This document shows positions 1 to 47,203 of a DNA stretch of 47,203 nucleotides, in pieces. The stretch comes from an uncultured Oscillochloris sp. GTDB taxonomy: Bacteria; Chloroflexota; Chloroflexia; Chloroflexales; Chloroflexaceae. Made by a program: the position numbers and the translations under genes. Below the pieces are notes generated by a model that saw only the letters and a list, made by a program, of their open reading frames with translations, was not told the DNA's origin and searched no databases. Location: positions 1-47,203 of the forward strand of contig CAIXLU010000403.1 of assembly GCA_903920315.1 (NCBI GenBank). Direction: 5' to 3'. The number at the start of each line of letters is the position of its first letter. Position 1 is the first letter of the stretch.

Positions 1-271
1 GGCCTGCCTGAGGCCGCTTCAGCGGCCTTCGTAGACCTAGCCCGCCCGTTTACGGGCCGGGCGCTCGATGTGGCAGGGTGACTTTTGCGGTATTGCCAAC
101 ATTGACATAAAAAAGCCCGTTTTGACCCTTGACAATCCGGCGGAAACCTTAACTTGTCAGCTATGGCTTTAGACAAGGTTCGCAAATACTTTACAGTTCA
201 GAGCGAAATCTGGCATCCCGACACCTGACACCTGACACCTGACACCTGACACCTTATCGTAGAGTCATTGA
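1..271. repeat. Intergenic repeat region
   Basis: No gene is seen here. The start carries the palindrome GGCCGCTTCAGCGGCC followed by a second inverted repeat (CCCGTTTACGGGC). Related copies lie at 13097-13135 and 13543-13593. At 220-254 there are five exact tandem copies of the heptamer GACACCT, ending 17 bases from the fcl stop codon. An AGACAAGG motif at about 172 resembles the outer end of the MITE-like element described at 3733. The palindromes could act as terminators, but no T-tract follows them. Confidence 0.7.
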
Positions 272-2532
<2,261 letters not shown>

Positions 2533-2569
2533 GGCTGCATTACTTTCTGCGTGCGCTCCTGCATGTGGT

Positions 2570-2665
2570 TTAACGCAAAGACGCGAAGATGCAAAGACGC
2601 AAAGGATCTTCTTTTTGTGCACCCCTTCAGACTCTTTGCGCCTCTGCGCCTTTGCGTCAACCATG
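2570..2665. repeat. CGCAAAG-type inverted repeat
   Basis: Direct units of the form ACGCAAAG/ACGCGAAG on the left are mirrored by CTTTGCGCCTCTGCGCC on the right, with a short centre, so the whole can fold as a long imperfect hairpin. A second, larger copy is at 3563-3690. It lies at the 5' end of the dehydrogenase gene and makes its open frame look longer than the protein family. Confidence 0.8.
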
Positions 2666-2691
2666 TATGTTGGGCGGCAAACAGCGCTCGT

Positions 2692-3040
2692 CTATAAATC
2701 AAGCAACATCTGTAACGTTTCTTCCACACGCTGCATCGTCCCTCCTGAAATATGCCCCCAGGGAACCCCTTTGAAGCGATCTTTTGAAATGGATCGTAGC
2801 GCATCACATAAAATTAAGGCTGCGACTCGTCACACCACCTTCGGGGGGGGCAATGGGAATATGGGCCGGAATACGGCGATCAGTTCGCGTTAAGGGGAGC
2901 ACAAACACTAATCCTGCTGGCCCATGATTAAAGAGGTCGGTCGAAACGACAAGCACGGGGCGTGTGCCGGCTTGTTCGTGCCCGCAGATGGGATTCAGAT
3001 CGGCAAGCCAGATCTCCCCGCGTGATGGTTCAGGACTCAT
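2692..3040 (-). pseudogene. mazF: MazF/PemK-type mRNA interferase toxin, frameshifted
   Basis: MazF toxins are sequence-specific endoribonucleases. The first part reads RGEIWLADLNPICGHEQAGTRPVLVVS, the standard MazF opening with the conserved GxEQ.GTRPVLV block, and continues to IAPPEGGVTSRSL. It then stops early after 78 residues. Shifting the frame by one base in the AT run at about 2810-2817 restores a textbook MazF C-terminus (LCDALRSISKDRFKG, then VPWGHISGGTMQRVEE and so on) ending at a stop at 2692-2694, for about 115 residues in all. One extra base therefore breaks the gene. It may be a real inactivating mutation, an assembly error or, less likely, programmed frameshifting. The start overlaps the antitoxin stop by 11 bases. 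Confidence 0.88.
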
Positions 3041-3296
3041 GCCACGTCTCCCGTTCGTCTAATCCATCAAGCAGGGTCGTGTCCCACGCAGCACGTTCAG
3101 ATTCCGCCGCAGCGTGTGCGGCGGAATCTGATTGTGCAGCCGCGTAGGCCGCATTCAGCGCATCGAGAAATTGGCGACGGCGATACTGCGCGAGCGCCTC
3201 TTCAAGCACCTGTTGCATGGATGTCCCTGCCTGACGGGCGAGGTCATGCAACAAGGTGCGTGTTTCGGGCGAAACACGGATGGTCGTCGTGGTCAT
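3030..3296 (-). CDS. Ribbon-helix-helix antitoxin (MazE/CopG-like)
   Basis: This is the probable antitoxin partner of the adjacent MazF. The N-terminus TTTTIRVSPETRTLLHDLARQ is a typical ribbon-helix-helix DNA-binding strand and helix, followed by a second helix (MQQVLEEALAQYRRRQFLDAL). The Ala-rich C-terminus would bind the toxin. ATG 3296 is chosen over the longer frame because GGGAGG lies eight bases upstream. The gene is 88 residues, which is usual. It overlaps the toxin start by 11 bases, and such operons usually repress themselves. A perfect 13-base inverted repeat lies inside its 3' half at 3098-3130. Confidence 0.85.
   Translation of the reverse strand: MTTTTIRVSPETRTLLHDLARQAGTSMQQVLEEALAQYRRRQFLDALNAAYAAAQSDSAAHAAAESERAAWDTTLLDGLDERETWHES
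3098..3130. repeat. Perfect 13-bp inverted repeat inside the antitoxin gene
   Basis: CAGATTCCGCCGC at 3098-3110 is exactly mirrored at 3118-3130 around a 7-base loop. On the mRNA it would form a stable GC-rich hairpin within the coding region for the Ala/Ser-rich tail, shortly before the toxin start codon. Confidence 0.85.
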
Positions 3297-3336
3297 AGAT
3301 GCCCTCCCAAGAGCGGTAGATAAAAACATCTATACA

Positions 3337-3365
3337 ATGATAGCACATAGTATCTACAGAGGCAA
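3337..3365 (-). promoter_or_regulatory. Promoter of the toxin-antitoxin operon
   Basis: Read on the minus strand there is a -35 box TTGCCT (3365-3360), a 17-base spacer and a -10 box TATCAT (3342-3337). Transcription would start about 35 bases before the antitoxin ATG. GTAGATA at 3317-3323 and TATCTAC at 3350-3356 form an inverted pair around the -10 box and could be the antitoxin operator. That last point is inference. Confidence 0.65.
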
Positions 3366-3904
3366 CCAAATGATATAAAAGGCGACAATAGTGTAAGCCA
3401 TTTCCATCTATCGAGAGGATAAAACACACGACCAATACGCCATATCTTAGCCAGCGAGGCGTGTGAATACATATAAAAGCCCGTCAAGCCGCCCAACATG
3501 GCTCGCACCTGACGCCGCTGGCGCGTCATCAAACCTGGTGCGTTTCGGTTCGCGCCCCTTCACAACTCTTTGCGCCTTTGCGCCTTTGCGTCAAATATAT
3601 GGTTTGACGCAAAGACGCGAAGACGCAAAGGATCTTCTTTCGGTTCGCGCCCCCTCACACTCTTTGCGCCCTTGCGCCTTTGCGTCAAACATGTGCGGAT
3701 GGTTTCTGCCAGAAGCTGCCGCATTATAGCTATGACATGGTTCAGAACAGCTTTACAGTGTGCGGTGTTTGTAGTGCGGGCTTCCAGCCCGCTAGATGCG
3801 CGTCGGCAGGCTGGAAGCCTGCACTACGAACTGTAAACCTGAAACCTGGCACCTGAAACCTTGTCTATATGTCAATTCTGACGCAAGATATTTTGGCGCA
3901 CCCC
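3366..3904. repeat. Gene-free region with CGCAAAG hairpins
   Basis: I see no convincing gene here. 3563-3690 holds two back-to-back CGCAAAG-type hairpins (CTTTGCGCCTTTGCGCC, mirrored by GACGCAAAGACGCGAAGAC, then CTTTGCG again), related to 2570-2665. It is followed by the MITE-like element at 3733-3868. The open frames that cross this region are translations of the repeats. Confidence 0.7.
3733..3868. repeat. MITE-like palindromic element, copy A
   Basis: The element has nested inverted repeats. The outer pair is GACATGGTTCAG / CTGAAACCTTGTC, the next is CTTTACAGT / ACTGTAAAC, then GTAGTGC / GCACTAC, and the core hairpins are GGGCTTCCAGCCC and GGCAGGCTGGAAGCCTGC. It encodes nothing. Copies occur at 5088-5221, 23042-23179 (inverted) and, more diverged, 36127-36297. 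The CCTGAAA-type 7-bp units at one end merge with the heptamer arrays seen elsewhere. The structure fits a non-autonomous mobile element, but no transposase is in the window. Confidence 0.8.
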
Positions 3905-4915
3905 TTAGCGGCGCACGCGGCCCCAGAGATCGCTGGCGCGGGCGGCAAGGCCAAGGGGGAGGAGTCGCTCGGCGAGGCTGAGGGGGAACTTGAGCATGCG
4001 TGGGCGCGGCCCGCCCAGGGTTAAGGCGTAGACGAGGTAGCGCAGGGCGTCGGAGGGTCGTCCGCCGTGAGCCTCTAGGTTGGCCATTGCAGCGTAGATG
4101 TCGGCGATGACGGGGCCACGGGCGGCGCGCAGATCGGCAGGCACATCGGGGTCGGCGAAGTAGGACTCGGCCACCGCCAGCCACTCACGGTAGAAACCCG
4201 CAAACTGGCCCACGGTCTTTGACTCGGCGTGGAGGCGATAGGTGGCGACCAAGGCGTGAACCTGGCGGAAGGGGGCGATACGGGCGGCCCGCATCCAATA
4301 ATCGGTATCCATGCTGTAGCGGCGGGCGATGTTGAGCGGGCCGATTTTTGCTGCCAACTCACGGCGCAGAAAGACCGTCGGCGAAGGGGGAATCTCCAGA
4401 CGCAGGAGGGCGAGGGGCGAATAAGGCCGACCGTAGAGTCGGGTGAGCGGGCGTCCGGCAGCGTCGGTATACTGGGCGTCGGCGTACACCGCACAGGCCA
4501 CCGGGTCGGCCTGCAACGCCCGCACTTGGCACGCAATAGCGTCGGGGAGGTAGGTATCGTCGCTGTTCAGCCATGCCAGGATATGGCCCCGGCTCCTGGC
4601 CCACCCTTTATTGATTGCGTCACTCTGACCACGATCCGGCTCGCTCAACCAGCGCATACGCGGCTCGTGGGAGTAGGATTTTAGGATGTCCAGGCACGTA
4701 TCGGTGCTGCCAGCATCAATCACCAGATACTCCAGATTGGGGTAACTCTGGCTCAGCACGCTCTCGATAGTGGCTTGCAGGTAGCGGCCCTGGTTGTAGG
4801 AAGGCGTCACCACGCTCACCAGAGGCAGCGCGGGGTCGTTGATGATGGGCGGAGGTGCATCCTCGGTAGGGCCGTATGCGGCCCAGAGCGGAGACTCGCG
4901 GGAGAGGGAAAGCAT
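3905..4915 (-). CDS. Family 2 glycosyltransferase
   Basis: This is a cytosolic or membrane-associated GT-A fold enzyme that transfers a sugar from a nucleotide donor during glycan assembly. The N-terminal domain shows the GT2 pattern: LPLVSVVTPSYNQGRYL, then IDAGSTD, EPDRGQSDAINKGW and AWLNSDD, where the Asp pair would bind metal and donor. The start at 4915 (MLSLSRESPLWAAYG) is preferred; the 33 earlier residues do not resemble the family. The gene is 336 residues and stands alone, with a large repeat-rich gap on each side, although its theme matches the sugar operon at 5488-13052. Donor and acceptor are unknown. Confidence 0.88.
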   Translation of the reverse strand: MLSLSRESPLWAAYGPTEDAPPPIINDPALPLVSVVTPSYNQGRYLQATIESVLSQSYPNLEYLVIDAGSTDTCLDILKSYSHEPRMRWLSEPDRGQSDAINKGWARSRGHILAWLNSDDTYLPDAIACQVRALQADPVACAVYADAQYTDAAGRPLTRLYGRPYSPLALLRLEIPPSPTVFLRRELAAKIGPLNIARRYSMDTDYWMRAARIAPFRQVHALVATYRLHAESKTVGQFAGFYREWLAVAESYFADPDVPADLRAARGPVIADIYAAMANLEAHGGRPSDALRYLVYALTLGGPRPRMLKFPLSLAERLLPLGLAARASDLWGRVRR

Positions 4916-5019
4916 GGGGATATTATAGGGCACATGCGGCAGGCTTGGTGTAACCTCCGTGCCACCTTGCGCATCAATACGGTGTGGGCAGATATTACGC
5001 TGCCCAATGTTCACCTTTT

Positions 5020-5222
5020 AGACAAGGTTTCAGGTGTGAGGTTTCAGGTTTCAGGTCGAGCGCATCAGGATGCCACATTCTGGCCTGAGACATGGTTTAA
5101 TCCAGCTTTACAGTTTGGGCTGCGCGTAGTGTGGGCTTCCAGCCCGCCAGATGCGCATCGGCAGGCTGGAAGCCTACACTACGAACTGTAAACCTGAAAC
5201 CTGGCACCTGAAACCTTGTCTT
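5020..5222. repeat. MITE-like palindromic element, copy B, with heptamers
   Basis: This copy begins with AGACAAGGTTTCAGG heptad-like units, then repeats the element of 3733-3868: GAGACATGGTTTAATC, CTTTACAGT, the core GGGCTTCCAGCCC ... GGCAGGCTGGAAGCC, ACTGTAAACC and a terminal TGAAACCTTGTCTT. It sits directly upstream of the fmdB-like gene. Confidence 0.8.
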
Positions 5223-5250
5223 AGATTGTAATCCCGGAGATGACGACCTT

Positions 5251-5448
5251 ATGCCGCTCTACGAGTACCAGTGTCCCGAATGTAACAATCGCTTTGATCG
5301 TCTCGTGCGCAGCAGCGAGGCACCGCCGACAATCGTCTGTCCGACCTGCGGCGGCGAGAAATCCGAGCGTATCCTCTCTCTGTTTGCCGCTGGCCCACGA
5401 TCCGGATCGTCTGCATCATCTGCGCCCGCCTGCGGGCCGGTTGGCTGA
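5251..5448 (+). CDS. FmdB-family zinc-ribbon protein
   Basis: This is a 65-residue protein with the start MPLYEYQCPECNNRFD and a second knuckle CPTCGGEKSERI. That gives two CxxC pairs which would bind one zinc ion, as in the FmdB/CxxC_CxxC_SSSS family. The family is named after a putative regulator of formylmethanofuran dehydrogenase, but its role in most bacteria is not known. The Ser/Pro-rich tail is typical. It is the only plus-strand gene in the sugar locus and converges on the GT4 gene at 5488. ATG 5251 is the natural start, following the MITE copy by about 30 bases. Confidence 0.85.
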   Translation: MPLYEYQCPECNNRFDRLVRSSEAPPTIVCPTCGGEKSERILSLFAAGPRSGSSASSAPACGPVG

Positions 5449-5487
5449 GGGTTTAAGCCGCGGCCGTGAGCCGCGTTTAGGGAGATT

Positions 5488-6723
5488 TTAGATTTTTCTA
5501 TAAACCCCACAATGTTGTTCCACGAACCGATCCAGCCCGTACTCGGACTCGGCGATGGCTCGGCAGGATTCGCGCAGGTTCTGGCCAGTGGATAGGTCAG
5601 ATAGAGCGGTGGTGAGGGCGGCGGCCAGATGCTGAGGGCCGCGCCCGTCGGCGAGCCAGCCGGTAACGCCAGGGCGCACGAGATCGGGAATACCACCGAC
5701 GGGCAGGGCCATGGTTGGCGTGCCACATGCCATTGCCTCGATCACGGTGAGGGGCAAGTTATCCTCGGGCGCGGCGTGGAGCAGCAGGTCGGCGGCACTG
5801 TAGGCGAGGGCGCGGCGTCTCTCGTCGGCGACATAACCAAGAGGTAGGATCTCGATTCCCATGCCGGTGGCAGGCAACTGGCCCGCGCCCATCGTGATCA
5901 GGCGGAGTGGACGCGGGCCGGGGGCCGATGCCAGGGATTTGAGCAGTTCTGCCCCTTTGCGCGGATCGGCGAGATGCGGCATCGCCACCATGATCAGCGT
6001 GCCGACAGTGGGCAGATCAAGGGCGCGTCGGGCGGCGTCCCGATTTGTTGGCTGATATATGGTGAGATCAAGGCCGTTTGCGATCCGCTCCACCCGACGC
6101 CCGGCCCATATCCCGGCTAGGGCGTGGCCTTGCATCCAGCGCGAGGGAGCTACGCCGACGAGATGAGGGGTGGCGGCGATGATCTGCCTGCGCAGATTCC
6201 AGGCTGCGGCGATGCGTGATGGTGGCAGGGACGGGTACTCGTGCGGAGTCGGGCAGGCCGCATCGCAGCCCTGGATGAATCGTTCGCAGCCGTAACTGTA
6301 GACACAGCGCCCGGTGATCGGCCACATATCGTGGAGTGTCCAGACTACGGGGGCCATCTCGGCGGCTACGCTGATCAGTCGGGGCGACCAGCCAGCCCCG
6401 ATGCCGCCATGCAGATTGTGTAGATGGACGACATCGGGACGCAGGCGATCCAGTGCGCGGCGCAATGCGTCGTTTGCAGGGGCGACAGCCAGATCATCTA
6501 GGATGGTGCGGGCGAACAGAGGTAACCCGCGTCGGATAACCCGGCGCAAAGGGAAGTGTGGTGCAACCAGGGTCTGACTGGCCCAGGGGTGAGGCTGACC
6601 ATCGGGGTAGGCGCAGAGCCGAGTCACCCGGTGGTTGGCAGCGATAAGGCCGGTTGCCAGACGACCGGCGGCGATTGCTGCCCCCCCGCGAGACTCGTGG
6701 TCGGAGATGATTACAACATGCAT
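5488..6723 (-). CDS. Family 4 glycosyltransferase
   Basis: This is a GT-B fold enzyme of 411 residues and the last gene of the eight-gene polysaccharide operon. The N-terminal domain opens with MHVVIISDHESRGGAA and has the block LHDMWPITGRCVYSYGCERF, with a Cys cluster (GC..AC) shared by one capsule/exopolysaccharide GT4 subgroup. The C-terminal domain has the donor-site pattern PEDNLPLTVIEAMACGTPTMALPVGG, where the Glu contacts the nucleotide sugar. It starts five bases after the stop of the upstream methyltransferase. Sugar specificity cannot be read. The C-terminus lies next to the convergent fmdB-like gene. Confidence 0.9.
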   Translation of the reverse strand: MHVVIISDHESRGGAAIAAGRLATGLIAANHRVTRLCAYPDGQPHPWASQTLVAPHFPLRRVIRRGLPLFARTILDDLAVAPANDALRRALDRLRPDVVHLHNLHGGIGAGWSPRLISVAAEMAPVVWTLHDMWPITGRCVYSYGCERFIQGCDAACPTPHEYPSLPPSRIAAAWNLRRQIIAATPHLVGVAPSRWMQGHALAGIWAGRRVERIANGLDLTIYQPTNRDAARRALDLPTVGTLIMVAMPHLADPRKGAELLKSLASAPGPRPLRLITMGAGQLPATGMGIEILPLGYVADERRRALAYSAADLLLHAAPEDNLPLTVIEAMACGTPTMALPVGGIPDLVRPGVTGWLADGRGPQHLAAALTTALSDLSTGQNLRESCRAIAESEYGLDRFVEQHCGVYRKI

Positions 6724-6728
6724 GTTTG

Positions 6729-7493
6729 TTAAAGCGGCACGTTATCGTCCCGCCGACGGGCCGCACGGTAGATCCGGTGAGCCTGACGCAGAACTGGGTA
6801 GATCGTTTGCGAGAGTGACTCGGCGGCGCGTAGGCGAGCCCAATTCGGCGCGACGGCGGAGATTTTTTGGTAGGCGCTGGCGTGGCTACCGGCAATCCGC
6901 CCGACCCGGGAGAGGCCAAGCATGCGGGCGAAAATCGGGAAGCTGTAGCGGAGATGGAAGGTTGTGGGTAGGTGGCATTTGATGAGCGGGTAGAAGTTGC
7001 TGGCGTCGGCCAGATAACCGCCGAGGCGCAGGCCCGCCGCAATCTCGGCCACGATCATCAGCGGATCTGGCACATGTTCGAGTACATCTACGCAGAGAAC
7101 ACAGGCGTAACCCGGTTCGATCTGGGTCACGTAGCGTAGATTAACGAAGGCAGCGGCGCGATCAAGGGCGTCCTGGCCGGGGAATGGCTCGTAGACTTCC
7201 ACCTGGCGTGCGGGCAGCGCCGCCGCAATCATGCGCGCTAGTCCGCCATAACCGCCGCCATAATCGAGGATCGTGGGCGCATCCAGGTTGCGTAGCCAGC
7301 CGGTGAGTGCCTCGCGATGCCCGCACGAGACCGAGTCGCGCTCGGTGAATCTGCCGTTTATCTCCCAGATCGGGTGGCGGTAGAAGGCGGCCATATTAGT
7401 CAGATCCGGCGCACGGTTATCAAGCCCGAGATCATCCCAGGCGCGATCCATAGCTCGCCAAAGATCGGCGAGGTTGGTAGGTTCCGTCTGCAT
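6729..7493 (-). CDS. Class I SAM-dependent methyltransferase
   Basis: This probably methylates a sugar or a lipid-linked glycan intermediate. Motif I is ILDYGGGYGGLARM at about residue 95, followed by the acidic strand end VEVYEPFP, then CVLCVDVLEHVPDP (motif post-I/II) and LRLGGYLADAS. The start ATG shares its first base with the TGA stop of the upstream gene (TGATG). The C-terminal third is basic and not diagnostic. It is one of four methyltransferases in this operon, and the substrate is unknown. Confidence 0.82.
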   Translation of the reverse strand: MQTEPTNLADLWRAMDRAWDDLGLDNRAPDLTNMAAFYRHPIWEINGRFTERDSVSCGHREALTGWLRNLDAPTILDYGGGYGGLARMIAAALPARQVEVYEPFPGQDALDRAAAFVNLRYVTQIEPGYACVLCVDVLEHVPDPLMIVAEIAAGLRLGGYLADASNFYPLIKCHLPTTFHLRYSFPIFARMLGLSRVGRIAGSHASAYQKISAVAPNWARLRAAESLSQTIYPVLRQAHRIYRAARRRDDNVPL

Positions 7494-8410
7494 CAGGGCG
7501 CTCTCCTCCGCATCCGCAGGGTGCGAGCAATACGCCAGACGATCCGGCGGGCGAGGCCGGGATTGTAGAGAGTGGCCTGGGTATAGGCATCGGCGCGGGC
7601 ATCGCGGGACACATGTGGCGGATGGCGCAGCGGGAAGGCCGTAGGGTACGATTGCATCGCGGCAAAAGGATTATGCGCGGCGGTGGTGTGCGTCCCCTCG
7701 GCCCCAAACCCGATATTGCTGACGAGATTGCGGGTGGGTAGGGCGGTGAGTCCACCGCGCCGCCAGCAACTGTAAGTCCAGCGATAAGCCCAGGAATTGA
7801 TGTGTCCGGCGTAAACCTGATTGAAGAGTTGCCGCCAGTGGCGGGCTGCCCGCTTGCTTTCAAGGTACTGCTCCAGCCACGGGCTATCGCGCAGGGTTGG
7901 CCAGTCGGTCATCGGGCCATCGTAGTGCTGCCAGGCCCGGCGCCATGTGGCCCAACCCCAGCAGTGCGGGTAGCGCGAGAAGCGATAGCTGGCCGGAGCG
8001 GGCCGTCCGCCCTGGAAATCATCACCGGAGATTGCCATCACTCGCGGATCGTCGGCGTAGCGCTCCAGCAATTCGGCGCAAAAGGGGAAGAAGCTCGGAT
8101 CAGGCAGGCAATCGTCTTCGAGAATAATGGCGCGTTCCACCACCTGGAAGGCCGCTGTGATCCCACTTTCAACCCGCTTTCTCAGGCCCATGTTTGAGTC
8201 GGCGTAGATGCGGGTGATCTCACAGGGCCAATCAACTGCCTCAGCAGCGGCGCGGGCAGCAGCCACCGCCTCGGGATCTCCCGCTCGGTTGGCACGGGGG
8301 CCGTCGGCCACGATGATCAGCCGATTGGGCTGGGCTAGACGCAGCGCCTCGCGCACCTGCATTATCTCGGCGGGGCGACGATAGATCAGCAGGATGATCG
8401 GAATCGTCAT
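7493..8410 (-). CDS. Glycosyltransferase, GT-A fold (GNT-I/GT2-like)
   Basis: This 305-residue protein begins IPIILLIYRRPAEIMQVREAL and has VVERAIILEDDCLPDPSFF. Its EDDC segment is the metal- and donor-binding equivalent of the DxD motif in this subgroup. ISGDDF and a Trp-rich acceptor region (HCWGWATWRRAW) follow. Proteins with this pattern are common in surface-polysaccharide loci. Its start overlaps the stop of the upstream methyltransferase by four bases (ATGA), and its stop overlaps the next start by one. No signal peptide or membrane span is evident. Confidence 0.82.
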   Translation of the reverse strand: MTIPIILLIYRRPAEIMQVREALRLAQPNRLIIVADGPRANRAGDPEAVAAARAAAEAVDWPCEITRIYADSNMGLRKRVESGITAAFQVVERAIILEDDCLPDPSFFPFCAELLERYADDPRVMAISGDDFQGGRPAPASYRFSRYPHCWGWATWRRAWQHYDGPMTDWPTLRDSPWLEQYLESKRAARHWRQLFNQVYAGHINSWAYRWTYSCWRRGGLTALPTRNLVSNIGFGAEGTHTTAAHNPFAAMQSYPTAFPLRHPPHVSRDARADAYTQATLYNPGLARRIVWRIARTLRMRRRAP

Positions 8411-9000
8411 GGCCGGATTGCATCCACAATCAGCGATGTGTAGACAAGTTTCCCACCGGCGTTGCGCTGATCAAACCGGCGCGAGCGCCGAATTTTGCCA
8501 TCCGCAGGATCCCAATCCATGGCATGAAACTGTCCGGCCTCGTCGAAATATTCTAGGCGGCGCACGGTGAAACCGGCCTGCTCCAGCATGTTTTCCAGCG
8601 AACGGTACGTGTAGAGGATCTTGTGGTCATCGGCACCAGCACCTGTGCCGTTCGGTCGCACCGCTGCGATATAGGCCGGATCGGGGTGCAGGCCATCGGG
8701 TACGGCGAGGCGCACATGACCGCCGGGGCGCAGGTAGCGGCAGCAGCGCCGAGCGGCATCCAGGCCAGCGGACGGCTCCAGATGTTCCCAGACGTGTTCG
8801 GCGAGAAAGGCAGCGACACTGCCCTCGGCCAGAATCGTGCGCCAGTCGCGCTCGTCCAGCAGGTTGAGCGAACTGATGTCGGTAGGCACCCAGCCCGGCG
8901 GCGCGTGTCCGCTGGCCCCAATCACCAGCCGCAGGTCGCGGGCGCGGGCCAGACGCCAGCGCAGGATAAGGCGTTTGATCTGATGTGTGAACATAATCAC
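8407..9000 (-). CDS. SAM-dependent methyltransferase, short
   Basis: This is a 197-residue Methyltransf_11-like protein. The recognisable parts are DISSLNLLDERDW, HVWEHLEPSAGLDAARRCCRYLRPGGHVRLAVPDG and YRSLENMLEQAGFTVRRLEYFDE. The usual glycine-rich motif I is replaced by LVIGASGHAPPGW, a variant seen in small sugar-operon methyltransferases that predict the level of SAM binding poorly. The gene overlaps the downstream glycosyltransferase start as ATGA. The substrate is unknown. A weak SAM site would argue for a partner-dependent enzyme. Confidence 0.75.
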   Translation of the reverse strand: MIMFTHQIKRLILRWRLARARDLRLVIGASGHAPPGWVPTDISSLNLLDERDWRTILAEGSVAAFLAEHVWEHLEPSAGLDAARRCCRYLRPGGHVRLAVPDGLHPDPAYIAAVRPNGTGAGADDHKILYTYRSLENMLEQAGFTVRRLEYFDEAGQFHAMDWDPADGKIRRSRRFDQRNAGGKLVYTSLIVDAIRP

Positions 9001-9001
9001 G

Positions 9002-9787
9002 TCACTGACCTCGTGGTGGGATCACAGCGATTCGCCCGGTATAGTCAATCCGGTTGAGCAGAAGCCGCACCCCCTGAGACTCCAGATACTCGTCCAGCGC
9101 CTGACGGGCACCGCTCCAGTGGCCGTAGTCATCAATGATCAGCACACCTCCGGGAGCGATCCGGGGGAAGAGGTGTTCCAGTTCGTGGCGGGTCGACTCG
9201 TACCAGTCGGTATCGAGGCGTAGCAGAGCGATCTGGTCGGGCGCGGAGGCTGGCAATGTCTGCTCAACTTTTCCGCGCACGTAGGCGATCTGCGCGGCGG
9301 GGTAGCTGGTACGGGCCATATTGGACTGCACGTCGTCCAGGGGCGCGTAAGCCCAGACCGAGGAAGGATCGGCGCGGTCGCTACGAGCCAGCCGGGCGGC
9401 GGCGGTTTCGCCCGTATAAGAGACATCACGCTGGTCAGGCGGGGGCATGCCCTCGAAGGTATCAAAGAGCATCAGGCGGCGGCGCTCATTGCCGAGTTTG
9501 CGTAAGGTATAGGCCGCCGCCATCATACTCCCGCCGCGCCAAACCCCGCACTCGACAATATCGCCCGGCACGCCTGCATGTTCCAGGTAGCGCAGCGCCG
9601 AGCAAAGGGCGAAGATGCGTTCGGGCGAAGTGAGCGTATAGGGTCGAACCAGCCGAACGATCTCGGTCATCTGCGTATCGAAATCGGGCGGAAGTTCCTG
9701 CGCGGCGGGCGGAGGATAGCGCACGATGTCGAATCCCGTTCGGCGCAGCAGGCCGCGCAGCCCGCCAAATAGTGCTTTTGCGCTCAT
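9002..9787 (-). CDS. TylF/MycF-family sugar O-methyltransferase
   Basis: The TylF/MycF family methylates sugar hydroxyls, originally on macrolide deoxysugars and also in polysaccharide loci. Visible signatures are GDIVECGVWRGGSMMAAA (SAM loop), LMLFDTFEGMPPPD and LLRLDTDWYESTRHELEHLFPRIAPGGVLIIDDYGHW, where the DTDWY and IDDY acidic residues bind the metal ion that the family needs. The length of 261 residues is normal. The stop is one base before the next start, so the genes are probably co-transcribed. The product is probably an O-methylated sugar in the exported glycan. Confidence 0.9.
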   Translation of the reverse strand: MSAKALFGGLRGLLRRTGFDIVRYPPPAAQELPPDFDTQMTEIVRLVRPYTLTSPERIFALCSALRYLEHAGVPGDIVECGVWRGGSMMAAAYTLRKLGNERRRLMLFDTFEGMPPPDQRDVSYTGETAAARLARSDRADPSSVWAYAPLDDVQSNMARTSYPAAQIAYVRGKVEQTLPASAPDQIALLRLDTDWYESTRHELEHLFPRIAPGGVLIIDDYGHWSGARQALDEYLESQGVRLLLNRIDYTGRIAVIPPRGQ

Positions 9788-9799
9788 AGTTGTGTGCCT

Positions 9800-11230
9800 T
9801 TAATCCAACAACATCCGCGCCACCACGTGGATTGCGGCGCGGTTGAGCCACCAACTCAATCCAAGATAGACCGCGCCGCCTGTGGCTCCGAGCAGGGCCA
9901 GCGCCGCTAGATCTGGCAGGTTAGTTATCAGGGGCACCAGCCCGAGGATCACCAACAGCATCCCCGCACCGCAGGCTAGGGCCGGGAGGAGTTCGCGGAC
10001 AAATTCGGTCACGGGCAGGCCGATCAGCCTGAAGGGAATGGCGAAGACCGGGTAGGACGTCGCCAGAGTGACGATGGCGTAGGCGGTGGCCATACCGAAG
10101 ATTCCCCAGCGCAGGCCGACGATGAACCCGGCCACGGTGATAATGCCTGCGGCGACACCCCAGCGTAACAGCCAATCGGTGCGGGCGCGGGCCTGGTAGA
10201 TCAGCCCAACGGTGCCGCTGAGCGATTGAAACAGGCCAACCGGGGCGAGCATCAGCAGGAGCGGGGCGGCGGGCAGCCACTCGGGGCCGAAGGCCGCACG
10301 CACCAGCGGCTCGCGCAATGCGCCCAGGAGAACGAAGATCGGTGTAGCCAGAAAGGCGATCATCGTCGCTAGTTGTATGTAGGCGCGGCGGAAGCGAACC
10401 TCGTCATCAATCCGAGACAGCACCGCAAACATCACCCGATTGATTACCAGCGATAGGCTCTGCTGTGGGAAGAGCATGATCCGGTAGGCGAGGGTGTAGA
10501 TGCCCAGACTCACGGCTCCCAGGTAGCGCCCAACCAGGGCGTAGTCGGCGTTGCGGATGATGTAGTTGGCAATGTTGAATCCGACCAACCCCGCGCCGTA
10601 GGAGCGGATTGTCTCAATCGCACTGCGCTCGAAGTGCGCGTGCGGACGCCAGGGGTTCGCCACCCAGGCCAGAATCGTGGTGGTCAGCGTGGTGGCCAAC
10701 GTCTGGCTAACCAAGCTCCAGACACCCATTCCCGACAGTCCCATACCGATGCCGACAGCAGCACCCGCGACGGCGGCGCTAATCTCGATCAGTGCCAGAG
10801 CGCGGAAGGCGATGGCGCGTTGGATCAGCGCGAGTTGCACCAGGCCGAGGCTAGAAATCACGAAGCTGAGACTCAGCAGGCGCAGCACCGGGGCGACACC
10901 CGGCTCGCGGAAGTAGAGGGCGGCCAGCGGTGCGCCCAGGGCAATCAGCACCGTGCAAAGGATGCCGATGCCCAGGTTGAGCCAGAACGTGCTACTCAGC
11001 AGGTTGTCGTCGCACTCGCTGCGCTGGATAATCGCTGCGCCGGTGCCTAAATCTTTCAGCAGATCGGCAAAGCCCGTGACCGTAATCGCCATACTGAGCA
11101 GGCCGTAGTTCTGGGGGCCAACCAGCCGGGTGAGCAGCACCAGCGTGCCGAGTAGCAGGATCTGGCGACTTATCTGACTGACAGCGGCCCACTTAACGCC
11201 ACTCACGGCGGCTTGGCGCAGAGCGGTCAT
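9800..11230 (-). CDS. Wzx-like polysaccharide flippase
   Basis: This is a multi-pass inner-membrane protein of 476 residues, with long hydrophobic segments throughout, about 12-14 spans. It belongs to the Polysacc_synt/MVF superfamily that flips undecaprenyl-linked oligosaccharides. The N-terminus (GVKWAAVSQISRQILLLGTLVLLTRLVGPQNYGLLSM) and the segment DLGTGAAIIQR are typical of WzxC-like flippases. It is coupled to the upstream GT4 by ATGA. It implies a Wzx-type export route, but I see no Wzy polymerase or Wzz chain-length protein in the window. Confidence 0.88.
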   Translation of the reverse strand: MTALRQAAVSGVKWAAVSQISRQILLLGTLVLLTRLVGPQNYGLLSMAITVTGFADLLKDLGTGAAIIQRSECDDNLLSSTFWLNLGIGILCTVLIALGAPLAALYFREPGVAPVLRLLSLSFVISSLGLVQLALIQRAIAFRALALIEISAAVAGAAVGIGMGLSGMGVWSLVSQTLATTLTTTILAWVANPWRPHAHFERSAIETIRSYGAGLVGFNIANYIIRNADYALVGRYLGAVSLGIYTLAYRIMLFPQQSLSLVINRVMFAVLSRIDDEVRFRRAYIQLATMIAFLATPIFVLLGALREPLVRAAFGPEWLPAAPLLLMLAPVGLFQSLSGTVGLIYQARARTDWLLRWGVAAGIITVAGFIVGLRWGIFGMATAYAIVTLATSYPVFAIPFRLIGLPVTEFVRELLPALACGAGMLLVILGLVPLITNLPDLAALALLGATGGAVYLGLSWWLNRAAIHVVARMLLD

Positions 11231-12366
11231 CGGCGCACCCTGGTGCGGCGGGCAGAGTCGAGAATGGCCCAGAGCCGACCAAGCTGGGTACGCTGATCAA
11301 AGTGGATGCGGGCGCGGTCTGCGGCAGCCGTACCCATTCGCGTGGCCAGCGCTGGGTTGCGAGCCAGAGTCAGCATCGCCTCCGCCATGCCCGCCGCATC
11401 ACCCGAATTGATCAGCATGCCGGTTTCACCTTCAACAACCACATCAACGATCCCGGCGTGGCGGGTGGCCACCACTGGCAAACCGGCGGCCCCGGCCTCG
11501 ATGATCGCTACTGGCGTGCCTTCCGAATCGCCAGATGCGGCTACCAGGGAGTGCTGGACAAAGCCGCGCATGCGGGTCATCAGGGCGGCGATCTCGGCGT
11601 GGGGCAGAGGGCCAGGAAAATGAACCACATCAGCCAAACCCATCGCCCCTGCCAGACGCATACACGATTCGCGCAGCACCCCGTCGCCCACCATCGTCAG
11701 GCGAGCTTCGGGCAGGGCGGCGTGTACCTGTTGAAAAGCCAGCAAGGTAAGCTGAGGTGCTTTCTTATCAACAAAACGACCGACGGCCAGGAAGTGCGGC
11801 GGCGCATCGGCGGGATTGGCACGCTGAAAAAGATTCACATCTGCGCCATATGGCAGGTAGTGCAGGCGATTACGGGGCGCACCGAAATCGAGCAGGCGCG
11901 TCTCCATTTCACGCGAGACGGCGATGATCGCGGCGGCATGGGCAAAAAGCGCGGGGTAGCGCGGGCCGTAGGCGGCGAGGGTAGCGCGCTCGTAGGCATC
12001 GGCCCCGTGAAAATGCACGGCGAGGGGCACACCAGCCCAGGCACAGGCGCGAAAAACCTCCGCGCCGGTGGGGCCATATTCGGCCAGCACCAACTCGCAG
12101 CCTGCGGTGCGCAGAAACGCGGCCAGACCGAGATCCGATGCCAGACGCAGCGGATTGCGCAGCGGACGCGGCATAGTCGCTAGGTGGCTGCGGGCTGCGC
12201 CGAGGGGCGGCGGCAGGAGCAGATGCCCTTCATCACGCCAACGTGGGAACCAGCCGCCGTAGAGGACACGCACATCTGCCGGGAGGCCGTGCATGTGGGC
12301 ATCAACAAAGCTCTCCGAGAAACTGCCACGGTTGGGCCTGATCAAACAGATCCGGGGTGTCGTCAC
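11227..12366 (-). CDS. Family 4 glycosyltransferase
   Basis: This is a 379-residue GT-B enzyme. The N-terminal half contains HFHGADAYE and YLPYGADVNLFQRANP, with the FLAVGRFVDKKAPQ segment that opens the nucleotide-binding domain. The C-terminal donor site reads SGDSEGTPVAIIEAGAAGLPVVATRHAGI, with the usual E(x7)E-like spacing. It is the second gene of the operon, with ATGA overlaps at both ends. It probably adds one sugar to the repeat unit, with unknown specificity. Confidence 0.9.
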   Translation of the reverse strand: MTTPRICLIRPNRGSFSESFVDAHMHGLPADVRVLYGGWFPRWRDEGHLLLPPPLGAARSHLATMPRPLRNPLRLASDLGLAAFLRTAGCELVLAEYGPTGAEVFRACAWAGVPLAVHFHGADAYERATLAAYGPRYPALFAHAAAIIAVSREMETRLLDFGAPRNRLHYLPYGADVNLFQRANPADAPPHFLAVGRFVDKKAPQLTLLAFQQVHAALPEARLTMVGDGVLRESCMRLAGAMGLADVVHFPGPLPHAEIAALMTRMRGFVQHSLVAASGDSEGTPVAIIEAGAAGLPVVATRHAGIVDVVVEGETGMLINSGDAAGMAEAMLTLARNPALATRMGTAAADRARIHFDQRTQLGRLWAILDSARRTRVRR

Positions 12367-13052
12367 GGCAGCGCCTCGGCAATTGGGCGGCGGGCCACCA
12401 TCAGGTAGATACAGGCGTCACGGGCGCGTTGGGCTGGCGAGTAGCAGGCATCGGCCATCGCCACCAGGGGCTGAATCAGCAGACCAAAGGGCGCGTGGAG
12501 TCGGGGCGGAATCGGCGCGAGCAGGGCATCTTGCAACAGTTGAATGGCCGCAGCACCCAGGCCCATAATCCCCTCCTGGTGCTGAAGTTCCAGCCCAGCC
12601 AGAGCAATCTGGTACGCCAGACCGCTGCCCGTCCAGCGCCAGTAGTCGGTGGGGTTAGGGTGATAGAGCCAGTAGCCATGAGTGGAGAGGATCAGGATGC
12701 CGCCGGGACGCAGGATGCGCCGGCACTCGGCCAAATAGGCGGCGGGCGACACGACATGCTCAAGCACCTGACTAGAAAGGAGAACGTCAACCGATCCATC
12801 GGCTAGGGGCACACGCCCATCGGCGGGCATATGCAGGTCGGCCCGAGGATTCTCCCTCAGATCGACTCCGACGTAGCGGGCCACCCGTGGCGCAAAAATC
12901 GGTCGGTAGGGCATCGCGCCACAGCCGAGGTCAACTAGCGTTATGGGCGCTGGAGGCAGCCAGGAGTCGGCAACGCGCTCGATAGCTTCACGCAAACGAA
13001 TCAGGGAGTAGTAGCGCGTACTGGTGCGCGGCGGGTAGAGGCGGTTGAGCAT
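12363..13052 (-). CDS. Class I SAM-dependent methyltransferase
   Basis: This is the first gene of the polysaccharide operon, 229 residues. SAM motif I is LVDLGCGAMPYRPIF, followed by RYVGVDLRENPRADLH, DVLLSSQVLEHVVSPAAYLAE and ILRPGGILILSTHG, a complete Methyltransf_11 core. The C-terminal region HPNPTDYWRWTGSGL is shared with polysaccharide-locus methyltransferases. The downstream GT4 start overlaps its stop by four bases. The 690-bp repeat-rich gap upstream separates it from the divergent sulP gene and should hold the operon promoter, which I could not place. Confidence 0.85.
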   Translation of the reverse strand: MLNRLYPPRTSTRYYSLIRLREAIERVADSWLPPAPITLVDLGCGAMPYRPIFAPRVARYVGVDLRENPRADLHMPADGRVPLADGSVDVLLSSQVLEHVVSPAAYLAECRRILRPGGILILSTHGYWLYHPNPTDYWRWTGSGLAYQIALAGLELQHQEGIMGLGAAAIQLLQDALLAPIPPRLHAPFGLLIQPLVAMADACYSPAQRARDACIYLMVARRPIAEALP

Positions 13053-13739
13053 AGTCGTCCGCCGAGGGGCTAAAGCCCCCGGCTCTTATCTGCGAAGGCC
13101 GCTGAAGCGGCCTGGGTTAGGCCGCTTCAGCGGCCCGCCCGGGACACGCAGGGATTATGCACCATTCTATGCATCACCGCAACCGTAGCCACACGTCTGG
13201 CCCGTGAAATACCCAAGGCTAAAGCTCATGGGCTTCCTGCTTCATTGACCCGCGCCAACCATTCCGATTGGGCTTACCGAGTCTCCACAGGCGTTTTGTG
13301 TCTCGGCGTCTCCCGCCGCGACAAGAGGAACCAGCAGAATGGTGCAGCCAGCTTGGTTATCGCAAGAATACACCCATTCTAGTCTCGAATGACCTTAGTA
13401 TACCAGATTATCCGTTCTGCTGCAAGTGGTTTGGCCCATTAGAACGCCGTACAGGGCTAAAGCCGATCACGTGGGTGAAGCCCGTAAAGCCCAGGGCTGA
13501 AGCTCCTGGGCTTTACGGGCTATTTCCGTAAACGCCTCAGATAGGCCGCTTCAGCGGCCTTCGCACACATAGCCGAGGCGTTTACGCCCACGGCACGAGC
13601 AACCTGCGGACTTTGCAACCGTCAGCACTAATCGTGCTACCATAGAGATTGTTGCGCGGAGTCGAGGCTTTAGCCGGATAAGGTCGCCTAAAGGCACGAC
13701 TCCTTTCATAACCTGTTTTAGGATTGCTCTAGCAAGGCC
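13053..13739. repeat. Gene-free region with several palindromes
   Basis: No supported gene lies here. 13097-13112 (GGCCGCTGAAGCGGCC) is mirrored at 13120-13135, and each arm can also fold on itself. 13465-13520 has CCCGTAAAGCCCAGGGCTG mirrored by CCTGGGCTTTACGGGC. 13543-13593 repeats the GGCCGCTTCAGCGGCCTTCG unit of position 13. 13651-13677 (GGAGTCGAGGCTTTAGCCGG core) recurs inverted at 25370-25396 and as half of the palindrome at 44776-44823. Divergent promoters for the sugar operon and sulP must lie in this gap. Confidence 0.75.
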
Positions 13740-15860
13740 ATGTTGGCATATCTACGCGGCACGCCCGCGATGCTCACCCAGCCGATCCGTCTGCTGCGGG
13801 GCTACTCGCGGGCTGCGCTACGCGCCGACCTGATCGCGGGCGCGTCGGTGGGGGTGGTGCTGCTGCCACAATCGCTGGCTTTCTCGTTGCTGGCCGGTCT
13901 CCCGCCCACGATGGGCATCTACGCGGCGATTGTGGCAAGTGTGATCGGCGCGCTGTGGGGTTCATCGAGTCATCTGCACAGCGGGCCGACGAACACCGCA
14001 TCAATCTTGACCCTCTCGGTTCTTCTGCCCATCGCCGCACCCGGCAGCCCGACGTTTATTGCCGCCGCTGGTTTGATCGCGGTCATGGCCGGTATCATCC
14101 GCCTGCTTATGGGTCTGGCCCGACTGGGCGTACTGGTCAATTTTGTCTCCGACTCGGTGGCAGTGGGGTTTACCGCCGGAGCTGGTATATTGATTATGTC
14201 AAACCAGATCGAGCCGATGTTCGGTCTCACGCTCCAGAATACCAGCAGCATCCTCGCCACTCTACGTTTCACCGTGCTACAGATCAGCCAGACTCATGTG
14301 CCGTCACTGCTGCTGGGGCTCGGCATGACGAGTCTGCTGCTGCTGTTGCCGCGTCTCCAACGCAAGCTGCCAGCGGTGCTGATCAGCGTTGTGATCGGCG
14401 GGGGAATCTCCTGGGGGCTGGGCATGGAGTCGCTGGGCGTGAAGGTGCTGGGCGAACTGCCCCATCGGTTGCCGCCCATGGCGGCGCTGCCAGTACTCAA
14501 CATCGCCCTGATCGGACAACTCGCCAACGGTGCCCTGGCCCTGGCGATTATCGGTCTGGTCGAGGCGGTGGCCATTGCGCGAGCGGTGTCCAGCCACTCA
14601 CGGCAGCGCCTCGACAGCAACCAGGAATTTGTGGGCCAGGGTCTGGCGAACATCGCCGCCGGACTCTTCAGCGGCTATCCGTGTTCTGGCTCCTTCAACC
14701 GTTCGGCCCTGAGCTACCAGTCGGGTGCCCAGACCGGATTCGGCAACGTGTATTCGGGAATCTTCGTGCTGGTAGCGATGTTTGTACTGGCTCCGCTGAT
14801 CAGCCACCTACCACGGCCCGTCCTGGCCGGTACCCTGGTGGTCACGGCCTACAGCATGATTGACCGGCATGCGATGACACGGATCTGGCGCGGGGCGCGG
14901 GGCGATTCGGTGATCATGCTGATCACGCTGGTGGCTACCCTGGCCCTGCCCCTTCAGTTCGCCGTAATGATCGGGGTGCTGATGTCGTTGGGCTACTACC
15001 TGCTCAAAACAAGTGCGCCACGGGTGCTGGCGGTGCTGCCCGATGCCAGCTTCCGCCACTGGGCGTATCAGCCCGGTAAACCGGGCTGCCCGCAACTCGC
15101 TGTGGTGGATCTGCTGGGCGATCTCTACTTTGGCGCAGCTAATCACGTGGAGGACAGTCTCTACGATATGCTGATGCGCAATTCACAGCAGCGCTTCCTG
15201 ATGCTGCGCATGCACAGCGTCCAGCAATGCGACATCAGCGGTATCCGTGCCCTCGAAAACATCCTGCGGATCTGTAAAGATCGTGGCGGCGGGATGTTTC
15301 TGGTGCGTGTACGCGAACCGGTGCAGCGGGTAATGCGCAGCAGCGGTTTTATTGAACTGCTCGGTCGCGATCACATTTTGAACGAGGATGAAGCGATGGA
15401 CAATCTGTTCCACCACGTCCTCGATCCGGCGATCTGCATTTACGAGTGCGAGCAGCGGATCTTCCGCGAGTGCCAGGATCTGCCCAAACGCATTCTGGCC
15501 ATCGGTGCGATCATCCCCGAGGGCTGGGGGCCACCGCCGCCGGTGCCGGAGCTGTCGGCACGCGACCTGTGGGCACAATTGCGCAGCGCAACTCCTCCGC
15601 TGGTGGTAGATGTGCGTGAGCCACGCGAATACCGCCTGGGCCACATCCCCGAGGCGCAGCTCATACCGCTGCCGAACATTCTCGGCGGCCCCAGCGAACT
15701 GCCGCACGACCGGGCGATCATTTTGGTCTGTCGCAGCGGTCGGCGCAGCGTCCGCGCCACGGCCCATCTCGTTGCTCAGGGCCACGTGAATATCAGCATC
15801 CTCAAGGGCGGTATGCTCGCCTGGGAAGCAGCCTCGCTGCTGGAGGCGGTTGAGGTATAG
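13740..15860 (+). CDS. SulP-family anion permease with STAS and rhodanese domains
   Basis: This is an inner-membrane permease of 706 residues. The N-terminal 430 residues are the SulP transporter: GASVGVVLLPQSLAFSLLAGLPPTMGIYAA opens it, and HSGPTNTAS and SGSFNRSALSYQSGAQT are typical. A STAS domain follows at about 455-560, with MRMHSVQQCDISGIRAL. Then comes a rhodanese domain at about 590-700 (VVDVREPREYRLGHIPEA), with the active-site loop CRSGRRSVRA keeping its catalytic Cys. The fusion suggests sulfate or thiosulfate uptake linked to sulfane-sulfur handling, but the substrate could also be bicarbonate. A second ATG 30 bases later is possible. A perfect hairpin follows the stop. Confidence 0.9.
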   Translation: MLAYLRGTPAMLTQPIRLLRGYSRAALRADLIAGASVGVVLLPQSLAFSLLAGLPPTMGIYAAIVASVIGALWGSSSHLHSGPTNTASILTLSVLLPIAAPGSPTFIAAAGLIAVMAGIIRLLMGLARLGVLVNFVSDSVAVGFTAGAGILIMSNQIEPMFGLTLQNTSSILATLRFTVLQISQTHVPSLLLGLGMTSLLLLLPRLQRKLPAVLISVVIGGGISWGLGMESLGVKVLGELPHRLPPMAALPVLNIALIGQLANGALALAIIGLVEAVAIARAVSSHSRQRLDSNQEFVGQGLANIAAGLFSGYPCSGSFNRSALSYQSGAQTGFGNVYSGIFVLVAMFVLAPLISHLPRPVLAGTLVVTAYSMIDRHAMTRIWRGARGDSVIMLITLVATLALPLQFAVMIGVLMSLGYYLLKTSAPRVLAVLPDASFRHWAYQPGKPGCPQLAVVDLLGDLYFGAANHVEDSLYDMLMRNSQQRFLMLRMHSVQQCDISGIRALENILRICKDRGGGMFLVRVREPVQRVMRSSGFIELLGRDHILNEDEAMDNLFHHVLDPAICIYECEQRIFRECQDLPKRILAIGAIIPEGWGPPPPVPELSARDLWAQLRSATPPLVVDVREPREYRLGHIPEAQLIPLPNILGGPSELPHDRAIILVCRSGRRSVRATAHLVAQGHVNISILKGGMLAWEAASLLEAVEV

Positions 15861-15866
15861 AGTGGA

Positions 15867-15917
15867 TATGCTTTGGGTGATATTGCCAGCTTCGCTGGCA
15901 ATATCACCCAAAGCATA
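15867..15917. terminator. Perfect 24-bp hairpin after sulP
   Basis: The arm 15867-15890 is exactly complementary to 15894-15917, with a TTC loop. The core is GATATTGCCAGC / GCTGGCAATATC. It begins seven bases after the sulP stop and ends 40 bases before the next gene. It may terminate sulP transcription or attenuate read-through into glpX. There is only a TTTTT at 15924-15928, so a classical T-tract is weak. Confidence 0.6.
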
Positions 15918-15957
15918 CAGAGGTTTTTCGGGCCACCGCCCCAGATATGAGGCATTT

Positions 15958-16932
15958 ATGAACGAAACGAGACTCCATCGGAACACCGGGCTAGATCTGG
16001 TGCGCGTCACCGAGGCTACCGCAATCAATGCCGCCCGCTGGATGGGCCTGGGTCGGCGGGACGAGTCCGACCAGGCGGCCAGCACGGCCATGTTGCGCGC
16101 CCTGGACGGACTGAACATAGATGGGCGAATTGTGATCAGCAAAGATCGTCGGATAGACAGCTTCCCCGAACTGCATACGGGGCGCTCGGTGGGTACCGGG
16201 CGCGGGGTAGCGGTTGATGTTGTGGTTGACCCGATAGATGGACAACGATTGCTGGCCCAAGGCCGTAGCGGAGCCGTATCGGTGGCCGCCATCGCCCCAC
16301 GCGGCTCAATGTGGTCACCCAGCCCGGCGGCCTACATGGAGAAACTAGTGGTCAACCGCGCCGCCGCCGCCGCCCTCGTACCCGAATGCCTAGACGCCCC
16401 CGTCGCCTGGACTCTGGCCCTGATCGCACGGGCCAAGGGTAAATCCGTGCGCGACCTGGTGGTCTTCCTGCTCGACCGACCACGGCATAGCGACCTGATT
16501 GACGAGATCCGCACCGCCGGTTCCCGCGTTATGCTCAATGATGACGGCGACATCGCGGGCGCGGCCCTCGCCGCCGCCCCCGACGGCCCAGTTGATTTGC
16601 TGATAGGAGTGGGCGGCTCTGCCGAGGGAGTGATCGCCGCCTGCGCGGTAAAGGCGCTGGGCGGCGGAATGCTGGCCCGTCTAGCTCCACAGAGCGTGGC
16701 CGAGCGCCAAGCCCTCGCCGACGCCAACCTCGACACCCGGCGCATCCTGAGTTGCGAAGATCTCGTGGCCGGTAATCAAATCTTTTTTGTGGCCACGGGC
16801 ATCACCGACGGGCTATTGCTGGAAGGTGTAGGCTTTGCGCATGATCGGGCCAGCACCAACTCACTCATCCTGCGCTGCGAGACACACACCCGCCGCCGGA
16901 TCCACGCCGATCACCTGATCACCGCCGTGTGA
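15958..16932 (+). CDS. GlpX-like class II fructose-1,6-bisphosphatase, divergent
   Basis: The protein belongs to the GlpX inositol-phosphatase superfamily (324 residues, usual length). Conserved parts are RVTEATAINAARWMGLGRRDESDQAA, DVVVDPIDGQRL (metal site DPxDG), VMLNDDGDIAGA and LIGVGGSAEGVIAACAVKALGGGM. The usual second metal-binding block GEGxxDEAPM is replaced by SKDRRIDSFPEL, so the Glu that family members use there is missing. It may be an inactive or altered-specificity paralogue. ATG 15958 is chosen because the 36 earlier residues translate the hairpin. If active, it would serve gluconeogenesis or carbon storage. Confidence 0.8.
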   Translation: MNETRLHRNTGLDLVRVTEATAINAARWMGLGRRDESDQAASTAMLRALDGLNIDGRIVISKDRRIDSFPELHTGRSVGTGRGVAVDVVVDPIDGQRLLAQGRSGAVSVAAIAPRGSMWSPSPAAYMEKLVVNRAAAAALVPECLDAPVAWTLALIARAKGKSVRDLVVFLLDRPRHSDLIDEIRTAGSRVMLNDDGDIAGAALAAAPDGPVDLLIGVGGSAEGVIAACAVKALGGGMLARLAPQSVAERQALADANLDTRRILSCEDLVAGNQIFFVATGITDGLLLEGVGFAHDRASTNSLILRCETHTRRRIHADHLITAV

Positions 16933-16940
16933 AGATATGG

Positions 16941-16969
16941 TTGCAAAGGCGGCGTGGGTATGGTATCAT
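16941..16969 (+). promoter_or_regulatory. Promoter of tRNA-Trp
   Basis: TTGCAA (-35) at 16941-16946, a 17-base spacer and TATCAT (-10) at 16964-16969 place the start a few bases before the tRNA at 16982. Confidence 0.75.
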
Positions 16970-16981
16970 CTGCGCGTGTGA

Positions 16982-17058
16982 AGGCGGGTAGCTCAATTAG
17001 GCAGAGCAGCGGCCTCCAAATCCGCAGGTTGCAGGTTCGATTCCTGTCCCGCCTGCCA
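16982..17058 (+). tRNA. tRNA-Trp (anticodon CCA)
   Basis: The acceptor arms AGGCGGG / CCCGCCT pair fully. The D arm is GCTC...GAGC, the anticodon loop CTCCAAA reads CCA, and the T arm is GCAGG TTCGATT CCTGT. The 3' CCA is encoded (GCCA at 17055-17058). The base pair next to the anticodon loop is a C-T mismatch, which is unusual for a fully functional tRNA. Confidence 0.92.
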
Positions 17059-17061
17059 CTA

Positions 17062-17090
17062 TTGACACAAGTGTTCGTTTGGTATACAAT
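17062..17090 (+). promoter_or_regulatory. Near-consensus promoter of the HNH gene
   Basis: TTGACA at 17062-17067, a 17-base spacer and TACAAT at 17085-17090 give a near-perfect sigma-70-type promoter four bases after tRNA-Trp. ACAGGCGT (17091-17098) and ACGCCTGT (17115-17122) are exact inverse repeats directly before the ATG and enclose the GTGGAG Shine-Dalgarno sequence in the loop. Confidence 0.8.
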
Positions 17091-17122
17091 ACAGGCGTAT
17101 CCGCTTTCGTGGAGACGCCTGT

Positions 17123-17614
17123 ATGATTCGCACCCCCAACTGCACGTGCAACATCTGTGGCAAGGCTATTTACCGTAGGCCATTTCAAATCGAAAGTCGG
17201 CCAGTCTATTGTAGTCAGGCTTGTGCCGGAAAGGCCCAAAGGAAGCCACGAGTATGCCCTGTTTGTGGCAAAGAATTCCTGGCTGACAGGAGTGAGCAAA
17301 AGACCTGTAGCCATGCATGCGCAAATGTTAACCGTACCGGGATGCGCTACCGGTTGTCTTCACGGCCAAAGAAGGACAAGGCTGACGATAGTCGGACATT
17401 AAAGAAGCGATTAATTGAAGAACGTGATCCCCGATGTGAGCGATGTGGTTACAGCAATGTGGACATCCTAGTGGTTCATCATATCATTCGGAGGAGCGAC
17501 GGAGGTACCAACGATCCAGAAAATCTTCAGGTAGTTTGTCCCAACTGCCATGCGGAGATTCACTTCTATGGGGTTAAGCAGAATCTCAAGGGTTGTCGAG
17601 ATAAATTGACATAA
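17123..17614 (+). CDS. HNH endonuclease with N-terminal zinc knuckles
   Basis: This 163-residue protein has four CxxC/CxxxC-type pairs in its first 75 residues (CNIC, CSQAC, CPVC, CSHAC), probably two zinc ribbons. An HNH domain follows at about 100-155: CERCGYSNVDILVVHHIIRR, DGGTNDPENLQVVCPNCHAEIH. The HH pair, Asn and final His form the ββα-metal active site, with the CxxC pairs giving structural zinc. HNH proteins of this type occur as homing or mobile-element nucleases and in phage. It has its own strong promoter, and its TAA ends one base before tRNA-Ser(UGA), so the tRNA is probably cut from the same transcript. Target unknown. Confidence 0.85.
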   Translation: MIRTPNCTCNICGKAIYRRPFQIESRPVYCSQACAGKAQRKPRVCPVCGKEFLADRSEQKTCSHACANVNRTGMRYRLSSRPKKDKADDSRTLKKRLIEERDPRCERCGYSNVDILVVHHIIRRSDGGTNDPENLQVVCPNCHAEIHFYGVKQNLKGCRDKLT

Positions 17615-17615
17615 T

Positions 17616-17706
17616 GGGGGTGTGGCAGAGTGGTCGCAACGCACTCGCCTTGAAAGCGAGCGGCCCTTAACCGGGTCCGTGGGTTCGAATCCCACCGCCC
17701 CCTCCA
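17616..17706 (+). tRNA. tRNA-Ser (anticodon TGA)
   Basis: Acceptor GGGGGTG pairs with CGCCCCC (one G-T). The anticodon stem-loop CTCGC CTTGAAA GCGAG reads TGA. A long variable arm (CGGCCCTTAACCGGGTCC) is present, as expected for serine. The T arm is GTGGG TTCGAAT CCCAC, and the 3' CCA is encoded. Confidence 0.95.
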
Positions 17707-17720
17707 CTCAATTCTGTCAG

Positions 17721-17749
17721 TTGGCAAAATGGCGCGGCTGTGGTACAAT
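17721..17749 (+). promoter_or_regulatory. Promoter of the second tRNA-Ser
   Basis: TTGGCA at 17721-17726, a 17-base spacer and TACAAT at 17744-17749 lie 18 bases before the tRNA. Confidence 0.8.
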
Positions 17750-17767
17750 CTCGCCAGTCAGTTTTAT

Positions 17768-17857
17768 GGGGAGGTCGCATAGTGGCCTAGTGCGGCGGTT
17801 TGCTAAACCGCTGTGGGAGCAATCCCACCGAGAGTTCGAATCTCTCCCTCCCCGCCA
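17768..17857 (+). tRNA. tRNA-Ser (anticodon GCT)
   Basis: Acceptor arms GGGGAGG / CCTCCCC pair fully. The anticodon stem-loop GCGGT TTGCTAA ACCGC reads GCT. There is a long variable arm (TGTGGGAGCAATCCCACC), the T arm is GAGAG TTCGAAT CTCTC, and CCA is encoded. Confidence 0.95.
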
Positions 17858-17906
17858 GTTTTCTCCTCCGGGGCGAAGGTCGCGTATCTCTTTGAGAGAT
17901 TGAAAG

Positions 17907-17927
17907 CGAATCTCTCCCTCTCCACCA
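17907..17927 (+). repeat. Partial duplicate of the tRNA-Ser 3' end
   Basis: The 21 bases from CGAATCTCTCCCTC to the final CCA match the 3' end of tRNA-Ser(GCU) (17837-17857) at 19 of 21 positions. The copy is 50 bases downstream of the complete gene and is not part of a complete tRNA. It may be an attachment-site scar or a decayed tRNA duplicate. Confidence 0.7.
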
Positions 17928-17989
17928 AAACAGAACAGGCGTCTGAGTTAGGCCGCAAGGCCGGTTTACTCAGACGCCTGTTCTGTTTT
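17927..17989. terminator. Strong hairpin closing the tRNA cluster
   Basis: 22-base arms (17927-17948 and 17968-17989; core CAGAACAGGCGTCTGAGT) pair perfectly and end in TTTT on the plus strand, and TTTT on the minus strand as well. This could end transcription from both directions. Confidence 0.75.
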
Positions 17990-18015
17990 GAAGCCAGTAC
18001 TTTTCAAACGCTCAG

Positions 18016-18121
18016 CCCTCACCCCCCAGCCCCCTCTCCCAGAACGGGAGAGGGGGGGCCGAATGCGCTCTGGTGCAGAATCGCCCCTCTCCCCCGGTGG
18101 GAGAGGGGCAGGGGGTGAGGG
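18016..18121. repeat. CCCTCACCCCC-type palindromic repeat
   Basis: CCCTCACCCCCCAGCCCCC at the left is mirrored by CAGGGGGTGAGGGG at the right, with two internal CCTCTCCC/GGGAGAGG hairpins. A second copy of the family is at 34636-34722. No coding function. Confidence 0.8.
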
Positions 18122-18183
18122 GAAAAGGTCGGCATGGAATCTGCTTATTCGTAAAGTGTTAGTTTTAGAGCGCCCTATCTGAG

Positions 18184-21100
18184 CTAGACAAATCGCTGGC
18201 GCAAGATCTTCAGATCTGCCGTGACGTTAACGCATGCTTCCTCGATCTCATAAATACGCGCCCTGGCCTCGCGGAGATCGCCTACGCGGGCCAGCGACTC
18301 GAGTTCCTCGCACTGCTTGGATAAAGCGCGGGCGCCAATGGTCGCCGCGCTCGATTTGATCGTGTGGGCGACCCGCTCGATCATCGGGGCCGTTTCTCCG
18401 GCTGCGCTCTGGAGCAACGATCCGATCTGGAGCGGCAGATCTTCCAAAAACATGTCAATGATCTCGACGACAATGCTCGGGCTACTGTCGCCAAGGCTGG
18501 CATGGAACCGCTCAAGCATGGCAGATTCGACGGCACCTGTCATCATCTCTGATACATCATCAGGTGCTATCGTTGACGCCGGGCTGCGCTCAAGGGCGGA
18601 GACGAGTTCCTCGATGCGTACCGGCTTGCTGAGGTAGCCGTTCATCCCGGCGGCCAGACACTCCTCCCGGTCGCTCTGCATGGCATTAGCGGTCATGGCG
18701 ATGATGTGCGGTTGCCGCGATTGCGGCACACCGCTCCGAATGCGTCGCGTTGTCTCAAGACCGTCCAGTTCAGGCATTTGCACGTCCATCAGCACCACAT
18801 CGTAGGGCTGGCGAGCAAGGGCATCGAGAACCTCGAGTCCGTTGGCCGCTATGTCGGTTCGATAGCCGAGCTTAGACAGGGTCTTGGTGGCGACCTTCTG
18901 GTTCACCACGTTGTCTTCCGCAAGTAGAATGCGCAAGGGGAGCCGTGTGGCCATGGTCGCATCGTAAGGTGTGTGGCGGGGGAGTATGGGCTGGGAAACC
19001 GGCTTTTCATCTTCTCCACCAAGGATGGACAGCAGTGTCTCGTAGAGTTGGGCCGCCTTAATGGGCTTGGTTAAGCTAGCGGCAAACTCGCCGTGAGCCA
19101 TGTCCTCGGCCCGACGCCCCAGCGAGGTAAGCAGCATCAACGGCAATGTACGCGATTCCTGGCGTGCGCGGATTGCCTCGGCGAGCTGCGCACCATCCAT
19201 CTCCGGCATTTGCATATCGAGGATCGCCGCATCAAACGTCGCACCCTGGGCGAGCCAGTCAAGTGCCTCGGCCCCCGAGGCACTGGCACGCACATGCATC
19301 CCCCACGACTCGGCCTGGAGCCTCAGGATACGCCGGTTTGTCTCGTTATCATCTACGACCAACAGGTGTCTCCCAACCAGTTCCGGCACAGCACCGCGCT
19401 GCTCAATCCGTGGAGGCATAGATGCGGCTCGTGTCACAATGGTGAAGTGGAAGGTGGTGCCCACACCTTCTTGGCTCTCCACCCACATGTGCCCGCCCAT
19501 CATGGCGCAGAGCCGCCAGCAGATCGCCAGGCCCAGCCCGGTGCCGCCGTACTGGCGTGTGGTTGATGCGTCCACTTGGCTGAATGCCTGAAAGAGACGA
19601 TTCATGCGGTCGGCGGGAATGCCGATCCCGGTGTCGCGCACGGAGACATGGATCTCAAACTGGTGGTCGGGCAGTCGCTTGGCGTCAATCATGACGACAA
19701 CCTCGCCGACGTGGGTGAACTTGACTGCGTTTGAGAGCAGATTCACCAGCACTTGGCGCACCCGAGTCATGTCGCCCAGCAGAGCCTGGGGCACCGTTTG
19801 CGCAATCATGTAAGCAAGGTCGAGCCGCTTCTCGGTCGCACGCACCGCAACCAGATCCAGGGCCGCCTCCAGACAGTCGCGCAGGTCGAAGGGCTGTTGT
19901 TCAAACTCGAACTTCCCCGATTCGATCTTTGAAAAATCTAGAATATCGTTGATGATTGACAGCAGCGCATCGCTGCTGTTGCGGATCGTCTCGACATACT
20001 CGCGCTGCTCAGGGCCGAGAGGGGTGTCGAGCAGTAACCCAGACATACCGATCACCGCATTCATCGGTGTGCGGATCTCGTGGCTCATGGTAGCCAAGAA
20101 ATCGGATTTGGCGCGGGTAGCCGCCTCCGCCACTTCCATGCTATCGCGTAGAGCCGCCTCCGTCCGCGATCGCTCGGCCAGTTCCTGCTGGAGCGCCGTT
20201 GTGAGTTGGATGTTGGCCAGAGCCTGGCCGACCGACCATGCTACCGCCTGGGCGAGTGACACCTCCTCCATCGTGAAGATCCGTGGGACAAACGAATCGA
20301 TGTCAATGGTGCCGACGATCTCCTCACGAATGAGCAACGGCACCAGCAGAATAGCTGCTGTGCCTCGTGTTGCATAGAGATCGGCGGTGATGGTGGCACG
20401 AACATCAGCGTGGACATCACCGATCTGGACGGGGGCACCGGTGGTGAATGCCATCTCGATCAGAGTATTGCCCGTCACGGGGATAACCTCACCGATGCCC
20501 GAGGGTCGCCCTGGCGCACAATACTCGCTCACCACCGTCAGATAGTCCCCCTTGCCATCAAGCAGCGCACATGTCGCCTGAGGCACATCGAACGCCTGGG
20601 CCAGTTCGTGGCAGACCACATCAAACACAGTGGTCATATCCTGGGCGGCGGCGGCGGCGGCGATCACCTGGTTCAGCAACAGGGTCTCACGTTCGCTGGC
20701 AGTGAGAGCCGTGATCGCGTGCTGTAGCTCGTGGATCTGGCGGCGCAACTCCATCTGCATCATCACCTGATGGCCGAGAACCTGAAGTGCGTGGAGTTGG
20801 GTCGGGCAGATCTCGTGTGGCACGTTGTCGGTCACGCAGAGCATGCCGATGGCGTAGCCCTCCGGGGTGATCAGCGGAGTGCCAGCATAAAAGCGAATAT
20901 GTGGATCATTGGTCACGAACGGATTATCAACGAATCGCGGGTCGAGTTGCGCATCGGGCACCACCAGCATCTCATGGGGATTGGTAACTCCGTGAGAGCA
21001 GAAGGCTATCTCGCGTGGTGTCTGCGTAGCAGCAACCCCCACCCGTGCCTTGAACCATTGGCGTTGCATATCAATGAGGCTGATCATTGCGCTTGGCGTG

Positions 21101-21231
21101 CCACAAATCTCGGCGGCAAGGCGAGCGATTTCGTCAAACGCCTCCTCGGGCGGGGTGTCGAGAATTTGGTACTGATCGAGCGCCGCCTGTCGTGCAGCCT
21201 CGTCAGCGATGATGGGAGGAGGTATTGCCAT
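18184..21231 (-). CDS. Hybrid sensor histidine kinase (GAF-GAF-HisKA-HATPase-REC-REC-Hpt)
   Basis: This is a 1015-residue phosphorelay kinase without membrane spans, so a cytosolic sensor. GAF1 is at about 15-165 and GAF2 at 185-345. HisKA carries [16 protein letters not shown], with the phospho-His at 384. The ATPase domain shows [20 protein letters not shown] and GGTGLGLAI. Receiver 1 has LLVVDDNE and [11 protein letters not shown]. Receiver 2 has ILLAEDN and [11 protein letters not shown]. The C-terminal Hpt has [16 protein letters not shown] 21231 is preferred, with GGAAGGG upstream, and overlaps the GGDEF gene by 29 bases, so the two are probably one operon. The Hpt could pass phosphate to the cyclase receivers. 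Ligand unknown. Confidence 0.93.
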
Positions 21232-22897
21232 CACAGGACCCTTCCGATAGCATGATCCGATTTCGCCCCGCGTGCTTTGCCGTGTAGAGTGCCGCGTCAG
21301 CCGCCTCAAGAAGGACGCTCCCCTCGTGATGCCCAGGGCACATGCACGCAACCCCGCCGCTGAAGGTCACGGTCGTTTCCTTATCGTCATTGCCAAGCTG
21401 GTGGCCAATCGTCGCAAAGCGCACCCGAATACCATCAATCACATGAAACGCTGTTGGGCCGTCTGTCTGTGGCATGATAATCAGAAACTCCTCACCGCCG
21501 TAACGACCGATACTATCGCTCCTACGCAACCGCTGGTGAAGCAAGCGGGACAACCCCTTCAGCACTCGGTCGCCCGCCGCATGGCCGTAGGTATCGTTGA
21601 TGCGCTTGAAATGATCAATATCAATCATCGCAAGCGTCAGGGCGGTGCCGTAACGCTGTGCCCGCACCATCTCACGAATCACCTGCTCCTTGATTGAGAC
21701 GTGGGTCAGCAGGCCGGTCAGCCCGTCTTGACTGAGCTGGGCACGCATCGCCCGCGCTCGATGTATTCGACTTGTCACCGCCGAGACGAGCTGTGCCGCC
21801 GTGATCGGCTTAGTCAGGAAATCATCGCCGCCATGGTTGAGGGCCGCAAGCTGGTGTTCGCGATCCTGTTCCCCAGAGAGAAAGACAATGGGCAAGCTAA
21901 TGAACGCAGCCTGCTGACGGATCAACGTCGCAACCTCGGTGCCGGTACAGGTGGGCATGTACATATCGAGCAACAAGAGATCGGGCTGAAACTCGTTGAG
22001 CATCTGGATGACCTGGGTTGGATTGTTCAGCGCAACCGTAAGCATGCCGGCATCGCGGAGCATTGCCTCGTAGAGCGTACTCATCATGCGCGTGTCATCA
22101 ACAATGAGTACGCGGAACGGCTCGGGAGTAAAAGCGCCGGTGAGCGTATCGAGGACTCCCACCAGTCGATCAATGTCAACCGGCTTGGTCAGATATGCCT
22201 TGCCGCCTGCCCGCACCGCCCAGAGTCGGGCCTCAAAATCATTCCGCTGCGAGAGAAAGATAACCGGCGGATCGCCTTCGACTCGTATCGTCTCCCGCAT
22301 TCGTTGCGGATCGGCGAGGATACCCTTGGGAAGAAGAATGTCCAGCACAATGGCGACCGGTGGATGAGTGCGGGCGGCATCGGCTACGCCATTGAGTGTA
22401 GAGACAACAATGGCGTGATAGCCAAAATGTTCTAACTGAACGGTCATATGATCGGCGGCAGTGCTATCATCTTCTATAGTCAGCACGATACTCTGACGCT
22501 CCGCACGTTCGACGACAGCCGAGGGGGCGGGCAATAGACGTATGTGTGATTCGCTCTCGCTGGCGTGGACAGCAGCGATGAGAGTCGTAAACAGCGTATC
22601 AATATCTGCACGCATCTTAGGCGCGGGAGCATCGGGTGGTATCGCTTCCATGTGCATGAGGCTCTGCGCAAGCTGCTGCACCGTCGCACTTATGGTGGAG
22701 GTACCCAAAGAACTCGCCGACTCTGCTAGGGTGTGGGCATGATCTCGCAAACTCGCGAGATGATCCCACGACCATTCGCCCGCGCAGATCCTGTCCCAGC
22801 ACGCCTCAAGCTCACGCACCCGATCTCTAAGCTGCGGCATATCTCCATCGTGAACAACGTCACGTTGTTTCTGGGTCGCTGATGACGGTGTGGTCAT
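21203..22897 (-). CDS. Response regulator diguanylate cyclase (Hpt-REC-REC-GGDEF)
   Basis: This protein (564 residues) makes c-di-GMP from two GTP. An Hpt-like helix bundle with [13 protein letters not shown] (His 55) is followed by receiver 1 (about 135-250; ED 142-143, Asp 186, Lys 238) and receiver 2 (about 262-380; DD 267-268, Asp 311, Lys 363). The GGDEF domain at 390-555 has the motif DGLTGLLTH, the signature GGEEF (467-471) and an inhibitory RxxD site (458-461), so it is probably active and product-inhibited. ATG 22897 is preferred over the frame start at 23023. It is transcribed just before the hybrid kinase. Confidence 0.93.
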
Positions 22898-23354
22898 AGT
22901 CGCCTTAGGTTTCACGAAAGTGCGAGACGGAGTGTGACTCGCACGCGATATGCCCCGTAAGACAAGGGGACAGGGGACAAAAATCCTGCACATTGATGCA
23001 GTGCAATTATCCTGAACTGTCACGCTGGGTTGAGCCTTGTCTTAGACAAGGTTTCAGGTGCCAGGTTTCAGGTTTACAGTTCGTAGTGCAGGCTTCCAGC
23101 CTGCCGACGCGCATCTAGCGGGCTGGAAGCCCGCACTACAAACACCGCACACTGTAAAGCTGTTCTGAACCATGTCTTAGATCAAAATATTATAGCACCA
23201 GATAGGCGGAGTTGCAGATATGCCCTGGCTCATCCCATGTCGTATGCCCACGTTCATACCTGGTAACATCCCGCTCACATTGTGTGTCTGGAACTACGCC
23301 GATCAACGTGGTACAACAAGGGGAGAGAGAACGATTCTAATCAGGAGGAATCTT
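22898..23354. repeat. Gene-free region with an inverted MITE-like element
   Basis: 23042-23179 is an inverted copy of the element at 3733: AGACAAGGTTTCAGG heptads, GTTTACAGT, GTAGTGC, core GGCTTCCAGCC ... GGGCTGGAAGCCC, ACTGTAAAGC and GAACCATGTCTT. Heptad-like GGACAGGGGACA units lie at about 22969. The divergent promoters of the GGDEF gene and the lipoprotein gene must lie here, but I could not place them. Confidence 0.75.
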
Positions 23355-24473
23355 ATGCATCGTACATTTGTTTTTATCACGCTGATCATCAGCTCGCTGC
23401 TGCTGGGTGCCTGCGCCGCCCAGGTACCCACCGCCGATGAGATCGTCGCCAAGATGGAGGCCGCCCGCGCTAACACTCAGGATGTCCACGCCACGGTAGC
23501 AATCGCCTTCACATCGCCCGATAAGACAGGCACGATGGTGATCGAAGGCTGGATGCAGAAACTTCCCGATGCCGCCGATGGCAAGCCCAAGGCTCGTGTG
23601 CGGGCCGAGGTGCGCGAGGCCAGTCAGTCCGACGTGGTCGGCACACTTCTGGTGAGTGACGGCGAGCAGTTCTGGCTCTACAGCCCCGCCAAGAACACGG
23701 TTGTCACTGGCACCGCCGCCGAGATGAAGCAGCAGGCTCCCACTTCACCCACCGGCGCGACCCAGATGCTCCAGAACGTGGTGCAGAAGGGTCTGGATGC
23801 GGTTGACCTGAAGGTCCTCGGCGCAGAGCAGATGGCCGGCAAGAATACCTGGAAGGTAACGATCACGCCCAAGCCCGAGACATCGGCTAAGCTCAATTTG
23901 GCCGGGGTGATCGAGGGGACGATGTGGGTGGACGAGGCTCTGGCCCTGCCGCTGAAGCTCAGCGTGGATGCCAGTGACTTCGGCAGCGGCACGGTTGAGG
24001 TGCGGACGATTGAGCTGAACACGGGCATGAGCGCCGATCTGTTTAGCTACACGCCGCCCGCCGGTGCCGAGATTGTCAAGGCCGCCGACCTGGTTGCAAA
24101 GATGGCACCCACGGTCGCTACGCTCGATGAAGCCCGCAACAACGTCAGCTTTACTCTGCGCGAACCGAGCTACCTGCCCGCTGGCATGGCCCTGGTCGAG
24201 GTGCGCGTGGTTGGCACCGACACCGTCATCCTCAACTACAATGGTGGCAGCAGCATGAGCCTTGTGCAGAGCAGCAGCGACGTGGGCAACGACCGCGAAC
24301 CCCCGACGGGCAGCAATGTCCAGCCGGTCACTGTACACGGCCAACCGGCCACCCTGATTACCAGCGACGGCAAGGGAAGCCTGCTGCGCTGGGACGAGGG
24401 CGGGATTAAGACGGTGATTGCCGGTACGCTCAGTGGTGACGAGGCGCTGAAGGTGGCTGAGGGGCTGAAGTGA
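23355..24473 (+). CDS. LolA-like lipoprotein with C-terminal DUF4367
   Basis: This is a secreted, lipid-anchored protein of 372 residues. The signal peptide ends in the lipobox LLLGAC, so the mature protein starts at that Cys. Residues 20-240 resemble the LolA/outer-membrane lipoprotein-sorting fold (MVIEGWMQKLPDAADGKPK..., EQFWLYSPAKNTVV). The last 110 residues look like DUF4367 (FTLREPSYLPAGMALVEVRVVG, TLITSDGKGSLLRW). ATG 23355 follows an AGGAGGAATCTT ribosome site; the longer frame is not supported. Such proteins often accompany MacB-like ABC transporters, and an ABC ATPase gene follows here 114 bases later. Exact role unknown. Confidence 0.82.
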   Translation: MHRTFVFITLIISSLLLGACAAQVPTADEIVAKMEAARANTQDVHATVAIAFTSPDKTGTMVIEGWMQKLPDAADGKPKARVRAEVREASQSDVVGTLLVSDGEQFWLYSPAKNTVVTGTAAEMKQQAPTSPTGATQMLQNVVQKGLDAVDLKVLGAEQMAGKNTWKVTITPKPETSAKLNLAGVIEGTMWVDEALALPLKLSVDASDFGSGTVEVRTIELNTGMSADLFSYTPPAGAEIVKAADLVAKMAPTVATLDEARNNVSFTLREPSYLPAGMALVEVRVVGTDTVILNYNGGSSMSLVQSSSDVGNDREPPTGSNVQPVTVHGQPATLITSDGKGSLLRWDEGGIKTVIAGTLSGDEALKVAEGLK

Positions 24474-24559
24474 GAATAGCCGATAGCCGATAGCCGATAG
24501 TCGGGCATCAGCGGCCATTTTCATCGGGTGTTGTGCGAAAATCGCATGGGTGTCTGAAG
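24474..24559. repeat. Left inverted repeat of the ABC cassette with CGATAGC heptads
   Basis: ATAGCCG units repeated at 7 bases are followed by CGGGCATCAGCGGCCATTTTCATCGGGTGTTGTGCG-type sequence. The segment 24521-24537 recurs inverted at 25440-25456, and the ATAGCCG array recurs inverted at 25472-25511. A direct partial copy lies at 25296-25352. Confidence 0.75.
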
Positions 24560-24587
24560 TAGCGAATGCGGTAGAATAGCGGGTGCT

Positions 24588-25298
24588 ATGGCAGATCCAC
24601 TGATTACAACTACCGCTCTCGCCCGCAGTTACCAGATGGGTAAAACCAGCGTAGCCGCCCTACGCGGGGTAAACCTGACGGTACAGGCGGGCGAGTTTGT
24701 TGCCTTGGTCGGGCCGAGCGGCAGCGGCAAGAGTACCCTACTGCATCTGATCGGCGGACTCGTGCGCCCGAGCGCCGGTGAGGTCTGGGTACACGGGCTG
24801 GAACTGGGGCGGAGCAGCGACGCACAGTTGGTGGCCTACCGACGCGATACGCTGGGGTTCATCTTCCAGAGCTTTAACCTGCTGCCAATCAAGTCGGCCT
24901 GGGAGAATGTGGCCGTGCCGCTGATGCTGGCCGGGGTGCCGCAGGCCCAGCGCAAGGCCCGCGCCAGCGAGATCCTGGGACAGCTTGGCCTGGCCGCCCG
25001 TGCCGGACATCGGCCCTCCGAACTGAGCGGCGGTGAGCAGCAGCGTGTGGCCATCGCCCGCGCCTTATCCAATCGCCCTCGGCTGCTGCTCGCCGACGAG
25101 CCCACCGGCAACCTCGACTCGCAGACGGGCGGCGAGATCTTGGCCCTGCTCCAACGCCTCGTGCGCGAAGAGGGATTGACCATGCTGCTCGTCACCCACG
25201 ACATGGGCGTGGCTCGTTTCGCCGACCGCATCGTCCACCTGCGCGACGGGCTGGTTGAGCGGATCGAGACGACTGAGCAGGAGCTGGTGCAAAAATAG
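24588..25298 (+). CDS. ABC transporter ATP-binding protein (MacB/LolD/FtsE type)
   Basis: This is a 236-residue ATPase subunit. Walker A is GPSGSGKST, the Q-loop FIFQSFNLLP, the signature LSGGEQQRVAIARAL, Walker B LLLADEPTGNLD, and the switch His is in LLVTHD. The pattern matches the MacB/LolD/FtsE group that works with FtsX-like permeases in lipoprotein or peptide export. No permease gene is next to it, which is unusual because the two are normally adjacent. The upstream lipoprotein gene could share its function. The gene is bounded by inverted repeats, so it may have moved here alone. Confidence 0.92.
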   Translation: MADPLITTTALARSYQMGKTSVAALRGVNLTVQAGEFVALVGPSGSGKSTLLHLIGGLVRPSAGEVWVHGLELGRSSDAQLVAYRRDTLGFIFQSFNLLPIKSAWENVAVPLMLAGVPQAQRKARASEILGQLGLAARAGHRPSELSGGEQQRVAIARALSNRPRLLLADEPTGNLDSQTGGEILALLQRLVREEGLTMLLVTHDMGVARFADRIVHLRDGLVERIETTEQELVQK

Positions 25299-25530
25299 CC
25301 GATAGCCAATAGCCGATAGCCGATAGCCGGACACCAGCGGCCATTTTCATCCCTATTAGGCAGCACTCTCCGGCTAAAGCCTCGACTCCACGCAACAACT
25401 CTATGGCCGCCTTTGCTCATCAGATGTCCATGCGCGGGGCGCACAACACCCGATGAAAAAAGCCATGGATGCCCGGCTATCGGCTATCGGCTATCGGCTA
25501 TCGGCTATTTTTACGTTAGAGCCGGGGGAT
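25296..25530. repeat. Right-hand repeats of the ABC cassette
   Basis: 25296-25352 is a direct partial copy of 24474-24530 (ATAGCCG heptads plus CAGCGGCCATTTTCATC). 25370-25396 matches 13651-13677 inverted (CCGGCTAAAGCCTCGACTCC). 25422-25511 is the inverted counterpart of 24474-24559, with CGGCTAT heptads. No gene is seen. Confidence 0.75.
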
Positions 25531-27123
25531 TCATCCCCCTGGCGGGTCATCTGGTGAGGGTGATTGGTCAATCACCCGAAAGAAGATCTCCACCGCCGCC
25601 GGGTCGAGGTGACTACCGGCAAGTGACTCAAGGTGGGCGCGCACTTTCTCTACCGGCCACGCCGAACGGTAGGGCCGATCTGAACATAGGGCGTCCCAGA
25701 TATCAACCACCGCAAATAGCCGCGCCGCCATCGGGATCTCCTCGCCCCGCAGGCCACGCGGGTAGCCGCTCCCGTCCCACTTCTCGTGGTGGCAGTAGGG
25801 GATGTCGAGGGCCAGATGCAGGAACTCGATGGGTTCAAGCAGGTTGTAGGCATAAACCGGGTGCATACGCATCAATTGCCACTCGTTATCGTCCAGCTTA
25901 CCGGGCTTGAGCAGCACCGCATCGGGAACCCCCATCTTGCCGATGTCGTGCAGCAGCGCCCCCCAGCGCACATAGCCCACCTGTTCCTCGCTCATACCGA
26001 CAGCCTGTGCAAGGCGTACCGCAAGATCGGTGACGCGCTGTGAGTGGCCCCGCGTCTCCTCGTCGCGCAGATCGAGCGCGTGCGACCAGCCCTCTAGGGT
26101 GCGGTTGTAGGCATGACGCAACTCAAGGTTTGAGTGTTTGAGATCAGTGACCAGACGTGCATTCTCAATCGCCACAGCAGCGACGTTCGCCGCCATGCCG
26201 AGCATTGTGGCGTGGGCCATGCTGTAACTGCCGGTGCTAAAGCTCTGAACCTGAAGTACACCCACCACTCGCTCACGTGCAATCATTGGCACGAAGAGCA
26301 GTGACTCGGTCGTATCGCCGGGTTCACCGACAAGGAAGGCATGGTTCGCGTGTTCGTATACCTCCTCCAAGCTGCCCACAATGAAGGGCTGGCGGGTATG
26401 AATCACATTGCTCTGGAGGCCCACGCCCATCGGGGCCAGCGTCAGTGGAGGGAATTCGCTCGGATCGATCCGCTCACCGTCGAGAACCGCAAAAGTACAT
26501 GTCATCTGCTGCGTCTCGGCATCAAAGAGCGTGAAGATCGCGCCCGCAACATCGGGTAGCAGTTGCAACGCGACCTCGTACAGCAGTTCGTAGATCCGAT
26601 CTAGATCAAGGGTTTCGGCGAGGGCGCGGCCCAGCGTATTGATTGCTTCCAGGTCGGCGGCACGTGAGCGGGCGGATTCGAGCCGGATCGCGTTGATCAC
26701 GGCCTGGGTCGTCAGATCCGCCAGGATGGACAACAGTCCCCACTCAGCATCCGCGAGTCCGGACTGGCTGTCGGGGAGTACGATTCCTAATGCTCCCACA
26801 GGCTGCTCGTCGCGCCAGAGGCCAATCACTATCGCCGCAGACCCCCGTGAAGATGACACACGATGCGGTGTGGGTGATGCAGGACTGGCCGGGGGCGGGA
26901 TGAGATCGGCCACCGAGGGCAGATCACAGCCACAGGTGGCCACATAGCGAATCATGCGCCGCTGCTCGTCGTAGGCTCCGGCAACAACGCCCGTGACGCC
27001 AAGAATATGGGCGGTTTCATCACAGACAATCTGAAGCATGGCATCGGGATCATGATCGGCGTTAAGCCGCGAGATCAGACGAGCCAGGGTCATCATCTGT
27101 GAATCGATTGTTGTGTGCGCCAT
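25531..27123 (-). CDS. GAF-GAF-HD-GYP c-di-GMP phosphodiesterase, copy 1
   Basis: This cytosolic sensor-effector of 530 residues would hydrolyse c-di-GMP to GMP. Two GAF domains occupy about 10-160 and 190-330. The HD-GYP domain (about 345-520) keeps every motif: HDIGKMGVPD, KPGKLDDNEW, MHPVYAYNLL, CHHEKWDGSGYPRGLRGEEIP and FAVVDIWDALCSDRPYR, so it should be active. ATG 27123 (MAHTTIDSQMM) is fixed by comparison with the near-identical neighbour; the frame open to 27207 is not used. It is a tandem duplicate of 27194-28771, and the GAF2 ligand region is where the two differ most. Confidence 0.93.
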   Translation of the reverse strand: MAHTTIDSQMMTLARLISRLNADHDPDAMLQIVCDETAHILGVTGVVAGAYDEQRRMIRYVATCGCDLPSVADLIPPPASPASPTPHRVSSSRGSAAIVIGLWRDEQPVGALGIVLPDSQSGLADAEWGLLSILADLTTQAVINAIRLESARSRAADLEAINTLGRALAETLDLDRIYELLYEVALQLLPDVAGAIFTLFDAETQQMTCTFAVLDGERIDPSEFPPLTLAPMGVGLQSNVIHTRQPFIVGSLEEVYEHANHAFLVGEPGDTTESLLFVPMIARERVVGVLQVQSFSTGSYSMAHATMLGMAANVAAVAIENARLVTDLKHSNLELRHAYNRTLEGWSHALDLRDEETRGHSQRVTDLAVRLAQAVGMSEEQVGYVRWGALLHDIGKMGVPDAVLLKPGKLDDNEWQLMRMHPVYAYNLLEPIEFLHLALDIPYCHHEKWDGSGYPRGLRGEEIPMAARLFAVVDIWDALCSDRPYRSAWPVEKVRAHLESLAGSHLDPAAVEIFFRVIDQSPSPDDPPGG

Positions 27124-27193
27124 ACCCTCTAAGCTACCACACTGGGGCGACAGTCGTATACAAGCCGCTGGCGACTGACGTCGCGACGTACCC

Positions 27194-28771
27194 CTACATC
27201 TCTTCATCCATCATCCGAAAAAAAAGTTTCACCGCCACTGGGTCAAGGTGAGTACCGGCAAGTGACTCAAGGTGGACGCGCACTCTCTCCTCAGACCAAG
27301 CCGGGCGGTAGGGCCGATCTGAACATAAGGCGTCCCAAATATCAATCACCGCAAACAGCCGCGCCGCCAGCGGGATCTCCTCGCCCCGTAGGCCACGCGG
27401 GTAGCCGCTTCCGTCCCACATCTCGTGGTGGCAATAGGGAATGTCGAGGGCCGGATGCAGGAACTCGATGGGCATAAGCAAATTGTAGGCATAAATCGGG
27501 TGCATACGCATCAATTGCCACTCCTCATCGTCCAGTTTGCCGGATTTGAGCAACACCGCATCGGGAATCCCCATCTTGCCGATGTCATGCAATAGCGCTC
27601 CCCATCGCACATAGCCCACCTGCTCCTCGCTCATACCGACAGCCCGTGCAAGGCGTACCGCAAGATCGGTGACGCGCTGTGAGTGGCCCTCGGTCTCTTT
27701 ATCGCGCAATTCAAGAGCATGCGACCAGCCCTCCAGGGTACGGTTGTAGGCGTGACGCAGCTCAACGTTTGAGTGTTTGAGATCAGTGACCAAACGTGCG
27801 TTCTCAATCGCCACAGCAGCGACGTTCGCCGCCATACCGAGCATCGTGGCGTGGGCCATACTGTAGCTACCGGGGCTGAAGCTCTGCACCTGGAGGACAC
27901 CTACCACTCGCTCACGCGCAATCATTGGCACGATCAGGCTCGACTCGGTCATCTCATCGTCGTCATCTTCTGAGCCAACCGGAATCACCACCGGCGCACG
28001 CTGATTGAGTTCCTCTAGGCTGCCGAGAATAACCGGCTGGCGGGTGTGGATCACAGTACTCTGGGTGCCCTGACCCAGCGGGGCCAGCGGTATTGGCGGG
28101 AACTGTGAGACATTGAGCCGCTCGCCGTCAAGGATGGCGAAGGCGCATGTCATCTGCTGCGTCTCGGCATCAAAGAGCGTGAAGATCGCGCCCGCAACAT
28201 CGGGTAGCAGTTGCAACGCGACCTCGTACAGCAGTTCGTAGATCCGATCTAGATCAAGGGTCTCGGCGAGGGCGCGGCCCAGCGTGTTGATCGCCTCCAG
28301 GTCGGCGGCACGTGAGCGGGCGGAGTCGAGCCGGATCGCGTTGGTCACGGCCTGGGTCGTCAGATCAGCCAGAATGGACAACAGCCCCCACTCAGTGTCT
28401 GTAAGGCTGGATTGGCTATCGGGGAGTACGATTGCCAAGGCTCCCACAGGCTGCTCGTCGCGCCAGAGGCCAATCACTATCGCCGCAGACCCCCGTGAAG
28501 ATGACACACGATGCGGTGTGGGTGATGCAGGACTGGCCGGGGGCGGGATGAGATCAACCACCGAGGGCAGATCACAGCCACAGGTGGCCATATAGCGGAT
28601 CATGTGCCGCTGCTCGTCGTAGGCTCCGGCAACAACGCCCGTGACGCCAAGAATATGGGCGGTTTCGTCACAGACAATCTGAAGCATGGCATCGGGATCA
28701 TGATCGGCGTTAAGCCGCGAGATCAGACAAGCCAGGGTCATCATCTGTGAATCGATTGTTGTGTGCGCCAT
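27194..28771 (-). CDS. GAF-GAF-HD-GYP c-di-GMP phosphodiesterase, copy 2
   Basis: This is the upstream copy of the pair, 525 residues. The domain order is the same and the HD-GYP motifs are complete (HDIGKMGIPD, CHHEMWDGSGYP, IDIWDALCSDRPYR). Most blocks are identical to copy 1, even at DNA level. The GAF2 segment differs (QFPPIPLAPLGQGTQS, GSEDDDDEMTESS), as does the C-terminus, which ends FRMMDEEM. The sequence just before both ATGs is also duplicated (CATACCCTCTA-GGCTACCACAC on the plus strand), so the whole transcription unit was copied. Both copies are read toward 25531. Confidence 0.93.
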   Translation of the reverse strand: MAHTTIDSQMMTLACLISRLNADHDPDAMLQIVCDETAHILGVTGVVAGAYDEQRHMIRYMATCGCDLPSVVDLIPPPASPASPTPHRVSSSRGSAAIVIGLWRDEQPVGALAIVLPDSQSSLTDTEWGLLSILADLTTQAVTNAIRLDSARSRAADLEAINTLGRALAETLDLDRIYELLYEVALQLLPDVAGAIFTLFDAETQQMTCAFAILDGERLNVSQFPPIPLAPLGQGTQSTVIHTRQPVILGSLEELNQRAPVVIPVGSEDDDDEMTESSLIVPMIARERVVGVLQVQSFSPGSYSMAHATMLGMAANVAAVAIENARLVTDLKHSNVELRHAYNRTLEGWSHALELRDKETEGHSQRVTDLAVRLARAVGMSEEQVGYVRWGALLHDIGKMGIPDAVLLKSGKLDDEEWQLMRMHPIYAYNLLMPIEFLHPALDIPYCHHEMWDGSGYPRGLRGEEIPLAARLFAVIDIWDALCSDRPYRPAWSEERVRVHLESLAGTHLDPVAVKLFFRMMDEEM

Positions 28772-28981
28772 ACCCTCTAGGCTACCACACGGGAGCGACA
28801 GGAAGGGCGCAGCCTCGCCATCGGATGCGCTGAGATGCTACGGGACGTGGAAATTTTTACGTATCCCGGTATCTGTCATGCTGAGCGCAGCGAAGCATCT
28901 ATCCCGGCTTCCTGCAAGGCCCTTCGCTGCGCTCAGAGTGACATGGTGATCGCGATGGGACGATTAAAAATCTCCGCTTCC
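28772..28981. repeat. Dispersed hairpin between the signalling and respiratory blocks
   Basis: 28874-28895 (TGTCATGCTGAGCGCAGCGA) pairs with 28922-28943 with two mismatches. This TGTCATGCTGAGC...GCTCAGAGTGACA hairpin is a common dispersed repeat in environmental bacteria. It follows the oxidase operon and may help end its transcript. Confidence 0.7.
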
Positions 28982-29416
28982 CTACAAACGTATCAGGCTG
29001 CGATGCTTCGCCCCTACGCCCGCATCAATTGGCGCACCGGCAATCACTGCCGGAGCCTGGGTGAGCGGCCCCTTCTGCGGCGGCCAGCCACGAGCCATGT
29101 AGTCACCCATGGTGATCACGAAGAGGATCATCAGCCAGACAAAGGCGCTGACTGCGAAGATCTGGGTGAGTCTGCTGCTTACCTTCACATGCATGAAGAA
29201 GTAAATAATCAGTGTCGTTTTGGCAATGGCGATGGCCAGAGCAATACCAACGGCGACGATCTCCGGCAGGTGAACGAAGTGCTTCTGCACATACCATGCC
29301 GCCACCGTCAGCACCATCAGCACCATCAACGAGCCAAAGACTATCCAGTAGGTTTGTACCGAGATGTGGCCGTAGTTGCCTTCGCTCTCGTGTCCACTAT
29401 TGTGCGCGTTTGGCAT
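28982..29416 (-). CDS. coxD: caa3-type cytochrome c oxidase subunit IV
   Basis: This is a small membrane subunit of the oxidase, 144 residues. Three hydrophobic spans can be seen: IVFGSLMVLMVLTVAAWYV, VGIALAIAIAKTTLIIYFF and FAVSAFVWLMILFVITMGDY. KTTLIIYFFMHVK is the hallmark of the prokaryotic COX4 family. It is the last gene of the cluster, three bases after coxC. It probably helps assemble or stabilise subunits I and III. Confidence 0.9.
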   Translation of the reverse strand: MPNAHNSGHESEGNYGHISVQTYWIVFGSLMVLMVLTVAAWYVQKHFVHLPEIVAVGIALAIAIAKTTLIIYFFMHVKVSSRLTQIFAVSAFVWLMILFVITMGDYMARGWPPQKGPLTQAPAVIAGAPIDAGVGAKHRSLIRL

Positions 29417-29419
29417 ATG

Positions 29420-30190
29420 CTATACCAGATAGAAGAGCGGAAACAGGAAGACCCAGATAATGTCAATCAGGTGCCAGTAGAGTCCGCCGATCTCCACCGG
29501 GGTGAAGTAGGTCGGGCTAAACTTATTGCGTCTGGCCATCCAGGCGATCACACTCATCACGGTGATCCCGACGATCATATGGATGGCGTGCAGGCCGGTG
29601 GCGCAGAAGTAGAGGAAGAAGAAGAGTTGATGCGGGGTTTTCATGCCGGGGCGGGCGACCAGCACAGGATCCGCGCTACCCTCGGCGGCGCTGGCAACCT
29701 CCGTCGGGAAGAGAAAATTCGTACCAGGGACAAGGCACTCGGCCTCGGCCAGACGCTCGCCGCCCGTCATCCAGGCCACCGGGTTGGCGTAACCCGCACA
29801 GTGGGCGAACTTCTCGCCGTACTCGGTAAACTTGATCCCCAGGAAGGTCGCCCCTAACAGGATCGTTACCAGCAGCAGCGTCACCAGTTGGCGCTTATTG
29901 CCCATCTCAGCAGCGTGAACCGAGAGAGCTACCGTTAGCGAGCTAACCAGCAGCACCACGGTATTCACCGTCGCCAGGGGCGTATTCAGGTGCGGCGCGG
30001 CTGCCGCCCAGATCCCGGAGTAGGCCCAGCGGTAGACCATATAGGCCAGAAAAATCCCGCCAAAGAGCATGATCTCCGTGACCAGGAAGGCCCACATCCC
30101 CAAAGTGGCCGCCTCTTTTTGCTGGCCGGGGGTATCGAAATGGTGTAGGAGCGCCGGGTTGTACCCGTGTTCGTGGGGTGTCGTCGCCAA
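29420..30190 (-). CDS. coxC: Cytochrome c oxidase subunit III
   Basis: This is a membrane subunit of 256 residues. The start block KEAATLGMWAFLVTEIMLFGGIFLAYMVYR, the central AVNTVVLL-like span, and the end GLYWHLIDIIWVFLFPLFYLV are typical subunit III features. A loop of about 50 residues (FAHCAGYANPVAW ... MKTP) lengthens the middle and carries two Cys. The start is taken as TTG 30190, because AAGGAG lies seven bases upstream. The extra 29 residues of the open frame are a translation of the GGATTTT repeat. It probably supports proton uptake and turnover stability of subunit I. Confidence 0.9.
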   Translation of the reverse strand: MATTPHEHGYNPALLHHFDTPGQQKEAATLGMWAFLVTEIMLFGGIFLAYMVYRWAYSGIWAAAAPHLNTPLATVNTVVLLVSSLTVALSVHAAEMGNKRQLVTLLLVTILLGATFLGIKFTEYGEKFAHCAGYANPVAWMTGGERLAEAECLVPGTNFLFPTEVASAAEGSADPVLVARPGMKTPHQLFFFLYFCATGLHAIHMIVGITVMSVIAWMARRNKFSPTYFTPVEIGGLYWHLIDIIWVFLFPLFYLV

Positions 30191-30202
30191 GGCGTTGCTC
30201 CT

Positions 30203-30309
30203 TAGATTTTGGATTTGAGATTTTGGATTTTGGATTGGGTTCAATCCAAAACCCACAATCCAAAACCCACAATCCAAAATCCTAAATCCAAAATCCTAAA
30301 TCTCAAATC
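30203..30309. repeat. GATTTTG/CAAAATC heptad-like hairpin between coxC and coxA
   Basis: 7-bp GATTTTG/TTTGGAT units on the left are mirrored by CAATCCAAAATCC units on the right. The repeat ends exactly at the coxA stop codon and would form a long AT-rich hairpin in the intercistronic mRNA. Confidence 0.75.
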
Positions 30310-31920
30310 CTACTCGGGCTGAAAGGCGTACGCCTCCTCAGTCACAATCGGCTGCGTCTCGAAGTTGAAGGTCGGTGGCGGCGAGTTGGTCTGCCACTCC
30401 AGGCCGGGGGCGTTCCAGGGATTATCGCCCGCCATCCGCCCGTAGCGCAGCGAGAGCAGCAGGTAGACTAGCGGGATCATGAAGCCGATCCCCAGGATGG
30501 TCGAGCCAGCCGTGGACATGACGTGGTAGATCTGGAACTCCTGGGGATAGACATGGTAGCGCCGAGGCATGCCCAGATAGCCCATCACAAACTGCGGGAA
30601 GAAGGTCAGGTTGAAGCCGACAAACACCACCAGGGCCGAGATCGCGCCCCATGCCTCGTTGTACATCCGCCCGGTCATCTTCGGCCACCAGTAGTGAATA
30701 CCGCCCAGGTAGGCCATCATCGTCCCGCCCACCATGACGTAGTGGAAGTGGGCCACCACAAAGTAGGTATCGGTGACGTGGATGTCTACCGCGACCACGC
30801 TGAGAAAAATCCCGGTCAGACCACCGATGATGAACAGGCCGATGAATCCGAGGGCGTAGAGCATCGGCGTGCGGTACGAGATCGAACCCTTGTAGAGCGT
30901 GGCCGTCCAGTTAAATACTTTAATCGCCGAGGGAATGGCCACCAGCATGGTAATAAAGCCGAATACCAACCCGGAGTAGACCGACTGGCTGCTCACGTAC
31001 ATGTGGTGGCCCCAGACTAGGAAGCCCAGGATGGCGATGGCGATAGAACTGAAGGCGACAAATTCGTAGCCGAAGATACGCCGCCGCGAGAAGGTGGCGA
31101 TCAGTTCACTGATCACGCCCATAGCCGGCAGGATCATGATGTAGACCGCCGGGTGCGAGTAGAACCAGAACAAATGTTGGTAGAGTACCGGATCGCCGCC
31201 AATGGCCGGGTCGAAGACGCCCACGTGCCAGATTCGCTCAACCATGACCAGCAGCAGGGCGATGGCAACCACCGGGGTGGCCAGAATCTGGATAAGACTG
31301 GTGGCATAGTGCGCCCAGATGAAGAGCGGCAGGCGGAACCACGTCAGCCCTGGCGCACGCATCTTGTGGATGGTGATGATGAAATTCAGGCCGGTGAGGA
31401 TGGACGAGAAGCCCATCACAAAGGCTCCGGCGATGGTCAGTACCACATTTGAGTTTGAGTAACTGGTGCTAAACGGGGTGTAGAAGGTCCAGCCGGTATC
31501 AACCCCACCGAAGACTGCCGCGCACAGGGCGAAGATGCCGCCGCCCATGTAGAGATACCAACTGAGCAGATTCAGCTTGGGGAAGGCGAGGTCGCGGGCA
31601 CCGATCATCAGCGGAATGAGGAAGTTGCCCAGCACCGACGGGATGCCGGGGATCAGAAAGAAGAAGACCATGATCACCCCATGCAGGGTGAACATGCGGT
31701 TGTACATATCCGCCGACATCATATCGCCCTGGGGCGTGATCAACTCCAGACGCACAGCCGAAGCCGCCAGACCGCCAAGCAGGAAGAAGACGTTGATGCT
31801 GATCAGGTAAAGGATCGCGATCCGCTTATGGTCAACGGTGAGCAGCCACGACTTCAGCCAGGCGCTGGCAGTCGTCGCTCTGTTCGTTGCATAGTGATTA
31901 ATGAGAGCGGTTGTGCTCAT
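30310..31920 (-). CDS. coxA: Cytochrome c oxidase subunit I (A2-type heme-copper oxidase)
   Basis: This is the catalytic subunit, 536 residues with about 12 spans, reducing O2 to water and pumping protons. Heme a ligand His 80 ([10 protein letters not shown]) pairs with His 393. His 391 binds heme a3. CuB ligands are His 256 (cross-linked Tyr 260) and His 305/306 (WGHHMYVS). The block [13 protein letters not shown] has the YS pair instead of the Glu of the A1 group, so this is the A2 subtype with a modified D-channel. It overlaps coxB by four bases (ATGA). Confidence 0.97.
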
Positions 31921-33305
31921 GGCTGGTTCCCTGCGCTTCCTAAGGACTTGACATACTCAATCAGTGCGGCTACTTCATCGTCCTTGAGTTGGCTCTTGTA
32001 GACCGGCATGATCATCGAATAGCCCTTCACCACCTTGGCCTGCGAGGTGACAATTGATTCATGAAGGTAGGATTCGTCGGCCTTCACCGTACTGCCGTCG
32101 TCGAGGGTGACGGTGCTATTGTACACACCCTTCAGGCTTGGGCCGAGACCCGCGCCGTTATCCATGTGGCAGCCGACGCAGCCGATTTTGGTGAAGAGCG
32201 ACTTACCCTTGGCGACCAGATCCTCCGCCACAGGCGCGGCAGTCGCTCCCGCAGCGACAGTCGGCACCGCCGACGGCGCGGTTCCCCCACGGGTCGAGAG
32301 TGATTTGATATACGCCAGCAACTGGTTCACCTGGTCGTTGCTGAGTTGGCCCTGGTAAGGCGGCATGACCGCCGCGTAGCCCTTGACCACCTTGGCCGTC
32401 GAGCGCAGAATCGACTCGCTGATGTAGTTCTCATCGGCTTTTACCGTGGAGTCATCGGCAAGGAGTTGGTCGAAGCCGAAGACATTCTTCAGGCTTGGGC
32501 CAAGGCCACCGCCTGCCATCACATGGCAACTGACGCAACCCAGGCTGGTGAAGAGTTTCTCGCCCGCCAAGGCCATCGGGTCGCTCAGGCTGGAGTTAGT
32601 GGTTAGCTTGCTTGGGATTGCGTTCGTGTTCAGCAACACCGTGCCCGCCTGAATCGTGCCATCGGGCATAATCACCTGACCGGGGGTACTGAGCCACGCC
32701 TGATAATCGCTCTGGCTCATCACCGTCACCGTGCCGCCCATCAGCGAGTGCTCGGTGCCGCAGTACTCGGCACAGAAAAGGTGGTACTTGCCCACCTGAG
32801 TCGCCTCGAACCAGAGGGTTGTGTAGCGACCGGGCAGGACATCCTGCTTGACGCGGAAGGCCGGGACGTAAAAGCTGTGAATGACATCTTGCGAGGTCAT
32901 AATTAGACGCACCGGGCGACCAATCGGCACGTGCAGCTCGTTATTCTCGCGCTTGCCGTTGGAATGCTGGGTGTGCCACATCCATTGCTTGCCGATCACA
33001 TAAATGTCAATCGCCTGCGTCGGAATTGTCCGCATCTGCACATACAGAAACGCACCCCAGAAGAAAACAATCATCGCCAGAATCAGCGGGATGATTGTCC
33101 AGGTCAACTCCAGGCGCAGATCGGAGGCAGGCGGGTTTGTGCGATCAACCTGCTGGCTACGGTGGTAGCGCACAACTAAGTACAGGACGACAAAGGGCAG
33201 CACGCCTGCAAAGAGCAGACTCAGCATCACAAGCACAAAATAGAGCAGATCGACCGGGCCTGCGAAGGTCGATGCTTGATCGGGGAAGAGGAAAAATCCT
33301 TGCAT
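31917..33305 (-). CDS. coxB: Cytochrome c oxidase subunit II with two fused cytochrome c domains
   Basis: This membrane-anchored electron-entry subunit has 462 residues. Two spans lie at about 18-46 and 68-90. The CuA domain has ligands His 143, Cys 178, Cys 182, His 186 and Met 189 ([14 protein letters not shown]). Two heme-c domains follow: C257VSCH with a likely distal Met 314 (VMPPY), and C376VGCH with Met 433 (IMPVY). The second looks like a duplicate of the first, joined by an Ala/Pro/Thr-rich linker (about 340-362). Most caa3 subunit II proteins carry one c domain; two could form an internal electron wire from ACIII. Confidence 0.96.
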
Positions 33306-33382
33306 ACGCGCTTCCTGGTGCGATTTTAGATTTTAGATTTTTGATTGTGGTCGTGCTGCAATCTGCAATCTAAAATCTGCAA
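33306..33382. repeat. GATTTTAGATTTTAG / CTAAAATC heptad repeat between sco and coxB
   Basis: The array GATTTTA GATTTTA GATTTTT is mirrored by CAATCTAAAATC/CAATCAAAAATC. It continues for a few bases into the sco gene, where it encodes the last residues IFDF and the stop. Confidence 0.7.
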
Positions 33383-34207
33383 TCAAAAATCGAAAATCCG
33401 GCGACGCGGGCCTGACCCGCGAGTGAGCATCACGATCATCGCGACGATCCCCAGCACGGTCAGGGCACCGGCCACCCGTGTGATCGTCATCACCAGGCCG
33501 GTGTAACTGCCCGTCTGCGGATCATAGTGGTAGCAGAGCAGCAGCAACTGGTCGGTTAGGCTGCCAATCTTGTTGCCAGATGCCTCAACCACGCCCAGGC
33601 GCAGGTCGCTGGGGTTAAAGACCACGCCAAAGAAATAGCGTGACACCAGGCCAGTCGGTGTGAGAACGACAATCCCGGCGGCGTGAGCGTACTGGTCAAT
33701 GCTGGCATCGTAGACGTAGCGAAAGCCAACCGCCCTGGCCAGTTGGTCAATCGCGTCCTGGGTGCCGGTGAGGAAATGCATCCCGTCGGCGGCGTCGGAG
33801 CGGCCATAGCGAGATACCGCCGCCGCCTTGGCGTTCGCCGCCATCATCGAGGTCTCCAGGGGATCAATGCTGACATTCACCACCTGGAAGTCCGTGCCGG
33901 CGCTCAGGGTCACGTCTTTTAGCGCATCAAGCATACCCTGGCGCACCAGCGAACAGAGCATCGGGCATTCGTAGTAGCTGAGTTGCAATACCACCGGCTG
34001 TGTGCCGAAGTAGTCGCCCAGGGCAACCGTGCGGCCCTGCTCATCCACAAAGGGCAGATCGAGGGGCACCTGCGAATCGAGCCGCTGATCATACGAGACA
34101 TCGTGCAACGGATCGGGCGCACCGCCCTGCGCCCGCGCCCCGGCGGGGGCGACGATCAGCGTGAGCAGCATGACCACGCACCAGAGCAGACCGTGACGAG
34201 GTTTCAT
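33383..34207 (-). CDS. SCO1/SenC-family copper chaperone
   Basis: This is a thioredoxin-fold protein of 274 residues, exported by an N-terminal signal (LLWCVVMLLTLIVAPAGARAQ) and anchored by a C-terminal span (ITRVAGALTVLGIVAMIVML). It delivers or reduces copper for CuA of subunit II. The copper motif CPMLC and a downstream His in AHAAGIVVLTP are present. It lies directly upstream of coxB, as in many oxidase clusters. ATG 34207 is chosen because it follows the preceding gene by one base and opens a signal peptide. The C-terminus RRRIFDF is encoded in a dispersed repeat. Confidence 0.92.
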   Translation of the reverse strand: MKPRHGLLWCVVMLLTLIVAPAGARAQGGAPDPLHDVSYDQRLDSQVPLDLPFVDEQGRTVALGDYFGTQPVVLQLSYYECPMLCSLVRQGMLDALKDVTLSAGTDFQVVNVSIDPLETSMMAANAKAAAVSRYGRSDAADGMHFLTGTQDAIDQLARAVGFRYVYDASIDQYAHAAGIVVLTPTGLVSRYFFGVVFNPSDLRLGVVEASGNKIGSLTDQLLLLCYHYDPQTGSYTGLVMTITRVAGALTVLGIVAMIVMLTRGSGPRRRIFDF

Positions 34208-34208
34208 A

Positions 34209-34622
34209 TCATTTCCCCGCCACGCCGCGCTCGACAACCAGTTCCATCGCTCGCTCAATCGGAATGTGCGCGGTACCAGCCTGCTCATCAACCCAGCCGT
34301 AGCCCGCCAGTTTCTTGGTGGCGTCAGCGACAATCTGGTTGCCGTCGAGGATCGGGTTCTGCTCAATCCGGGGCGACGGCGGTATCTGCATCTGCATCGC
34401 CGCCGTAGTCGGGAGGTTGCTACTGGTATCGGCCAGCGTATTGCCGGTGGAACGCAATACCACGCCCATCACAATGAAGGAGACCAGGAGCAGCACACCC
34501 AGACCCAGCGCCGCAAACGCCAGCGGGCCCGTCTGCGCGTCCTTCAGTTCGTGGCCAACCGCGACGCTCTCCGGGTCTGCGCCGGGCTCGCTATGGCCGT
34601 GGCCGTGGCCGGTTGTACTCAT
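34209..34622 (-). CDS. Small membrane protein of the ACIII-oxidase cluster
   Basis: This is a 137-residue protein with a His/Gly-rich start (MSTTGHGHGHSEPG), one transmembrane segment (FAALGLGVLLLVSFIVMGVVL) and a short exported tail ending YGWVDEQAGTAHIPIERAMELVVERG. That tail motif is widespread in proteins encoded next to SCO and oxidase genes, with unknown function. The His-rich start could bind copper; that is inference. It may correspond to the protein called ActG in Chloroflexus, but I am not sure. The ATG at 34622 is used rather than the frame start at 34646. Its stop is one base from the sco start. Confidence 0.75.
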   Translation of the reverse strand: MSTTGHGHGHSEPGADPESVAVGHELKDAQTGPLAFAALGLGVLLLVSFIVMGVVLRSTGNTLADTSSNLPTTAAMQMQIPPSPRIEQNPILDGNQIVADATKKLAGYGWVDEQAGTAHIPIERAMELVVERGVAGK

Positions 34623-34635
34623 ACATAGTTCCTCT

Positions 34636-34722
34636 TCGCCCCTCACCCCCTACCCCTCTCCCTGAGGGAGAGGGGAGATCGGACTCCCTCTCCCTCAGGG
34701 AGAGGGCTGGGGTGAGGGGATT
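34636..34722. repeat. CCCTCTCCCTCAGGGAGAGGG palindromic repeat
   Basis: This has two CCTCTCCCT/AGGGAGAGG hairpins flanked by CCCCTCACCCC and GGGGTGAGGGG, the same family as 18016-18121. It lies between actA and the small membrane protein gene. Confidence 0.8.
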
Positions 34723-34724
34723 TC

Positions 34725-35387
34725 CTACCGATGACACGTATAGCAGTTCGTCAGCCGTCCGTCGGTCGGGATCTTATAGTCAATCACCAACTGCTGGCGC
34801 TCGGCCAGCGGCAGAGATAGAACATCGTAGTCCACATTAAAAACCTGATCCCGCGGGCGGATGTTCTGGGCCGGGTCGCGGTGGCAGCCAAGACACCAGC
34901 CCATGTAGAGCGGCTGGGCCTTCGCAGTCAGGGCCATCGTCTGGATCTGGCCGTGACAGGTGGTGCAACCAACGCCCTTAGCAATGTGGATTGAGTGGTT
35001 GAAGTAGACAAAGGCGGGCAGATCGTAGATCCGGTTCCAGATGATCGGCATGTTGTTCTGGTAGCTGTCGCGCACCGGCTGAAGCAGCGGGCTGGTTGTC
35101 CAGACCTGCGAGTGGCAGGACATGCACGTCTCGGTGGCCGGGAACCCAGCGGTGGCGGCGCGCTCAACCGTATTGTGGCAGTAGCGACAGTCAATCTTGA
35201 GCTGGGAGACGTGGTGCGCGTGGCTGAAGGCAATCGGCTGCGCCTTGGCCACTCCCGCTTCGGTATACCAGGGCGAGAGGTAAAGCCCGATCAGCGCCGC
35301 GATGATCCCACAGATCAGCAGGATGATCGCGATCAGGCTGACTCGGAGATAGGCGTTCGCTGTGCGCGAGAAGATCTGTGCAGACAT
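34725..35387 (-). CDS. actA: Alternative complex III pentaheme cytochrome c, ActA
   Basis: This is the electron-transfer subunit of ACIII, a quinol:acceptor oxidoreductase that replaces bc1. The protein of 220 residues has one N-terminal membrane span (LIAIILLICGIIAALIGLYL) and five CxxCH heme sites: CRYCH (67), CMSCH (88), CTTCH (141), CLGCH (165) and CYTCH at the C-terminus. Several extra His (SHAHH, NHSIH) can act as distal ligands. That count and arrangement match ActA. It follows actE by 128 bases and precedes the small membrane gene. Confidence 0.95.
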   Translation of the reverse strand: MSAQIFSRTANAYLRVSLIAIILLICGIIAALIGLYLSPWYTEAGVAKAQPIAFSHAHHVSQLKIDCRYCHNTVERAATAGFPATETCMSCHSQVWTTSPLLQPVRDSYQNNMPIIWNRIYDLPAFVYFNHSIHIAKGVGCTTCHGQIQTMALTAKAQPLYMGWCLGCHRDPAQNIRPRDQVFNVDYDVLSLPLAERQQLVIDYKIPTDGRLTNCYTCHR

Positions 35388-35401
35388 GTGCGCCCTCTAT
35401 A

Positions 35402-35445
35402 CAATTGCAGATTGCAGATCGGTGATTGCAGATTGGTGATTCGAT
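35402..35445. repeat. GATTGCA heptad array between actE and actA
   Basis: Short tandem GATTGCA/GATTGGT units lie just upstream of actA. They belong to the same class as the arrays at 41043-41115 and 45733-45779. Confidence 0.7.
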
Positions 35446-35515
35446 ATAGCACGTTCAGGTGCGATCCAATCTGCCGTACTCTCCCCAAAGATTGCCTGTT
35501 TCTGCACGAGGATTC

Positions 35516-36112
35516 CTACTTGCCCGCCTTAACCTTGGTCTGATCATCCGGGGGTAGCGCCTTCACATCGGCGTTCTGGCTTAGTTGCAAGGCCCGGATA
35601 TAGGCGACCACCGCCCAGCGATCCTCGGCGGTGATCCGCGCCCCGTAGCCATACATGCGGTTGACGCCGTTGGTCGCCACGTCGAAGAAGTAGCCAAGAG
35701 CCATCGTGCGTAGGCGGTCGGTGTGATACGAGGGCACCACCAGCGGGCCACGGTTGGCGATCACACCCTGGCCATCACCGGCCAGCCCGTGGCAGGGCGA
35801 ACAGTAGGAGTTGAAAACCACCTGCCCACGGGCCAGCAGGCTTGCGTTGAGGATGATCTCCGGCGGAAGGTTCGTGACCAATTCGCCATTCAGCTTGCCG
35901 GTAGCCAGCGCCGAGTCCGGCTTAAACGAGTTCATCGCCACCGTATTCGGCACCGGCGCACGCATCGCCCGCCCGTCCTGGAAGAAGTCGCTCGGCTGGT
36001 TCGACTTATACTTCGCCTGGTCGTACATATCAATATGGCACGCCGAGAGTAGCAGCAGCAGCGGCAGCCACAGCAGGCGGGTCAGCACTCGGTTAGGGAT
36101 AGCATTCGCCAT
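35516..36112 (-). CDS. actE: Alternative complex III monoheme cytochrome c, ActE
   Basis: This is a 198-residue lipoprotein. The signal peptide LLWLPLLLLLSAC ends in a lipobox (Cys 25), and a single heme site CSPCHG (104-108) follows with the usual GDGQG after it and a Met in RTMALGYFF as the likely axial ligand. ActE is the monoheme carrier proposed to hand electrons out of ACIII. Length and the LLSACHIDMYDQAKY start are typical. It lies between actB and actA, and the gap to actB is 284 bases of repeats. Confidence 0.93.
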   Translation of the reverse strand: MANAIPNRVLTRLLWLPLLLLLSACHIDMYDQAKYKSNQPSDFFQDGRAMRAPVPNTVAMNSFKPDSALATGKLNGELVTNLPPEIILNASLLARGQVVFNSYCSPCHGLAGDGQGVIANRGPLVVPSYHTDRLRTMALGYFFDVATNGVNRMYGYGARITAEDRWAVVAYIRALQLSQNADVKALPPDDQTKVKAGK

Positions 36113-36396
36113 AGGGTACTCGCTTCTAAGACAAGGCTTCAGGTATCAGGTGGCAGGTATCAGGTTTCAGATTTCAGATTTCAGATTTCGGATTTTGGGT
36201 TTCAGGTTTACAGTTCGTAGTGGGTGCTTCAGCGCCAAGCGGCTGAAGCCGCTACTACGAACGGAACACACTGTAAAGCTGTTCTAAAACATGCCTTGGG
36301 GAGAGATCCGCGATGCCCTGTCACCTGCCACCTGCCACCTGCCACCTACCACGCTGACCACTGACCACTGACCACTGACCACTGACCACTGACTCC
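36113..36396. repeat. Gene-free region: MITE-like copy D and heptad arrays
   Basis: 36127-36297 has a diverged MITE-like copy (AGACAAGGCTTCAGG, TTTACAGTTCGTAGTG, core GCTTCAGCGCC...GGCTGAAGCC, ACTGTAAAGC). Its left end is entirely 7-bp units (TATCAGG, TTTCAGA and others). 36322-36391 is ten 7-bp units: CACCTGC type, changing to ACCACTG type. This is the place where actC and actD would lie in a standard ACIII operon. Confidence 0.8.
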
Positions 36397-39300
36397 TCAC
36401 CCTTTCTCCCCAAGCTTCCCATTCGGATTGCGCAGGCGGGCCAGGTAGTTTACACGCGGCCTCGTGTTCAGTTCCGCATCCAGCAGTGCGTAGCTGTGCG
36501 GCTCCTGCTTGAGCAGGGCGACCTTGCTCTGCGGGTTGTTCTTGTCGCCGAAGGTGATCGCCTGAGTTGGGCAGACCTGCTGGCAGGCGGTGAGAATCTC
36601 GCCGTCGGCGATCTCGCGGTTGCCCTCCACCTGGGCCTTAATCCGGGTCAGGCTGATGCGCTGGATGCAGAAGGTACACTTCTCCATCACCCCTCGGTTG
36701 CGCACGGTGACATCGGGGTTGCGCATCAGTTTCAGGCTGGCGAGATTTACGTCGCTGTACTGCAAGAAGTTGAAGCGCCGCACCTTGTAGGGGCAGTTGT
36801 TCGAGCAGTATTTGGTGCCCACGCAGCGGTTGTAAACCATGTTGTTGATGCCTTCCGCATCGTGAACTGTGGCGACTACCGGGCAGACCAACTCGCAGGG
36901 GGCTTGCTCGCACTGATGGCAGGTCATGGGCATGACGTAGGTGCTGGGGTTGTCGTAGCTCGCCCCGGCGAAGTAGCGGTCAATCCGAATCCAGTGCATT
37001 TCACGACCACGGGCGACCTCGTCCTTACCCACCACCGGGATATTATTCTCGGCCTGACAGGCTACGGTACAGGCGTTGCAACTGGTGCATGCGCTCAGAT
37101 CAATGCTCATGGCCCATTGATGTCCCGTGGAGTAGTCGAACTGAATGCTGCCGGGCAGCGAGGACTGCGGCTCCGGGGCCGAGGCTCCAAACTCCTCAAT
37201 CCTGATCTCGTTGGCGATAGACGTGGGATCGGCCTTAAACTTTTCAAACTCGCCGACGCGCAAAATATCGCGGCCCTCAAGCGTCCAGTGATCTTGCGTG
37301 CTGGCCAAGATATAGCTCTGAGTGAGCGCACGCGCCGTGGCGGGGCCAAACCATATCGCGTCGCTGGTGCGCAGGCTGTAGACATTAAAGCCGGGGCCGA
37401 CGGCAATACGTCCGCCCGCGCTACGGCCATAGCCCAGATTCACCGTGATCGTCTCCTCGGCGTGGCCAGGGACGATCCAGATCGGCAGATTCAGCGTGCG
37501 CTCCCCAACCTTCAGCTCGATCATCGTACCGTTGGCACCGGTCAGTTTCTCCAAGGCGTGCTGGCGATCATCATCAGAATCGCTGAGCATGGCCGTGCTG
37601 AGTTTGCCGTCGGTATCCAGGCCCAGCAGTGTGATTGCCGTCTTGACGCTGACCAAAGCGGCGTTATCCCAGGTCAGCTTGCTGATCGGGCTAGGCAACT
37701 CTTGGAGCCACCCGTTATTGGCGTAGCGCCCGTCGTGAATGGTAGGCGAGGCCCGGAAGATCAGTTCGTAGCCGGTAGGCGTAACCGGGGCAACCAGATT
37801 CAGACCACCAACAATGCCGACGTTACGGGCGGGCAGGGCGCTATCCGCCACCATGCCATTGTTCAGGCTGGCCTTAAAGAACGTGTCGAACGTGGCATCG
37901 GCCAGACCGCTGCGCTGTTTCCAGGCGGCGGCGATCACCTCATAGTCGTTTGAAACCGTCTGCCCCAGCAGATTGGCCAGCAACTCGTAGGGGCTGCGCC
38001 CGCCGTAGAGCGGCACAATCAGCGGCTGGATGATCGTGGTCGTGCCATCAAAGGCGCGCACATCGCCCCAGGACTCCAGGGCGTGGGCCATGGGAATATG
38101 CCAGTCGGCCAGGATTGCAGTCTCATCAAGGTAGGGACTCAGGACCGCCTTAAACTTAGCCTTAGCCATCGCCGCGCCAAAGTCCAAGTCGGCGGGGGCA
38201 GTGAAGACCGGGTTCGCATCAATCACCAGCAGGGCGTCAACCTTGCCGCCGTTCAGATCCGCCGCCAGATCGCGCAGGGCAGTGGTCTGGTTGCCCGGTC
38301 GCACAGCCACCGGGTCGGTAAATTCCACCGTGGTACCAACTGCGCCGAGCTGCGTGTTGATGACATGGGCCAAGGCGTGGACAACTGGCGGCTGACCTTC
38401 GCCAACCACCACCAGGGCCGTGCGACCGGCGCTGCGCAGATCATCGGCAACCGCCGTGACAAAAACGGCAGCAGACTCGGGAAGATCGGCGGGGGCGGCA
38501 ATACCCGAGACACCCAGGGCAGCGGCGATGGCGAAGGCAACCGTAGCGACCTGTCCAGCCTTCACTGGCAGGCGATGATCGGCGATCATGCCGGTGGTGG
38601 TGAAAGCTGGCTCAACCGCGTAGATCCGGCTCATCTCGGCCTGACCTGCACGGACGCTGCGGCGGCTCATCGCATCGCGGGCATAGCGCACGCGGCCCGG
38701 CCCCTCGCTGAGAAAATCGGCGTCGAGAGCCAGGATCAGGCTGGCTTGATCAAACCTGTAACGCGGCTCCAGATACTCGCCGAAGGCCAGTTTCGTGCCT
38801 TCGTACGTGTTCGAGCGGCCCACCGGATCGTACTGCACCCACGTCGCACCGCTATAGGTCGTCAGCAACTCCGCCATCTGGGCGGCGAGCGTGGGCGAGG
38901 TAACGGTTGAGGTAAGAATCCGCAGACCCGCGCCGTTGCCACTGCGCTGAGCCTGCATCACTTGGCCGAGAGCGGCCAAAAAACTCTCCCAGGTACTCAC
39001 AATCCCTTGCTGAAGCACCGTCTCAGGCCGATCTGGGTCGTACAGACTCAAGATCTCCGCCTGGGCGTAGACATCGGTTGCACCGAGGCTAGCCGGGTGC
39101 TGCGGGTTGCCCTCCACCTTCACCGGGCGACCATCGTAATTCCGCACCGCCACACCCAGGCCAAAGCCATCGAGGGCCAGGGCGCTGGCATAGTAAAGCG
39201 GAATACCGGGCGTCTGCTCTTTCGGAATGTGGGTAAAGGGCGCGACCTGCTCCTGCGGCTGGCGGATCGCCGTGGTACAGCCAGAGAGACCGGCCAGTGC

Positions 39301-39519
39301 GAGGGATGCGCCCATCAGCTTGAGGAAGGTGCGCCGCGATAGTGAGTCGCTCAGTTCGGCAGCACCACGCGGAAACTCGCGCTCAAGGTACTCACGAAAC
39401 ACCGGCGTGTCGGCGAGATCATCGAGCGAGCGCCAAAATTGCCTGCCACGGGCGTACCTCAGACGGTCGCGTATCGCGTCGAGATCGGAGGCATCTGCGT
39501 GAAGCGTCATATCACTCAT
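36397..39519 (-). CDS. actB: Alternative complex III ActB (molybdopterin-like and iron-sulfur subunit)
   Basis: This is the large periplasmic subunit of ACIII, 1040 residues. A Tat signal at about 61-85 (SRRTFLKLMGASLALAGLSGC) includes the twin Arg and a lipobox-like Cys. A long region related to molybdopterin oxidoreductases follows, known in ActB to lack cofactor. The C-terminal ferredoxin part has four Cys groups: CTSCNACTVAC, CHQCEQAPCELVCPV, CVGTKYCSNNCPY and CTFCIQRI plus CQQVCPTQAI. These can hold three 4Fe-4S and one 3Fe-4S clusters. ATG 39519 gives a normal start. The genes for ActC, ActD and ActF do not follow it. Confidence 0.94.
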   Translation of the reverse strand: MSDMTLHADASDLDAIRDRLRYARGRQFWRSLDDLADTPVFREYLEREFPRGAAELSDSLSRRTFLKLMGASLALAGLSGCTTAIRQPQEQVAPFTHIPKEQTPGIPLYYASALALDGFGLGVAVRNYDGRPVKVEGNPQHPASLGATDVYAQAEILSLYDPDRPETVLQQGIVSTWESFLAALGQVMQAQRSGNGAGLRILTSTVTSPTLAAQMAELLTTYSGATWVQYDPVGRSNTYEGTKLAFGEYLEPRYRFDQASLILALDADFLSEGPGRVRYARDAMSRRSVRAGQAEMSRIYAVEPAFTTTGMIADHRLPVKAGQVATVAFAIAAALGVSGIAAPADLPESAAVFVTAVADDLRSAGRTALVVVGEGQPPVVHALAHVINTQLGAVGTTVEFTDPVAVRPGNQTTALRDLAADLNGGKVDALLVIDANPVFTAPADLDFGAAMAKAKFKAVLSPYLDETAILADWHIPMAHALESWGDVRAFDGTTTIIQPLIVPLYGGRSPYELLANLLGQTVSNDYEVIAAAWKQRSGLADATFDTFFKASLNNGMVADSALPARNVGIVGGLNLVAPVTPTGYELIFRASPTIHDGRYANNGWLQELPSPISKLTWDNAALVSVKTAITLLGLDTDGKLSTAMLSDSDDDRQHALEKLTGANGTMIELKVGERTLNLPIWIVPGHAEETITVNLGYGRSAGGRIAVGPGFNVYSLRTSDAIWFGPATARALTQSYILASTQDHWTLEGRDILRVGEFEKFKADPTSIANEIRIEEFGASAPEPQSSLPGSIQFDYSTGHQWAMSIDLSACTSCNACTVACQAENNIPVVGKDEVARGREMHWIRIDRYFAGASYDNPSTYVMPMTCHQCEQAPCELVCPVVATVHDAEGINNMVYNRCVGTKYCSNNCPYKVRRFNFLQYSDVNLASLKLMRNPDVTVRNRGVMEKCTFCIQRISLTRIKAQVEGNREIADGEILTACQQVCPTQAITFGDKNNPQSKVALLKQEPHSYALLDAELNTRPRVNYLARLRNPNGKLGEKG

Positions 39520-39658
39520 AGGCAATAGCCAGACTAGACCGGGCCAGATGAGGTGGCCAAGCACTTGTGAATTCAGACACGAGCGATAGCGGGCATTATA
39601 GCAGTTCTAGGTACAGATGAGAATGGGATGAGATGTTTGGTAACAAGATTCGAGGGAT

Positions 39659-41026
39659 TCAGTCCTTCCCCGCCGAGTACGACTGATCAAGCAACTCAAC
39701 AATATAGCGCACCTGCACATCCTCGCCCCGGCGGCGCAGCTCGCCCACCAACTGCACGGCGCAGCCAGGGTTGGCGGTGGCGATCACCTGCGCACGGGTG
39801 GAGAGGGCGTTGTTCAGCTTGCGGACAGCCAGGGACATGGCCATCTCGGGCTGCGTGATGTTGTAGACTCCGGCGCTGCCGCAGCAGAGCGAGCTCTCGG
39901 GCATCTCGCGCAACTCCAGGCCAGGGATGGCATTCAGCAGGGTGCGCGGCTGCACGCTGATACGCTGAGCGTGTACCAAGTGGCAAGGTTCCTGGTAGGT
40001 GACGCACAGATCCAGCCGCCCCAGGCCCGCTCTATTCAGCTCAATCCCGGCCAGGAACTCGTGAACATCCTTGACCTTGCGCACAAACGCCTCGGCCCGC
40101 CCGCGCCACTCCGGGTCGTCGTGCAGCAGGTGGTCATATTCCTTCATCGTGCTGCCGCAGCCCGCCGCGTTGACAATAATGGCATCAAGGCCGAGCCCCT
40201 CAAAGGCGGCGATATTTCGGCGAGCCAACTCGCGCCCGCCATCGAGGTCGCCGCCGTGGGTGTGCAACGCCCCGCAGCAGCCCTGATCGGGGGGCAGCAG
40301 CACCTCGCAGCCATTCTTCTGAAGCACGCGGATCGTAGCCGCGTGAACATGGCCGAAGGCGGTACTCATAATGCAGCCGGTGAGAAGAGCCACGCTGTAG
40401 CGGCGGTCGCCTTCGGGCGGGTAGATCTGGCCCTGGGGCACGGTGGCGGGGCCGTTTAAGGGCGGCAGCAGCGACTCGATGTCGGCCATGCCCAAAAGCT
40501 TAATCACCCCGCTCTTGCGAGCCAGCCACTGCACACCGCTTCTCTGGTAGAGAGCCATGCTGGATGAGAAGGCCCGAAAAAGGCGCATATCTGTGAACAG
40601 CACCCCAAATATCGCATTGCGTAGGACACGCTGCAAAAGCGGGCGGGCGGGGAGGGCTGAGGGCTGAGGGCTGAGGGCTGAGGGCTGAGGGCTGAAGGTC
40701 GCATTGGCGGCTCTAGCCTGCTCAATCTGCGCCCGACTCGCCTCCATGATGATTCCGTACTGCACGCCCGAGGGACACACCGCCTCGCAGGCTCGGCAGT
40801 TCAGGCATTGACTCATCTGCTCCTGAAAGACCGCGCTCTCCAAACCGATCTTGCCATCGTCTACCGCCTTCATCAGATAAATCCGCCCACGTGGCGACGA
40901 CATCTCCAGCCCGGTTTCGCGGTAGGTCGGGCACGATGGCAGGCAGAGTCCGCAGTGGACGCAGGTGTTGATGATGTCGGAGCTAGGCCGATCTTTGGCG
41001 TGGAAGAGGATCAGCGGGATAGACAC
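39659..41026 (-). CDS. glcF: Glycolate oxidase iron-sulfur subunit GlcF
   Basis: GlcF passes electrons from the GlcD/GlcE flavins to quinone. The 455-residue protein has two 4Fe-4S motifs near the N-terminus (CVHCGLCLPSCPTY and CLNCRACEAVCPSG) and two CCG domains (GCCGALHTHGG, SLCCGSAGVYNI). Between residues 110 and 128, SPQPSALSPQPSAL is inserted in the linker. It is encoded by six copies of the heptamer GAGGGCT (40652-40693), and the frame survives because 42 bases is a multiple of 21. The gene lies 139 bases from actB. Confidence 0.93.
   Translation of the reverse strand: MSIPLILFHAKDRPSSDIINTCVHCGLCLPSCPTYRETGLEMSSPRGRIYLMKAVDDGKIGLESAVFQEQMSQCLNCRACEAVCPSGVQYGIIMEASRAQIEQARAANATFSPQPSALSPQPSALPARPLLQRVLRNAIFGVLFTDMRLFRAFSSSMALYQRSGVQWLARKSGVIKLLGMADIESLLPPLNGPATVPQGQIYPPEGDRRYSVALLTGCIMSTAFGHVHAATIRVLQKNGCEVLLPPDQGCCGALHTHGGDLDGGRELARRNIAAFEGLGLDAIIVNAAGCGSTMKEYDHLLHDDPEWRGRAEAFVRKVKDVHEFLAGIELNRAGLGRLDLCVTYQEPCHLVHAQRISVQPRTLLNAIPGLELREMPESSLCCGSAGVYNITQPEMAMSLAVRKLNNALSTRAQVIATANPGCAVQLVGELRRRGEDVQVRYIVELLDQSYSAGKD
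40652..40693. repeat. Six-copy GAGGGCT heptamer array inside glcF
   Basis: Six exact 7-bp units add 14 codons in frame between the second 4Fe-4S site and the CCG region of GlcF. This is the same class of tandem repeat as in intergenic gaps. Confidence 0.9.
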
Positions 41027-41042
41027 AAGGTACTCCTGTAGA

Positions 41043-41115
41043 ATTGCAGATTGCAGATTGTAGATTGCAGAGCCGGATGCTCAATCTGCAATCTGCAATC
41101 TGCAATCTGCAATCC
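41043..41115. repeat. ATTGCAG heptad hairpin between glcE and glcF
   Basis: ATTGCAG units on the left are mirrored by CAATCTG units on the right around AGCCGGATGCTC. The whole gap between glcE and glcF is this repeat. Confidence 0.8.
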
Positions 41116-41116
41116 A

Positions 41117-42457
41117 CTACACCACATATCGGCCAGGGTTCAGGCGATTATCCGGGTCGAACTCCTGCTTGATCCGCTGCATCAGGGCCAAGTTCGGGAC
41201 GCTCGCTCCCCAGATCGGAGCCTCAGCCATGAGTGCGGGTGGGCCGGCGAGTATGGCTAACTGTGGCCAGCGGGCCAGCAGATCGGCGTGGAACTGGTGC
41301 CGCAGCCCTTCGTCACCGCCGCGCACGCGCAGGTACGCGATACCGCTCAGGGCACGGGCAGCCACCGCCAATGCGATGCCCTGGCGGGATGCCAGCGCCG
41401 AAGCGTCAGCCAAGGCCCGCTCCAGATCGGACGGCAGGCAACCCAGGCGCAGCAGCAGTTCGTCATCGGCCACGCTGAAGGTCTGTGGCAGATCATTAAT
41501 CGCCGCCCACACCGCCATGTGATCCTCGTCGCGCAGAACAGACATACGGGATGAGCCAGCCCGCTCGGCCATCTCGGCCACGTCGCGGATATGACGTTCT
41601 ACAGCAGCGGGTAGGCCCTCGGCACGGACGCAAAGGATGAAGGATGAGGGATGAGGGATGAGGGATATTACTGCGCTCATTGATGCTTCATCCTTCATCC
41701 TTCCGCCTTCATCCTTCTGTAGGTATTCCACCGCTACCGGCGTAAGCTGGCTGGCGTGAATGGCAGCGACGAGGGCGAAGGCATCTGCCGGGGTGTTGAA
41801 GGTGCAGGCGATAGTGGCGGCGGCACGCGGGCGCGGCAGCAGCTTAAAGTTGGCCGAGACGATGATTGCCAAACTGCCCAGGCTACCCGTGTAAAGCTTC
41901 ATCATATCGAAGCCGCTGACATTCTTCACCACCATACCGCCCGCCTTGCTGCTGCGCCCCGTGGCCTCAACCACCTGCACGCCAATCAGCAGGTCGCGGG
42001 ATGTGCCGTAACCTAAACGGCGCGGGCCGTCCATTGCCGTGGACAAAACGCCGCCAATCGTTGAGCGGGCAGGCAGTGGTACATCAAGCGGCAGCATCTG
42101 GCCATGAACGGCCAACAGCGCATCGAGATCCTGCATCGTCATGCCCGCCTCAACCGAAATCGTCAGGTCGTCCGGCTCGTAGATACGCACACGACTGAGG
42201 CGCGTGGTCTGTACGATCATAAAATCACCGGCGGGCGGACGGCCCCACGCCTGCATGGTGCCGCCGCCACGCGGGATCACCGCCATACCGGCGGCGTGGG
42301 CAGCCGCCACCACATGGGCCAGTTCCTCGACGCTGCCTGGGGCGACCACCAGGATCGGAATGCGGCCCTGGACAGCATAGGCCGGGTAGTCCGCCAGATC
42401 GTCAATCAGGTACGACGTGCCGACAATGGAGGCGATCTGGGAGGAAAGAGGGTTCAT
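41117..42457 (-). CDS. glcE: Glycolate oxidase FAD-binding subunit GlcE
   Basis: GlcE is an FAD_binding_4-type subunit that forms the glycolate dehydrogenase with GlcD and GlcF. The protein of 446 residues starts at ATG 42457 (MNPLSSQIASIVG). The flavin domain has PGSVEELAHVVAAAHAAGMAVIPRGGGT, STIGGVLSTAMDGPRRLGYGTSRDLLIGVQVV and VKNVSGFDMMKLYTGSLGSLAII. After VAVEYL, about 28 residues (KDEGGRMKDEASMSA and following) are a translation of GGATGAG heptads (41634-41717), and the normal sequence LCVRAEG resumes after them. The insertion is likely a surface loop. Confidence 0.92.
   Translation of the reverse strand: MNPLSSQIASIVGTSYLIDDLADYPAYAVQGRIPILVVAPGSVEELAHVVAAAHAAGMAVIPRGGGTMQAWGRPPAGDFMIVQTTRLSRVRIYEPDDLTISVEAGMTMQDLDALLAVHGQMLPLDVPLPARSTIGGVLSTAMDGPRRLGYGTSRDLLIGVQVVEATGRSSKAGGMVVKNVSGFDMMKLYTGSLGSLAIIVSANFKLLPRPRAAATIACTFNTPADAFALVAAIHASQLTPVAVEYLQKDEGGRMKDEASMSAVISLIPHPSSFILCVRAEGLPAAVERHIRDVAEMAERAGSSRMSVLRDEDHMAVWAAINDLPQTFSVADDELLLRLGCLPSDLERALADASALASRQGIALAVAARALSGIAYLRVRGGDEGLRHQFHADLLARWPQLAILAGPPALMAEAPIWGASVPNLALMQRIKQEFDPDNRLNPGRYVV
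41634..41717. repeat. GGATGAG/CATCCTT heptad hairpin inside glcE
   Basis: AGGATGA AGGATGA GGGATGA GGGATGA is followed by an 18-base centre and mirrored by TCATCCT TCATCCT TCCGCCT TCATCCT. The hairpin adds 28 codons in frame. Confidence 0.85.
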
Positions 42458-42468
42458 GTCATATCCTA

Positions 42469-42523
42469 AAGGGGCGCAGCAGTCGCGTGGTATGACGCGC
42501 AGGGCGCGACTGCTGCGCCCCTT
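42469..42523. repeat. Hairpin over the glcD stop codon
   Basis: 42469-42487 (AAGGGGCGCAGCAGTCGCG) pairs exactly with 42505-42523, giving 19-base arms. The right arm overlaps the glcD stop codon. It could slow RNase from the 3' side or attenuate transcription into glcE. Confidence 0.85.
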
Positions 42524-43964
42524 ACTTGAGCGTTGCCCACGCCACGCCCGCCTTACGCAGCGCGGCCAATTCACCGCAACCCCGGCCCTTGGGAAAGATC
42601 TTGCCGGGATTAAATACGTCCTGCGGGTCGAAGCTCTGGTGCAGGCCAGCCATCGCCGCCAGATCATCGGTGGAGAAGAGCAGGGTCATGTACTCCTGCT
42701 TCTCGACGCCAATTCCATGTTCGCCACTGATCACCCCGCCCTGCTCGATGCTGACGTGCATTACACTGGTGGCCGCCTCCAGGGCGCGCTGGTTCTGGCC
42801 CTTGGCGCGGCGGTCGAAGAGGATAATCGGGTGCAGATTGCCATCGCCGGCGTGAAAGACATTAGCGATTGGCAGATCGTACTCACGCGAAATCCGCCCA
42901 ACCTGCTCCATCGTGTAGGGCAGACGCGTGCGCGGAACAACCGTATCCACCAAATAATAGGTAGGCGACAAGCGACCCATCGCGCCGAAGGCGTTTTTGC
43001 GTGCGGCCCAGACCTGATTCTGCTCGGCGAGGGTGCGGGCCGGGCGCACGTCAATCGCCCCGTTGCGCCAGCACATCGCCGTCACATCATTTAGCAGATC
43101 ATCAAGCCCGTCCTCAACGCCGTCCACCTCGATTAGCAAGGCGGCCCCGGCGGAGTCGGGCAGGCCGAGCTTGTACATGTCGTTCACCGCCTTGATCACC
43201 AGACGATCCATCATCTCCAGGGCGGAGGGCAGCAGACCGCTGGCAATCACCTGAGAGACCGCAGTGGACGCCCCGGCAATATCAGGAAAAAGGGCCAGCA
43301 CCACCCGCACGGCCTCGGGCAGACGGGTAATCTTCAGCCAGACAGCCGTAACCAAGCCTATCGTACCCTCGCTACCGACAATCACCCCGGTAAGATCATA
43401 ACCAGGCCCCGCCGGGCTGCCGTCACCGCTCCACAATACCGTGCCATCGCCCAGCACCAGTTCCACGCCATAGACGTGGCTAGCGGTGATGCCATACTTC
43501 AGGCAGTGCGGGCCACCGCTGTTATTGGCGATATTACCGCCCACCGTACACGCCTTTTGTGAGGACGGATCGGGGGCAAACTGGTAGCCGTAGGGCTTGA
43601 GTTGCTGCGAGAGGTCAAAGTTGATCACACCCGGCTGGCAAAGCACCCGCCCGTTGCGCGTATCCACCTCCAGCACCTTATCCATGCGTGCGGTGCTGAT
43701 CACAATCCCGCCAAACATCGCCGTGGCCCCACCGGTCAATCCCGTACCGGCTCCGCGTGGCACCACCGGCAACCCGTAGCGTGCAGCCAGACGCACCACC
43801 CCGCTCACCTGAGCGGTGCTGGTAGGCAACACCACCACCTGCGGAATGCCCGTATCCATCACACAGCCATCGGCGTCATAGGTCATCAGGGCGTGCGGGT
43901 CATCAACAACACCGCGCGGCCCGACGATCCGCCGCAGTTCCTCAACGAGGTTCGTGCGATCCAT
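42522..43964 (-). CDS. glcD: Glycolate oxidase FAD-linked subunit GlcD
   Basis: This is the catalytic flavoprotein that oxidises glycolate (or D-lactate) to glyoxylate. It has 480 residues. FAD_binding_4 motifs are VVPRGAGTGLTGGA, CTVGGNIANNSGGPHCLKYG and IVGSEGTIGLVT. The C-terminal FAD-oxidase domain has NVFHAGDGNLHP and GEHGIGVEKQEYM. ATG 43964 is chosen over the longer frame because MDRTNLVEELRRIVGP is the usual N-terminus. It is the first gene of glcDEF and is divergent from the Fe-S gene at 44165. Confidence 0.94.
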   Translation of the reverse strand: MDRTNLVEELRRIVGPRGVVDDPHALMTYDADGCVMDTGIPQVVVLPTSTAQVSGVVRLAARYGLPVVPRGAGTGLTGGATAMFGGIVISTARMDKVLEVDTRNGRVLCQPGVINFDLSQQLKPYGYQFAPDPSSQKACTVGGNIANNSGGPHCLKYGITASHVYGVELVLGDGTVLWSGDGSPAGPGYDLTGVIVGSEGTIGLVTAVWLKITRLPEAVRVVLALFPDIAGASTAVSQVIASGLLPSALEMMDRLVIKAVNDMYKLGLPDSAGAALLIEVDGVEDGLDDLLNDVTAMCWRNGAIDVRPARTLAEQNQVWAARKNAFGAMGRLSPTYYLVDTVVPRTRLPYTMEQVGRISREYDLPIANVFHAGDGNLHPIILFDRRAKGQNQRALEAATSVMHVSIEQGGVISGEHGIGVEKQEYMTLLFSTDDLAAMAGLHQSFDPQDVFNPGKIFPKGRGCGELAALRKAGVAWATLK

Positions 43965-44164
43965 AGCACGGCTCCAGTCGTACGCTATTACGCTCACATC
44001 TATGTCTATCCATTGTAGCAGAGAAACTACAGGATTCCCCTGCTGCACGATCATCCCTAGCTCTGTCAGCAAACACGATGATGATGCGCGAAATCCTATG
44101 TTACAATTTTAGTGTACATATCAATCCTGGCGATCCTTACTCTCTACCGCACAGGAGGCGGACT

Positions 44165-44749
44165 ATGGTTACGGCAAAAATCGAAATAAACGACGAATCC
44201 GTCGAGGCGCAACTCGGCGAGCGGTTGCTCGCTGTCGCCCGCCGCAACACATCTCATATCGGTTTCTTCTGCGATGGCAACGGGCTTTGTACGATGTGCG
44301 AGTGTAAGATCCTTAGCGGAGCCGATCAACTGAACGAACCCACCGATATTGAACAGGTCTGGCTGACCGACGCCCGTATGGCCGACGGCTACCGCCTCGG
44401 GTGTCAGGCGGCCCTGCGCGGCGTCGGGCCGATTCAGGTTCTCACCCGTGCCGAGGAGATGCGCCGCCAGCTTGACGCAGTCCTCAACCCCCCCGCTGGC
44501 ACCACAGCGATCAGTAACGTGCGCCCGTTACTCTCCACTATCGCCGCCGTCAACTGGCAGCACATCGGCAGGTGGCCCGCCAACCTGATCCACGCCATCA
44601 AACGCCTCGGCTTCGTTGCCGTATTGTTGCCGACCACCGACGATAAACTAATGGCCGCAGATACCATACGGATCACCCGGCGGCTCCTTGCCAAGAACGA
44701 CTCCTGCCTCCCCGCCGCGCCAGCGAAGAAGACGGATCTCCCTGACTAG
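44165..44749 (+). CDS. 2Fe-2S protein resembling chlorosome-envelope CsmI/J/X
   Basis: This is a 194-residue protein with an N-terminal ferredoxin domain. Cys 36, 42, 45 and 80 form the Cx5Cx2C...C adrenodoxin-type pattern (FFCDGNGLCTMCECKILSG, LGCQA). The wording ARRNTSHIGFFC, and later VLTRAEEMRRQLDA, resembles the Fe-S domain of chlorosome-envelope proteins CsmI, CsmJ and CsmX of green sulfur bacteria. The C-terminal half (NWQHIGRWPANLIHAIKRLGF) is hydrophobic in places and could face the envelope. ATG 44165 follows AGGAGGCGGACT. If the match holds, the host is a chlorosome-bearing phototroph and this protein tunes energy transfer by redox. A plain 2Fe-2S ferredoxin is the alternative. Confidence 0.7.
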   Translation: MVTAKIEINDESVEAQLGERLLAVARRNTSHIGFFCDGNGLCTMCECKILSGADQLNEPTDIEQVWLTDARMADGYRLGCQAALRGVGPIQVLTRAEEMRRQLDAVLNPPAGTTAISNVRPLLSTIAAVNWQHIGRWPANLIHAIKRLGFVAVLLPTTDDKLMAADTIRITRRLLAKNDSCLPAAPAKKTDLPD

Positions 44750-44965
44750 GTGTTATAGCAATCCTCTTGAAGCCGTGAAGGGGAGTCAAGGCTTTAGCCG
44801 GCTAAAGCCTTGACTCCCCTTCATAACGGAGATAGGACTGCTATAGTGCGACAACGAGGTTCCGCCACAGAAAGACACAGAAGAACACAGAAATATTTTC
44901 TGTGTTCTTCTGTGTCTTTCTGTGACCGTACATAGCCATTTCGCCCCTACAGACAAGGTACCACT
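44750..44965. repeat. Two perfect large palindromes
   Basis: 44776-44823 is a 48-bp palindrome with no loop (GGGGAGTCAAGGCTTTAGCC and its complement). 44866-44893 pairs exactly with 44897-44924 over 28 bases (core CACAGAAGAACACAGAAA, loop TAT). They lie between the Fe-S gene and the antirepressor gene. The first may terminate the Fe-S transcript. The second is A/G against T/C rich and looks like a mobile palindromic unit. Confidence 0.85.
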
Positions 44966-45733
44966 ATGAACTGGTTTTACGCGCAAGATATTCTAAGTTG
45001 GCTCGGGCCAGACCCAAACCGTACCTACGTACCCATCGCCGAACTCTGCACGGCTCTGGGCCTGAATACGACCAAAGAGGAGCGCCGTCTGCGCGCCCAC
45101 GCCGTGCTGGCATCCGGCGCTCGGCGCATGCCTGTCGAGACCGACACCGGCGACGTACAGATGCTCTGCCTGCGCGTGGAGTTGCTACCGCTCTGGCTGA
45201 TCACCCTGGACGCCGGGCAGGTGAGCGACCCGACGAACCGTGCGCGGCTGGAATTGTTCCAGCGCGAGTCCGCCTCAACGCTCTGGCAGACAGCGCGGCC
45301 CCAGGGCTTCGATAGCGGCGATGTGCTGCTACCAGGACGCCACCAGCAGAGTCAGGCCGAGCAGGCGTATGTAGGGACGATGGCGATGGCCACCCTGGCC
45401 CGCCACCAAATGATGATCGAGCGTCAGCTTGACGGTGTAGGAACCGAGGATCACGAGGACGATCAGGGTGCCGATCCCTGGGCGCGGAGGACAGATACCC
45501 TTGACGATCCCTCGGCGGCGAAGCTGGCCCAGACGGCGCGGCGGGTGGCCCACGCCCTGGCCGAACGCACCCGCCGCAACGAGTACTTCGGCGTCTTCAG
45601 CGGACTCTACCGCAACTTCGGCATCTCGTCATACCGACGTATGCCCAGCGGCAGACTCTACGAAGCCCTGGAATGGCTGGAGCGCTGGTATGGCGATATG
45701 ATGGGCGTACCTGAGCCGCCACCGGATATTTGA
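44966..45733 (+). CDS. Phage-type antirepressor (P22_AR_N and ORF6C-like domains)
   Basis: This is a 255-residue protein. Residues 1-115 follow the P22 antirepressor N-terminal pattern (FYAQDILSWLGPDPNRTYVPIAELCTALGLNTTKEERRLRAHAVL ... CLRVELLPLWLITLDAGQV). Residues 175-245 have the ORF6C-like pattern (TRRNEYFGVFSGLYRNFGISSYRRMPSGRLYEALEWLERWY). In phages such proteins bind and inactivate repressors. No phage structural or integrase gene is nearby, so this is a solitary, probably domesticated copy. Base composition is like the host. The ATG follows a weak AAGGTACC site. Confidence 0.78.
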   Translation: MNWFYAQDILSWLGPDPNRTYVPIAELCTALGLNTTKEERRLRAHAVLASGARRMPVETDTGDVQMLCLRVELLPLWLITLDAGQVSDPTNRARLELFQRESASTLWQTARPQGFDSGDVLLPGRHQQSQAEQAYVGTMAMATLARHQMMIERQLDGVGTEDHEDDQGADPWARRTDTLDDPSAAKLAQTARRVAHALAERTRRNEYFGVFSGLYRNFGISSYRRMPSGRLYEALEWLERWYGDMMGVPEPPPDI

Positions 45734-45779
45734 GATTGCAGATTGTAGATTGTGGATTGCAGATTGATACAATCTGCAA
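45733..45779. repeat. GATTGCA heptad array
   Basis: GATTGCA/GATTGTA/GATTGTG units end in CAATCTGC, giving a small hairpin just after the antirepressor stop. The array marks the last host-type repeat before the AT-rich segment. Confidence 0.75.
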
Positions 45780-45831
45780 GGGAAGTGGATCTTTTAGGTG
45801 TCCCATCGCGAGTAATTTGTCGCGCAGAGCG

Positions 45832-45878
45832 AAGCGAAGCGTCCCGGCGATGATCATGCACATCGGGACGCTTCGCTT
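45832..45878. repeat. 15-bp inverted repeat
   Basis: AAGCGAAGCGTCCCG at 45832-45846 pairs exactly with 45864-45878 across a 17-base spacer. It is the last GC-rich sequence before the AT-rich island begins at about 45880. Confidence 0.8.
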
Positions 45879-45949
45879 TAAAGCGTTGTTTTACAATCAT
45901 AAAATTCATACCAATTTAAAATTTATAATGCAGAACATTTACACCAATA

Positions 45950-45978
45950 TGGACATGTTTCGTAAACTGTGTTATATT
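45950..45978 (+). promoter_or_regulatory. Promoter of the AT-rich nuclease gene
   Basis: TGGACA (45950-45955), a 17-base spacer and TATATT (45973-45978) lie about 40 bases before the start codon. A GAAGGAAG ribosome site (46002-46009) follows. Confidence 0.65.
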
Positions 45979-46018
45979 CCATGAGAGCATCTAAGCATAT
46001 TGAAGGAAGATGATTTAC

Positions 46019-47170
46019 ATGCAGGATTATAAAATTGAAGACCTTGAAATTGAAAAGAATACAACGATTTTACTTGCTAATATAGTGGCAGATTTGAAAA
46101 TGCGTAAATTAGAATGTTTCGATTCAATTGATTGGGATAACACTCTTAAAAAGTATATTAACTACACAAAAACTACACATCTTTACGCAGAAAGTCCTAT
46201 AGAAAAAATCTTCTTGGGAGCTTTGCTAATGGGGTTTCTCGTATCTCAACCAGATTGCTTAATGCTTATTTCACCAACTCGGGATGTTGATAGTTTGATA
46301 GAAAGAGAGAAAAGGCTTATTGAACTTTATGAGCAAATAGAAAGTGCCTATCTTCAAGAAAAGCGCTGTTGTGAATGGAATCCTGAAGAACCTTGGGAAG
46401 AGCCAGAAGAAGAGTCGGATTATCTCAAAAATATCGACGATCACATTTTCAACCTACATAAGGAAGGTGATATTTCTACAGAGGATTATCAAGAACTATC
46501 TGTTAATGGGTTTAGATTTACTGCAAAGTCGGTTACACCTTACTATATTACACCGCAAGTTTATATTCCAAACATTGGAATAGATAAGAAACTTATTCGG
46601 TGCGACCTCTTTATTTGGAATCCGTTCGATGAAAAGCTTCGGTGTATTATTGAGTTTGACGGTTATGAATGGCATTCAACAAATGAAAAATTTACAGAAG
46701 ATAAAATACGAGATAGAGATCTCCGATACCAGAGCTATGAAGTATTACGATATTCTGGAAAAGAAATTAACCAAGATCCAATGAGTTGTGTAAAAGATCT
46801 TTTTAAGCATATTAATACAGGTGAATTAAGAGATTTTTCCATAGATTTTCATCTTATATTATCAGATGAAATAAACAAGGAAAAGGAGAGTATTTTGAAA
46901 CGTAGATGCCCGAAATGTGAAGGGACGGGACACCTACCTATATTCATCCATAGAGACGGGGGTAAGTGTTTTCCTTGTAATGGCACCGGCTACATTAAAG
47001 ATCCTTTGGAGACTATCAAGCCACCCGTATCAGTCGCGCCACCCGTGCCAGTCGTACCCCCCGTGTCAGTCGTACCCCCCGTACCAGTCGCACCGCCTGG
47101 GATTCCGAACATGACATCTACGCCAGCTGCTTCTAACGATGCGACAAGTGAACTCGCCCCAGTCATCTGA
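46019..47170 (+). CDS. PD-(D/E)XK-like nuclease with DnaJ-type zinc module and Pro-rich tail
   Basis: This 383-residue protein is not a family I can name. Residues 58-66 read ESPIEKIFL, a helix that precedes the core in many DUF559/Vsr-like nucleases, with Glu 62. The core is CDLFIWNP (Asp 196), then IIEFDGYEWH (Glu 212, Asp 214), then DRDLRYQSYEVLRYSGKEI, the order seen in that fold. Next come two CxxCxGxG knuckles, CPKCEGTG and CFPCNGTG (Cys 297/300 and 317/320), as in DnaJ's zinc finger. The tail has four 18-bp repeats (47021-47092). It is strongly AT-rich (17 of the first 60 bases at 46021 are G or C), unlike all neighbours, so it was probably acquired. Residues after PPG are antisense ilvB sequence. 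Confidence 0.72.
   Translation: MQDYKIEDLEIEKNTTILLANIVADLKMRKLECFDSIDWDNTLKKYINYTKTTHLYAESPIEKIFLGALLMGFLVSQPDCLMLISPTRDVDSLIEREKRLIELYEQIESAYLQEKRCCEWNPEEPWEEPEEESDYLKNIDDHIFNLHKEGDISTEDYQELSVNGFRFTAKSVTPYYITPQVYIPNIGIDKKLIRCDLFIWNPFDEKLRCIIEFDGYEWHSTNEKFTEDKIRDRDLRYQSYEVLRYSGKEINQDPMSCVKDLFKHINTGELRDFSIDFHLILSDEINKEKESILKRRCPKCEGTGHLPIFIHRDGGKCFPCNGTGYIKDPLETIKPPVSVAPPVPVVPPVSVVPPVPVAPPGIPNMTSTPAASNDATSELAPVI
47021..47092. repeat. Four 18-bp tandem repeats (PPVxVx tail)
   Basis: Units CCACCCGTATCAGTCGCG, CCACCCGTGCCAGTCGTA and two relatives encode PPVSVA, PPVPVV, PPVSVV and PPVPVA. The array ends where ilvB-like sequence starts on the other strand. It is GC-rich, unlike the rest of the gene. 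Confidence 0.9.
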
Positions 47171-47175
47171 CTCAT
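47089..47175 (-). pseudogene. ilvB: Acetolactate synthase large subunit (IlvB) 5' fragment
   Basis: The minus strand from 47175 reads MSQMTGASSLVASLEAAGVDVMFGIPGGA in blocks typical of the start of IlvB (MTGA..LV.SLE..GVDV.FGIPGGA, where normal proteins continue ILPxYD). GAAGGGAG lies a suitable distance before this ATG, so it looks like a genuine 5' end. After residue 29 the sequence turns into translation of the 18-bp repeats (TGTGGTTDTGG). The rest of ilvB is not in the window. The gene is therefore broken here, or the window crosses a misassembly. The fragment lies inside the 3' end of the opposite-strand nuclease frame. Confidence 0.8.
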
Positions 47176-47203
47176 TGTTCTTCTCCCTTCGTAGTCGTTC
47201 CTA

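Follow-up and report, generated by a model that had tools for sequence, protein, structure and literature searches.

What does an AT-rich gene at the very end of an Oscillochloris contig of 60% GC encode, where did it come from, and what might it do there? The window that we analysed, the whole stretch of 47,203 nucleotides, ends with such a gene, and the initial annotation had described its product as a nuclease with added zinc knuckles and a repeat tail. Our analysis confirms the underlying observation: the open reading frame at 46010-47170 (forward strand) is real and codes for 386 amino acids, or 383 if it is started at the ATG at 46019. This ATG is the likelier start; a Shine-Dalgarno sequence, GAAGGAAG (46002-46009, forward strand), lies nine bases before it at a suitable distance. 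Counting from 46019 reproduces the residue numbers given previously, which are three lower than those of the 386-residue reading used here. The end given previously, 47092, drops the final 26 residues and the stop codon. The sharp drop in GC content that had been reported is there, from about 0.60 upstream to 0.33 at 45880, but the GC content recovers inside the reading frame, being 0.33 over residues 1-296, 0.46 over the zinc part and 0.61 over the Pro/Val tail. This rise means that the AT-rich island stops within the gene, near 47010. The contig itself stops 33 bp past the stop codon.

The assignment to the DUF559/Vsr-type PD-(D/E)XK nucleases, proposed from the letters of the sequence, is now backed by profile, alignment and structure. 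The Pfam family DUF559 (PF04480) matches with 25.3 bits against a gathering cut-off of 20.6 (25.7 bits without the tail), over profile positions 51-108 of 109 only, and MTES_1575 (PF18741) reaches 33.7 bits (E 3.9e-8), below its cut-off of 38.2; the matches fall within residues 194-268. Relatives for an alignment were taken from genomes and viral contigs. All 52 aligned sequences match both models, and they have in common the ESPIE helix and an RxDF...ExDGxxxH...DxxRxR...GxxVLRFTGxEI core, with S62, E65, D199, E215, D217, G218 and H222 invariant. The first part of the core, the ESPIEK helix with S62 and E65 (46190-46249, forward strand), is found by alignment, model and structure match; the second, with D199, E215-x-D217-G218, H222 and D231 (46541-46828, forward strand), by profiles, alignment, model and structure match. 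The putative active-site residues named previously as E62, D196, E212 and D214 are E65, D199, E215 and D217 in our numbering, and since all four are invariant in the 52 sequences, as is H222, their pattern is not due to chance.

The AlphaFold prediction made on the 52-sequence alignment has a mean pLDDT of 73.8, with most of the core at 84-94, and supersedes a run on 7 sequences only (mean pLDDT 47). VIA-align superposes it on NGO0050 from Neisseria (3hrl) with a Z of 10.7 (92/94 residues, 2.1 A) and on the homing endonuclease I-Bth0305I (3r3p) with a Z of 10.2 (97/98 residues), the next-best match being at Z 8.6; the sequence profile also reaches 3hrl, at E 1.1e-10. Foldseek gave no match of the model to the PDB at E <0.001, and in a viral library it gave two matches at E 4e-4 and otherwise weak ones, several of them annotated as DUF559, very-short-patch-repair or homing proteins. 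Structure prediction had been suggested as a check of the fold, and it finds a Vsr-like core covering nearly all of the solved target domain; the superpositions on 3hrl and 3r3p suggest that the conserved residues cluster in space. Judged by sequence and model, the protein contains a Vsr-like PD-(D/E)XK domain as its nuclease core, with the putative catalytic residues intact. This domain resembles DUF559 and REase_MTES_1575 proteins, including Caulobacter VsrA and NGO0050, in its fold, its D...ExDG...H core and its ESPIE helix.

Three features belong to the window protein and not to the DUF559/MTES_1575 relatives inspected: an insert of 97 residues, a C-terminal zinc module and the Pro/Val tail. 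The helical insert (about 97 residues, 46250-46540, forward strand) separates the ESPIE helix from the next core strand and splits the domain, so that SPIE and ExDG are 153 residues apart as against 46-112 in the relatives measured. The zinc module (46907-46990, forward strand), where model confidence is low, reads CPKCEGTG-x12-CFPCNGTG and places its cysteines at C300, C303, C320 and C323. Two CxxCxGxG motifs had been reported and two are present, C300-G307 and C320-G327, but the description of them as DnaJ-like stands only for the motifs themselves. DnaJ (type I Hsp40) is defined by a J domain together with four such motifs, whereas the window protein has two, no J domain is matched, and the DnaJ match is weak (14 bits against 32.7). 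The zinc part is closest to TIGR02642, a phage-named family, and to anti-TRAP, with which it likewise has the two motifs in common; both matches are far under curated cut-offs (for anti-TRAP, 17.6 against 32 in Pfam and 25.9 against 65 in NCBIfam). In anti-TRAP the CxxCxGxG pair binds zinc, and the protein needs it to form oligomers and to function (PMC2896485).

A C-terminal zinc module is missing from every relative inspected (a set of 147 core sequences that includes the window protein), and the survey of homologues that had been suggested finds the same fusion in none of about 145 relatives. Some phage relatives carry an N-terminal zinc-like motif of the form CPxCGA...C.G..G.R.S.H (L123:277-819, L126:4878-5423 and L171:1835-2371, each with the sequence just upstream), so that additions of zinc-like modules in this family are not confined to the C-terminus. 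The GC-rich Pro/Val tail (47015-47167, forward strand) consists of PPVSVA/PPVPVV units, and the PPVxVx repeat described previously corresponds to four tandem 18-bp units at 47021-47094. We rejected the idea that the tail is a copy of a host repeat, as there is no second copy in the genome.

The nuclease gene is single-copy in its genome, and it is missing from five congeners and from 35 further members of the family. No full-length relative turned up in about 1,300 genomes (100 relatives, 400 from the phylum, 398 from the Ruminiclostridium phylum and 386 from the Oscillatoria phylum) or among the viruses, plasmids and phages searched. A single-protein search of genome contigs and viral contigs returned no full-length relative either. 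Core-only matches in the phylum set include an Anaerolineae MAG contig (L007 = L028). The GC content of 0.33 and the absence from relatives support horizontal acquisition of the gene, in agreement with the foreign or mobile origin suspected before. The protein is very divergent: its end branch in the 147-sequence core tree measures 3.61, and because of this long branch its place there is not settled.

The left flank is host sequence. The upstream gene (44966-45733), which has a P22-antirepressor N-terminal domain, is 82-93% identical in four congeners and in some of them adjoins the same glcD-like gene; past its stop the species diverge, and the AT-rich nuclease gene is missing in the congeners. 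The downstream gene of one congener is found elsewhere in this genome. The antirepressor-domain protein has many diverged paralogues in relatives. It is conserved across the genus and the family and is encoded at normal GC; a prophage remnant, which this neighbour might have indicated, was rejected on these grounds. A perfect 15-bp inverted repeat (45832-45878) ends at the start of the AT-rich island. It is probably a host dispersed repeat or the terminator of the upstream gene, because a similar 60-bp element is found elsewhere in a congener. The claim that the gene has a strong promoter of its own was overstated: the best sigma-70-like candidate, with an extended -10 (45950-45978, forward strand; TGGACA-17-TATATT preceded by TG), matches at 10/12 positions, and the seven promoter-like sites in the region are no enrichment over shuffled sequences (4.6 +/- 2.3). 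Further upstream, a ferredoxin-like gene (44078-44749) lies beside glcD here, its nearest congener match being on another contig. Between the ferredoxin-like and antirepressor-like genes there are two adjacent long inverted repeats (44754-44931; 46-nt arms at 80% and 35-nt arms at 91%), which are probably dispersed repeat elements.

Most relatives of the nuclease core are phage genes, and their neighbourhood is conserved. We surveyed 127 non-redundant loci, nearly all viral. A downstream reading frame overlaps the DUF559 gene or lies at most 20 bp away in 117 of them, and in 105 of the 127 the downstream neighbour belongs to one single-linkage cluster; the largest cluster counts 38 members two genes downstream and 6 one gene upstream. 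All nine downstream proteins sampled are replication initiators, primosomal proteins or DnaD-like helicase loaders according to PHROGs. This arrangement suggests that DUF559 nucleases of this branch act on DNA when the phage replicates. The phage nucleases, for example gp45 of Geobacillus phage NIIg9.7, have the ESPIE helix, the RxDF strand, ExDGxxxH and the region after it in common with the window protein. They differ from it in being mostly 160-250 residues long, in having no C-terminal zinc module and in being coupled to an initiator gene, whereas the window gene, to the extent of the contig, stands alone, and up to the contig end 33 bp past its stop no replication gene appears next to it.

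Taken together, we consider it about 60% probable that the gene was acquired horizontally and derives from a mobile element, and that it encodes a Vsr-like (DUF559) DNA nickase or endonuclease to which a zinc module was added; in this chromosome it would be an orphan. Such an enzyme would bind Mg2+ at the site formed by E65, D199, E215, D217 and H222 and nick or cut DNA. Its two CxxCxGxG knuckles would together hold one zinc ion and act as an extra module for binding DNA or a partner, comparable to the accessory modules of phage-type nucleases, the helical insert might supply further contacts, and the Pro/Val tail may be a flexible extension picked up from the host. The ancestral job was most likely the cutting of DNA during phage replication, be it the phage's own origin, host DNA or competitor DNA, since phages encode most of the relatives, paired with a replication initiator gene. 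As an orphan in this chromosome the gene may be retained as a selfish or a domesticated nuclease, and since the protein is very divergent, the function of the phage relatives may not transfer to it. The enzyme type is already known, but its combination with a two-knuckle zinc module appears to be new. What the locus may offer is a known, largely uncharacterised nuclease family that moved between distant genomes and now carries a new zinc module. In a more speculative version, which we hold to be unlikely, a Vsr-like nuclease of a phage replication module was redirected by the zinc module to a new target and became a stand-alone interference nuclease in a Chloroflexota chromosome; the new target could be a protein partner, a transcription or antitermination complex, or a specific DNA.

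Other readings of the same gene have to be weighed against this one. The proposal of the initial annotation was a single-gene nuclease for defence against phages or plasmids, in which the zinc module recognises invading DNA and the nuclease cuts it. That the gene is solitary, AT-rich and sporadic and keeps its nuclease core intact would fit, but no PADLOC family was matched at E up to 10, and neither a defence gene nor a modification enzyme is seen among the neighbours examined, which serve metabolism or signalling or are ordinary host genes (the window genes checked belong to signalling, respiration and glycolate-oxidase-type metabolism). The phage-borne relatives, mainly replication-module genes, suit an offensive or replication role better, and we regard the defence reading as unlikely. 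The window also holds an HNH endonuclease gene (17123-17611) in a slight local GC dip. The similarity to I-Bth0305I raises the question whether this is instead a free-standing gene for a homing-type (EDxHD-like) endonuclease, which would spread through cleavage of empty sites. The catalytic domain fold is the same, both proteins join a nuclease to accessory modules, and the gene is absent at the corresponding place in congeners. Homing-type enzymes do bear extra DNA-binding modules, some of them zinc fingers, and the modular build fits this (PMC3943268). Yet the window gene has no intron and no NUMOD match. It is present in a single copy and in no second genome of those searched, and its phage relatives are tied to one partner gene in a constant pair, which typical homing genes are not. 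No interrupted host gene is seen at the locus as far as the contig end 33 bp past the stop, and with a downstream side that varies among species and a contig that ends here, the locus offers no conserved insertion site for comparison. We hold a homing gene to be quite unlikely.

The Vsr-like fold also invites comparison with Caulobacter VsrA, a DUF559 protein proposed to be a mismatch nickase and unlinked to its methyltransferase (PMC12907096). The window protein, which has the domain family in common with VsrA, could by analogy be a mismatch nickase partnered with a cytosine methyltransferase, and three C5-methyltransferase matches on other contigs of the genome lend this a little support. 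However, none of the three is linked to the nuclease gene, the congeners do without the nuclease gene, and we know of no counterpart of the zinc module and the insert in Vsr proteins; we judge such a role improbable. A decayed or chimeric relic, that is a foreign fragment joined to host sequence without a useful protein, or an assembly artefact at the contig end, might account for the GC shift inside the reading frame near 47010, the position at the end of the contig and the unique architecture. Against this, 386 codons are open and the sequence is continuous with a host gene that is conserved in congeners. A relic or artefact is very improbable, given that all catalytic residues and the four cysteines are intact.

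The two-gene unit of a phage DUF559 nuclease and an initiator, which a large family of these nucleases shares, seems a more general lead than the window gene itself, and suggests that the phage enzymes take part in phage replication or in competition between replicons, not in generic restriction. In the open-licence literature we found no paper that describes such a replication unit with phage DUF559 nucleases. In the annotated Geobacillus phage NIIg9.7 and Stenotrophomonas phage SOVA965, the nuclease and the initiator stand in this order ahead of the replicative helicase, and further examples of the unit are found at L035:5687-7038, L043:4965-7621 and L098:5878-7310.
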